Notes under the pieces: generated by a model | The model's database searches: none | What the model saw: only the letters and a program-made list of their open reading frames with translations | What the model was told of the DNA's origin: nothing | Part shown: positions 1 through 44,690 of the stretch, in pieces | How the letters are laid out: each line of letters starts with the position of its first letter | How positions within the stretch are numbered: the stretch's first letter is position 1 | Translations under genes and position numbers: made by a program | Assembly (NCBI GenBank): GCA_002435145.1 | Contig: DJLT01000125.1 | Location: 1 to 44,690 of the forward strand | DNA: 44,690 nucleotides | Source: Neptuniibacter sp. UBA6509 | Lineage (GTDB): Bacteria > Pseudomonadota > Gammaproteobacteria > Pseudomonadales > Balneatricaceae | Direction of reading: 5' to 3'

Positions 1-59
1 CACCTGCTAGAAGCGGTTAATAAAACATCAGCAACGCTTAATTCTTGTACAGCAGATAC

Positions 60-94
60 AAAAAAGCGCCGCTTAAGTTAATAAGCAGCGCTTT
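60..94 (-). terminator. Intrinsic terminator of tyrS
   Basis: Imperfect hairpin with arms at 63-75 and 82-94 (GCGC and GCTTA blocks separated by one mismatch). On the minus strand it is followed by six T residues (complement of 60-65). It lies about 55 bases past the tyrS stop, where a rho-independent terminator is expected. The rest of 1-147 shows no gene I can support. Confidence 0.75.
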
Positions 95-147
95 GTTTAC
101 TGGCTATAAATAATAGTCTCTATATAGAAAGCTCTATAAAGAGATAA

Positions 148-1446
148 TTAAGCTAACTCAAAGAGGTGATGCTTCTTTTTACCCAGCTTGACCAAAAAGT
201 ACTTACCGAATAGCGCCTTTTCTGCTGCAAACATTCCTGCCGCATTCATAATATCGTCCATACCATGCGCATTACCATTTACTACAACAGCATTACGCTG
301 CAACGCATCCTTTACCTGCTTACCTGAAGGCGCCATCCCAGCATCAGCAAGTAGCGTTGTTACTGGCTGATCTGACACAGCTGCAACATCTAGCGTAGAC
401 GACGGTAGACCATCCTGAGCTAACTGAGCATAATCCTGCTCACTTAAGGAAGAGGTATCCCCAGAGAACAACGCTTCAGTAATCCGTTTAGCAGCAAGTA
501 AACCTTCTTCTCCATGCACTAAACGAGTCACCTCCTCAGCTAGAACCCTTTGTGCATCTGGACGACCCTGACGCTCCGCATCTTCTGCCTCAATTTTTTC
601 AATATCCGCAACAGGCAAAAATGTGAAGTAACGCAAGAAACGATATACATCGGCATCAGCAGTTTGTAACCAGAACTGGTAGAAGGCATAAGGCGACGTC
701 TTAGTTGAATCAAGCCAGATAGTTCCAGATTCAGTTTTTCCGAATTTAGTACCATCAGATTTCGTTATCAAAGGTAACGTAAGCCCGAATACCTGATTGC
801 CATTCATTCTACGAGTCAGTTCAGTACCGCCCGTGATATTGCCCCACTGATCTGAGCCACCAATCTGTAGCGAACAACCATGTGATTTATTCAATTGCTG
901 AAAGTCGTATGACTGAAGAATCATGTAAGTAAACTCTGTATAAGAGATACCTTCACCTTCACGATCAAGACGCTGCTTAACAGACTCTTTACCTATCATC
1001 TGATTAACAGAAAAATGCTTACCTATATCTCTCAAGAACGTAAGAACATTAATATCTTTCGTCCAATCAAGGTTATTAACCACTTCAGCACTGTTTGAAC
1101 CGGAATCAAAATCAATGAACGCACTTACCTGCGCTCTTATTTTACCGACCCAGTTTGCAACCGTTTCATCATCATTAAGCTTTCGTTCTTGCGCTTTAAA
1201 ACTTGGGTCACCAATTAAACCTGTTGCGCCACCTACTAGCGCTAACGGTTTATGACCATACTCTTGGAAACGTTTTAATGTCAGTAACGGCACCAAGCTA
1301 CCAATATGTAGGCTGTCAGCTGTTGGGTCGAAGCCACAATAAAGTGTCACACTACCATCCGTTAGATGCTTCTCCAGTTCTTCTTCACTGGTCATCTGCG
1401 CAACCAGTCCGCGCGCTTTTAGATCTTGTAACAGTGTTTCACTCAT
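148..1446 (-). CDS. tyrS: Tyrosine--tRNA ligase
   Basis: Cytoplasmic class I aminoacyl-tRNA synthetase that charges tRNA-Tyr with tyrosine. The 432-residue product matches the E. coli-type TyrS over its full length: [14 protein letters not shown] carries the HIGH-class signature near residue 45, GGSDQWGNI is the tyrosine-binding segment, and KFGKT stands in for KMSKS near residue 235. The C-terminal part (from about residue 365) is an S4-like RNA-binding domain. The ATG start at 1446 gives the conserved N-terminus. The gene is divergent from the M23 peptidase gene across about 200 bases and is followed by its own terminator. The same pairing of tyrosyl-tRNA synthetase with an M23 peptidase and anmK occurs in Pseudomonas. 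Nothing in the sequence suggests truncation. Confidence 0.97.
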
Positions 1447-1582
1447 TGTGTATGTCTAACCTTGTATGATGGCATTTATAAAAACGACGCCTATTTTAGC
1501 GATACAACGCGCGTAAACAAATAGTAACTGGCGAATATTTATTCATTTTCATTAAGCCCTGCTTAAGTTTCAGCCATAAAGG

Positions 1583-1611
1583 CCGACATTTTGTAATGAG
1601 AATGGCATAAT
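1583..1611 (+). promoter_or_regulatory. Probable sigma-70 promoter for the M23 peptidase-anmK pair
   Basis: Extended -10 element TGGCATAAT (1603-1611) with a weak -35 CCGACA at 1583-1588, spaced by 17 bases. It sits about 40 bases upstream of the GTG start at 1655, in the divergent gap after tyrS. Prediction from motif match only. Confidence 0.45.
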
Positions 1612-1654
1612 ACTTCGATTATTTGATCAGCAACCTGTTTAGAAGGGGACTAGG

Positions 1655-3028
1655 GTGCTATATCGTTTCAAGCAATTACAAAAACAATTGCCTACTGTGC
1701 ACTTGCTCGCTGTTAGTGCCTGCGTGTCTATACTCGGCCTGACTCTATTACTCCTACCTTCAGAACAGGTGGAAGCAACTAGAGGGGAAATTTCATCGAC
1801 ACAACCTCCTTTGGTCGTCGAATCAGTTTCTTCCACGCCTTTAATTGAGAAAACCTCCTCTCCATCGTTTGATGCTAAAGACGCTACAGCTGAAACGCCT
1901 GTAGTCATCAGGCAAATTGAAGAAAATTGGACTGACTATATAGTAGGTTCTGGTGATAACTTAACTTCAATGTTCAAAAAAGCCGGACTCACTGCCCGCG
2001 ATGTATACAATGTCACAACCTCTACTGAGGCTGCTCACTCTCTTAGCCGGCTTTACCCTGGTCAAACGCTTTCTTTTATCATTGAAAACGACCAACTTAT
2101 TAAACTTCGCCATATTCAATCTAAACTTCAGCAAACATTGATTTCTAAAACTGCTGAAGGGTTTATCGTTGATACTGTCGAGCGCAAGCCTGATATAAAG
2201 CAAAAGTTTACTGCAGGAACCATTCAAGACTCTCTTTTCCTAGCGGGAGAAGAAGCTGGATTATCAAACAAGAAAATTATGGAGCTTGCCAGCATTTTTG
2301 GCTGGGATGTCGATTTCGCTCTTGATATCAGAAGAGGCGACAGCTTCAATCTCATTTATGAAGAGAAGTATTTAGACGGCAAGTATATTGGTGAAGGCCC
2401 CATTATCGCGGCACAATTTATAAATCGCGGCACCAAACATACAGCTTTACGTTATACCGACTCTGAAGGGGATAGTAACTATTTCACTCCAGAAGGCTAC
2501 AGCATGAGAAAAGCCTTTCTCCGCTCACCAGTTGGTTTTGCGCGCATCAGCTCCCGGTTCAGCCTCAGCAGAAAGCATCCTGTACTCAATACCATTCGAG
2601 CACATAGAGGGGTTGATTACGCTGCACGCACTGGCACTCCGATCAAATCTGCAGGTGACGGCAAGATAATCTACCGCGGTAGAAAAGGTGGTTTTGGTAA
2701 TGTCGTAATCATCCAACATGGCAGCAACATCACCACTCTTTATGCCCATATGAGCAACTTTAAACGCGGACAAAAAGTAGGTTCACGCGTACAACAGGGG
2801 CAAGTTGTCGGTTTCGTCGGCAAAACGGGTTTAGCAAGCGGGCCTCATCTGCATTATGAATTTCGTGTAAATGGTGTTCATAAAAACCCACTTACGGTTA
2901 AGTTACCTAAAGCTCTGCCTATAGCTAAAGCGGAACACTCAACATTCAAGTCGACTGCAAGCGCACTATTGGCTCAACTAGAAACATATCAAGCGACTAC
3001 GGTTGCCTCTTTGAGCACTCTTAAGTAG
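1655..3028 (+). CDS. M23-family murein endopeptidase, membrane-anchored (MepM-like)
   Basis: Predicted envelope zinc peptidase that would cut peptide crosslinks in peptidoglycan. After a short basic N-terminus a hydrophobic segment at about residues 16-35 acts as signal anchor. Residues about 95-125 (YIVGSGDNLTSMF onward) resemble a LysM/OapA-like wall-binding segment. The C-terminal M23 domain carries the HRGVDYAA (HxxxD) and GPHLHYEF (HxH) zinc-ligand motifs, so it looks catalytically intact. The start is GTG at 1655, chosen because AAGGGG lies six bases upstream. The stop is followed two bases later by anmK, so murein cleavage and recycling of the resulting anhydroMurNAc are probably co-expressed. 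The closest functional comparison is MepM/YebA; the exact bond cut is inferred from family. Confidence 0.9.
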   Translation: MLYRFKQLQKQLPTVHLLAVSACVSILGLTLLLLPSEQVEATRGEISSTQPPLVVESVSSTPLIEKTSSPSFDAKDATAETPVVIRQIEENWTDYIVGSGDNLTSMFKKAGLTARDVYNVTTSTEAAHSLSRLYPGQTLSFIIENDQLIKLRHIQSKLQQTLISKTAEGFIVDTVERKPDIKQKFTAGTIQDSLFLAGEEAGLSNKKIMELASIFGWDVDFALDIRRGDSFNLIYEEKYLDGKYIGEGPIIAAQFINRGTKHTALRYTDSEGDSNYFTPEGYSMRKAFLRSPVGFARISSRFSLSRKHPVLNTIRAHRGVDYAARTGTPIKSAGDGKIIYRGRKGGFGNVVIIQHGSNITTLYAHMSNFKRGQKVGSRVQQGQVVGFVGKTGLASGPHLHYEFRVNGVHKNPLTVKLPKALPIAKAEHSTFKSTASALLAQLETYQATTVASLSTLK

Positions 3029-3030
3029 GC

Positions 3031-4137
3031 ATGAGCACCTCTGATATTTATATTGGTCTCATGTCGGGCACAAGTCTGGATGGAATCGATGTTGCAGCCA
3101 TCGATTTCAGCCAATACCTTTCGATTGTGGCCACACATTCAGAAACAATCCCTGACACATTAAAAAAAGAGATACTCCAACTCACGCAACCCAATCCAGA
3201 TGAGATAGACCTGATGGGTAAGGTTGACATAGAGTTAGGTAAACTTTTTGCCAAAGCCGTCAATACTCTCATTTCTCAAACAAAATTATCCAAAACTCAG
3301 ATTCAAGCTATTGGCAGCCATGGACAGACCATTCGGCACAGACCTGAGTTCGGTTTTACTCTGCAAATTGGTGATGCAAATATTATTGCGGAACATACAG
3401 GAATCACCACGGTCGCTGATTTTAGACGTCGCGATATGGCGGCTAGCGGACAAGGAGCTCCATTAGTGCCCGCTTTCCATAAAGCAGTACTGCATAATCC
3501 AGCCAAAGATCGCATACTCCTCAACATTGGCGGAATGGCAAATATCACCTACCTCCCCGCCGATAATAGTAAGATTACGGTCGGTTTCGATACTGGACCA
3601 GGCAATGTATTAATGGATGCGTGGATTCATAAACATAAAGCGCTTAGCTATGACCATAACGGTAAATGGGCGCAAAGTGGAAACTGCGACATTAAGCTCC
3701 TAGAAAAACTGCTATCGCTTCCCTATTTCCATGAAGCTCCACCTAAAAGCACTGGTCGCGAGCAATTTCATTTGGACTGGTTAACACACCAGCTGGAAGG
3801 CTTTAATCTATCGCCTGAAGACACACAAGCGACTCTACTCGAATTAACTGCAGCATCCATAGTTAGTGCCATACAAAGCCACGTGGCCAGTGAATCATTT
3901 GAGTTACTAGTATGCGGCGGCGGAAGTAGGAATAACGCACTGATGCAGCGCCTGAAACAGCTATTACCTTACAATGATGTTTCCACTACGGATAAAGTAG
4001 GCATTAACGCTGACTGGATGGAAGCTGCTGCCTTTGCATGGTTAGCAAAACGTTGCTTAGAGGGTAAGACTGGCAATAATACAGATGTAACTGGGGCTGA
4101 CGGAGAAAGAATTCTTGGCGCTATCTATCAAGCTTAA
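3031..4137 (+). CDS. anmK: Anhydro-N-acetylmuramic acid kinase
   Basis: Cytoplasmic recycling enzyme that opens and phosphorylates 1,6-anhydro-MurNAc released from the wall, giving MurNAc-6-phosphate. At 368 residues it has the expected family length. The N-terminus GLMSGTSLDGIDVAA is the family's phosphate-binding signature; SHGQTIRHRP, NIGGMANITYLP, GFDTGPGNVLMDAW and CGGGSRN are the remaining hallmark blocks of the ASKHA fold. The ATG begins two bases after the peptidase stop, indicating translational coupling in one operon. Downstream it converges on the DsrE-like gene with only 27 bases between stops, and I see no clear terminator there. No missing motif or frameshift is seen. Confidence 0.96.
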   Translation: MSTSDIYIGLMSGTSLDGIDVAAIDFSQYLSIVATHSETIPDTLKKEILQLTQPNPDEIDLMGKVDIELGKLFAKAVNTLISQTKLSKTQIQAIGSHGQTIRHRPEFGFTLQIGDANIIAEHTGITTVADFRRRDMAASGQGAPLVPAFHKAVLHNPAKDRILLNIGGMANITYLPADNSKITVGFDTGPGNVLMDAWIHKHKALSYDHNGKWAQSGNCDIKLLEKLLSLPYFHEAPPKSTGREQFHLDWLTHQLEGFNLSPEDTQATLLELTAASIVSAIQSHVASESFELLVCGGGSRNNALMQRLKQLLPYNDVSTTDKVGINADWMEAAAFAWLAKRCLEGKTGNNTDVTGADGERILGAIYQA

Positions 4138-4164
4138 AACATCTATTCAATCGACAGTATGCGT

Positions 4165-4623
4165 TTAAAAGTAAATATACCCGTCTTTACGTAACCGCAC
4201 CTCTTCCAATGGACCTAAGGGCACAGTATCAACAAATTCAGGTAACTCTGAACGATCAACATCATTCGCTCGCATCCATGTTTCACAAATACGAACATCA
4301 ATAACATTATTTTTTTCTAACCTTTCTGCCAAATCCAGTAACGCCTTATGCTGTTCCATATTACGATGACGAAAAGCATGCGCCTCCTCCCCATGCAATA
4401 CAAACACAATGGGCTCGTATGCGTTTAAATTATCCACCCTTTCCGCCAGCATACTCGCTCGATGAAAAAGCATTTCCACTTCGCTAGGAGAGTTATTCTT
4501 TATCAGAGCTAAATATCGAGGTTCTTCATGCTCTGGAGATAAAGGTACTGGAGACTGCAGCGGAGCCGCTGAAGCAACACTAGAAAAAAGAAAGAAAACT
4601 AAACTAATTAAAAAAGTTCGCAT
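4165..4623 (-). CDS. Exported DsrE/DsrF-like protein
   Basis: Small protein of the DsrE-like fold with a probable signal peptide. The first usable ATG (4635) is rejected: the GGAGG lying just inside it serves the second ATG at 4623, which begins [20 protein letters not shown], a classical Sec signal ending in ASA-A. The mature part of about 130 residues has the family pattern: [12 protein letters not shown] strand-loop, a conserved-position cysteine in [12 protein letters not shown], and the closing [11 protein letters not shown]. DsrE-family proteins bind or transfer sulfur or act in sulfur-relay complexes, but periplasmic single-gene members are poorly characterised, so no reaction is assigned. 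It follows erpA on the same strand; a link to Fe-S/sulfur metabolism is only contextual. Confidence 0.75.
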
Positions 4624-4718
4624 ATCGCCCTCCACAAGTTCAACAATGATAACTTATTAGCAGAGCAAAAAGCGGATGAATAGACTCTGAATCTAAAACA
4701 GAGCCTATTCCAAGGCAA

Positions 4719-5075
4719 TCAGATGGAGAAGGATGAACCGCAGCCGCAAGTAGTTGTCGCATTTGGGTTATTAATCACAAATTGAGAACCTTGTAAGCCC
4801 TCTTTAAAATCGACTTCAGAACCCGCCAAGTACTGATAACTCATCGGATCAACAACCATTGTAACGCCATCTCGCTCTACAACAGTGTCATCATCCGCAG
4901 CACTCTCATCAAATGTAAAACCATATGAAAAACCTGCACAACCACCACCTGTAATAAATACACGAAGTTTGAGGCTTTCATTTTCTTCTTCTTCGATAAG
5001 AGTTCTGACTTTCGCAGCAGCCGATTCTGTAAATATCATCGACGACTCTAAGTTTGGATCTACTGTTTCTATCAT
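4719..5075 (-). CDS. erpA: Iron-sulfur cluster insertion protein ErpA
   Basis: A-type carrier that delivers Fe-S clusters to apo-enzymes. The three ligand cysteines are present: one in TGGGCAGF and two in the C-terminal [11 protein letters not shown], an ErpA-type ending. I place the start at ATG 5075 (118 residues, beginning MIETVDP). The frame stays open to a TTG at 5105, but a good -10 element overlaps that TTG, so a protein starting there would have no leader. An in-frame GTG at 5090 is a second alternative. The gene has its own promoter immediately after the argC stop, with a predicted IscR site. The final CG-C pair and length agree with the family (E. coli about 114 residues). Confidence 0.95.
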
Positions 5076-5104
5076 GGGAACTTTACTCACATTGGCAGGC
5101 AACA

Positions 5105-5138
5105 ATTATCGCCTTAACCAAGCAAATTAGTCAAGTAT
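5105..5138 (-). promoter_or_regulatory. erpA promoter with predicted IscR type 1 site
   Basis: On the minus strand: -35 TTGACT (5134-5129), 18-base spacer, -10 GATAAT (5110-5105). A 25-base stretch from 5138 to 5114 matches the IscR type 1 consensus at about 21 of 25 positions, with a perfect ATACTTGACTA left half, and covers the -35 and spacer. Binding there by [2Fe-2S]-IscR would repress erpA when clusters are plentiful. The element begins at the last base of the argC stop codon. Consensus matching by eye; not scored. Confidence 0.6.
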
Positions 5139-6172
5139 TAAGGCATCAAGCCAACAATATTTAGTCCAGCGCCCTCTTCGACCCCAAACATGATATTCAT
5201 ATTCTGAATTGCCTGCCCTGCAGCACCTTTAACTAAATTATCAATCACAGATAAGACCACAACAGTGTCATCATTCTGCGGACGGTGAATACTAATGCGG
5301 CACATATTTCCACCTTTCACGCTACGCGTCTGCGGATGAGAACCCGCTGGCATAACATCAACAAATGGCTCATTCGCATAACGCTCTTCAAAAAGAGTCT
5401 GTAAATCATGATCCACAGGATCTTTTAAGATACCGTAGCAAGTTGAATGAATACCGCGAATCATTGGCGTCAGATGAGGTACAAATGTCAAATGAACAGG
5501 GCGCTCAGCTGCAATAGCTAAACCTTGTTTGATTTCAGGAAGGTGACGATGCCCATGAACACCATAAGCCATCATACTTTCGCTTGCTTCGCACATTAAC
5601 ATACCAACCTTAGCGCCTCTCCCTGCACCACTGACGCCTGATTTACAATCGGCGATCAAACGGCGATGATCAATCAACTTATTCTCAAGTAATGGAAGAT
5701 AAGCCAATTGGGTAGCTGTTGGGTAACAACCTGGGCACGCGATCAACTTTGCATCTTTAATTTGTTCACGGTTCATTTCAGGCAAACCGTAAACAGCTAA
5801 CTCAGCCATCTCAGGCGAGGTATGCTCCATACCGTACCATTCAGACCATACATCAAGATCTTTAATACGGAAATCAGCGCCAAGATCAATAACTCTTACA
5901 CCATTATCAATCAGTTCGGCTGCCATCTTCATCGCAACACCATGAGGAGTAGCAAAGAAAACCACATCACACTGGCTTAATGTTTTCACATCAGGCACTG
6001 AAAACTTAAGGTCGTGATGGCCTCGCAAGTTAGGATACATATCAGCTACACTCACACCCTCTTCTGAGCGAGATGTAATCACTTCCACTTTTGCTTCTGG
6101 GTGATTTGCCAACAAACGTAATAATTCCACGCCTGTATACCCGGTGCCACCTACAATACCTACCTTAATCAC
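5138..6172 (-). CDS. argC: N-acetyl-gamma-glutamyl-phosphate reductase
   Basis: Third enzyme of arginine biosynthesis: NADPH-dependent reduction of N-acetylglutamyl phosphate to the semialdehyde, in the cytoplasm. The 344-residue protein has the Rossmann start [17 protein letters not shown], the active-site cysteine block [10 protein letters not shown] near residue 150, and [11 protein letters not shown]. The length is typical of the long ArgC class. The start is GTG at 6172, supported by AGAGG six bases upstream. It stands as a single gene divergent from the chloride-channel gene, with erpA following on its own promoter. No other arg gene is visible in the window. Confidence 0.96.
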
Positions 6173-6261
6173 AGAGACCTCTCATAAGAGTTGAAAAACT
6201 GGTAACGTATAATACTACAAAGTATGCAAACCAATGACTATTAATTAAGTAATTCAATACT

Positions 6262-7983
6262 ATGTTTCGACACGCATTTTCCATGGCGCACTTCCGCCAC
6301 CGCCTAGCGCATAATGAAGCGCTGCCTCAAATGATTATTTTAGGTATTTTGTGCGGTCTTATATGCGGAGTAGTACTAGGCTCATTTCGCCTGCTCCTTG
6401 AGGTGCCCCTACAAAATGTACTTCCAGGCCAAAGCAGTGAGAATTTTGAGGGGCTCCCTCCTTGGTTGCATTTTTTCTTGCCGATTATGGGCAGCCTATT
6501 ACTGATTGCCGTTTTATCCAGAGTAACGCCCCTTAGCAGAAAAGTCGGGGTCACCCACCTTCTGGAAAGAATGGCCTACCACCAAAGCAATCTACCTCTT
6601 ACGAATGCTTTACTTCAGTTTGTAGTCGCTAGCATCGCCTTACTTTTTGGTCACTCTGTCGGAAAGGAAGGTCCCGCCGTTCATATGGGAGCAGCATGCG
6701 GAAGCCAATTAGGGCTCAAGCTCAACCTACCTAATAATACACTTCGAATTTTAGCCGGCTGCGGCTGCGCTGCGGGTATTGCAGCAACCTTTAACACCCC
6801 TTTAGCTGGGGTCGTGTTTGCGATGGAAGTAGTCCTGCTCGAGTACACAGTTATCGGCTTCATGCCTGTTATGGTTGCCGCGGCCACTGGCGCTTTGGTT
6901 GTGCAATTCATCTTCGGTAGTGATGCTGTACTCACCGTTCCAACAATGCACATAGAATCTCTCCACGAAATCCCTTACGTCGCTTTTCTTGGAGGCATAA
7001 TAGGATTGCTCGCAGTTATATTTATTATTGTGATGAAAAAAACCATGGAATGGTCAAACCACTCAGTACTTAACTATAAATCCAAGCTGATGATTGCAGG
7101 GGTACTAACAGGCAGCGTAGCCCTCTTTTATCCGCAAGTTATGGGGATAGGTTACGATACCGTTACCGCTTCACTGCAGGGTGAAATTGGCATAGGCCTT
7201 CTTTTGGGTATTCTTATAGCCAAATGTCTTTTAACGCCCATTGTTCTTGGATTAGGCCTACCAGCAGGACTTATTGGCCCCACATTTTTCATTGGGGCAA
7301 TTGCAGGCGGACTGTTAGGCATTCTTGGTGCCGGAGCGGTTGATCAAAATGTGGCCAATCCTGGATTCTATGCCTTGTTAGGCATGGGTAGCATGATGGG
7401 AGCTGTATGTAATGCCCCTATGGCAGCATTAGTCGCAATACTTGAACTAACCGGAAATCCAAATATTATATTTCCAGCCATGATCTCCATCGTTATATCT
7501 AATCTGATTGCTAGATACGTTTTCAATATGCCGTCCATCTTCGTCATGAGCATGCATCAACAAGGCCTAGACTATCGCTACCAACCACTCACTCAGGTTC
7601 TTAATGGATCAGCGGTGAGCAGCATTATGAAAACCGACTTTATACATTGTGATACCCAAATATCTCTTCAAGGTGCAATAAAAGCGTTAGAGCATGACCC
7701 TAGCTGGATATTAATTGGGGAAGATAACAAACAAACCCTGCTATCCCCCGGAGATCTTAAGATTGCAACGCGACAAGCAACGTCACCACATGATCTGATT
7801 AATACAATGGCGATGCCTGCTTTGCGACTTGATAGTACAAAAATAAATAAAAAGGCCACACTTCAGCAAGCGCTGGATACAATGACCGAAAAAGACGTCA
7901 AAGCACTGTGCGTAATGGATGATAGCGATGAGGTTCTTGGCCTAATCACACAAGATCAAATCGAATCTTTTTATCGTCAATAA
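6262..7983 (+). CDS. ClC-family chloride channel/transporter with CBS domains
   Basis: Polytopic inner-membrane ClC protein of 573 residues: membrane domain up to about residue 430, then a cytoplasmic pair of CBS-like repeats (about 455-573). The gating glutamate is present in GKEGP (Glu136), and the GLPAGLIGPTFFIGA helix is well conserved. Two features are unlike E. coli ClcA: the GSGIP chloride loop is replaced by KVGVT, and the internal proton glutamate (E. coli E203) aligns with Val190 after FAME. These replacements resemble channel-type members more than proton antiporters. The ATG at 6262 has no strong ribosome-binding site, so the start is somewhat open. thiE follows 27 bases later on the same strand. 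Chloride specificity is by family only. Confidence 0.9.
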   Translation: MFRHAFSMAHFRHRLAHNEALPQMIILGILCGLICGVVLGSFRLLLEVPLQNVLPGQSSENFEGLPPWLHFFLPIMGSLLLIAVLSRVTPLSRKVGVTHLLERMAYHQSNLPLTNALLQFVVASIALLFGHSVGKEGPAVHMGAACGSQLGLKLNLPNNTLRILAGCGCAAGIAATFNTPLAGVVFAMEVVLLEYTVIGFMPVMVAAATGALVVQFIFGSDAVLTVPTMHIESLHEIPYVAFLGGIIGLLAVIFIIVMKKTMEWSNHSVLNYKSKLMIAGVLTGSVALFYPQVMGIGYDTVTASLQGEIGIGLLLGILIAKCLLTPIVLGLGLPAGLIGPTFFIGAIAGGLLGILGAGAVDQNVANPGFYALLGMGSMMGAVCNAPMAALVAILELTGNPNIIFPAMISIVISNLIARYVFNMPSIFVMSMHQQGLDYRYQPLTQVLNGSAVSSIMKTDFIHCDTQISLQGAIKALEHDPSWILIGEDNKQTLLSPGDLKIATRQATSPHDLINTMAMPALRLDSTKINKKATLQQALDTMTEKDVKALCVMDDSDEVLGLITQDQIESFYRQ

Positions 7984-7989
7984 TTAACA

Positions 7990-7997
7990 AACAACAA
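7990..7997 (+). promoter_or_regulatory. AANAANAA (CA) motif ahead of thiE
   Basis: AACAACAA ends 13 bases before the thiE ATG in an otherwise A-rich leader without a recognisable Shine-Dalgarno. In pseudomonads Hfq/Crc binds such motifs near starts to block translation. A single A-rich match is weak evidence; it is noted because a CrcZ-type decoy RNA is predicted in the same window. Confidence 0.25.
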
Positions 7998-8010
7998 ACT
8001 GAAACTAGAT

Positions 8011-8640
8011 ATGAACTCTAATCTTTGCGGTTTATATGGCATAACCGACGCCGTACTAATGCCCTCCCTTGAACAGCTACTAGCTCAAGTAGAGCTCAGC
8101 CTGCAGGGTGGTGCAACAATCATACAATACCGAGATAAATCAGAAGATAAAAATAAGCGCAGGGCTCAGGCTCAAGCACTTCAAACGCTTTGCCAAGAAT
8201 ATTCTGTACCCATGCTCATAAACGATGATATCGAGCTCGCAGTCGCTGTCGAAGCTGCCGGTGTTCACTTAGGTCAAAGTGATGGCGCCGTTGACGAAGC
8301 TCGCCGTAAGCTAGGTAACGAAGCCATCATCGGTGTCACTTGCCATGATTCTATTGAGCTAGCCATTCAAGCGGAGCAGCAAGGTGCAGACTATTTAGCA
8401 TTTGGCGCTTTTTTCCCATCTAAAACAAAACCCAATGCAAAACCCGCCCCTTTGCACTTACTCCATGATGCTAAACAAAAACTTAGCCTTCCAATAGTAG
8501 CGATTGGAGGCATTAGCATGGATAATGCAAACCAGATTATCACTGCTGGTGCAGATATGATTGCCGTAATACATGCCCTATATGCTCAGAACGACATAAA
8601 AGCGACGGCCCAATCCTTTTGCCAGCATTTTAACAACTGA
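8011..8640 (+). CDS. thiE: Thiamine-phosphate synthase
   Basis: Joins HMP-pyrophosphate and the thiazole phosphate to give thiamine phosphate in the cytoplasm. The 209-residue TIM barrel shows the family blocks in order: GLYGITDA, QYRDKS (diphosphate-binding Arg/Asp), LINDDIELA, GVHLGQSDG, GVTCHDS, GAFFPSKTK and AIGGIS. It follows the ClC gene by 27 bases and precedes hemL by 18, so thiE-hemL is probably an operon; the same pair is adjacent in Pseudomonas. No clear Shine-Dalgarno precedes the ATG; the leader is A-rich and contains an AACAACAA motif. A thiamine riboswitch would need a conserved TPP aptamer upstream, which I do not see in the short gap. Confidence 0.95.
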   Translation: MNSNLCGLYGITDAVLMPSLEQLLAQVELSLQGGATIIQYRDKSEDKNKRRAQAQALQTLCQEYSVPMLINDDIELAVAVEAAGVHLGQSDGAVDEARRKLGNEAIIGVTCHDSIELAIQAEQQGADYLAFGAFFPSKTKPNAKPAPLHLLHDAKQKLSLPIVAIGGISMDNANQIITAGADMIAVIHALYAQNDIKATAQSFCQHFNN

Positions 8641-8658
8641 TTTTTAGAGAGATACAAC

Positions 8659-9939
8659 ATGTCCCGTTCAGAAGATCTATTCCAAGCTGCACAAGCTCAT
8701 ATCCCAGGTGGTGTAAATTCACCCGTTCGTGCATTTAAAGGTGTAGGAGGCACACCCATCTTCTTTAAGCGCGGGACAGGCGCCTATCTTTTTGATGAAG
8801 ATGATAAAAAATATATCGACTACGTAGGCTCATGGGGCCCTATGATTTTGGGGCATGCTAATACTGACGTAATTAATGCGGTAAAAGCATCGTTAGATAA
8901 CGGTTTAGGATTTGGCGCACCGACTGAAATCGAAATAGAGATGGCAGACAAAGTTTGCGAAATCATGCCGTCAATGGAAATGGTTCGCATGGTGAGCTCT
9001 GGTACAGAAGCGACCATGAGCGCAATCCGTTTAGCACGCGGATATACGAACCGTGACAAAATCGTAAAATTTGAAGGTTGCTACCACGGACATTCAGACT
9101 CCCTATTAGTCAAAGCGGGTTCAGGCATGCTCACATTGGGCGAACCAAGCTCCCCTGGAGTCCCAGCCTCTTTAGCTGAACACACAATTACACTGACACA
9201 TAATGATATAGACAGTGTACGCAAGGCATTTGCCGAAGCGGGTGATCAAATCGCATGCATTATTGTTGAACCTGTTGCAGGCAACATGAACTGTATCCCT
9301 CCACTACCAGGCTTTCTTGAAGGTTTAAGAGAGGTTTGCGATGAATATGGCACTGTCCTCATCTTTGATGAGGTTATGACTGGATTTCGCGTAGCGCTAG
9401 GTGGTGCTCAAGCTGTCTACAACGTAAAACCCGACCTAACGACACTCGGTAAAGTCATTGGCGGCGGTTTACCTGTAGGTGCCTTTGGAGGCAAGAAAGA
9501 GATCATGTCCCATATTGCGCCTCTTGGTCCTGTTTATCAGGCTGGAACCCTTTCTGGTAACCCATTAGCAATGGCTGCTGGTCTAGCAATGCTCAATGCA
9601 GTTGCTGCACCAGGCTTTTATGAGCAACTCAGTGCAAAAGTAGAACTTCTAACGGAAGGTCTTGAAGCTGTCGCTATAGCCAATGGTGTACCTTTTACAA
9701 CCAGCCGAGTAGGCGGTATGTTTGGCTTATTCTTTACCGATCAAAAACAAGTTACTAGTTTCTCTGAAACAATGGCTTGCGATGCAGACAAATTCGCAAA
9801 ATTCTTCCATGGTATGCTGGAACAAGGGATTTACCTTGCTCCTTCTGCTTTTGAAGCGGGATTTGTATCTGCAGCCCACACCCAAGACGATATTGAAGCG
9901 ACACTTGCCGCTGCTGATCAGGTATTTGCAACGCTATAA
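8659..9939 (+). CDS. hemL: Glutamate-1-semialdehyde 2,1-aminomutase
   Basis: PLP enzyme converting glutamate-1-semialdehyde to 5-aminolevulinate, the C5-pathway entry to haem. The 426-residue length is standard. The PLP lysine is Lys265 in [17 protein letters not shown]; other landmarks are [15 protein letters not shown] at the N-terminus, [26 protein letters not shown] and [15 protein letters not shown] stretch about ten bases upstream of the ATG serves as ribosome-binding site. The stop codon TAA shares its last base with the ATG of the next membrane-protein gene, so the two are translationally coupled. No anomalies are seen. Confidence 0.98.
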
Positions 9940-10535
9940 TGTCAATTCTATTTATCGCTAGCAATACCATTTTGCTAGTCTGCGCCTTGTTACTTGCAGG
10001 GCGCAGCTATCAAGTATTCGAAAAACACGTCCATAAAGCCAGCATGGTTATTAGCCTGTCGGCTACATTTATCGCATGCTCCACGCTAGGGACACTGCTC
10101 ATCCACCAGCAGACCTCAGACCTCATCACTCTAAAGAGAATACTCGACAATCTTGCTTTTTATGCCGGGATCCCTCTTTTAGCCAGCGCTTTTGTTGATA
10201 TGGCATGGAAGCATGATTGGTCAAAACCTACGTGGGGGCGGTGGCTGCTTGTACTATTTGCACTATTCGAACTCGCAAGAAGGGCCGAATTTGGTGCACA
10301 ATACAGTCAAATAATGGCGACACTTTCTATTCTTGCATTACTCATTAGCTTTATAAAAAAAGCAAACAGTACGGCAATCCTTTTAGGTACTCTAGCCTCA
10401 ACATTCCTGGCTGCCAGCCTACTTATTTTCAGCCCTACAAGCATAATACCGGCTCTAGAAAATAGCCATTATGCCGCTTTATCTTTAGCAGCAGCGCTGA
10501 TTTTTTTAACAAAAATACTGCCTAAAAACCCGTAA
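9939..10535 (+). CDS. Unknown integral membrane protein coupled to hemL
   Basis: I do not recognise this 198-residue protein. About five or six hydrophobic segments are visible: roughly residues 3-20, 33-52, 70-88, 98-113, 122-136 and 142-195 in part. Between them are short polar loops such as KHDWSKPTWGR and ARRAEFGAQYSQ. No cysteine pairs, histidine clusters or nucleotide motifs stand out. The start ATG overlaps the hemL stop by one base, which fixes the start and implies coupled expression. A role with haem synthesis is suggested only by position. A weak hairpin followed by T residues at about 10526-10552 may end the operon. Confidence 0.7.
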   Translation: MSILFIASNTILLVCALLLAGRSYQVFEKHVHKASMVISLSATFIACSTLGTLLIHQQTSDLITLKRILDNLAFYAGIPLLASAFVDMAWKHDWSKPTWGRWLLVLFALFELARRAEFGAQYSQIMATLSILALLISFIKKANSTAILLGTLASTFLAASLLIFSPTSIIPALENSHYAALSLAAALIFLTKILPKNP

Positions 10536-10627
10536 TTATAAAACGGGACTTTTTAGCATACGAAGCACAAAAAGAAGTTACCAAACCCGACAAAAGCCGT
10601 TGAGAAAGCATTGAGAGAAAAACGTAG

Positions 10628-10649
10628 CTGACGCCAGAGTTGGCGTCAG
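10628..10649. terminator. Strong hairpin between convergent genes
   Basis: Perfect nine-base inverted repeat CTGACGCCA (10628-10636) and TGGCGTCAG (10641-10649) with a four-base loop, between the stops of the hemL-linked gene (+) and lpoP (-). On the minus strand it is followed after four bases by five T residues, so it most likely terminates lpoP transcripts; the plus-strand T run is poor. Confidence 0.5.
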
Positions 10650-10679
10650 TTTGGAAGCTATTAATCTAATAACGCTTAT

Positions 10680-11246
10680 CTAATAACTATAAGCCTTACT
10701 TTTAGCCTGCTGAGCGCCTGACTGATTACCAGAGCTTAATCTAACATCAGCAATTAATAGCCATAGACGACGCAACATAATTACGTCCCCTATGGCCATA
10801 TTCGTACCTTTTAAAGCAAGCTGTTCCGCTTGGGACCACTGGCCTTCAAGGCGTCTGATATCAGCCCATTGGTAATAAATTTCTGGATCCCTCGGCGCTA
10901 TTCGCTGTGCTCTTTCCAAGCTGCTTTCTGCCGCCTGCATCGCGCCACTTTTTTTCTGCTTTTGCGCATTATCAAGCAATGCTACAACCGCAGGGCTCTG
11001 TGGCCTTGAGGTCATTAGCGTCGGAACGGGAACAGCCACTGACTGCTCCTTACGCGCCTCTCTCGTGACCGCTGGTCTAACAACAACACCTGTTGCAGCA
11101 GGCTCAACAGATTGAGTGACACCACCCGTTCCAGTTCTATCCTCAACTGGGGGGCGATAACCTCCTGTTCCATTAACACACCCAACCAAGCCTAAAATAA
11201 CTAGACTTAAAACCCCTGTTTTACATCTTGTTGTTACCTGAACCAT
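10680..11246 (-). CDS. lpoP: TPR lipoprotein, probable PBP1b activator LpoP
   Basis: Outer-membrane-type lipoprotein of 188 residues. The signal peptide VLSLVILGLVGC ends in a lipobox (LVGC, Cys23); next comes a Pro/Thr/Val-rich linker to about residue 80, long enough to cross part of the periplasm, then a TPR-like helical domain (about 85-188; AESSLERAQRIAPRDPEIYYQW). Its first codons overlap the end of mrcB by 13 bases. In Pseudomonas aeruginosa a TPR lipoprotein encoded next to ponB (LpoP) activates PBP1b and replaces the unrelated LpoB of enterics. Architecture and placement fit that assignment. The sequence-level match to LpoP was not tested. Confidence 0.72.
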   Translation of the reverse strand: MVQVTTRCKTGVLSLVILGLVGCVNGTGGYRPPVEDRTGTGGVTQSVEPAATGVVVRPAVTREARKEQSVAVPVPTLMTSRPQSPAVVALLDNAQKQKKSGAMQAAESSLERAQRIAPRDPEIYYQWADIRRLEGQWSQAEQLALKGTNMAIGDVIMLRRLWLLIADVRLSSGNQSGAQQAKSKAYSY

Positions 11247-13564
11247 TTTTTAAACCAATCCAAAGATTCTTCTGTCTGATTTTCAGCACACTCAGCATAT
11301 TGCTGTGGAGCTGTACCTTTTATGAACGGTAATTGTCTTACACCTTCACAGCGTTCTGCCGATAAGAAACCAGTGCTCTCTTCCACCCAATGATATTCAA
11401 TACCTTCAGGCTGTACTGCCATAAACGACTGAGGCCTTTCTTTAACCATCAAATCAGTCCAAGCTTTTAACGCACCGCCCGAACCGGTAAATGGCAATTT
11501 ACCATTATTATCCAGCCCTAACCAAACTACAGCCATACGATCACCAGCGAAGCCAGCAAACCAACTATCACGCTGATCATTACTTGTTCCTGTTTTACCT
11601 GCCAAATTCATCGATGCAGGTAAACGGCTGTATACTGATCGTCCTGTACCTTCTCGCATAACCGCTTGAAGAGCATATTGGATTAAGTGCATATTTTCAG
11701 CAGAGACCACTTGTTTCACATCAAAAGGATATCTTGATAGCTCCTCCCCTTCTGAATCCGTTACTAGGCGAATCGCTCGCATCGGTGTTCTAAAGCCATT
11801 CGCAGCAATTGTTTGATAAACCCGGGCAATCTCGAACGGGCTCATCGATTCTGCACCCAATAGAAGTGATGGGTAAGGTTTAGGCTCACGCTGAACACCT
11901 AAGCGCTCAAGCATATCAATGACTCGGTCCAAACCAATATCCATACCTAACTGAGCAGTACTTTGATTGTACGATTTAGCCAGAGCTTTATAGAAAGGAA
12001 TCTTTCCGTGACTTTGACGATCAAAGTTCTTAGGCACCCAACTTTTTCCATTCGGTAGCGGTACACTTATAGGCTGATCATCTAACAAAGACGAAAGGGT
12101 ATAGCCCTCTTCAAGCCCACTAAGAAACACAGCGGGTTTCACTAATGAGCCGATGGGTCGCAGGGCATCTAATGCTCGGTTAAAACCTTGGTAACGGGCA
12201 TTTCTGCCCCCCACTAACGCCAATACTTCGCCAGTTTGAGGATCAGTCACCACCATTCCGCCTTGCAACTCCCCAACGGGCTTACCATGACGTTTTTGTA
12301 AACTGGTAATCGTTTTAGTCAACGCATTCGAACTATTAGCCTGAACAGTAGGGTCAAGACTTGTGAAAACCCTTAAGCCTTCTGAGCTTAAAACATGCTC
12401 AGGATACTCAGTACGTAATTGACGCTTAACAAGATCCAGGTAGGCGGGGTAAGCCCCTTTATGAAGACTTCGTTGTTGAACTACACCCAAACCTAGTTTC
12501 TCAGCATCTAAACGTTCTTTCATACTGATAACACCTTGCTCTTGCAGTACCTTCAAGACCAAATCTCGGCGTTTTTTCGCGCGTTCAGGGTGACGTCGAG
12601 GGTCGTAGTACGATGGCCCTTTAACTAAACCTGCCAGCAGTGCTACCTGATGCAACTTCAATTCGTTGATCGGCTGCGCAAAATAATACTGACTCGCTAA
12701 TCCGAAGCCATGTACGGCCCGAGAGCCCGACTGCCCTAAGTAAACCTCGTTTAAGTAGGCTTCGAGGATCTCATCTTTGTCATAATGCAGATCCAGCAAG
12801 ATCGCCATGGGTATCTCCATTAGCTTTCTTGCCAAGGTACGCTCAGAGGTTAGATAGAAATTTTTAATCAGCTGCTGAGTTAAGGTACTCCCCCCCTGTA
12901 TAAACCGCCTAGCCTTCACGTTCACCACCATGGCACGCGCAATACCCTTCAGGGAAATACCGAAGTGATCGTAATAATCCCTATCTTCAATCTGTATTAG
13001 CGCTGCGATCAGAGCATCAGGAGCCTGCTCAAGCCTAATCAAATCGCGGTCTTCATTATCCTGCGGATAAATACCTCCAATCAAAATAGGCTCTAATCGA
13101 CTGAGTGATACACTACGCCCCTTGGAATCTTTTATGGACGCAAGCTGATTCCCTCTAAAATTTAACAAAAGGCGTTTTGCAGGCTCATCACTATCAGGAA
13201 AGCTAAAGCCTCGGGTATAAACTCTCGCACGGCTTGTTGCCCATTCAACCATCCCAGGCTGGTCGGCTCTGTTTACAAAACGATAACCAAGCCCTTTTAG
13301 CTCCTGTTTTAAGGCATCACGTTCAATAACCTGACCGGCATATAACTCTAATGGCCGCGCATATACTTTTGCAGGAACCGCCCAGCGCTTGCCCTCAAAT
13401 TTATTTTTGATCTGAATATCTAAATAAATAAGCCCAATTCCACCGATCACCCCCCCTAAAAGAGACAGTTTTAAAAATAGAATAAGTATCTTTTTCAAGA
13501 AGCTACGCGGCTTTGAGGAGATACGCCCCTTCCTTGATGATTTTCGTGCTCTCTTTTTTGCCAT
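11234..13564 (-). CDS. mrcB: Bifunctional penicillin-binding protein 1b
   Basis: Class A PBP that polymerises lipid II and crosslinks peptidoglycan. Layout over 776 residues: a very basic cytoplasmic tail, a transmembrane helix at about 25-48, a UB2H-like region (about 60-150), the GT51 glycosyltransferase with Glu193 in IEDRDYYDHFG and the block QGGSTLTQQL, then the transpeptidase with Ser473 (SLVK), SYN at 531-533 and KTG at 657-659. All catalytic residues are present. It is followed by the overlapping lipoprotein gene, its likely activator. Upstream it is divergent from the phosphotransferase/kinase gene across 74 bases. The UB2H region and length favour PBP1b over PBP1a. Confidence 0.96.
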   Translation of the reverse strand: MAKKRARKSSRKGRISSKPRSFLKKILILFLKLSLLGGVIGGIGLIYLDIQIKNKFEGKRWAVPAKVYARPLELYAGQVIERDALKQELKGLGYRFVNRADQPGMVEWATSRARVYTRGFSFPDSDEPAKRLLLNFRGNQLASIKDSKGRSVSLSRLEPILIGGIYPQDNEDRDLIRLEQAPDALIAALIQIEDRDYYDHFGISLKGIARAMVVNVKARRFIQGGSTLTQQLIKNFYLTSERTLARKLMEIPMAILLDLHYDKDEILEAYLNEVYLGQSGSRAVHGFGLASQYYFAQPINELKLHQVALLAGLVKGPSYYDPRRHPERAKKRRDLVLKVLQEQGVISMKERLDAEKLGLGVVQQRSLHKGAYPAYLDLVKRQLRTEYPEHVLSSEGLRVFTSLDPTVQANSSNALTKTITSLQKRHGKPVGELQGGMVVTDPQTGEVLALVGGRNARYQGFNRALDALRPIGSLVKPAVFLSGLEEGYTLSSLLDDQPISVPLPNGKSWVPKNFDRQSHGKIPFYKALAKSYNQSTAQLGMDIGLDRVIDMLERLGVQREPKPYPSLLLGAESMSPFEIARVYQTIAANGFRTPMRAIRLVTDSEGEELSRYPFDVKQVVSAENMHLIQYALQAVMREGTGRSVYSRLPASMNLAGKTGTSNDQRDSWFAGFAGDRMAVVWLGLDNNGKLPFTGSGGALKAWTDLMVKERPQSFMAVQPEGIEYHWVEESTGFLSAERCEGVRQLPFIKGTAPQQYAECAENQTEESLDWFKKWFR

Positions 13565-13638
13565 TGACTAGTATAATGCCCGTCTTAAAGGTAAGCGCAG
13601 AAGGCGCAAACCAGACTCTATAATTTATTTGAACGTAT

Positions 13639-15165
13639 ATGACGCTGTTAGATTCTTTACAAGAACCGGACTTTTATCCACACCCGGTTGAAAAGATCGA
13701 GTTAATCGAAACTCACATTTCCTGGCTAATTTTAACAGGCGATTACGCCTATAAAATTAAAAAGCCGGTTGATTTTGGTTTTCTGGATTTTACCACGCTA
13801 GCCAAGCGCCAGCACTTTTGTGAAGAAGAATTACGATTAAATCAGCGCCTCGCTCCTGACATTTATCAACAAGTCATTCCCATAGGTGGATCGGAAGAGC
13901 AGCCCATATTCAATATTGATAATTCAGAAACGGTTATTGAATATGCGGTACAGATGCGTCAGTTCAACACCGAACAACGCTTAGACCTACTTTTGCTCAA
14001 CAAGCGCTTTGACGCAAACTGGATAGACACACTTGCGGAGCAAGTCGCCGAATTCCATAATCGAATCCCTATTGTTGCACAGGATAGCCCTTGGGGCGAA
14101 GCTGATACGATATGGGACGTTGTATCTGACAATTTCAGCCACATCACCGATACAATATCCGAGCTGGATGACTGGCATAAAGTACAAGAGCTTACTCACT
14201 TTACTGCTCAGCAATTTCGCAAACTAACACCTCTTATTCAGAAACGAAAAGCTGAAGGGCATGTCCGCGAGTGTCATGGAGACCTCCACTTAGCAAATAT
14301 TACACTCTATAAAGATGAACTCCGCCTGTTTGATTGCATCGAGTTCAACCTTCAATTCCGCTGGATAGATACAATCAGCGATATAGCTTTCCTTTTAATG
14401 GACTTAGAGGCCAATGGTGAGTTTCGCTGGGCTAACCGCTGCCTAAACCGCTATTTAGAGATATGTGGTGATTATCAAGCCCTACCTTTGCTGAATTTTT
14501 ATAAGGCTTATCGCTCTATGGTTCGCGCCAAGGTAGCCGTACTTGGAGGCATCATTGACACTCCAACATTGCGACGCTATCTACGCTTAACAGATTACTA
14601 TGCAAGTAAGCCCAAACCTACATTGTTTCTTATGCATGGGATATCAGGCAGCGGTAAAAGCCATTTAAGCCAGCAATTAGTTGATCAAACAGACACGATA
14701 AGAATTCGTTCCGATGTAGAACGTAAACGCATTTTTAGAGACCTTAGCCTTAAAGGTGAAAAGTTAGACCTTTACGGTCCTCAAATGAATGCTCACACCT
14801 TCAACCATTTATTTGATACCAGCGCAGGTTTGTTACATCACGGCTATTCGGTCATTGTAGACGCTACATTCATTCGCCAACGAACAAGGCAAAGCTATAT
14901 CGATCTAGCAGAAAAACTAGATATACCTATCCGTATTATTAACTGCCAATGCGAGCAAAAACTCATCGAAGCCCGCCTCAAACGTCGTGCTGCCGAGGGG
15001 AACGACGCATCGGATGCCGATGTTAGCGTGATGTTAGAACAACAAGCCCATCAACAGCCCTTAACCGTTGAAGAGCAGGCAATTACGGTCACAGTAGAGA
15101 CAGACGATGATGAAGCGATTACTCGCCTCTTAGAACAACTACGATTGCAAGAAGTGATTTTTTGA
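13639..15165 (+). CDS. Phosphotransferase/P-loop kinase fusion protein
   Basis: A 508-residue two-domain protein. Residues about 1-310 have the aminoglycoside-phosphotransferase-like kinase fold, with HGDLHLANI (His213, Asp215) as catalytic loop and a DCIEFN metal-binding segment. Residues about 325-505 are a P-loop kinase domain with GISGSGKS (334-341) and a downstream VDATFIRQRTRQ block. The family is widespread as 'bifunctional aminoglycoside phosphotransferase/ATP-binding protein', but the physiological substrate is unknown; antibiotic modification should not be assumed. The stop TGA overlaps the ATG of the Rieske gene (TGATG), so they are translationally coupled. A perfect TTATCCACA lies inside the early coding region (13674-13682), probably fortuitous. 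Confidence 0.85.
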   Translation: MTLLDSLQEPDFYPHPVEKIELIETHISWLILTGDYAYKIKKPVDFGFLDFTTLAKRQHFCEEELRLNQRLAPDIYQQVIPIGGSEEQPIFNIDNSETVIEYAVQMRQFNTEQRLDLLLLNKRFDANWIDTLAEQVAEFHNRIPIVAQDSPWGEADTIWDVVSDNFSHITDTISELDDWHKVQELTHFTAQQFRKLTPLIQKRKAEGHVRECHGDLHLANITLYKDELRLFDCIEFNLQFRWIDTISDIAFLLMDLEANGEFRWANRCLNRYLEICGDYQALPLLNFYKAYRSMVRAKVAVLGGIIDTPTLRRYLRLTDYYASKPKPTLFLMHGISGSGKSHLSQQLVDQTDTIRIRSDVERKRIFRDLSLKGEKLDLYGPQMNAHTFNHLFDTSAGLLHHGYSVIVDATFIRQRTRQSYIDLAEKLDIPIRIINCQCEQKLIEARLKRRAAEGNDASDADVSVMLEQQAHQQPLTVEEQAITVTVETDDDEAITRLLEQLRLQEVIF

Positions 15166-15482
15166 TGCACAAACTATGTTTATACAGCGATATCCCAGAA
15201 GGTAGCGCGAAAGGCTTTGAGATAGACGGAAGAAAAATCGTTGCCTGTAATTACCGTGAAAATATTTACATCTATGAAAACAGCTGCCCCCATCGCAGCA
15301 TTCCACTAGAGTGGCAGCCGGATCAATTTCTTGATTATGAAAAAACCTTTATTCAATGCGCCACGCATGGTGCACTGTTTAAGATTGATACCGGTGTATG
15401 TATCGCAGGCCCCTGCGTAGACGACAAACTAAATAAGATCGCTTTTATTCAAGAAGGCGAGCAAATACTAGTTGAACTGTGA
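15165..15482 (+). CDS. Small Rieske [2Fe-2S] protein
   Basis: A 105-residue single-domain Rieske ferredoxin-like protein. The ligand motifs CPHRS (Cys-x-His) and CATHG (Cys-x2-His) are intact and separated by 25 residues; the rest is the small beta fold with no membrane segment. The start is ATG 15165, which overlaps the preceding stop as TGATG; an upstream TTG at 15162 is possible but unnecessary. Such stand-alone Rieske proteins usually pass electrons to an oxygenase, but no oxygenase is nearby. The coupling to a kinase-fusion gene is the only clue to function. It converges with sfsA, with 11 bases between stops. Confidence 0.88.
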   Translation: MHKLCLYSDIPEGSAKGFEIDGRKIVACNYRENIYIYENSCPHRSIPLEWQPDQFLDYEKTFIQCATHGALFKIDTGVCIAGPCVDDKLNKIAFIQEGEQILVEL

Positions 15483-15493
15483 TGCATACGCAC

Positions 15494-16195
15494 TCATAGC
15501 TCTACAGGAAGCTCGCGTGCGAGCGTAACATGATGCTCATCAATATCAGCGCCATAGGCAATCACTTCCACGCCTACACGCTTAGCTTCCCGCAGCAAGC
15601 GTCCATATTCTGGATCTACATGATCAGCAGGGCGAACCTTTTTAATACCTGTATGCGGCACGCAAAATAGCATAACTGCACGATCACCCTGTTCAACCAT
15701 CGCCATTAATTCACGCAGATGTTTCGCACCTCGGGCCGTCACAGCGTCGGGAAAACTACCCCAATTATCTTCTTCCAGTAAGGTTACATTTTTAACTTCG
15801 ACCCAAGCTCGTCCTTTTTTTTCATCTTCCAGCAAAAGATCAATACGGCTATTTTCACCGTATTTCACCTCCTGCCTGAGAGAGGCATAACCTTGCAGAG
15901 AAGAAACAACACCATTCTCTATTGCCTCTTTTACTAATTTATTTGCCCGCCCGGTGTTAACACAGGCCATATAACGACCTTCAACCTCAACAATTTCCCA
16001 ACCTAATGGATATTTCCTTTTTGGATTTTGGCTATCTAGTACCCAAACACGACTGCCCGGGTCAGCGCAATTTTTCATTGAACCTGTATTCGGGCAGTGA
16101 ACTGTCACCTCTTCACCGCTTTCTAGCGTTATATCTGCGAGGAAGCGTTTGTAACGTTTAATTAACGTCCCTTGTATCAAGCCATTAATCTGCAT
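15494..16195 (-). CDS. sfsA: SfsA-family protein
   Basis: A 233-residue match to SfsA ('sugar fermentation stimulation protein'): [22 protein letters not shown], the nuclease-like segment [42 protein letters not shown] and the C-terminal YGADIDEH. The D...ExK arrangement in the central part is typical of the PD-(D/E)xK nuclease superfamily, and the N-terminus has an OB-like region. The family's real biochemical function remains unsettled. The start ATG shares its A with the stop of the upstream aminotransferase gene, so the two form a coupled pair. The same order (aminotransferase, sfsA) accompanies dksA in related genomes. Confidence 0.95.
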
Positions 16196-17355
16196 TAACC
16201 TTGAATCCTTTTTTGTAGTCGCTCTACCGCCAACTCAATACGATCTAGGCCTGTCGTATATGAAAAGCGGATAAACTCATTACTACGATGCTGCCCAAAA
16301 TCTAAACCTGGCGTCGTTGCTATATAATCTTCTTCCAATAATGACCAACAATAATCAAACGTATTATCCGTCACATGCTGCGCACCGGCGTATACATAAA
16401 ACGCTCCTTCAGGCATAACCGGAATTGAAAAGCCTAAATCGCGTAAACCACTTACCAGCAGATCACGGCGTAATTTAAACTGCTGTTTTCGCCCCTCAAG
16501 CTCTTCCAATGTTGCAGGCTCAAATGCAGCCAAAGCAGCATACTGAGAGACTGTATTCGGAGAAATCATTAAATTCTGGGCCAGCTTTTCTAACTCATGA
16601 GCGGCATCAAGCGGTGCAACTAACCACCCTAATCGCCAGCCTGTCATGCCAAAATATTTAGAGAAGCTATTCACCACAAAAGCATTAGGGTCGACCTCTA
16701 AAACTGAGTAATCATCACTTGCGTAGGTCAAACCATGATAGAGTTCATCAACAACTAAGGCCCCATCTTGCTGCTGCACCTCTTGTGCAATAGCACTCAT
16801 CTCATCACGATGAACAACAGCACCGGTAGGGTTTGCAGGTGACGCCAATAAAACCCCAGCCGTATTCTGCTGCCAATGCTGCTGCACAAGAGAAGCGTTC
16901 AACTGAAAGTTTTGCTCTGCATCAACAGAAACAAACTGAGACTTAGCTTCTAAAAAACGTAAAAACTGCCGATTACACGGATAGCCGGGATCCGCCATCA
17001 TAAAACTTTCACCCGCATCAGTAAGCAATGAGAAAACCATTAACAAAGCACTGGATGCTCCGGTGGTAACAATAATTCTCTCGGGTGAAATGTCTAAATT
17101 GTATTTCGTTTTATACCAACCGCTAATCGCTTCTCGTAGCTGGGGAATACCTGCCGCTGGTGTATATTGTGTCAGCCCCTTATCAATCGCATCCTTAGCT
17201 GCGGCAGCAATCGCAGGTGCTGTGCCAAAATCGGGCTCTCCCACTTCCATGTGAACAACATCAAAACCATTTGAATCTAATAATTTAGCCCTTTTTAAAA
17301 GATCCATTACTTTAAAGGTTTCAATTTCAGCAACACGTTGAGAGGGACGAAACAC
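16195..17355 (-). CDS. Class I/II pyridoxal-phosphate aminotransferase
   Basis: Fold-type I PLP enzyme of the aspartate-aminotransferase superfamily. I start it at GTG 17355 (386 residues, beginning [20 protein letters not shown]) because AGGAA lies eight bases upstream; a longer open frame to 17412 adds 19 unconserved residues. Motifs: [33 protein letters not shown] (substrate-side Asn), and [16 protein letters not shown] with the Schiff-base lysine. The C-terminal arginine for the substrate carboxylate is in FIRFSYTT. The amino-acid preference cannot be told from sequence; in Pseudomonas the gene in this position is annotated only as an aminotransferase. It overlaps sfsA by one base. Confidence 0.9.
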
Positions 17356-17536
17356 TATTATATTTCCTGATTCAGCAATAAAAACTAAAGTATACCTAAT
17401 TAGTTCAATCAATCATGCAAATCCCGTCCTAGCTCACTATTTACAACCCTTACAGCTTAAGCTAAACCTAATTAAATGCTTTTCGGTGTCTATTGATAAA
17501 ATTTAGGGCTAGCGAAACGGCAATGCATCTGGTAAT

Positions 17537-17586
17537 TTGCCTGCCTTTCATGCTAAATGCAGTTTTTGCATTAATAACACAGGCAA
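17537..17586 (+). other. Nested inverted repeats in the dksA leader
   Basis: Outer arms TTGCCTG (17537-17543) and CAGGCAA (17580-17586) enclose an inner hairpin AATGCA (17556-17561)/TGCATT (17567-17572). The structure ends 49 bases before the dksA ATG. There is no T run, so it is not an obvious terminator; it could be a leader fold or an operator. The remainder of 17356-17635 holds no gene I can support. Confidence 0.35.
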
Positions 17587-17635
17587 GTGAAGTCATCCTT
17601 AAGATGGCTTACGCAGAAGAGTGAGGCAGCACTTT

Positions 17636-18064
17636 ATGCCAAACAAGAGCGATACATTCACACATTTCGAGCCTTACCCTCTTAAGAAGGGCGAGGAGTA
17701 TATGAATGAAAATCACAAGGATCATTTTCGTAAAATCCTTGGCGCTTGGAAACAAGAGCTTATGGAAGAGGTGGACAGCACTATCCACCATTTACGTGAA
17801 GAGCAATCTAATTTTGCGGACCCGAGTGATCGAGCGAGCCAAGAAGAGGAATTTAACCTCGAACTACGCACACGTGATCGCGAGCGTAAGTTGATTAAAA
17901 AGATCAACGAATCTCTCGAGTTAATCGACGAAGATGACTACGGTTACTGTGACGCATGCGGAATCGAAATCGGTATTCGCCGTCTAGAAGCTCGCCCGAC
18001 TGCGTCTATGTGCATCGATTGCAAAACGCTGGCCGAGATCAAAGAAAAACAGTTAGGCCGCTAA
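17636..18064 (+). CDS. dksA: RNA polymerase-binding transcription factor DksA
   Basis: ppGpp co-factor that enters the RNA polymerase secondary channel. The 142-residue protein has the coiled-coil tip motif DPSDRASQEEEF, followed by ELRTRDRERKLIKKI and a four-cysteine zinc finger CDACG...CIDC. I choose ATG 17636 because GAGG lies nine bases upstream and it gives an E. coli-like length (151 residues there). A GTG at 17621 and an ATG at 17702, the latter with GAGGAG directly upstream, are alternatives; the last would give a 120-residue form missing part of the N-terminal region. It is followed by a hairpin terminator and gluQ, the arrangement seen in enterics and pseudomonads. Confidence 0.96.
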   Translation: MPNKSDTFTHFEPYPLKKGEEYMNENHKDHFRKILGAWKQELMEEVDSTIHHLREEQSNFADPSDRASQEEEFNLELRTRDRERKLIKKINESLELIDEDDYGYCDACGIEIGIRRLEARPTASMCIDCKTLAEIKEKQLGR

Positions 18065-18072
18065 TCCGATAT

Positions 18073-18097
18073 AAAGCCAGTTTAACCGCTGGCTTTT
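18073..18097 (+). terminator. Hairpin terminator after dksA
   Basis: AAAGCCAG (18073-18080) pairs with CTGGCTTT (18089-18096) across an eight-base loop, ending in a short T run. It lies nine bases after the dksA stop and 16 before the gluQ start, so it probably attenuates rather than isolates gluQ. Confidence 0.65.
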
Positions 18098-18112
18098 ACG
18101 GGTTCACACCTT

Positions 18113-18997
18113 GTGACCTATATCGGACGTTTTGCCCCATCCCCGACCGGGCCTCTTCATTTTGGCTCTCTTTTGGCTGCACTCGCAAGCTTTCTTGACG
18201 CACGTGCAAATAATGGAAAGTGGCTATTACGGATCGAAAACTTAGATCCCCCCCGAGAACAAGCTGGGATTAAAGAAACATTCCCCAACATTCTAGAAGC
18301 TCACGGTTTATACTGGGACGATGAGCTTTGCTTGCAAAGCGATCGCCATCAACACTATCAAAATGTTCTCGATGCACTACTGTTACAGAAACATGCGTAT
18401 CGCTGTAATTGCTCTCGCAAAGAGATTATCAGCCGATGCGGTAACACCGTTTACGATCAACACTGCCTACTTAGCCCTCCTAACACTGATGCTCAATGCG
18501 CCATCCGCATTAATAGTAAAGATGCTCAAATTTCCTTCACCGATCTGATCCAGGGGCAACAAAATGATCGGCTGAACGATTATGGGGATTTTGTAGTTTA
18601 TCGACGGGATAATCTCTACGCATATCTTTTAGCTGTTGTCGTAGATGATTATTTACAAGGCATCACCCATGTTGTCAGAGGCTCTGATTTACTCAGTGAA
18701 ACCGCACGCCAGATACATCTTCAGCATATATTGAAGCATCCAACCCCAACTTATGCACATATCCCCGTCGCAACAAATAACGAGGGACAAAAACTGAGCA
18801 AACAAACCTTCGCACCTGCACTCGATATTGAAAACCCAGTATCAACGCTCTTCCAAGCACTAAAATTTCTAGACCAGAGGCCACCTCAAGAGTTGCTCAG
18901 CGCTAGTAAAGAGGAAGTCATCAGCTGGGGAATAAACAATTGGAAGATAAGCAGCATTAAAAAAACTATGGCTAAGCCATTACAGGTGAGAACCTAA
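18113..18997 (+). CDS. gluQ: Glutamyl-Q tRNA(Asp) synthetase
   Basis: Truncated glutamyl-tRNA-synthetase paralogue that attaches glutamate to the queuosine base at position 34 of tRNA-Asp. The 294-residue protein keeps only the catalytic domain: GRFAPSPTGPLHFGS (HIGH-type), the zinc-site cysteines in YRCNCSRKEI and YDQHC, VDDYLQGITHVVRGSDLL, and GQKLSKQ (KMSKS-type). It lacks an anticodon-binding domain, which sets it apart from GltX. The start is GTG at 18113 and gives the conserved N-terminus. It follows dksA, as in E. coli. Three bases after its stop begins the small CbrX-like gene, so reading through into cbrXA is likely. Confidence 0.95.
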   Translation: MTYIGRFAPSPTGPLHFGSLLAALASFLDARANNGKWLLRIENLDPPREQAGIKETFPNILEAHGLYWDDELCLQSDRHQHYQNVLDALLLQKHAYRCNCSRKEIISRCGNTVYDQHCLLSPPNTDAQCAIRINSKDAQISFTDLIQGQQNDRLNDYGDFVVYRRDNLYAYLLAVVVDDYLQGITHVVRGSDLLSETARQIHLQHILKHPTPTYAHIPVATNNEGQKLSKQTFAPALDIENPVSTLFQALKFLDQRPPQELLSASKEEVISWGINNWKISSIKKTMAKPLQVRT

Positions 18998-19000
18998 TAC

Positions 19001-19171
19001 GTGTATTTTCATAGGCTTCTACTTCTACTGATTCCAACGCTATATATCGTTGTGCCCCTCATCATAAGTAGCTGGCAAAGTATGAATGCACCTTGGTACT
19101 TACCTTATATTGTATGGGCGGGCGTAATAGTTATCGCTTTTTTGATAGAGAGGAGACGTTCAAATGTTTAG
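19001..19171 (+). CDS. cbrX: Small two-helix membrane protein overlapping cbrA (CbrX-like)
   Basis: A 56-residue frame starting at GTG 19001, three bases past gluQ, and ending at TAG 19169-19171, eight bases inside cbrA. The product has two clear hydrophobic helices (about LLLLLIPTLYIVVPLI and WYLPYIVWAGVIVIAFL) and a basic end ERRRSNV. GGTGAG about ten bases upstream, within gluQ, can serve as its ribosome site; the cbrA site GGAG lies inside its last codons. Pseudomonads carry a similarly placed small membrane protein gene, called cbrX, overlapping cbrA. Identity here is by position, size and topology, not by residue-level comparison. Translational coupling to cbrA is likely. Confidence 0.7.
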   Translation: MYFHRLLLLLIPTLYIVVPLIISSWQSMNAPWYLPYIVWAGVIVIAFLIERRRSNV

Positions 19172-22067
19172 CTTATCCTCCTTAATATTAATCGGTGTTG
19201 CTTATCTGTTATTCCTATTTGGTACAGCGTATTTAACCGAGCGCGGATTACTACCTAAGAAAATTGTTACTCATCCCCTCACCCATGTTCTCTCTATAGG
19301 GGTGTATGCCAGTGTATTAACATTCTATGGGGCATTCAGCTTAGCTCAAGAGTCAGGCTATAGCTTTTTGGGCACCTATTTTGGTGCTGTAATCACTTTT
19401 ATTTTAGGCCCAGCCCTTCTCATTCCTATCCTGCGTATTACACGAACCTACCAGCTAAGTTCGCTCGCGGATCTATTTGCATTTAGATTCCGTAGCGGCG
19501 CTGTCGGCAGCTACACTGCGATATTGTCAGTAATCGCTATATTGCCAATGCTGTCCATTCAAATCCAAGCGGTTACGGATGCCCTATATATTTTGAATGA
19601 TCAGTTCAACGCTGATCAAATAGGCCTAGGCTTTTGCTTTATTATCGCGTTGTTCTCTATTCTTTTTGGTGCAAGGCACGCATCACTTAGAACCAGCCAC
19701 CATGGGCTAATGGTCGCGATGGCAGTTGAATCACTGATTAAGCTGATTGCTTTACTCGTCATAGCGGGATTTGCCATTTTCGGAATATTAGGCGGTATTA
19801 GCGGAACTGAAGCCTTCATTCTAAATAATCCGAAATCGATAGAATCACTACAAGCACCGATCAATAGCGATTCATTCCGCACACTAATTCTGGCTTTTTT
19901 CGCCGCCGCTATAGTGATGCCCCATACCTTTCATATGCTGTTCACTGAAAACGCATCCGATGAAACCATCTACAAAGCAGCTTGGGGAATCCCTCTTTTT
20001 CTATTTTTATTAGCTTGCGCGGTTCCCCCAATTTTATGGGCCGGTGAAGCCCTAGGCGTAGAGGGAGACCCTCAGTTTATTATTTTAAACATTGGCCTTA
20101 TGCTCGACTCAACTTGGCTAATGGTAATTGCATTTATCGGTGGATTATCGGCGGCGACTGGCATCATGATTGTTGCTACCGTATCTATGGCCTCAATGCT
20201 GCAAAATCATGTCATTCTGCCCTTAATACCTAAACCAAAAACTCCACGCTTCTACGCATGGTTACTTTGGCTTAGGCGAATGCTCATTATGGCGATGATA
20301 TTAGGTAGTTACTTATTCTATCGACAGATAGGCAGCAATTTTAATCTGCATCAGATGAGTATCTTATCGGTTATAACTTTCTTACAGTTTCTTCCCGGCT
20401 TACTGGTTACGCTATTTTGGCAGCGAGCCCATCGCCTAGGTGTTATTTTAGGGCTCACAGCAGGTGTCGGTGTTTGGGTATTTAATATGCTTATTCCACT
20501 CTTAAATGCACCTTCGACCCATACTGAACTGTTTAGCCTCGATAACAATTGGGACCACATTGCTATTTTAGCGCTCATGCTCAATGCAATAATTATGACC
20601 GTTGTTTCATTATTTATGACCCAGTCCACAGAGGAATCTCAAGCCGCACAAGCCTGTTTGATTAATGCCTTACAAAAGACAAACCCTAATAACTTACGTG
20701 CATCAAGAATCAGCGATTTCATTGATATGCTTTCCTCCAGGCTCGGGCGCAAAACAGCTGAACGAGAAGTACAAAAAGCGTTAGAAACAATGAATGTTAA
20801 CCCCGATAACATTCGCCCGGTGGACCTTCTTCACTTAAGAAGCATGCTGGAAAACAACCTCTCAGGGCTGTTAGGGCCGATTGAGGCAGCAGCCCTGCTT
20901 GAACCTTTAGATCACCCTAAAGATCCGATGGGTTTTAAAGCAAGCAATGTACATTTAATTGAAAATCAATTGGAAAACTATCAAGTTCAGCTCACTGGGC
21001 TGGCCGCTGAACTCGATGAGATGAGACGTTACCACCGCCTTACCTTACAAAAGCTTCCTGTGGGTATATGTACCTTAGATACAGAAGGACAAGTGCTTTT
21101 TTGGAACCATGAAATGGAACGTTTCACCCATATTGACGGTGCTGAAATCATTGGCAGTAAACTTCACAGCAACCAAAACCCTTGGAGCGCCATCTTAGAA
21201 GAGTTTGCCAACGGCACACTCGATCATCAACTAGGACAAAAGCTAATCATTGATGAACACACCCACTGGTTCAGCTTACACAAATCTATACTGAAAGAAC
21301 GCCGCGATATCGGCATGGTTATATTGTTAGAAGATGAAACCGCTACCAAAAATTTACAAGATAAACTCGCACACAATGAACGGCTTGCATCAATAGGCCG
21401 TTTTGCAGCGGGCGTAGCGCATGAAATTGGTAACCCTGTCACGGGCATCGCCTGCCTAGCGCAAAACCTAAAACTTGAAACAGACAATACCTACATTCTT
21501 GAAACCGGGGATCATATTGTTGATCAAACCAAACGCATCAGCAAAATAGTCCAATCCCTTGTACGCTTTGCCCATGCGGGTCGTCCAGAAGCGGATAGAG
21601 AGCAGCTGCCTGTTTCATTAGCACAGTGTGCTGAAGAAGCTATCCATCTACTCTCCCTCGACAGCCATGGCAAACAGCAACATTATGTTAACCGTATCCC
21701 AGACAATTTAAGAATTCTTGGCGATCCACAACAGATGCAGCAAGTGTTTGTAAACTTGTTACAAAACGCAAGTGATGCATCAAATGACAATGATCATATT
21801 TGGTTAGATGCTACAGAAACTTCGGAGACAGTTAAGCTGACAGTAACCGATGAAGGAAGTGGTATTTCAGATGAATCAAAAATAAGAATCTTTGAACCCT
21901 TCTTCACTACAAAAGACCCAGGCCAAGGTACAGGTTTAGGTCTATCATTAGTGTACAATATTATCGAAGAACATTATGGTAGTATTGATATAACAAGCCC
22001 AGCCAACAACAATCAGAAGAAAGGCACTCAAGTGGCAATAACGCTCCCGCGTCTTAAATGGACATGA
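19164..22067 (+). CDS. cbrA: Sensor histidine kinase CbrA with SLC5-like transporter domain
   Basis: Membrane sensor kinase of 967 residues. Residues 1 to about 490 form a sodium/solute-symporter-like domain with about 13 helices. A STAC-like linker follows (about 495-590, including NNLRASRISDFIDMLSSRLG), then a PAS domain (about 620-720, LPVGICTLDTEGQVLFWN). The HisKA box has His753 in VAHEIGNPVTG, and the HATPase domain has N (LLQNASDAS), G1 (DEGSGIS) and GTGLGLSLVYNI boxes. This is the CbrA architecture known from Pseudomonas, where histidine uptake and kinase activity are linked. All phosphotransfer motifs are intact. It overlaps the cbrX-like frame and precedes cbrB by 41 bases. The signal it senses cannot be read from sequence. 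Confidence 0.93.
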   Translation: MFSLSSLILIGVAYLLFLFGTAYLTERGLLPKKIVTHPLTHVLSIGVYASVLTFYGAFSLAQESGYSFLGTYFGAVITFILGPALLIPILRITRTYQLSSLADLFAFRFRSGAVGSYTAILSVIAILPMLSIQIQAVTDALYILNDQFNADQIGLGFCFIIALFSILFGARHASLRTSHHGLMVAMAVESLIKLIALLVIAGFAIFGILGGISGTEAFILNNPKSIESLQAPINSDSFRTLILAFFAAAIVMPHTFHMLFTENASDETIYKAAWGIPLFLFLLACAVPPILWAGEALGVEGDPQFIILNIGLMLDSTWLMVIAFIGGLSAATGIMIVATVSMASMLQNHVILPLIPKPKTPRFYAWLLWLRRMLIMAMILGSYLFYRQIGSNFNLHQMSILSVITFLQFLPGLLVTLFWQRAHRLGVILGLTAGVGVWVFNMLIPLLNAPSTHTELFSLDNNWDHIAILALMLNAIIMTVVSLFMTQSTEESQAAQACLINALQKTNPNNLRASRISDFIDMLSSRLGRKTAEREVQKALETMNVNPDNIRPVDLLHLRSMLENNLSGLLGPIEAAALLEPLDHPKDPMGFKASNVHLIENQLENYQVQLTGLAAELDEMRRYHRLTLQKLPVGICTLDTEGQVLFWNHEMERFTHIDGAEIIGSKLHSNQNPWSAILEEFANGTLDHQLGQKLIIDEHTHWFSLHKSILKERRDIGMVILLEDETATKNLQDKLAHNERLASIGRFAAGVAHEIGNPVTGIACLAQNLKLETDNTYILETGDHIVDQTKRISKIVQSLVRFAHAGRPEADREQLPVSLAQCAEEAIHLLSLDSHGKQQHYVNRIPDNLRILGDPQQMQQVFVNLLQNASDASNDNDHIWLDATETSETVKLTVTDEGSGISDESKIRIFEPFFTTKDPGQGTGLGLSLVYNIIEEHYGSIDITSPANNNQKKGTQVAITLPRLKWT

Positions 22068-22108
22068 GATCCTAATAACGCGAGAAAGCTGGATATAAGG
22101 TAGAGCTT

Positions 22109-23494
22109 ATGAGCCGAATTCTGATTGTAGAAGACGAAACAATTATACGAGCAGCCCTACGCAGGCTACTAGAAAAACATCACTTTAACGTCGATGACGC
22201 AGCATCTGTTGATGATGCAACCAGCCGCTTTAAACTTGATGATTTCAATCTCATCATCAGTGATCTTCGCTTACCCGGCGCACCCGGAACAGACCTTATC
22301 GGTTTAGCTAAATCAGTTCCTGTTTTAATAATGACCAGTTACGCTAGCCTTCGCTCCGCGGTAGATGCGATGAAGCTAGGCGCAGTTGATTATATTGCAA
22401 AGCCATTTGATCATGACGAGATGCTCTCATCAGTAGAAAGCATCCTTGCTGGCAATATTGAACATGCTACGCCCCAAGCCGATTCATCCTCATCACTGAC
22501 ACTGGGCACTACTCAAATTTTTGGTTCTTGCCGCCCGATGCTAGAGTTAGCCAAACGCATTCAAAAAGTTGCAAAAACTAACGCGACTGTCCTTATCCAA
22601 GGTGAATCAGGTACCGGCAAAGAGTTGGCAGCTCGCTCGATTCATGAACAAAGTAATCGTGCTCATATCCCAATGATTTCCGTCAACTGCGCAGCTATAC
22701 CAGAAAGTTTGATCGAGTCAGAACTTTTTGGTCATGAAAAAGGTGCCTTTACCGGCGCCAGCAGTGGCCGCACAGGTCTTTTAGAAGCCGCTGACGGCGG
22801 TACACTTTTCCTTGATGAGATAGGTGAGCTCCCGCTAGAAGCTCAAGCTCGTCTACTTCGTTTTCTTCAAGAGGGTGAAATACGAAGAGTAGGCTCTGTT
22901 CAATCGAAAAAAGTCGATGTCCGTCTTATCGCCGCCACTCATCGTAATTTGAAAGAACTCGCGAAACAAAATGAGTTCCGTGAAGATTTATACTATCGCT
23001 TGTACGTTATGGAACTTGTTATTCCTCCTTTACGTGAACGTGAGAACGATATAATTGAAATAGCCAACAAGATGCTGATAAACGCTTGTCGACGTATGAA
23101 TGTCAGCACCCATAGCTTTGCCCCTGATGCGATAAAAGCAATGGCTATCTACCCTTGGCCAGGTAATGTTCGAGAACTAGAAAACGCTATTGAACGTGCG
23201 GTTATTTTAACCGAAGGCCCAATAATTACCTTAGATACACTTGGATTGGATATTCCGAAAACAGCTTTAGAAACTCTTGAGGCTCAGTTAACAGAGATAG
23301 CCCCTCAAACCAGCACCGCACTTGCCCAAGAGGAACAAAGTAACTTATCGCTGGATGATTACTTCCAACGTTTTGTAGTAGAAAACCAAGATAAACTAAG
23401 CGAAACAGAGCTCGCAAAAAAACTTGGCGTCAGCCGTAAATGCCTGTGGGAGCGGCGTCAAAAACTAGGAATACCACGGAAGGCTAAAAAGTAG
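22109..23494 (+). CDS. cbrB: Sigma-54-dependent response regulator CbrB
   Basis: NtrC-class activator of 461 residues, partner of CbrA. The receiver domain has the phospho-acceptor Asp52 (SDLRLPG) and Lys98 (AKPF). The AAA+ domain has Walker A GESGTGK (165-171), the sigma-54 contact loop GAFTGA (212-217) and the Walker B block GTLFLDEIGEL. A Fis-type helix-turn-helix closes the protein (SETELAKKLGVSRKCLWERR). All parts needed for activation at -24/-12 promoters are present. The 623-base gap downstream contains repeated GTAACA half-sites, a sigma-54 promoter and a predicted CrcZ-type RNA, the main known target of CbrB in pseudomonads. Confidence 0.94.
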   Translation: MSRILIVEDETIIRAALRRLLEKHHFNVDDAASVDDATSRFKLDDFNLIISDLRLPGAPGTDLIGLAKSVPVLIMTSYASLRSAVDAMKLGAVDYIAKPFDHDEMLSSVESILAGNIEHATPQADSSSSLTLGTTQIFGSCRPMLELAKRIQKVAKTNATVLIQGESGTGKELAARSIHEQSNRAHIPMISVNCAAIPESLIESELFGHEKGAFTGASSGRTGLLEAADGGTLFLDEIGELPLEAQARLLRFLQEGEIRRVGSVQSKKVDVRLIAATHRNLKELAKQNEFREDLYYRLYVMELVIPPLRERENDIIEIANKMLINACRRMNVSTHSFAPDAIKAMAIYPWPGNVRELENAIERAVILTEGPIITLDTLGLDIPKTALETLEAQLTEIAPQTSTALAQEEQSNLSLDDYFQRFVVENQDKLSETELAKKLGVSRKCLWERRQKLGIPRKAKK

Positions 23495-23535
23495 CAGACA
23501 TCAGTATTAGACCATAGTTTTAGAAGAGATTAAGA

Positions 23536-23621
23536 GTAACGATATAGGTAACAAACGGGTAACAAGTTGGGTGTTACCTTACTACCCACAAACTAGTACC
23601 TAAGCGTAACAAGCAGTAACA
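23536..23621 (+). promoter_or_regulatory. GTAACA half-site array, predicted CbrB binding region
   Basis: Half-sites: GTAACG 23536, GTAACA 23548, 23559, 23606 and 23616, and the inverted TGTTAC 23572. Neighbouring starts are 10-13 bases apart within each group, close to one helical turn. The array lies 75-160 bases upstream of the -24 element, the usual place for an enhancer. TGTTAC/GTAACA half-sites are those described for CbrB in Pseudomonas, but the spacing and order here differ from the published TGTTAC-spacer-GTAACA layout, as I recall it. Confidence 0.6.
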
Positions 23622-23694
23622 AAAGCAACACCTAAGTAGCCATTATTTTTTAGTGGATTTTTTAACATGCTGTTTTACAACAATTTTTAAAAAG

Positions 23695-23710
23695 TGGCAC
23701 ACCAAATGCT
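23695..23710 (+). promoter_or_regulatory. Sigma-54 (-24/-12) promoter of the crcZ-like RNA
   Basis: TGGCAC at 23695-23700 and TGC at 23707-23709, with the invariant GG and GC exactly 12 bases apart. The only visible departure from TGGCACN5TTGC is A for the first T of the -12 box. Transcription would begin near G23721. It lies downstream of the GTAACA array and of a sigma-54 activator gene. Confidence 0.75.
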
Positions 23711-23720
23711 TACTATTGGC

Positions 23721-23900
23721 GTGTAAACAAATAAGAAGCAAGCTTCTAAAAGCTAGACCACTAATAAAAATAAAAACTGGAATTAGATTTTAAGAAGCAC
23801 CCGCCTCGAATAAAAATAAAAATGAGGTTTAGAAAAGCTGGTCGTAGCGAAGTTGTAACGATCAAAATGCTCTTAGAAAAACAACAATAAGCTAAGTAAT
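23721..23900 (+). ncRNA. crcZ: CrcZ/CrcY-type small RNA (Hfq/Crc decoy)
   Basis: Predicted RNA between cbrB and pcnB, the crcZ position in pseudomonads. It carries AANAANAA motifs at 23730-23737, 23763-23776 (two overlapping), 23809-23822 (two overlapping) and 23880-23890 (two overlapping). Three of the four clusters lie in loops: an imperfect stem 23753-23760/23778-23786 around the second, CCTCG 23804-23808 with TGAGG 23823-23827 around the third, and CTTAG 23872-23876 with CTAAG 23892-23896 around the fourth. A further stem, TGGTCGT 23839-23845 with ACGATCA 23858-23864, separates the last two. The function expected from the family is to titrate Hfq/Crc and relieve catabolite repression. The 3' end is unresolved: no clear intrinsic terminator is visible before pcnB, so the end given is just past the last stem. 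Confidence 0.72.
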
Positions 23901-24117
23901 AGCCGTTGTTACCTGAGATGCGATCAGCTAATCATTCCCCCATATTCAAATTCAAACAAGCCAACGCTCCCATTACACCATTCAACAGTGGTATGATTGC
24001 GCACCTAATTTGATTAGGGATAGCGGCATCAAGGTTGTCAGAAAGAAACACCTCCCTTGTTAACAAGCCAGCATATACCCTTTCTAGATATTCAATTTGT
24101 ATTAATAGGCACTTCAA

Positions 24118-25554
24118 TTGCTTAAAACCATTAGCAACGCACTGTGTAAAGTATTTAGCAGTAAACCGAAAGATCAGAGCACAGACACGGATGAGACACC
24201 CTCAAACTCTGGCATGATTACGGTTGCTAAAAAACGCCTGATTACAGAAGATCAGCATAAAATTTCTCGCCGGTATCTAGATGATAATGCTCTCAAGGTT
24301 GCATATCGCCTGCAAGATGCAGGGTATGAAGGCTACTTAGTGGGCGGGTGTATCCGCGACCTACTACTTGATAAAAAACCTAAAGATTTTGATGTAGCCA
24401 CTAATGCGCACCCAGAAGAAGCTGCTGAGTTATTTCGCCGCGGGCGCCTGATTGGTCGTCGTTTTAAGCTAGTACATGTACGCTATGGCCGAGATCTAAT
24501 TGAAGTTGCCACCTTTCGAGCAAGCCATGATAGTCAGACTGAAGATGGCGAAAACGAACATGGAAAACAGTGCGATAGCGGCCTAATTCTGCGAGATAAC
24601 GTCTACGGCACGATTGAAGATGATGCTCTACGTCGCGATTTCACAGTAAATGCACTTTATTACTGCCCAAAAGATCACTGTGTCTATGATTTTGCTAATG
24701 GCTACGAAGACCTGAAGAAAGGCGTGCTTCGTATGATTGGCGATCCAGACTCCCGTTACAAAGAAGATCCCGTTCGCATGCTGCGAGCTGCTCGTTTTGC
24801 TGCAAAGCTTGATTTCACCATTGATGCTGCTTCTGAAGACCCTATTCGCCCATTAGCACCCATGCTAAAACGAATAGCGCCCGCTCGCTTATTTGATGAA
24901 GCACTTAAACTTTTACAATCAGGTCATGCAGTTCAATCTTATAAACAGTTACAGCGCCTTGAACTATTTGAACCGCTGTTTCCTCAAGTTCAAGTGCTGC
25001 TTGATGACCCTCATCTTAATGTACCTTTAGAAAGCCTTATTCAAAACGCATTCAAGAATACCGATCGCCGTTTAGCTCAACGTAAGAGTGTGACCCCTGC
25101 ATTTTTGTTTGCAGCGATACTTTGGTATCCGACACAACTGCGGATGCAAACACTGATACGAGAGCAACGCATGCCTCCTTTGCCTGCGCTACACGAAGCA
25201 GCTAATCAGGTTCTATCTGAACAAGTGCGTTCGACAGCGATCCCACGTCGCTTCTCAACATCGATTCGCGAGATATGGGAGATGCAACTACGCCTGCCTC
25301 GCCGTCAAGGGCACCGAGCTCTGCGTTTAATGGAGATGCCTAGATTCAGAGCCGCATATGATCTACTTCTTCTACGTGAAAGCAGCGGCGAACAGCTAGA
25401 TGGACTTGGCCAATGGTGGACTGACTTCCAAAATGCTAACCCAGAATCCAAAGACAATATGGTAAATAGCTTGGGTAAAGGCGATAAACCTCGCCGTCCT
25501 CGCCGTAAAAAAACCAAAAAACCTCGTCAAGAGCGTTCAGGTAATGACAGCTAG
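24118..25554 (+). CDS. pcnB: Poly(A) polymerase I
   Basis: Adds 3' poly(A) tails to RNA, promoting decay. The 478-residue protein has the nucleotidyltransferase signature LVGGCIRDLLLDKKPKDFDVATNAHPEE (metal aspartates in DFD), a second block RRDFTVNALYY, and RFAAKLDF of the RNA-binding neck. The C-terminus is strongly basic (RRPRRKKTKKPRQER), as is usual for PcnB rather than CCA-adding enzymes. The start is uncertain: TTG at 24118 gives a conserved-looking MLK beginning with a weak site, while ATG 24214 would remove 32 residues. Its last 11 bases overlap folK. As in Pseudomonas it follows crcZ, and read-through from the RNA promoter is possible since no terminator is visible. Confidence 0.94.
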   Translation: MLKTISNALCKVFSSKPKDQSTDTDETPSNSGMITVAKKRLITEDQHKISRRYLDDNALKVAYRLQDAGYEGYLVGGCIRDLLLDKKPKDFDVATNAHPEEAAELFRRGRLIGRRFKLVHVRYGRDLIEVATFRASHDSQTEDGENEHGKQCDSGLILRDNVYGTIEDDALRRDFTVNALYYCPKDHCVYDFANGYEDLKKGVLRMIGDPDSRYKEDPVRMLRAARFAAKLDFTIDAASEDPIRPLAPMLKRIAPARLFDEALKLLQSGHAVQSYKQLQRLELFEPLFPQVQVLLDDPHLNVPLESLIQNAFKNTDRRLAQRKSVTPAFLFAAILWYPTQLRMQTLIREQRMPPLPALHEAANQVLSEQVRSTAIPRRFSTSIREIWEMQLRLPRRQGHRALRLMEMPRFRAAYDLLLLRESSGEQLDGLGQWWTDFQNANPESKDNMVNSLGKGDKPRRPRRKKTKKPRQERSGNDS

Positions 25555-26029
25555 CATTCGATGTTTTATTGGATTGGGAAGCAACCTTAACAATCCCACT
25601 GAACAAGTAGTTCGAGCACTAGATGAGCTGGCCACTTTAGATAAATGCCAGTTCATCCAAGCCTCTTCTCTCTATGCTTCAGCCCCCGTTGGCCCTCAAG
25701 ACCAACCAGATTTTATTAATGCCGTCGCTGAAATAGAGACTGAGTTACCACCGCACCTTCTGCTGGATAAACTTCAAGCGATTGAACAGAAACACCAGCG
25801 TGTTCGCGAAAGGCATTGGGGACCAAGAACACTCGACCTAGACTTATTACTCTACGGTGATCAAGAAATTAACACCGAGCGTCTTATCGTCCCTCACCCA
25901 TTCATGCACGAGAGAAGCTTTGTACTTTACCCGTTATCTGAAATCTCTCCTGATGTAGAGATTCCTCAAGATAAACAATTGTCTTCGCTTTTAGTTGAAT
26001 GCCCTATGGGCAGCTTAACAAAGATATAG
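25544..26029 (+). CDS. folK: HPPK (6-hydroxymethyl-7,8-dihydropterin pyrophosphokinase)
   Basis: Transfers pyrophosphate from ATP to 6-hydroxymethyl-dihydropterin in folate synthesis. At 161 residues it has the usual HPPK length, with GLGSNLNNP at the N-terminus and the signature RHWGPRTLDLDLLLYG carrying the magnesium-binding aspartates near residues 95-97, then VPHPFMHERSFVLYPL. It overlaps pcnB by 11 bases and is followed 40 bases later by panB. Pairing of folK with panB/panC is common and has metabolic sense, since panB uses a folate cofactor. A TATAAT at 26031-26036 just after the stop could provide a panB promoter, but I find no -35 match. Confidence 0.96.
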   Translation: MTASIRCFIGLGSNLNNPTEQVVRALDELATLDKCQFIQASSLYASAPVGPQDQPDFINAVAEIETELPPHLLLDKLQAIEQKHQRVRERHWGPRTLDLDLLLYGDQEINTERLIVPHPFMHERSFVLYPLSEISPDVEIPQDKQLSSLLVECPMGSLTKI

Positions 26030-26069
26030 GTATAATCGCGCCAACGCGTAATAACAGGAAGCTAATTCC

Positions 26070-26864
26070 ATGAGCAAAATAACTCTGCACACGTTGTCAT
26101 CAATGAAAAAGACCGGCGAAAAATTTGCGGTTCTCACTGCTTATGACGCTTGTTTCTCTCATCTCGTTAGTACTGCAGGTACTGAAGTGATTTTAGTAGG
26201 AGATTCATTAGGCATGGTGCTTCAGGGCAATGACAGCACCTTACCCGTGACTGTTGAAGAGATGGCCTACCACACCCAGGCCGTCGCCCAAGGAAACCAG
26301 GGAAGCCTTATCATGGCAGACCTACCCTTTATGAGCTATTCAACCCCTGAACAAGCGATGGACAGTGCTGCCGCGCTTATGCAAGCCGGCGCCAATATGG
26401 TCAAGCTTGAAGGTGGGGCATGGCTAACCGAAACAGTTTCAATGCTCGCTGAACGTGGCGTGCCAGTTTGTACTCACTTAGGCCTAACACCTCAAACAGT
26501 GAACAAATTAGGCGGCTACCGAGTACAAGGCCGAGACAATGAAACAGCGCAACAGATGATCAATGATGCCGTACTCCTACAAGACGCCGGGGCCAGCATT
26601 ATTCTGCTAGAGTGCGTTCCCTCGCTACTCGCTAAAGAGATTACCCTTGCTGTAGATATCCCTGTCATAGGGATTGGCGCAGGAAGCGATACCGATGCAC
26701 AAGTACTCGTACTGCATGACATGCTAGGCATCACACCAGGCCGCAGCCCGAAATTTGTTAAAAACTTCATGCCTGGAGCAGAAAGCATTGAAGCGGCTGT
26801 CGCTCAGTATGTCAAAGAAGTAAAAGATGGCAGCTTTCCAGCGCAGGAACACGGATTCGAATAA
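26070..26864 (+). CDS. panB: 3-methyl-2-oxobutanoate hydroxymethyltransferase
   Basis: First step of pantothenate synthesis: 5,10-methylene-tetrahydrofolate and alpha-ketoisovalerate give ketopantoate. The 264-residue barrel has [27 protein letters not shown] (metal-binding aspartate), [21 protein letters not shown] and [20 protein letters not shown]. An AGGAAG about nine bases before the ATG is the ribosome site. Its stop is two bases from panC, so the two are translated from one message. Nothing unusual is seen. Confidence 0.97.
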
Positions 26865-26866
26865 GC

Positions 26867-27715
26867 ATGATTACAATACATTCAATTGCTGAACTGAGAG
26901 CGCAACTTAATAAAGCGCGTTTACAAGGTAAGCGGATTGGCTTCGTCCCAACGATGGGAAACTTACATGAAGGCCATCTACAACTGATAGATCAAGCACG
27001 GGCTTGTAGTGACGTTATTGTCTCATCCATCTTTGTGAATCCATTGCAGTTTGGTGCTGGAGAAGATCTAGACAGCTACCCTCGAACGTTAGCTGATGAC
27101 CAAGAAAAGCTTGCATCCAGAGGCTGTGACTTTCTCTTTGCCCCAACAGATGCAGAAGTCTATCCGCACGGCCGAGAAGCCCAAACACAAGTCGAAGTGC
27201 CTACCATATCAGACCTCTACTGCGGCGCATCTCGCCCGGGGCATTTCCGCGGTGTAGCCACCGTGGTTTGCAAACTGTTTGGCATGGTACAACCAGATGT
27301 CGCTATTTTTGGCGAAAAGGACTTCCAACAGCTGATGGTCATTCGCCGAATGACTGAAGATTTGAGCTTACCTGTCGAAATACAGGGAGCACCTATCGCA
27401 CGCAATGAGGATGGACTCGCATTAAGCTCGCGTAATGGTTATTTAAGCCCCGAAGAACTAAAAATAGCGACCACTTTGAATCGCACTCTACTAATTGCTA
27501 AGGATGCTCTTCTCAACGGCAGCAAGGACTTTAGTGGTATTGAAGAGCAAGCAGAGACAACTCTTGAAGAATCCGGTTTTAAACGTGATTACTATAAGAT
27601 CTGCCGTCGCTCTGATCTGCAACCTGCTACCGACTCAGACAAAGAACTCGTTATTGTGACAGCCGCATACATGGGCTCAACACGCCTTATTGATAATATT
27701 CAAATCAATTTATAA
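26867..27715 (+). CDS. panC: Pantothenate synthetase
   Basis: ATP-dependent joining of pantoate and beta-alanine to form pantothenate. The 282-residue protein carries the HIGH-like FVPTMGNLHEGHLQLI, SIFVNPLQFG, FGEKDFQQL (the ATP/magnesium-contacting block), and LALSSRNGYL near the KMSKS position. It begins two bases after panB and is followed six bases later by a very strong terminator, ending the dksA-to-panC gene run on this strand. No panD (aspartate decarboxylase) is in the window. Length and motifs are complete. Confidence 0.97.
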   Translation: MITIHSIAELRAQLNKARLQGKRIGFVPTMGNLHEGHLQLIDQARACSDVIVSSIFVNPLQFGAGEDLDSYPRTLADDQEKLASRGCDFLFAPTDAEVYPHGREAQTQVEVPTISDLYCGASRPGHFRGVATVVCKLFGMVQPDVAIFGEKDFQQLMVIRRMTEDLSLPVEIQGAPIARNEDGLALSSRNGYLSPEELKIATTLNRTLLIAKDALLNGSKDFSGIEEQAETTLEESGFKRDYYKICRRSDLQPATDSDKELVIVTAAYMGSTRLIDNIQINL

Positions 27716-27720
27716 CGCTA

Positions 27721-27756
27721 ATAGCTAAACGAAAGTTCTTTCGTTTAGCTATTTTT
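27721..27756 (+). terminator. Strong terminator after panC
   Basis: A perfect 15-base inverted repeat, ATAGCTAAACGAAAG (27721-27735) and its complement (27738-27752), followed by a T run to 27756. It begins five bases after the panC stop. The following stretch to 28108 contains no gene I can support. Confidence 0.9.
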
Positions 27757-28034
27757 GAAATCCCCTTACTTTTTGCACCGACATACACCTTCAGCCCCCT
27801 AAAATACTGCAACGCAACACTCCCAGCCACCAACCGAAGTCGTATACATCCCCGCTACTTTCGAGGCTTGACAAGCAGGGGGCTGGTCACGCAGACTGCT
27901 AAGACGATGAGTTCGTGCAGTGCAATAAAAACTATATAAATAGTCATCACTGCCGAGAAATGCGGTTTTTTTAACCCGTCATGCACAAATATGACGAATA
28001 AGGTTTTCGTATAAACGCCAATTTTCAATTGAAA

Positions 28035-28057
28035 CACTAAAGTCACTTTAGTGACTT
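28035..28057 (+). promoter_or_regulatory. Overlapping palindromes upstream of the thiolase gene
   Basis: Two perfect dyads are superimposed: CACTAAAG (28035-28042) with CTTTAGTG (28046-28053), and AAGTCACT (28040-28047) with AGTGACTT (28050-28057). They end 51 bases before the thiolase ATG. Such nested symmetry suggests an operator for a dimeric regulator. I cannot name the protein; FadR- or TetR-type regulators are only possibilities. Confidence 0.5.
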
Positions 28058-28108
28058 AAAATCATCGTTAACGAACTTTGTACATAGCTAAGCTAAGAGG
28101 CATTTCAA

Positions 28109-29290
28109 ATGCGTGACGTTGTTATTGTTGCTGCGGGTCGTACCGCAGTTGGTACTTTCGGTGGTTCCCTATCTAAAATTGCTGCATCAGATCTAGGTGC
28201 AACAGTTATTAAAGGCCTAATTGAAAAAGTTGATTTAGATCCAGCAAAAGTGGACGAAGTCATTTTAGGTCAAGTTTTAACAGCAGGCTGCGGTCAAAAC
28301 CCTGCTCGCCAAGCGACTCTGAATGCAGGTTTACCAAACTCAGTTTCGGCACTTACGATCAACAAAGTATGTGGTTCTGGTCTAAAAGCTATCCAGATGG
28401 CTACGCAAGCAATCCGTTGCGGCGATGCAGAGATCATCATTGCGGGTGGTCAGGAAAACATGAGCGCATCTGCTCACGTTCTGCCTAACTCTCGTAATGG
28501 CGCACGCATGGGCGATTGGAAAATGGTTGATACCATGATCAAAGATGGCCTTTGGGACGCATTCAATGATTACCACATGGGTATCACTACGGAGAATATC
28601 GTAGAGAAATATGGCTTCACGCGTGAAGAGCAAGATGCTTTCGCTTCTGCATCTCAGAACAAAGCAGAAGCAGCTGTAACTGGTGGCTTATTCAAAGATG
28701 AGATCATCCCTGTAACAATCCCTCAGCGCCGTGGCGATGATATTGTATTTGATACAGATGAGCAGCCACGTTTCAGCTGTACTCCTGAAGCACTTGCGAA
28801 GCTACGCCCTGCATTTAAGAAAGATGGCACAGTAACAGCAGGCAACTCTTCTACAATCAACGATGGTGCAGCTGCAGTTATCGTTTGTTCTGCAGAAAAA
28901 GCAGCAGAACTAGGCCTTCCAGTACTTGTAACTATTAAGGCTTACGCTTCTGCGGGTATTGATCCTGCTATCATGGGTACAGGCCCAATCTGCGCAACAC
29001 AGAAAGCACTTGAAAAGGCTGGCTGGAATGTAGATGACCTTGACCTTGTTGAAGCAAACGAAGCATTCGCTGCACAAGCAATGTCTGTAAACAAAGACCT
29101 AGGTTGGGATACAGATAAAGTAAACGTTAATGGCGGTGCAATCGCTCTGGGTCACCCAATCGGTGCTTCAGGTTGTCGTGTATTCGTGAGCCTAGTTCAC
29201 GAGATGGCACGTCGCGATGCTAAGAAAGGCCTTGCTACACTATGTATTGGTGGCGGCATGGGTACAGCACTTGCAGTTGAACGTAGCTAA
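28109..29290 (+). CDS. atoB: Acetyl-CoA C-acetyltransferase (biosynthetic-type thiolase)
   Basis: Condenses two acetyl-CoA to acetoacetyl-CoA, or the reverse. The 393-residue protein has the nucleophile cysteine in [11 protein letters not shown] (near residue 88), [17 protein letters not shown] with the catalytic His, and the second cysteine in CIGGGMGTA. The length and motifs fit PhaA/AtoB rather than the longer beta-oxidation FadA. No polyhydroxybutyrate synthase or beta-oxidation partner is adjacent, so the pathway is open. AAGAGG lies nine bases before the ATG. Codons are strongly restricted (many GCA, GGT, CTA), typical of high expression. The gene stands alone with its own terminator and an upstream palindrome. 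Confidence 0.94.
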
Positions 29291-29300
29291 TCGCTTTTTT

Positions 29301-29321
29301 GGGTAATCACTCTGATTACCC
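29301..29321 (+). other. Perfect hairpin just after the thiolase gene
   Basis: GGGTAATCA (29301-29309) and TGATTACCC (29313-29321) form a nine-base stem with a three-base loop, ten bases after the stop. It is flanked by T residues upstream and A residues downstream, so on the minus strand it could also act as a terminator. It stands directly before the main terminator. Confidence 0.6.
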
Positions 29322-29326
29322 AAAAC

Positions 29327-29358
29327 AAAAAACCGCAGCTGAGCTGCGGTTTTTTTTG
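29327..29358. terminator. Bidirectional terminator between atoB and the QueD-like gene
   Basis: CCGCAGCT (29333-29340) and AGCTGCGG (29342-29349) with A residues before and eight T residues after. It can end transcription from both converging genes. Confidence 0.85.
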
Positions 29359-29385
29359 CCTTAAATTTGGCTTAACAAATAAAGG

Positions 29386-30222
29386 TTATGCCTGTGCTAT
29401 TGCACCTTTACCTACACCTTCATACGCCTTAACTAGAACCTCATCATTAGGACGACTTAGCTTAATTTGCTGCGCTAAATGGGAGGCAATCAGCTCAACC
29501 GTGGTATCCGTATCAATCAAATAGCACACACTTGCAGGCAGACTGATTGAAAACTCACCTTGCGGCGCTTGATAAGCGTATTCATGCACGGTATCACTTT
29601 GTGATGTAAGGTGTGACTCAGAACCTATATAGATTTCTTTAAAGCGTTCTGCCCACTCCAACTCTAAATCATTATCTCGCTGTCCATTAATATACAACTC
29701 AATTTTAGAACGATGACCATGCGCTATACGCTGGCAGTTACCATCATGCTTTTGCAGGCCATGACTGTAGTGATAGAAAGCGCCATCAATTTTTTCTGGT
29801 ACAAAACGAATATTTAACCCTTTAACTTCGCCCGGAAACAGATCGAGTAGCTTATCTTTACACCACTCAGCTAATGACTCTTCAGTCACTTCAGGCAGAT
29901 CAACTAAACAAATAGCCGCTTTAGGTGAGCGACACACAAATCTCTCGCCAGTTTTATACAGCCATTCAACTTGCGTATAACCCTCTTCCGTATGCTGACT
30001 CAAACGCGGCATCTGTGTAGGCACAACTAAAGCGTGATCAATCCAGAGATCAAACCATTTTTTAACCTCTTTTTTCACTATACCGAAATCGCAAATCATA
30101 CCTTGTTCATTTAAGCTTCCATCAAGCTCTAATTGCACAAGCCAAGATTCCCCCATAAGCCCTCTCTGAGGGTGAAGATAGGAAAAATCAACATTGGTAA
30201 GATTATCTACAAACAATTTCAC
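29386..30222 (-). CDS. Two-domain 6-carboxytetrahydropterin synthase-like (QueD/PTPS) protein
   Basis: A 278-residue protein made of two T-fold (PTPS-like) units, about twice the length of ordinary QueD. The first unit (about 1-145; GESWLVQLELDG, CDFGIVKKEVKKWFD, IDHALVVP) keeps the fold's hallmarks but lacks the zinc-binding HxH, reading MGES in its place. The second unit (about 147-278) has HYSHGLQ and CQRIAHGHRSKIEL, that is, the Cys, His and HGH of an intact zinc site. QueD makes 6-carboxytetrahydropterin for queuosine; whether this fusion does the same is not shown. gluQ, an enzyme using queuosine tRNA, lies 11 kb away, which is only loose support. It is convergent with atoB and divergent from rsuA. 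Confidence 0.75.
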   Translation of the reverse strand: MKLFVDNLTNVDFSYLHPQRGLMGESWLVQLELDGSLNEQGMICDFGIVKKEVKKWFDLWIDHALVVPTQMPRLSQHTEEGYTQVEWLYKTGERFVCRSPKAAICLVDLPEVTEESLAEWCKDKLLDLFPGEVKGLNIRFVPEKIDGAFYHYSHGLQKHDGNCQRIAHGHRSKIELYINGQRDNDLELEWAERFKEIYIGSESHLTSQSDTVHEYAYQAPQGEFSISLPASVCYLIDTDTTVELIASHLAQQIKLSRPNDEVLVKAYEGVGKGAIAQA

Positions 30223-30310
30223 AAGCGGGCTCCACGGTTAAGACGCGTATTTTAGCCTAAATTTAGCCGGTAAAAAACGCCGTAGGCTGTAGGGGATAAG
30301 CTGCATCAGA

Positions 30311-30316
30311 TATAAT
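30311..30316 (+). promoter_or_regulatory. Candidate -10 element for rsuA-rsmC
   Basis: A perfect TATAAT at 30311-30316, with only a weak -35 (TGTAGG at 30288-30293, 17-base spacer). It lies 50 bases upstream of the rsuA ATG in the divergent gap. Confidence 0.4.
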
Positions 30317-30365
30317 AGCTACTTTCTTACATGCTTGACTGACGAAGTGATGAAAAAGTACTGAT

Positions 30366-31061
30366 ATGCGCCTCGATAAATATCTATCTCAATCTACTGA
30401 TTACTCCCGTAAGGAAGTTCGCCGTTTTCTTAAAATGGGGGAAGTCACTCTCAATGGAGAAGAGGTGCGTGATCCATCGATGCATGTGAATGAAGTAGAG
30501 GATGAGATCTATCTCAACGGCTATCCCCTTGAGGCCCCTGGGGAAAAATATCTAATGCTAAACAAACCGCTAGGCTGCGTCTGCTCTAACAATGACGGCA
30601 CTCATCCAAGCGTACTCAGCTTTATCGACCTCCCAAGGGCAAACGAACTAGTTATCTGTGGGCGACTCGATGTCGACACCACAGGGCTCGTTCTAATCAC
30701 AACCGATGGTAAGTGGGCACATAGAATCACCTCACCTAAGCATAAAACAGGGAAACTCTACCAAGTGGTAACAGCTGACCCTATTCCCGAAGATGCTGTC
30801 GATAAATTTGCCCAAGGTATGATGCTCATTAACGACAAAGTCCGCACGAAGCCCGCTGAACTGCGCATTACCGCATCAAATGAGGCAGAAGTTATTCTAA
30901 CTGAAGGCCGTTACCATCAGGTTAAGCGCATGTTTGGCGCAATCGGCAACAAAGTTGAAGAGTTACATCGAGCAAGTATTGGTAATATCCATCTTGATGA
31001 AGACTTAGAATTAGGCGAATACCGCTTTTTAACTGACCAAGAGATCAATAGCATCCAATGA
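30366..31061 (+). CDS. rsuA: 16S rRNA pseudouridine(516) synthase
   Basis: Isomerises U516 of 16S rRNA. The 231-residue protein has an N-terminal S4 domain (MRLDKYLSQSTDYSRKEVRRFL) and the RsuA-type catalytic domain with the essential aspartate in GRLDVDTTGLVLITTDG, then KTGKLYQV and EGRYHQVKRMFGAIGN. Length and the GRLDVDTTGL form separate it from the larger RluB/E/F group, although small paralogues such as RluE cannot be wholly excluded. The stop overlaps the next ATG (ATGA), so it is translationally coupled to rsmC, another 16S rRNA modification enzyme. No strong Shine-Dalgarno is seen before the ATG. Confidence 0.9.
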   Translation: MRLDKYLSQSTDYSRKEVRRFLKMGEVTLNGEEVRDPSMHVNEVEDEIYLNGYPLEAPGEKYLMLNKPLGCVCSNNDGTHPSVLSFIDLPRANELVICGRLDVDTTGLVLITTDGKWAHRITSPKHKTGKLYQVVTADPIPEDAVDKFAQGMMLINDKVRTKPAELRITASNEAEVILTEGRYHQVKRMFGAIGNKVEELHRASIGNIHLDEDLELGEYRFLTDQEINSIQ

Positions 31062-32098
31062 GTGATTCAGCCTTCCCACTGCTTGCTCCATACATCAAGA
31101 GCGCAAAAGCGAAAAGCCTTTGGCTAACCGATGAAAATCTTCTCGATACGAACTTACAGCCTAATGAATCAGTTATCTGTATTACCAACCGACTAGATCT
31201 ACACGCACACTTACAAAAACAGGGCTGGAAAGCCTTCTTTTCTGACTATGACCTATCCATTATCGAAGATAACAGTTTAGAGCGCGTGGTCTATCGTGTA
31301 TCGAAAGAAAAGCTCGTCACTCACCATCTTATTAATGAAGCTTATCGCTGCCTGAGAGTAGGCGGTGAATTGATCATTGCCGGCGATAAAAATGAGGGGA
31401 TCAAAACCTATTTCAGCAAAGCTAAAAAGCTTTTAGGAATGGGAGAGACTAGCAAAGTTGATAGAGATACTTGGCTCGCCCAACTGACCAAAATTAATGA
31501 ATCCAGCGAACAACGGCTAGACGATAAAGATTACCACCAGCTACGCGCTAGCTGCGCAGATGAAAACTTTGAGTATCAAAGCAAGCCTGGTGTTTTTGGT
31601 TGGGATAAAGTAGATAAAGGAAGCGCTTATCTTATTGAAAACTTAGATAGCTTTCTCATGACACTCCCTGAACCACCCAAAAGTGCACTCGATCTTGGCT
31701 GTGGCTACGGTTACCTATCGCTTAACCTAACTCATTTAGATATCCCCGTTACAGCAACCGACAATAACGCGGCGGCCATCCGCGCCTGCGAACGAAATTT
31801 TGATCGCTATCCAATTGATGGCAAAGTTATTCCAGCCAGTTGCGCGCAAGGCATTAGCGAGAAGTTTGATCTGATTGTCTGCAACCCACCTTTCCATGCA
31901 GGTTTTTCAATTGATGGAGACCTAACGGACCGGTTTGTAAAAGCCGCACATGATCGTTTGCATAAACGCGGTATCGCTTGCTTTGTCACCAACATGCATA
32001 TCCCTATCGAGCGTAAAGCTAAGAAATATTTCCATCAGGCTGAATGCATTATGTCCAACGGCAACTTTAAACTTGTACGACTTAGCCATAAAACGTAA
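31058..32098 (+). CDS. rsmC: 16S rRNA (guanine(1207)-N2)-methyltransferase
   Basis: SAM-dependent methylation of G1207 in the small subunit. The 346-residue protein has the RsmC arrangement: a degenerate N-terminal methyltransferase-like half (about 1-180) and an active C-terminal half with LDLGCGYGYLSL (SAM site) and CNPPFHAGFSIDGDLTDRF (NPPF catalytic motif). This duplicated form separates it from RlmG only by overall similarity, which I judge to favour RsmC. It overlaps rsuA by four bases, so one message carries two ribosomal-RNA modifiers. It converges on the EamA gene with 26 bases between. Confidence 0.9.
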   Translation: MSDSAFPLLAPYIKSAKAKSLWLTDENLLDTNLQPNESVICITNRLDLHAHLQKQGWKAFFSDYDLSIIEDNSLERVVYRVSKEKLVTHHLINEAYRCLRVGGELIIAGDKNEGIKTYFSKAKKLLGMGETSKVDRDTWLAQLTKINESSEQRLDDKDYHQLRASCADENFEYQSKPGVFGWDKVDKGSAYLIENLDSFLMTLPEPPKSALDLGCGYGYLSLNLTHLDIPVTATDNNAAAIRACERNFDRYPIDGKVIPASCAQGISEKFDLIVCNPPFHAGFSIDGDLTDRFVKAAHDRLHKRGIACFVTNMHIPIERKAKKYFHQAECIMSNGNFKLVRLSHKT

Positions 32099-32124
32099 AG
32101 CGTTTGTTTAGCCCCAGTTAAAAA

Positions 32125-33006
32125 TTAACAAGGACGGCGTTTAACGGTTAAATAAACACCAATAACCGTTACGCCAATGCCTGTTAAAGCATAAGCATTT
32201 AACGTTTCACCAAACAAAAACCAAGCCTCCAAAGCGGTAAGTGGCGGCACCAGATAAAAATAACTCACCACCTTACTTGCCTCACCCTCACGGATCATCA
32301 CTAAAAGCAACAAAATAGCTATCACAGATAACGCCAGCACCATCCACAATAGCGCTCCTATTAATGGCCAGCTCCAGATAACAATGCCGGAATCAAACTG
32401 CCAAGCTAATAACGCCATCACCATTGCCGTGGCTAAATATTGATAAAAAGCCCCAACCATTAGATCCACACCTGAACCAAAACGTTTTTGATAGAGCGTA
32501 CCCACAGAAATAGCAACCAATGCAAGCAGTGCAGCGCTCCATGCTTCCCAACCGGCAACACCTCCCCCCTGAGAATCACTTTGGCTGACTACCAATAACA
32601 CACCGACAAAACCCACCAGCAATCCTAACCACTGAACTTTATGTAAGCGCTCACTTATCCATAACCAGCCTATCATGGCGGTCAGCAATGGTTGTACACC
32701 GACGATAAGTGCCGTTATCCCTGCGGGTAATGACCAACCGATTGCAGCAAAAACACCGCCTAAGTAACACGCATGTACAAGAAACCCTACCATCATCTGA
32801 TGAGCCGCCTGTTTAGGTGAACACCACTTTGGCTTGCGCCAAAGTAATAGCCCTGCGAAAACCACCAGCGTCAGCAACATACGCAGTAACAAAACACTAA
32901 ACGGCTCCATATACGGCACCGCATATTTAGCACCAATAAATCCGGTACTCCAAATACCCACAAACGCCCAAGGCACCAACTTTAACTGCTGATCTTTAGT
33001 TAACAC
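32125..33006 (-). CDS. EamA/DMT-family transporter
   Basis: Inner-membrane drug/metabolite transporter with ten predicted helices arranged as two EamA repeats (about residues 8-135 and 150-290). Typical elements are WSTGFIGAKYAVPYMEPF in helix 1, LTAMIGWLWISERLHKVQWLGLLVGFVGVLLV at the end of the first repeat and a matching FGETLNAYALTGIGVTVIGVYL at the end of the second. I begin it at GTG 33006, eight bases after AAGG; the frame extends to a GTG at 33015, but that lies directly on the AAGG. It is divergent from a MocR-type regulator with shared repeat elements, so that regulator probably controls it. The substrate, perhaps an amino acid or vitamin-like amine, is not evident. Confidence 0.88.
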   Translation of the reverse strand: MLTKDQQLKLVPWAFVGIWSTGFIGAKYAVPYMEPFSVLLLRMLLTLVVFAGLLLWRKPKWCSPKQAAHQMMVGFLVHACYLGGVFAAIGWSLPAGITALIVGVQPLLTAMIGWLWISERLHKVQWLGLLVGFVGVLLVVSQSDSQGGGVAGWEAWSAALLALVAISVGTLYQKRFGSGVDLMVGAFYQYLATAMVMALLAWQFDSGIVIWSWPLIGALLWMVLALSVIAILLLLVMIREGEASKVVSYFYLVPPLTALEAWFLFGETLNAYALTGIGVTVIGVYLTVKRRPC

Positions 33007-33124
33007 ACCATGCACCTTAAAAAACGTATATTACGGCTTCCCATCACTCTACCAATAGAAATAAGCGATCAACAAAACCCTATGTAGGCTAACCACTCTA
33101 AAGAGATAAACCGCGGCGGAAAAG

Positions 33125-33212
33125 GGACACAGAAAAGCAATTAAAGGGGTACAGAAACACGAACAAGCAATTAAAAAATGATATTTACAGCCTTTTAAAA
33201 TACCCTGTACCC
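33125..33212. promoter_or_regulatory. Predicted MocR operator and promoter region
   Basis: Inverted pair GGGTACAG (33147-33154) and CTGTACCC (33205-33212), plus a variant GGACACAG (33125-33132). An exact 11-base direct repeat AAGCAATTAAA occurs at 33135-33145 and 33165-33175, 30 bases (about three turns) apart. A -10-like TAAAAT lies at 33196-33201, so the message would start about 0-5 bases before the regulator ATG. The right arm abuts that ATG. This is where a MocR protein would bind to control itself and the EamA gene. Region 33007-33124 shows nothing else. Confidence 0.6.
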
Positions 33213-34613
33213 ATGAATAAGTATTCTCAGTTAGTACAGCAACTAAAAAAACGTATCGAAAAAGGCGAGCTGACGCCGGGATCGCGTCTCCCCTCCATCC
33301 GGCTTTTAAGTCAGCAATATCAGCTGAGTAAAAACACCGTCATTAGGGCACTGACCGAGCTAGAAAACTTAAAGCTCCTTCAAGCCAAACCTAGACAAGG
33401 CTTTTTTGTCTGCGCCCCACAAAAACAGATTCCAGCGCTTCAACCTAAACAAGTAACGCTAGGTGCAACCGCATTTTCTGTGCTCGGCGCAGCAAACAAA
33501 CCCGGCCTACTTGCTTTAGGTTCAGCCTACCCTGATTCACGCTGGCCTACCGTAAGCTGGTATTATCAACAACAAGCAAAAACCGCTCGCCGTTGGGCAC
33601 GTGCAAACCACCAGCGCCGCAGCCATTACAGCACTCCTCCCGGAGACCCAAGCCTACGAAAATCCTTAGCCGACCACCTGAACGCCACGGCACTGAGCTG
33701 CAATAGTGAAGAGATTGTTATTACCCAAGGCGCACAAGAGGCGCTTTCCCTGTGTCTTCGCTCAGTAGCAGAGGTAGGCGATACTATTGCCGTAGAATCA
33801 CCTTGTTACTATGGCACGCTCCAATGTATAGAAGCGCTAGGCCTAAACGTATTAGAGTTACCCTCAGACCCGGTACAAGGCACTAATTTAGATGCCCTAG
33901 AAAGCGCGCTCAACCAATGGCCAATTAAAGCGGTACTCACTAACCCGAGCTTTAATAACCCCTTAGGCTTCAACCTCGATTTAGCAACGCGTAAGCGCCT
34001 GATAAACATAGCCAACCGTTGGAATATTGCTATTATCGAGGATGACGTATTCGCTGAACTAAGCTACAACCAACAACGATCCACCCCTATAAAAGCACTT
34101 GATACAGAACAACGCGTGCTGCACTGTGGCTCCTTCTCAAAAACAGTCGATGTTGATATTAGACTCGGTTGGGTACTTCCCGGCCGATATTATGAAAAGG
34201 TCAATTATTATAAATACGTTACCAGCATCGCTTGCCCTGCGTTAACTCAACAAGCTATCAGTGAACTATTAATCGGTCGCCGCTATCGCCGCCATCTGAT
34301 TCAAGTGAGCCGAAGCTATCAAGAACGTGCCGATATGCTCGCTGAAGATGTTCACCGCTACTGGCCAGATAAAACTCTCTTTATCCAACCCAAAGGCGGG
34401 ATACTTCAGTGGTTTAATCTGCCCGAACAGATCAACAGTGATCAACTCTTTAAGCAAGCACTTAAGGCAGGTATAGGCATCTCCCCTGGTAACCTTTTCT
34501 GTGCTGATAATCGTTTCAATCACCACATCCGCTTATGTTATGCACACTACACCCAGAGCGAAGAGCAGGTGACTGCGATTGCTAAACTCGGCGAAATGAT
34601 GGAAAAGCTCTGA
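33213..34613 (+). CDS. MocR/PdxR-type transcriptional regulator (GntR + aminotransferase-like)
   Basis: A 466-residue fusion of an N-terminal GntR winged helix (about 1-70; ELTPGSRLPSIRLLSQQYQLSKNTVIRAL) and a fold-type I aminotransferase-like domain (about 95-466). The PLP lysine is in HCGSFSKTVDVDIRLGW and the cofactor aspartate in IIEDDVFAEL. MocR proteins use PLP or its adducts as a ligand and often regulate a neighbouring divergent gene, here the EamA transporter. No Shine-Dalgarno precedes the ATG, and a -10 element lies only 12 bases upstream, so a leaderless message is plausible. PdxR, GabR or TauR identity cannot be chosen: no gab, tau or pdx genes are adjacent. Confidence 0.9.
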   Translation: MNKYSQLVQQLKKRIEKGELTPGSRLPSIRLLSQQYQLSKNTVIRALTELENLKLLQAKPRQGFFVCAPQKQIPALQPKQVTLGATAFSVLGAANKPGLLALGSAYPDSRWPTVSWYYQQQAKTARRWARANHQRRSHYSTPPGDPSLRKSLADHLNATALSCNSEEIVITQGAQEALSLCLRSVAEVGDTIAVESPCYYGTLQCIEALGLNVLELPSDPVQGTNLDALESALNQWPIKAVLTNPSFNNPLGFNLDLATRKRLINIANRWNIAIIEDDVFAELSYNQQRSTPIKALDTEQRVLHCGSFSKTVDVDIRLGWVLPGRYYEKVNYYKYVTSIACPALTQQAISELLIGRRYRRHLIQVSRSYQERADMLAEDVHRYWPDKTLFIQPKGGILQWFNLPEQINSDQLFKQALKAGIGISPGNLFCADNRFNHHIRLCYAHYTQSEEQVTAIAKLGEMMEKL

Positions 34614-34705
34614 AGGTTTTCCACCGCTGATAGAAATATAACCAACTTCCTATAGCCCTTTATTTATAAGGCTCACAGTGAGCTGCACTCAGACTACTAA
34701 CGAAC

Positions 34706-34934
34706 TTATCCACAGAAATATGGGATAAGTTTAAAGCACTTCTAAGTCAGAATATTCAGCAATCGGATTTCGACCTTAAGTTTTGGCCAAATATAAGGCC
34801 TTAGCCTCACCTGTGAATAAACTCTAGTTTTATCTCAGCGCTCTAAAATGACAGATTGTGAACAATTCCCTGAAAACCTCATTAATACTGACCTACAGCG
34901 ATTCACTCTCAAGCTATCAACGCACTTATCCACA
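34706..34934. other. Cluster of DnaA boxes between convergent genes
   Basis: Perfect TTATCCACA at 34706-34714 and 34926-34934 (plus strand), TTATTCACA on the minus strand at 34812-34820, and a one-mismatch TTGTTCACA on the minus strand at 34857-34865. The two perfect boxes share flanks (AACG.ACTTATCCACA.AAA). The first also lies in a perfect nine-base dyad AACTTATCC (34703-34711)/GGATAAGTT (34723-34731). The 417-base gap 34614-35030 lies between two stop codons, so a promoter role is unlikely. A DnaA-titration or reactivation site (datA/DARS-like) is possible; no origin genes are near. Confidence 0.55.
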
Positions 34935-34975
34935 TAAAACTTGGATGAAAAATGATTAGACTTATTCGCTAACAT

Positions 34976-35004
34976 AAAAAAACCGCCGATATCCGGCGGT
35001 TTTT
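34976..35004 (-). terminator. acnA terminator, probably bidirectional
   Basis: CCGCCG (34983-34988) and CGGCGG (34994-34999) with seven A residues before and five T residues after. It ends 26 bases beyond the acnA stop (on the minus strand). Confidence 0.85.
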
Positions 35005-35030
35005 CATTTTCGATAACAGCAGTACCGATG

Positions 35031-37763
35031 TTAGGTATTCGAGGTGATAATATCTCGCAATACCATTGGCAGGATGCCTTTATGACGTATCTGATCTAGC
35101 TCTGATGAAGTATCGACTCGTGAGGTCAACTCCAACTGTAGCGATGAGCCATCCGCTCTGTTTATAGTCAATCTGACAGTGCCACGAGGTTCAAGGGTAT
35201 CAATACCCTTCAGATCGAAGGTTTCAGTGCCATCCAAATTCAGAGAAGCGCGAGTCACTCCTTCCGGTAGTTGCAGCGGTAAAACCCCCATTCCTACCAA
35301 ATTGGATTTGTGAATACGCTCAAAGCTCTCAGCTATAATCGCCCTTACACCCAGTAGAGCAGGTCCTTTCGCGGCCCAGTCTCTTGATGAGCCGGTGCCA
35401 TAAAGCTTACCGCCAAATACAACAGTGGAGGTGCCTTCTTCACGATAACGCTCAGCAGCATCGTAAATAGACATCTGAGCCGGTGAACCTTCTGATGGGT
35501 AGTAGTTCGTTACCGCGCCCGTAGTACCTGGTAGCAATAGGTTTCTAGCTTTACCATTGCCGAATATACTGCGCAGCATTACATGGTGGTTACCACGGCG
35601 TGCACCAAGGGAGGTCATGTCGGCATCAGCAACACCTTGTGAGCTCAGGTACTCACCAGGAGGTGAATCGGGGCGAATACGGCTTACCGGAGAGATGTGG
35701 TCTGTTGTTGTGTTGTCATCACACATAACCAGCATACGCGCACCTGAAATATTGTTCAGTGCGTCTTGCGGTGTTTCCAGTGAGAAACCATCGAAGAAAG
35801 AGATCTCCTGAATGTAAGTGGAATCCGCCGCCCAGTCATAAACAGGGCCCGTTGGGGATTCCAGGTTCTGCCATGTCGCTGGGCCATCCAAAGAATTCTC
35901 ATACGTTTCGCGGAACGCTTTCGGGTCCATGCACTCAAGCATGGTCTGGCTGATTTCAGCATTGCTCGGCCAAATATCCTTTAGGTATACAGCGTTCCCA
36001 TTTGCATCCTGTCCTATAGGCTCTTTGGTAACATCAATATTCACATTACCTGCCATCGCCATAGCAACGACCAGTGGTGGAGACATTAGGAAGTTGGTAT
36101 CTACATCCGGGTGAACACGGCCTTCAAAGTTACGGTTACCGGATAAAACAGACGCAGCGATAATATCGTGTTTTTGCAGCGCTTCTTCAATGCTCGGTGC
36201 CAGAGGACCAGAATTACCTACGCAAGTTGTACAGCCGTAACCAGCCGTATTAAAGCCCAGTGCATCTAAGTGCTGTTGTAGTCCCGCCTTGGTTAAAAAG
36301 TCGGTTGCAACCGGTGACCCCGGAGCTAAGGATGTTTTAATGCCGTTAGGTACTGTCATCCCAAGTTCATTCGCTTTCTTCGCCAGCAGACCAGCCGCAA
36401 TCAATAAACCTGGGTTAGAAGTATTGGTGCAGGCTGTAATCGCAGCTATTACGATATCGCCGTCTTTTAACTCCCTTTCAGGTAGCGGTGCAAAAATACC
36501 CGCCTCGTCTGCTTTCATAGGCGTCACTTTTACGACTTCAGGGTTGCGCTCTTTACCTTTCTCTTGGCCTTCAGTCGCTGCTTTTCTGAATACGTTACCA
36601 ATCTCTGCCAGTGGCAATCTGTCCTGAGGCCTTTTAGGGCCAGCCACAGAAGGCTCCACTGTAGACAGATCAAGCTGAAGAAGATCAGTATAGTGTGGAA
36701 GTGCCTGACCTGGCTTCCAAGCCATGTTCTGTGCTTTATAGAATTCGAGTGGTAGATCGCCATCTCTGCCGGTTGCTCTCATATATTCTGCAGAGATCTC
36801 ATCAAATGGGAAGAAACCCATCGTCGCACCATATTCAGGCGACATATTAGCGATGGTCGCACGGTCTGGCAGGGAAAGATTGGCACAGCCCTCACCAACG
36901 TATTCAACAAATTTACCAACAACACCAGCAGGGTATTTTCGCAACATTTCAGTAATGGTTAGTACTAAATCTGTTGCTGTAACACCTTCTCTTAATGCGC
37001 CTGTAAGTTCAACACCTACCACTTCTGGTGCCAACATTTGCATAGGCTGTCCAAGCATGGATGCTCCGGCTTCAATGCCACCAACACCCCAACCTACAAT
37101 GCCGAGGGCATTGGCCATGGGTGTGTGGCTATCCATACCAATAAGAGTATCTGGCACCATCAGATTATTAATATTGAGATAACCTTGTGCCAGGTATTCC
37201 AAGTTAACCTGATGAACAATGCCGGTTTGCGGGGGAATAATTCTAATAGTATCAAAAGCCTGCGCTCCCCACTTCAAGAAGGCATAACGCTCTTTATTTC
37301 TTTCAGCTTCCAGCTCGCCATTGATTCTAAGTGAAGCAGGGCTACCTGTGTTATCCATTGTAACCGTGTGATCGATAACAAGATCTGCGCGTACTAAAGG
37401 TTCAATGATGGTGGGATCCATGCCCATGCGTTCTACAGCTGAGCGCATAGCAGCAAAATCCACAATGGCGGGTGTACCACTCAGGTCATGCATAATAACG
37501 CGGCCTGCCGTGAACGGAATTTCGATCGGCTTTGTGCCTTGATGTTCTGTCCAGCTCCCTAGCGCCTGAACCTGCTGAGCCGTGACTCCATTTTGGCCAA
37601 CATTTCGGGCAATGCCTTCAAGTATAGGACGAAGCGAAAAAGGTAGTTCATCAAGCTTGATGCCAAACAACTCAGCAGTATCTGGAAGACTATGATAACT
37701 ATGTGTTGTGCCGGGTAGGGTTTTAACTGAACTAGATGGATCGAATTCAATAGAGCTTGTCAT
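35031..37763 (-). CDS. acnA: Aconitate hydratase A
   Basis: [4Fe-4S] enzyme interconverting citrate and isocitrate; AcnA is the IRP1-like, stress-stable form. The 910-residue length is as expected. Cluster cysteines are in AITACTNTSNPG and GYGCTTCVGNSG. Other blocks are MHDLSGTPAIVDFAAMR, MDSHTPMANALGIVGWGVGG, SVLSGNRNFEGRVHP and the swivel-domain YGTGSSRDWAAKGP. The ATG at 37763 is preceded by GAAAGG about ten bases upstream. It is head to head with acnB across a 1065-base gap and followed by its own terminator. No prpBCD or other propionate genes are adjacent, which argues against AcnD. Catalytic residues are intact. Confidence 0.96.
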   Translation of the reverse strand: MTSSIEFDPSSSVKTLPGTTHSYHSLPDTAELFGIKLDELPFSLRPILEGIARNVGQNGVTAQQVQALGSWTEHQGTKPIEIPFTAGRVIMHDLSGTPAIVDFAAMRSAVERMGMDPTIIEPLVRADLVIDHTVTMDNTGSPASLRINGELEAERNKERYAFLKWGAQAFDTIRIIPPQTGIVHQVNLEYLAQGYLNINNLMVPDTLIGMDSHTPMANALGIVGWGVGGIEAGASMLGQPMQMLAPEVVGVELTGALREGVTATDLVLTITEMLRKYPAGVVGKFVEYVGEGCANLSLPDRATIANMSPEYGATMGFFPFDEISAEYMRATGRDGDLPLEFYKAQNMAWKPGQALPHYTDLLQLDLSTVEPSVAGPKRPQDRLPLAEIGNVFRKAATEGQEKGKERNPEVVKVTPMKADEAGIFAPLPERELKDGDIVIAAITACTNTSNPGLLIAAGLLAKKANELGMTVPNGIKTSLAPGSPVATDFLTKAGLQQHLDALGFNTAGYGCTTCVGNSGPLAPSIEEALQKHDIIAASVLSGNRNFEGRVHPDVDTNFLMSPPLVVAMAMAGNVNIDVTKEPIGQDANGNAVYLKDIWPSNAEISQTMLECMDPKAFRETYENSLDGPATWQNLESPTGPVYDWAADSTYIQEISFFDGFSLETPQDALNNISGARMLVMCDDNTTTDHISPVSRIRPDSPPGEYLSSQGVADADMTSLGARRGNHHVMLRSIFGNGKARNLLLPGTTGAVTNYYPSEGSPAQMSIYDAAERYREEGTSTVVFGGKLYGTGSSRDWAAKGPALLGVRAIIAESFERIHKSNLVGMGVLPLQLPEGVTRASLNLDGTETFDLKGIDTLEPRGTVRLTINRADGSSLQLELTSRVDTSSELDQIRHKGILPMVLRDIITSNT

Positions 37764-37855
37764 TTTTTATACCTTTCGCAAAGAGAGCGCTTCTGGCTCT
37801 ATGACTTTTTACACGAGTCTCCGGCAATTGCTGCAGTTACTCGATTTCCTTGTCA

Positions 37856-37891
37856 GTCATATTTTCAGCCGCAAACGAATCGTCATATTTT
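37856..37891. repeat. Direct repeat upstream of acnA; rest of the acnA-acnB gap
   Basis: GTCATATTTT occurs at 37856-37865 and 37882-37891, 26 bases apart, about 95-130 bases upstream of the acnA start, and could be an operator. The remainder of 37764-38755 is AT-rich and holds no gene I can support: the short open frames (for example 38124-38312, minus) lack family resemblance and ribosome sites. No intrinsic terminator or tRNA is visible. Confidence 0.3.
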
Positions 37892-38755
37892 GCAACATAA
37901 ATCATTATCCCCATCCAGATTGTCGACAATATTGCCACAAAACACCTTATAGGAAGTAATAATGGCATATTTATGCTTTAATTACATACAATCTAATACT
38001 ATTTACTAGTGCACATGAGTATTTTTTACAGCTTTAAGTGGTCTGGGTGCAGTTTTTACAGCGAAGAATGACTATGGAAGTCATACCAAGGGATCAAATT
38101 ACTACCTGAACAGTACTGAGCCTCTATATAGACGGCCCAACTGAATAGCAGACCATCGCCCTATAAACTTGGGGGCAATGGTTAAAGAGAGCATGGAGGT
38201 TTTCTTTATAGCTTAGCGAAAAGCCATATTGGCCCATAAAGATAAATAGATAGATACATTCAACAAGCATAAGGAAGTCACACTTAATAAGTGCACAGGC
38301 TCCTATATACACGCCAATAATAGAAGAGGGTGAATGAGTAGCTATGAATAGTTTTTCTGTGCTTAAGGGATAGGCGAGCAGCTAGCACTCTTCTAACTTT
38401 TTAAACAACTAGATTAAACAGTGCAGTTTAAGCCGAGCAAGATCACGATTCAACGCTATTTTTAGCTATCTAACGGATCGATCAAATCACTAAAGAGATA
38501 GAAAGTCGGCTGAAAAAGCTTACGAAAAAGCCCCTAGTTATCTTAATAGCTGATAAAACGGCGATTAACTCACCTTAGGCAGACCTAAAAAATCAAGCAT
38601 CACCCTCATGATTACTATTTTAAATAAAGAGAAAACCTTTCATATTTATATAAAAATACATATCTACAACCAATGTATACCATACTAAAACACGTTGATT
38701 TAAGTACTATTTTTTTAATTTATATCGACTATTAGCTTCATTTAAATAGTTTTCA

Positions 38756-38785
38756 TTGAGCTGTTTGTACCTTTTTCCTTATAAT
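38756..38785 (+). promoter_or_regulatory. acnB sigma-70 promoter
   Basis: TTGAGC (38756-38761), 18-base spacer, perfect TATAAT (38780-38785). It predicts a leader of about 37 bases before the ATG at 38829. Confidence 0.65.
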
Positions 38786-38828
38786 CTCTCCCAAATCATA
38801 ACTAGATTTAAGTGAGACGTTAGACGCC

Positions 38829-41621
38829 ATGAGTTACTATTCTGAGTACCTAGAAGAAATTGAGGTTCGTAAAAAGGACCTGGGTCTACACCCAAAACCA
38901 ATCGATAGCGCTGAATTGCTATCTGAAATCATTGCCCAGATCAAAGACACAGGCAATGCAGAGCGTGAAGCGTCTCTAAACTTTTTCATCTACAACACTC
39001 TACCAGGTACTACTCCAGCGGCTGGCGTTAAAGCTGCGTTCCTAAAAGACATCGTTCTTGGTAAAGAGACTGTTGCAGAAATCTCACCTGAGTTCGCTCT
39101 TGAGCAACTATCTCACATGAAAGGCGGCCCTTCTGTTGAAGCGCTACTAGACATCGCTCTTTCTGATGACGCTCAAGCTAAACCAGCTGGCGAAGTTCTT
39201 AAGACTCAAGTATTCCTATATGACGCTGACACTGAGCGTCTTGCTGCTGCTCTTAAAGACGGTAACGCAATCGCTAAAGACCTTCTAGAAAGCTACGCGA
39301 AAGCTGAGTTCTTCACTAAGCTTCCTGAAATCGCTGAAAAAATCGAAGTTGTTACGTACATCGCAGCTGAAGGTGATATCTCTACTGACCTTCTTTCTCC
39401 AGGTAACCAGTCTCACTCACGTGCCGACCGTGAATTGCACGGCCAGTGCATGATCACACCTGAAGCTCAACAAGAAATCGTTGCGCTAGGTAAGAAGCAC
39501 CCGAACGCTAAAGTGATGCTAATCGCTGAGAAAGGCACTATGGGTGTTGGTTCTTCTCGTATGTCTGGTGTAAACAACGTTGCACTTTGGGCTGGCGAGA
39601 AAACATCTCCTTATATCCCATTTATCAACAACGCGCCTGTTGTTGCGGGTACTAACGGTATCGCACCTATCTTCCTTACTACGGTTGGTGTAACTGGTGG
39701 TATCGGTCTTGACCTTAAAAACTGGGTTAAGAAACTGGACGCTGACGGCAATGCGGTTAAAGATGAAAATGGCGACAACGTATTAGAAGAAGCTTACTCT
39801 GTTGCAACAGGCACAGTTCTAACTATCGACACTAAAGCTAAGAAGCTTTACAACGGTAGCGAAGAACTAGTAGACGTCTCTGATGCATTCACTCCACAGA
39901 AAGTTGAGTTCATGAAAGCTGGCGGTTCTTACGCTCTGACTTTCGGTAAGAAGCTACAGACTTTCGCTGCTGAAACGTTAGGTGTTAAAGCGCCTACAGT
40001 ATTTGCTCCTTCTAAAGAAATTTCTAACGAAGGCCAAGGTCTAACGGCTGTTGAAAAAATCTTCAACCGTAACGCTGTAGGTGTTGCTTCTGAAACACCA
40101 CTGCACACTGGTTCTGACGTTCGCGTTAAAGTGAACATTGTTGGCTCTCAGGATACTACTGGCCCAATGACTTGTCAGGAACTAGAAGCGATGGCTGCTT
40201 CTACTATCTCTACAAGTGTTGACGGTGCTTTCCAGTCTGGTTGTCACACAGCTTCTGTATGGGACAACAAAGCGAAGGCTAACACGCCTAAGCTAATGGC
40301 ATTTATGAACGCGTTCGGCGTAATCACTGCACGTGATCCGAAAGGCGTTTACCACTCAATGACTGACGTAATCCACAAAGTATTGAACGACATCACTGTT
40401 GATGACCGTGCAATCATTATCGGTGGTGACTCTCACACCCGTATGTCTAAAGGTGTAGCGTTCGGTGCTGACTCTGGTACGGTTGCTATCGCACTGGCTA
40501 CTGGCGAATGTGCAATGCCGATTCCTGAGTCTGTAAAAGTTACCTTTAAAGGTAACATGAAGTCTCACATGGACTTCCGTGACATCGTTCACGCTACTCA
40601 AGCTCAAATGCTTAACAAGTTTGGCGAAAACGTTTTCCAAGGTCGCGTAATTGAAGTACAGATCGGTACTCTACTAGCTGACCAAGCGTTCACTTTCACG
40701 GACTGGACCGCAGAGATGAAAGCGAAAGCTTCTATCTGTATCTCTACTGACGACACACTAATTCAGTCTCTAGAGCTAGCGAAATCACGTATCCAGATCA
40801 TGATCGATAAAGGTATGGAAAACGAAGCGGGCATGCTTCAAGGTCTTATCGATCTTGCTGACAAGCGTATCGCTGAAGTTAAATCTGGCGAAGCGCCTGC
40901 GCTTGCTCCAGACGAAAACGCTAAGTACTTCGCTGAGCTAGTTGTAGATCTAGATCAGATCGACGAGCCTATGATCGCTGACCCAGACGTAAACAACGAC
41001 GATGTTTCTAAGCGCTACACGCACGATGTGATCCGTCCGACTTCTTACTACAATGGCCGTCAGGTTGACCTAGGCTTCGTTGGTTCTTGCATGGTTCACA
41101 AAGGCGACATGCAGATCATCGCTGCTATGCTACGCAACCTTGAGAAGAACGGTCCTATTACGTTCAAAGCGCCTCTAGTTGTTGCGCCACCAACGTACAA
41201 TATCGTTGATGAGCTAAAAGCTGAAGGCGATTGGGATGTTCTTTCTAAATACGCGGGTTTCACTTTCGATGATGAACACCCGAAAGAAGCTGCACGTACT
41301 AAGTACGAGAACATTCTGTACCTAGAACGCCCAGGTTGTAACCTATGCATGGGTAACCAGGAAAAAGCTGAAGCAGGTGATACTGTTCTTGCTACTTCTA
41401 CTCGCCTATTCCAAGGCCGTGTTGTAGAAGATACAGCAGAGAAGAAAGGTGAATCTCTACTAGGTTCTACCCCAATGGTTGTTCTATCTACTATCTTGGG
41501 TCGTTTCCCAACGTTGGAAGAGTACAAAGCTGCCGTTGAAGGTATCAACCTAACGTCTTTCGCTCCACCAAGCGAAGACTTAAGCGTTGCACCACAGGCT
41601 ATCCCAGCTGCACGCATCTAA
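38829..41621 (+). CDS. acnB: Aconitate hydratase B, long form
   Basis: Aconitase/2-methylaconitate hydratase of the AcnB type. At 930 residues it is longer than E. coli AcnB (865). It starts with the AcnB HEAT-like domain, then the swivel domain (GTMGVGSSRMSGVNNVALW), GSQDTTGPMT, GGDSHTRMSKGVAFGADSG, and the cluster motif GCNLCMGNQ near the end. The sequence around residues 290-400 (GIGLDLKNWVKKLD, GTVLTIDTKAKKLYNG) matches my recollection of the roughly 925-residue AcnB of Bacteroidetes rather than the enteric form. Codon use is highly restricted (GCT, TCT, CTA, GGT), as for a strongly expressed gene. It has its own promoter and terminator, and is divergent from acnA. Confidence 0.95.
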   Translation: MSYYSEYLEEIEVRKKDLGLHPKPIDSAELLSEIIAQIKDTGNAEREASLNFFIYNTLPGTTPAAGVKAAFLKDIVLGKETVAEISPEFALEQLSHMKGGPSVEALLDIALSDDAQAKPAGEVLKTQVFLYDADTERLAAALKDGNAIAKDLLESYAKAEFFTKLPEIAEKIEVVTYIAAEGDISTDLLSPGNQSHSRADRELHGQCMITPEAQQEIVALGKKHPNAKVMLIAEKGTMGVGSSRMSGVNNVALWAGEKTSPYIPFINNAPVVAGTNGIAPIFLTTVGVTGGIGLDLKNWVKKLDADGNAVKDENGDNVLEEAYSVATGTVLTIDTKAKKLYNGSEELVDVSDAFTPQKVEFMKAGGSYALTFGKKLQTFAAETLGVKAPTVFAPSKEISNEGQGLTAVEKIFNRNAVGVASETPLHTGSDVRVKVNIVGSQDTTGPMTCQELEAMAASTISTSVDGAFQSGCHTASVWDNKAKANTPKLMAFMNAFGVITARDPKGVYHSMTDVIHKVLNDITVDDRAIIIGGDSHTRMSKGVAFGADSGTVAIALATGECAMPIPESVKVTFKGNMKSHMDFRDIVHATQAQMLNKFGENVFQGRVIEVQIGTLLADQAFTFTDWTAEMKAKASICISTDDTLIQSLELAKSRIQIMIDKGMENEAGMLQGLIDLADKRIAEVKSGEAPALAPDENAKYFAELVVDLDQIDEPMIADPDVNNDDVSKRYTHDVIRPTSYYNGRQVDLGFVGSCMVHKGDMQIIAAMLRNLEKNGPITFKAPLVVAPPTYNIVDELKAEGDWDVLSKYAGFTFDDEHPKEAARTKYENILYLERPGCNLCMGNQEKAEAGDTVLATSTRLFQGRVVEDTAEKKGESLLGSTPMVVLSTILGRFPTLEEYKAAVEGINLTSFAPPSEDLSVAPQAIPAARI

Positions 41622-41642
41622 TTACTAGATAACGTGAGCAAT

Positions 41643-41670
41643 AAAAAGCCCCGATCATTCGGGGCTTTTT
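41643..41670. terminator. Bidirectional terminator between acnB and the DUF3127 gene
   Basis: AAAAAGCCCCGA (41643-41654) pairs with TCGGGGCTTTTT (41659-41670) across a four-base loop, 21 bases past the acnB stop and 32 bases past the end of the converging gene. Confidence 0.9.
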
Positions 41671-41702
41671 TATTTATGCTCAAAACTTCAAAGCTTGAAT
41701 AT

Positions 41703-42053
41703 TTAAAACGGAATATCGTCGTCAAAATCAGTCGGTTGAGGTGCCGCATTAGAGTTAAAGTACTCTGACTCGGAGGCTTCTGCAGAAGACGCTGGCTGAA
41801 TTTTCCAGCCCACGAGGTTGTTGTAATAGCGACCGTTATATTCTCGACCACGGATATCAAAGCTTACAGTCACTTCTTGCCCGATCTGCAATGATTCGAG
41901 AAGACTAACCTTATCTTGTACAAACTCTAGGTTGATCTCTTGTGGATATTTACCGTCATCAACAGTCACGACAATTTCACGTTTTGTGAAGCCACTATTG
42001 AACGTTTGCGGGTCTTGAATCAGTTTGATCTTGCCAGTTAGCTCGTAGCTCAT
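41703..42053 (-). CDS. DUF3127 OB-fold-like protein with SSB-type C-terminal tip
   Basis: A 116-residue protein resembling DUF3127: LTGKIKLIQDPQTFNSGFTKREIVVTVDDGKYPQEINLEFVQDK, then LQIGQEVTVSFDIRGREYNGRYYNNLVGWKI (about residues 1-85). A Ser/Ala/Glu-rich linker ends in FDDDIPF. The acidic tip DDDIPF is the same kind of tail that single-stranded DNA-binding protein uses to recruit repair and replication proteins, so binding to single-stranded nucleic acid is a reasonable inference, not demonstrated. GGAAAG lies about seven bases before the ATG. A perfect DnaA box lies 73 bases upstream. The domain is, to my knowledge, most common in Bacteroidetes and phages. Confidence 0.8.
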   Translation of the reverse strand: MSYELTGKIKLIQDPQTFNSGFTKREIVVTVDDGKYPQEINLEFVQDKVSLLESLQIGQEVTVSFDIRGREYNGRYYNNLVGWKIQPASSAEASESEYFNSNAAPQPTDFDDDIPF

Positions 42054-42125
42054 GAATGCTTTCCAAAAATATATGAAATTTCTATACAGTCTTCATTAAA
42101 TCAAAATTAAATAAAGAAATCTTAG

Positions 42126-42134
42126 TTATCCACA
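42126..42134 (+). promoter_or_regulatory. DnaA box upstream of the DUF3127 gene
   Basis: A perfect TTATCCACA in the 142-base gap between the DUF3127 gene and msrA, 73 bases upstream of the DUF3127 start. A role in DnaA control of that gene is conjecture. Confidence 0.4.
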
Positions 42135-42195
42135 ACACAGCAATACACAGTTTCATATCGCCCATAACCACTACACTAACAGCTAAGTCGGCGAC

Positions 42196-42693
42196 CTAGC
42201 GCTTAGGTAAAACCCAGCCTGGACGTGGGAAGTGACAGGTATATCCTCCCGGATAGCGTTCGAGATAATCTTGATGCTCTGGCTCAGCTACCCAGAAGTC
42301 GCTCACAGGCTCAACCTCAGTGACCACTTTGCCAGGCCACAAACCACTGGCTTCAACATCAGCAATCGTATCCAGCGCAGTTTGCTTTTGCGTTTCATCA
42401 ACAAAATAGATCGCAGACCGATACGACATACCTTGATCGTTGCCCTGCCGATTAGATGTTGTAGGGTCATGAATCTGGAAAAAAAACTCTAATACAGTAC
42501 GGTACGAAATCAGATCTGAATTGAACAGAATTTCGATGCCCTCAGCATGAGATCCATGATTGCGGTAGGTGGCATTCATGACATCACCACCGGTATAACC
42601 CACACGCGTTGCAAGAACCCCTGGCAATTTTCTAATCAGATCCTGCATACCCCAGAAGCATCCACCAGCCAGCACGGCTCGTTGTTCGGTCAT
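42196..42693 (-). CDS. msrA: Peptide-methionine (S)-S-oxide reductase
   Basis: Repairs oxidised methionine (S-sulfoxide) in proteins using thioredoxin. The 165-residue protein has the catalytic cysteine in [12 protein letters not shown] at the N-terminus, [58 protein letters not shown] and [31 protein letters not shown], with a further cysteine in the last block that may resolve the sulfenic acid. GAGGGGG lies upstream of the ATG. It is monocistronic, between the DUF3127 gene and the end of pnp. No MsrB domain is fused. It is complete with no unusual features. Confidence 0.96.
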
Positions 42694-42940
42694 TTGGGTA
42701 CCCCCTCATTTTAAAAGTTAACAATTCGCAACTGTATATATTTGTTCCTGCTCTATTAAGAAAGTTCAAAACTTTGCAATACTATAAACCCTACCTCTCT
42801 CTGAGCCTGACATAAACCTCTTCAACTCTAAATTCTCAGCACTACAAAAAAACAGACTCAATCGAGTAAGCAGTTTTAAGGCAATCTAAGAACCGATCCT
42901 ATTAAAACATCTACAGGGATTCAAACTTCAGAACATGCAG

Positions 42941-42976
42941 AAAAAAACCGCCCATGTTTCCAAAGGCGGTTTTTTA
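42941..42976 (-). terminator. pnp terminator
   Basis: ACCGCC (42947-42952) and GGCGGT (42965-42970) flanked by A and T runs, 37 bases past the pnp stop on the minus strand. The remaining part of the 320-base gap 42694-43013 shows nothing else I can name. Confidence 0.85.
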
Positions 42977-43013
42977 TCGATCTTAGCCGAAGCTAAGTTG
43001 AATGCAATAAAGC

Positions 43014-44690
43014 TTAGCTAACAGCGTTATCTGCAATCAGATCTTTCATAGATAGTTTGATACGGCCACGCTGGTCTACGTCCAGAACTTTAACCTTAAC
43101 CATCTGATCCATCTGGATGTAGTCAGTTACTTTCTCAACACGCTTGTTGTCGATCTGAGAAATGTGAACTAGACCATCTTTACCCGGTAGGATGTTGACG
43201 AACGCACCGAAGTCTTCGATACGTACTACTTTACCTTCGTAAACCTGACCGATCTCTGCTTCAGCAGTGATTTCGATGATCTTATCAGTTGCTGCTTTAG
43301 CCGCTGCTTTGTCAGCTGCGTATACGCGAACAGTACCATCGTCTTCGATATCGATAGATGCGCCTGTCTCTTCAGTCAGTGCACGGATAGTTGCTCCGCC
43401 TTTACCGATAACGTCACGGATCTTCTCAGGGTTGATCTTAATCTGTGTTAGCGCTGGAGCGTTGTCTGGAAGCTCAGGACGCGCATAACCGATAACTTTA
43501 GCCATCTCTTTTAGGATATGAACACGTGCTTCATATGCCTGCTCAAGAGCGATATCCATGATCTCTTCAGTGATACCTGTAATCTTGATATCCATCTGAA
43601 GTGCAGTGATACCTGTTTCAGTACCCGCTACTTTAAAGTCCATGTCGCCAAGGTGATCTTCATCACCCAAGATGTCGGTTAGGACAGCAAAGCCGTTCTC
43701 TTCTTTAACAAGACCCATTGCGATACCCGCAACTGGTGCTTTAAGAGGAACACCAGCATCCATCATAGATAAAGATGCACCACAAACAGAAGCCATCGAG
43801 CTTGAACCGTTAGATTCAGTGATCTCAGATACGATACGGATTGTGTACGGGAACTCTTCCTGTGTTGGAAGAACAGCAGCAACACCACGACGTGCTAGAC
43901 GACCATGACCGATCTCACGACGACCAGCGCCCATCATACGACCACATTCACCTACAGAGTATGGAGGGAAGTTGTAGTGAAGCATAAACGGATCTTTACG
44001 TTCGCCTTCAATTGCATCGATGATCTGCTGATCACGTGCAGTACCCAGCGTACAAGTTACAACAGACTGAGTTTCACCACGTGTAAATAGTGAAGAACCA
44101 TGAGTACCTTTTAGTACGTCGATCTGCACATCAATGCCACGGACAGTTTTGTTGTCACGGCCATCGATACGTGGCTCACCGGCAACGATACGTCCACGTA
44201 CGATCTCTTTCTCAAGAGAGCTAACGATACCAGAAACATCACTAGCAGAAGCTTGACCTTCTTCTTCACCTGAAAGAGCCTCAACTGCTTTAGCACGCAG
44301 TTCAGCAAGTGTATTTTGACGCTGCATTTTATCCGCAACTTGGTACGCCGCTGTAATACCTTCAGCAACTTCAGCACGTACTTTAGCAACTAGATCTTCA
44401 TCTTTTGCTTTCGGCGTCCAGACCCATGCTTCTTTACCTGCTTCAGCAGCAAGTTCGTTAACAGCGTTGATAACTGTCTGCATCTCTTGGTGAGCGTAGA
44501 GTACCGCACCTAGCATCTCATCTTCAGATAGCTCTTGTGCTTGAGACTCAACCATCAATACTGCATCAGCAGTACCTGCAACAACCATGTCTAGTTCAGA
44601 CGTAGCTAACTGCTCGTAAGATGGGTTAAGTAGGTAGCCCGCTTCTTCAGTGAAACCAACACGTGCTGCACCGATTGGACCCTGGAAAGG
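43014..44690 (-). CDS. pnp: Polyribonucleotide nucleotidyltransferase (PNPase), 5' end outside the window
   Basis: Phosphate-dependent 3'-5' exoribonuclease of the RNA degradosome. The frame stays open to the window edge: the first codons read [19 protein letters not shown], so 559 residues are present and the N-terminal part (about 140 residues by family length) is missing. Seen here are the end of the first RNase PH-like domain, the helical linker, the second RNase PH domain ([41 protein letters not shown]), a KH domain ([20 protein letters not shown]) and an S1 domain ([23 protein letters not shown]). Codon use is strongly biased. It ends with a strong terminator; rpsO would be expected upstream, beyond the edge. 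Confidence 0.97.

Follow-up and report, generated by a model that had tools for sequence, protein, structure and literature searches.

The window analysed here, the whole 44,690-nucleotide stretch of DNA from Neptuniibacter sp. UBA6509, very probably carries a complete CbrX–CbrA–CbrB–CrcZ locus, with carbon control through an Hfq/Crc decoy as in Pseudomonas. The order in the window is cbrX, cbrA, cbrB, a -24/-12 promoter, an A-rich RNA locus and pcnB, with crc, hfq and rpoN all present in the genome, away from the cbr locus. Gene order, protein orthology, conservation of promoter and activator sites, conservation of RNA structure and the presence of crc, hfq and rpoN were observed directly. 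A sequence-only reading of this DNA had proposed that the circuit operates outside the pseudomonads, in a probable Oceanospirillaceae genome. The placement agrees with NCBI taxonomy for Neptuniibacter, and at the sequence level the proposal is well supported, given the locus order, the orthologies, the motifs in the same gap of 88 of 91 relatives, and crc, hfq and rpoN.

The protein genes of the locus all lie on the forward strand. The cbrX gene (19001–19169) encodes a small peptide from a GTG start, its 3' end overlapping the start of cbrA (19164–22067), which encodes a transporter-STAC-PAS-histidine kinase. The best matches of both products are chains of 10ed: CbrX matches chain X (58 residues; phmmer E 1.7e-8) and residues 2-580 of CbrA match chain A (phmmer E 1.9e-156), with K193 aligned with K196 of that chain, and the kinase is classed as a CbrA ortholog. 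A CbrX-like match adjoins cbrA in all 30 cbrA loci examined, some of these matches being weak or partial. A domain search of CbrA returned PAS, HisKA and HATPase and reported no transporter family. The adjoining cbrB gene (22109–23494) encodes an NtrC-class response regulator with Pfam Response_reg and Sigma54_activat domains and a GESGTGKE motif. CbrB shares 63-65% identity with the protein encoded upstream at 11 of 12 Rfam-positive CrcZ loci. The H and ATP boxes of the kinase and the GAFTGA motif of the regulator, noted earlier from the letters, are borne out by motifs and domains (HEIGNP at residue 753, an N box, DEGSGIS and GTGLGL in CbrA; GAFTGA at residue 212 in CbrB). Downstream, pcnB (24118–25554; TTG start; TIGR01942 above cut-off) marks the other flank of the locus.

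Between cbrB and pcnB lies a sigma-54 -24/-12 promoter, TGGCACACCAAATGCT (23695–23710, forward strand), a perfect match to the searched pattern and the only one in the window without a mismatch among 43 with at most two, a total not above chance (45.8 expected). Its score in the gap was reached by none of 100 shuffles, and similar sites occur in the gaps of 88 of 91 relatives, in keeping with the correctly spaced promoter already picked out. The GG-N10-GC spacing predicts a +1 at about 23721. Upstream on the same strand are a TGTTAC subsite (23572–23577), like F1 of P. putida CbrB and at a promoter distance equal to that in Rfam-positive loci, and two GTAACA subsites at 23606 and 23616 (23606–23621), like R1/R2 and kept in the 10 Neptuniibacter-genus copies aligned. 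Subsites of the F and R type are those mutated in P. putida, in the part of that study available (PMC6296734). A second -24/-12 match at 24107 (AGGCACTTCAATTGCT), which overlaps the start of pcnB, was rejected because its spacing differs in nine other aligned sequences of the genus.

The core of the RNA (23721–23929, forward strand) has a closing stem, with its 5' arm at 23836–23846 and its 3' arm at 23919–23929, and four clusters of A-rich motifs. These clusters occupy approximately 23726-23738, 23763-23778, 23808-23822 and 23880-23891, and hairpin loops contain three of them. The earlier description of an A-rich gene-free stretch before pcnB thus stands as regards the array, whereas its end at 23900 was set too early, since the core reaches about 23929. 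Between 23721 and 23930 AANAANAA begins 10 times, where local dinucleotide shuffling predicts 2.4, and 8 of 2000 shuffles reach that count; over the window as a whole the motif shows no enrichment (66 vs 57 expected). The core folds with z = -3.4. All 14 pairs in the alignment changed on both sides (108 such cells vs 47 in shuffles), on a structure chosen on the same alignment used for scoring, because RNAalifold alone gave one of the three helices and the other two were named from column pairing and then tested. No U-run follows the 3' arm of the closing stem, and no consensus intrinsic terminator was found on the forward strand of the cbrB–pcnB gap.

A genome search for crc, suggested by the sequence-only reading, found the gene next to a pyrE-type gene, and the best PDB match of its product is P. 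aeruginosa Crc (4jg3, 275 bits). Read by eye in the alignment, Crc shows CGTTN where a GD-N motif would be expected, which may reflect loss of exonuclease III catalytic residues. The signal, phosphorelay, transcription, binding and effect that follow are inferred from Pseudomonas. The transporter-kinase CbrA would sense nutrient state and phosphorylate CbrB, which would bind the TGTTAC/GTAACA sites, located approximately 80–125 nt before the -24 box, and activate transcription of a short RNA by sigma-54 polymerase. The A-rich loops of this RNA would bind Hfq, with Crc, and so relieve translational repression of catabolic mRNAs. It is unlikely that CbrAB and the RNA are real and that the RNA works mainly via base pairing or another protein, not by Hfq/Crc titration. 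Hfq/Crc binding and targets in the genus are here predictions, which leaves some room for such a role; against it, the unpaired AANAANAA loops are the most conserved parts of the RNA, crc and hfq are present, and similar A-rich stretches bind the distal site of Hfq in P. aeruginosa, as described in the available portion of PMC4063720.

Comparison across relatives provides the strongest test of the sigma-54 site and motif array. The sample comprised 116 family genomes, with 91 in which cbrB lies upstream of pcnB and 22 loci without cbrB. A check of the same gap in close relatives, where absence of the motifs would have counted against the earlier proposal, found them present: in 88 of the 91 cbrB–pcnB gaps a sigma-54 site scoring at least 19 of 21.5 is accompanied by a CrcZ-like RNA whose stems covary and whose hairpin loops hold AANAANAA arrays, the spacing from site to array being constant across 13 genera. 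The activator sites accompany the RNA nearly always across the family; among the 100 copies that have 200 nt of preceding sequence, 94 show forward and reverse CbrB-type sites both in place (0.22 sites per copy expected by shuffling), in a register that matches 11 of 12 Rfam-positive loci. Of 103 candidate copies 101 were kept, those in G035 and G044 being dropped as false for having GGTAAC instead of GGCA.

The reading of the stretch as a cis-acting pcnB leader or cbrB mRNA tail, rather than a separate trans-acting decoy, is suggested by the copy found upstream of pcnB in most genomes (30 family genomes searched genome-wide) and by the gap of the window being without an intrinsic terminator, and yet is very improbable. 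Two to three tandem copies lie within the cbrB–pcnB gap in 10 genomes, each with its own -24/-12 site, and the genome-wide search of those 30 genomes also found nine dispersed copies (in G029, G035, G037 and G038). Eight of the nine have a complete sigma-54 site, and TGTTAC and GTAAC lie upstream of every one. The RNA is missing from the gap in G036–G038, three genomes that do carry cbrB and crc; in two of these, G037 and G038, dispersed copies stand in for it. That the sigma-54 site and motifs arose by chance in an A-rich gap, where 43% A would give some 2.4 motifs, is refuted by the comparison and has next to no probability, given the fixed spacing in those 88 gaps, the covariation, and the absence of both features from the stretch before pcnB in 14 g13 genomes and in G019.

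No relevant Rfam match was obtained over the window at gathering score or over the gap at E ≤ 10, consistent with the expectation that the RNA is too diverged for a simple similarity search, and RF01675 gave no match above cut-off in any of the 116 family genomes; in 15 of them the CrcZ model gives sub-threshold matches, which coincide with this RNA. A model built here, R1, scores 89 bits on the window copy, itself part of the model, recovers most held-out lineages, and gives weak matches, of 15.8–29.2 bits with E values as high as 0.14, to each of the 12 Rfam-positive loci tried. The RNA is named CrcZ-like because its homology rests on R1 and synteny, without an Rfam match over cut-off. Weaker R1 matches in G104 (C17), G025 (703971) and G000 (C96) were rejected, having neither promoter nor array. 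Another, in G038 (C21:25720), has A-rich hairpins and no sigma-54 site, and further weaker matches occur in G068, G035, G037 and G109, with one more in G038.

Crc and the circuit track imperfectly in these assemblies, since some RNA-bearing genomes lack crc and crc persists in genomes without cbrA. Five less complete genomes have the RNA and no close crc match (G044, G045, G110 and G111, 87–94% complete, and G102), which may reflect assembly gaps; G019 has neither a crc match nor such an RNA. In genus g9 and in G064, within the Neptuniibacter genus, cbrA was lost separately and cbrB is gone from the gluQ–pcnB locus, while the CrcZ-like RNA, crc, hfq and rpoN are kept. The sigma-54 site of both appears to be replaced by a sigma-70-like promoter, supported in g9, where the box reads TATA(T/G)T, by conservation in 6 of 6 and in G064 by position only (1 found vs 0.8 expected by chance). 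Among the 22 loci without cbrB, a sigma-54-type copy occurs only in G110, which has a cut contig. In g13, a third lineage with the loss, a compact RNA lies at another locus and has two A-rich motifs as well as an intrinsic terminator. Because the RNA is kept after CbrAB loss, the decoy seems more durable than the CbrAB input. It is somewhat more likely than not that what the Crc/Hfq system conserves is its decoy RNA, with CbrAB as an input that can be exchanged; in this view two or more cbrA-loss lineages moved the RNA to a vegetative sigma-70-type promoter, and g13 carries the compact RNA. If so, the decoy in these lineages would be constitutive or under new control. The lineages that kept the RNA after losing CbrAB provide a natural test of whether production of a titrating RNA has to be under nutrient control.

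The locus resembles the CbrXAB–CrcZ system of Pseudomonas and Azotobacter, as far as the available portions of its descriptions go (PMC8871633, PMC6591292, PMC6296734), in gene order, overlapping cbrX, transporter-fused kinase, NtrC-class regulator, sigma-54 site, F/R subsites in nearly the same register, A-rich RNA before pcnB, and the presence of Crc and Hfq. Its RNA has a core of about 210 nt with four motif clusters, compared with the 407 nt and six A-rich stretches of the P. aeruginosa RNA (PMC4063720, in part). Unlike Pseudomonas CrcZ, it is without an Rfam match in the window, has a closing stem around its 3' half and occurs in tandem in some relatives. Extra CbrB-type copies elsewhere in the genome recall the Pseudomonas paralogues CrcY and CrcX (excerpts of PMC8871633), but those found here either sit in tandem between cbrB and pcnB (10 genomes) or are dispersed. 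The SLC5-STAC kinase architecture is shared with CrbS/CrbR, in which, by the accessible text of PMC5715377, CrbR belongs to the LuxR type and controls acetate genes, whereas the window regulator is NtrC-class with GAFTGA.

In the passages available, papers from 2018 and 2022 hold CbrAB to be exclusive to Pseudomonads or Pseudomonadaceae, the review among them rests an evolutionary argument on this exclusivity, and reviews assign the circuit and decoy RNA only to Pseudomonas and Azotobacter. In the present sample they occur in most genomes of a marine family that includes Neptuniibacter. As the locus is found so widely in the family, and traces of the RNA extend to other families within the order, the use of an Hfq/Crc decoy in carbon-catabolite control probably arose earlier, and is more widespread, than stated in print.

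The locus described by the sequence-only reading stands: on the + strand of the window (contig C126, from a 3.88 Mb genome that is 91% complete) cbrX, cbrA and cbrB are followed by a gene-free gap and then by pcnB. A gluQ-type gene (18113–18997, + strand), named from sequence rather than by family search, precedes cbrX (19001–19169) and cbrA (19164–22067), whose top matches are chain X (E 1.7e-8) and chain A (E 1.9e-156) of 10ed. This entry, the origin of which is not stated in the search output, is taken to be the CbrXA structure of a 2026 preprint (PMC13022988); K193 of the window's CbrA aligns with K196 of the 10ed chain, a CbrA residue named in the accessible part of that preprint. The product of cbrB (22109–23494) has receiver and AAA+ domains and GAFTGA, and beyond the gap pcnB (24118–25554) begins with TTG. 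The named relatives nearest by CbrA are Neptuniibacter (81–83% identity), a genus that NCBI puts in Oceanospirillaceae, the placement earlier thought probable. A genome search for crc, proposed as a check on the circuit, located it on contig C14 adjoining a pyrE-type gene (likewise labeled from sequence, not by family search), with P. aeruginosa Crc as best PDB match (275 bits), and rpoN and hfq were recognized by sequence elsewhere in the genome. The assignments of CbrX, CbrA, CbrB, Crc, rpoN and hfq are sequence-level identities with predicted functions.

Within the family, cbrA was found in 92 of 116 genomes (E ≤ 1e-80) and pcnB in 115 (E ≤ 1e-60). Stretches upstream of pcnB were compared for 113 of the 116 (112 fetched plus the window for its own genome; without G052, G082, and G093), and in 91 of these cbrB is located there. 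These gaps, examined for absence of the motifs seen in the window, have largely kept them: by a scoring that ignored the A-rich motifs, the top sigma-54 site reaches ≥19 of a maximum 21.5 in 88 of 91 genomes (G036–G038 are the exceptions, at ≤16.5), and in most gaps AANAANAA clusters recur near +30, +65, +110, and +180, counting from the T of TGGCAC. A sigma-54-like match at 24107-24122 of the window, overlapping the pcnB TTG start, was rejected; its spacing varies among relatives. A combined scan demanding a sigma-54 site and ≥5 motif starts, both features thus being built into its results, gave 101 RNA copies spread over 89 genomes and 13 genera (79 with one copy, 8 with two, 2 with three) once two false matches were removed. 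Activator sites, spacing, and structure lay outside its selection criteria.

CbrB subsites in P. putida are given, in the part of the source available, as TGTTAC (F1) and two of GTAACA type (R1, R2) (PMC6296734). Where 200 nt of upstream sequence were available (100 copies), 94 carry a forward site between −140 and −98 together with a reverse one between −95 and −50, with peaks at −123/−124 and −79/−80, vs 0.22 sites per copy in shuffled sequence (mean over 103 candidates). Eleven of 12 loci positive for RF01675, the Rfam CrcZ model, place their sites near −124, −103, and −81 relative to that same T, by subtraction; the Rfam-positive L232, with neither cbrB nor pcnB nearby, has them at −123 and −88. 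At 23573-23586 of the window, GTTACCTTACTACC, which includes TACTACC, lengthens the TGTTAC site and is identical in 9 of the 10 genus copies that were aligned.

Three helices covary in a 63-copy alignment, with double changes in 14 of 14 pairs, pairing in 78.4% of helix cells (57% only for helix 2), and 108 doubly changed cells vs 47 in shuffles; slid structures score much lower than the helices in place. The long-range closing stem has a mean score of 26.6 vs 15.9 for shuffles and exceeds all 20 of its own shuffles in 81 of 101 copies, while g16 copies score near theirs. Folding of the window's RNA gives z = −3.4; the first motif cluster falls in the 5' tail and three others in loops. Many copies, including the window's (23930-23960), carry a C/T-rich tail with no U-run 3' of the closing stem, which may mark a 3' end that is processed or of Rho type.

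The RNA had been thought too diverged for a simple similarity search, and RF01675 indeed gave no match above cut-off in the 116 family genomes, with sub-threshold matches on the RNA itself, by coordinate comparison, numbering 16 in 15 genomes. The suggested covariance-model search of related gaps was carried out with R1, a model built here with genera g3, g7, g9, g14, and g16 and genome G064 held out, and it recovered most held-out lineages at E ≤ 0.001: G064 at 89 bits, five g9 genomes at 55–75 bits, G035, g3, g14, and five of seven g16 loci (the other two at E 0.04 and 0.18). It matched 15 of 16 named-relative loci (the missed L049 is truncated) and all 12 Rfam-positive loci at the correct place (15.8–29.2 bits, E 1.6e-4 to 0.14). 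No R1 match was found at the g13 loci or at those of G019 and G036–G038.

Copy number varies. Tandem arrays of two or three copies occupy the gap in G025, G028–G034, G104, and G105 (L086 in G029, L071 in G105, and L110, L111, L087, L106, L100, L082, L108, L064), and every copy is equipped with a -24/-12 site of its own and one or more TGTTAC or GTAAC sites; TGTTAC is missing from three, one in G025 and two in G105. Genome-wide searches of 30 family genomes found three dispersed copies each in G037 and G038, which lack a gap copy, two in G029 and one in G035 in addition to those in the gap, and none in G036 (71% complete). All nine have TGTTAC and GTAAC upstream and eight a full sigma-54 site, the −24 element being degraded on C19 of G037. 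Beside a full dispersed copy in G038, L186 (C21:25720) is a weak R1 match with A-rich hairpins and no sigma-54 site.

A cbrA match is absent from 24 genomes: six of g9, 15 of g13 (11 among those listed individually), G019, G064, and G056. In G056 it was probably lost to assembly, since cbrB and an RNA copy are present; for the others the search for cbrB covered the locus, from which it is missing. A tree of PcnB (a single gene, 25 rows, rooted at the midpoint, the outgroup taking in g3 and g14) sets G064 within the Neptuniibacter genus (100/99), g9 with g5, g8, and g12 (99/98), and G019 and g13 beside g10 (96/88), giving three separate losses on this tree.

The RNA body is kept without cbrAB at the locus in the six g9 genomes and G064 (L143, L138, L127, L141, L132, L198, L061), where a sigma-70-like promoter appears to have replaced the sigma-54 site. 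In none of the seven do the upstream 250 nt contain a strict sigma-54 site or TGTTAC/GTAACA; bare GG-N10-GC occurs there in three of six g9, one at −34. In all six g9 loci TTGAA(A/C/T) and TATA(T/G)T stand 17 nt apart, with 1–3 nt between the end of the second box and the modelled start of the RNA and 8–10 nt between it and the first AACAACAA; in G064 TTGCTA and TATAGT, 18 nt apart, are placed in the same way. A scan of G047 gave three sigma-70-like sites vs 0.7 expected, two overlapping at the putative RNA promoter and one on the other strand; that of G064 gave no excess. The promoter spacer in G049 includes an inverted repeat, GTGAC/GTCAC. All seven genomes retain rpoN, hfq, and crc.

The gene directly preceding pcnB is of gluQ type in all 14 g13 stretches and likewise in G019. 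A 40-nt pattern derived from weak R1 matches found one copy of a compact RNA, away from pcnB, in 12 of 15 g13 genomes (including all 8 of the better genomes), and its reversed control matched nothing. Ten aligned examples (L244-L253) share two A-rich motifs, an intrinsic terminator (terminator scan on one), and a conserved promoter-like block, TATTAGAC / TA-TAT. By row reading, crc has a close match in 109 of 116 family genomes; G044, G110, and G111 gave a distant exonuclease only, and G019, G045, G091, and G102 no match. The presence of the RNA in G044, G045, G110, and G111, and of the compact RNA in G102, argues against strict RNA-crc coupling, unless these draft genomes miss crc.

Across 390 genomes of the order, R1 matches 42 at E ≤ 0.001, 17 in its own family and 25 in six others; 13 loci outside the family were inspected, with pcnB nearby in 10, cbrB in seven, and a sigma-54 pattern match in 10. 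RF01675 matches 84 at E ≤ 0.01, the 19 above cut-off all in families f21, inferred to be Pseudomonadaceae, and f2, and coincides in place with R1 in G122, G345, and G465. Eleven genomes of another family, f27, match R1; the three f27 loci inspected (L220, L223, L227) have a CbrB-like regulator (45-47% identical) and a sigma-54 site and A-rich RNA before pcnB.

CbrAB is described as exclusive to Pseudomonadaceae or Pseudomonads in the accessible parts of two papers (PMC8871633; PMC6296734). A CrcZ/CbrAB circuit outside Pseudomonadaceae was not found in titles and abstract openings covering Halomonas, Oceanospirillales-type groups, Acinetobacter, Nitrincolaceae, Neptuniibacter, Amphritea, and others, a scope outside which most subscription papers fall and in which absence is not proof. 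As far as the available parts go, work on Crc in Acinetobacter defers sRNAs and CbrAB to later (PMC8312277), and cbrAB transcripts in ocean metatranscriptomes are unassigned to taxa (PMC5073097). The proposal that the same catabolite-control logic would operate here is well supported by comparison; the CbrAB-CrcZ circuit itself belongs to a known type, here in a new setting, and the newer part is the predicted exchange of promoters together with the changes in copy.
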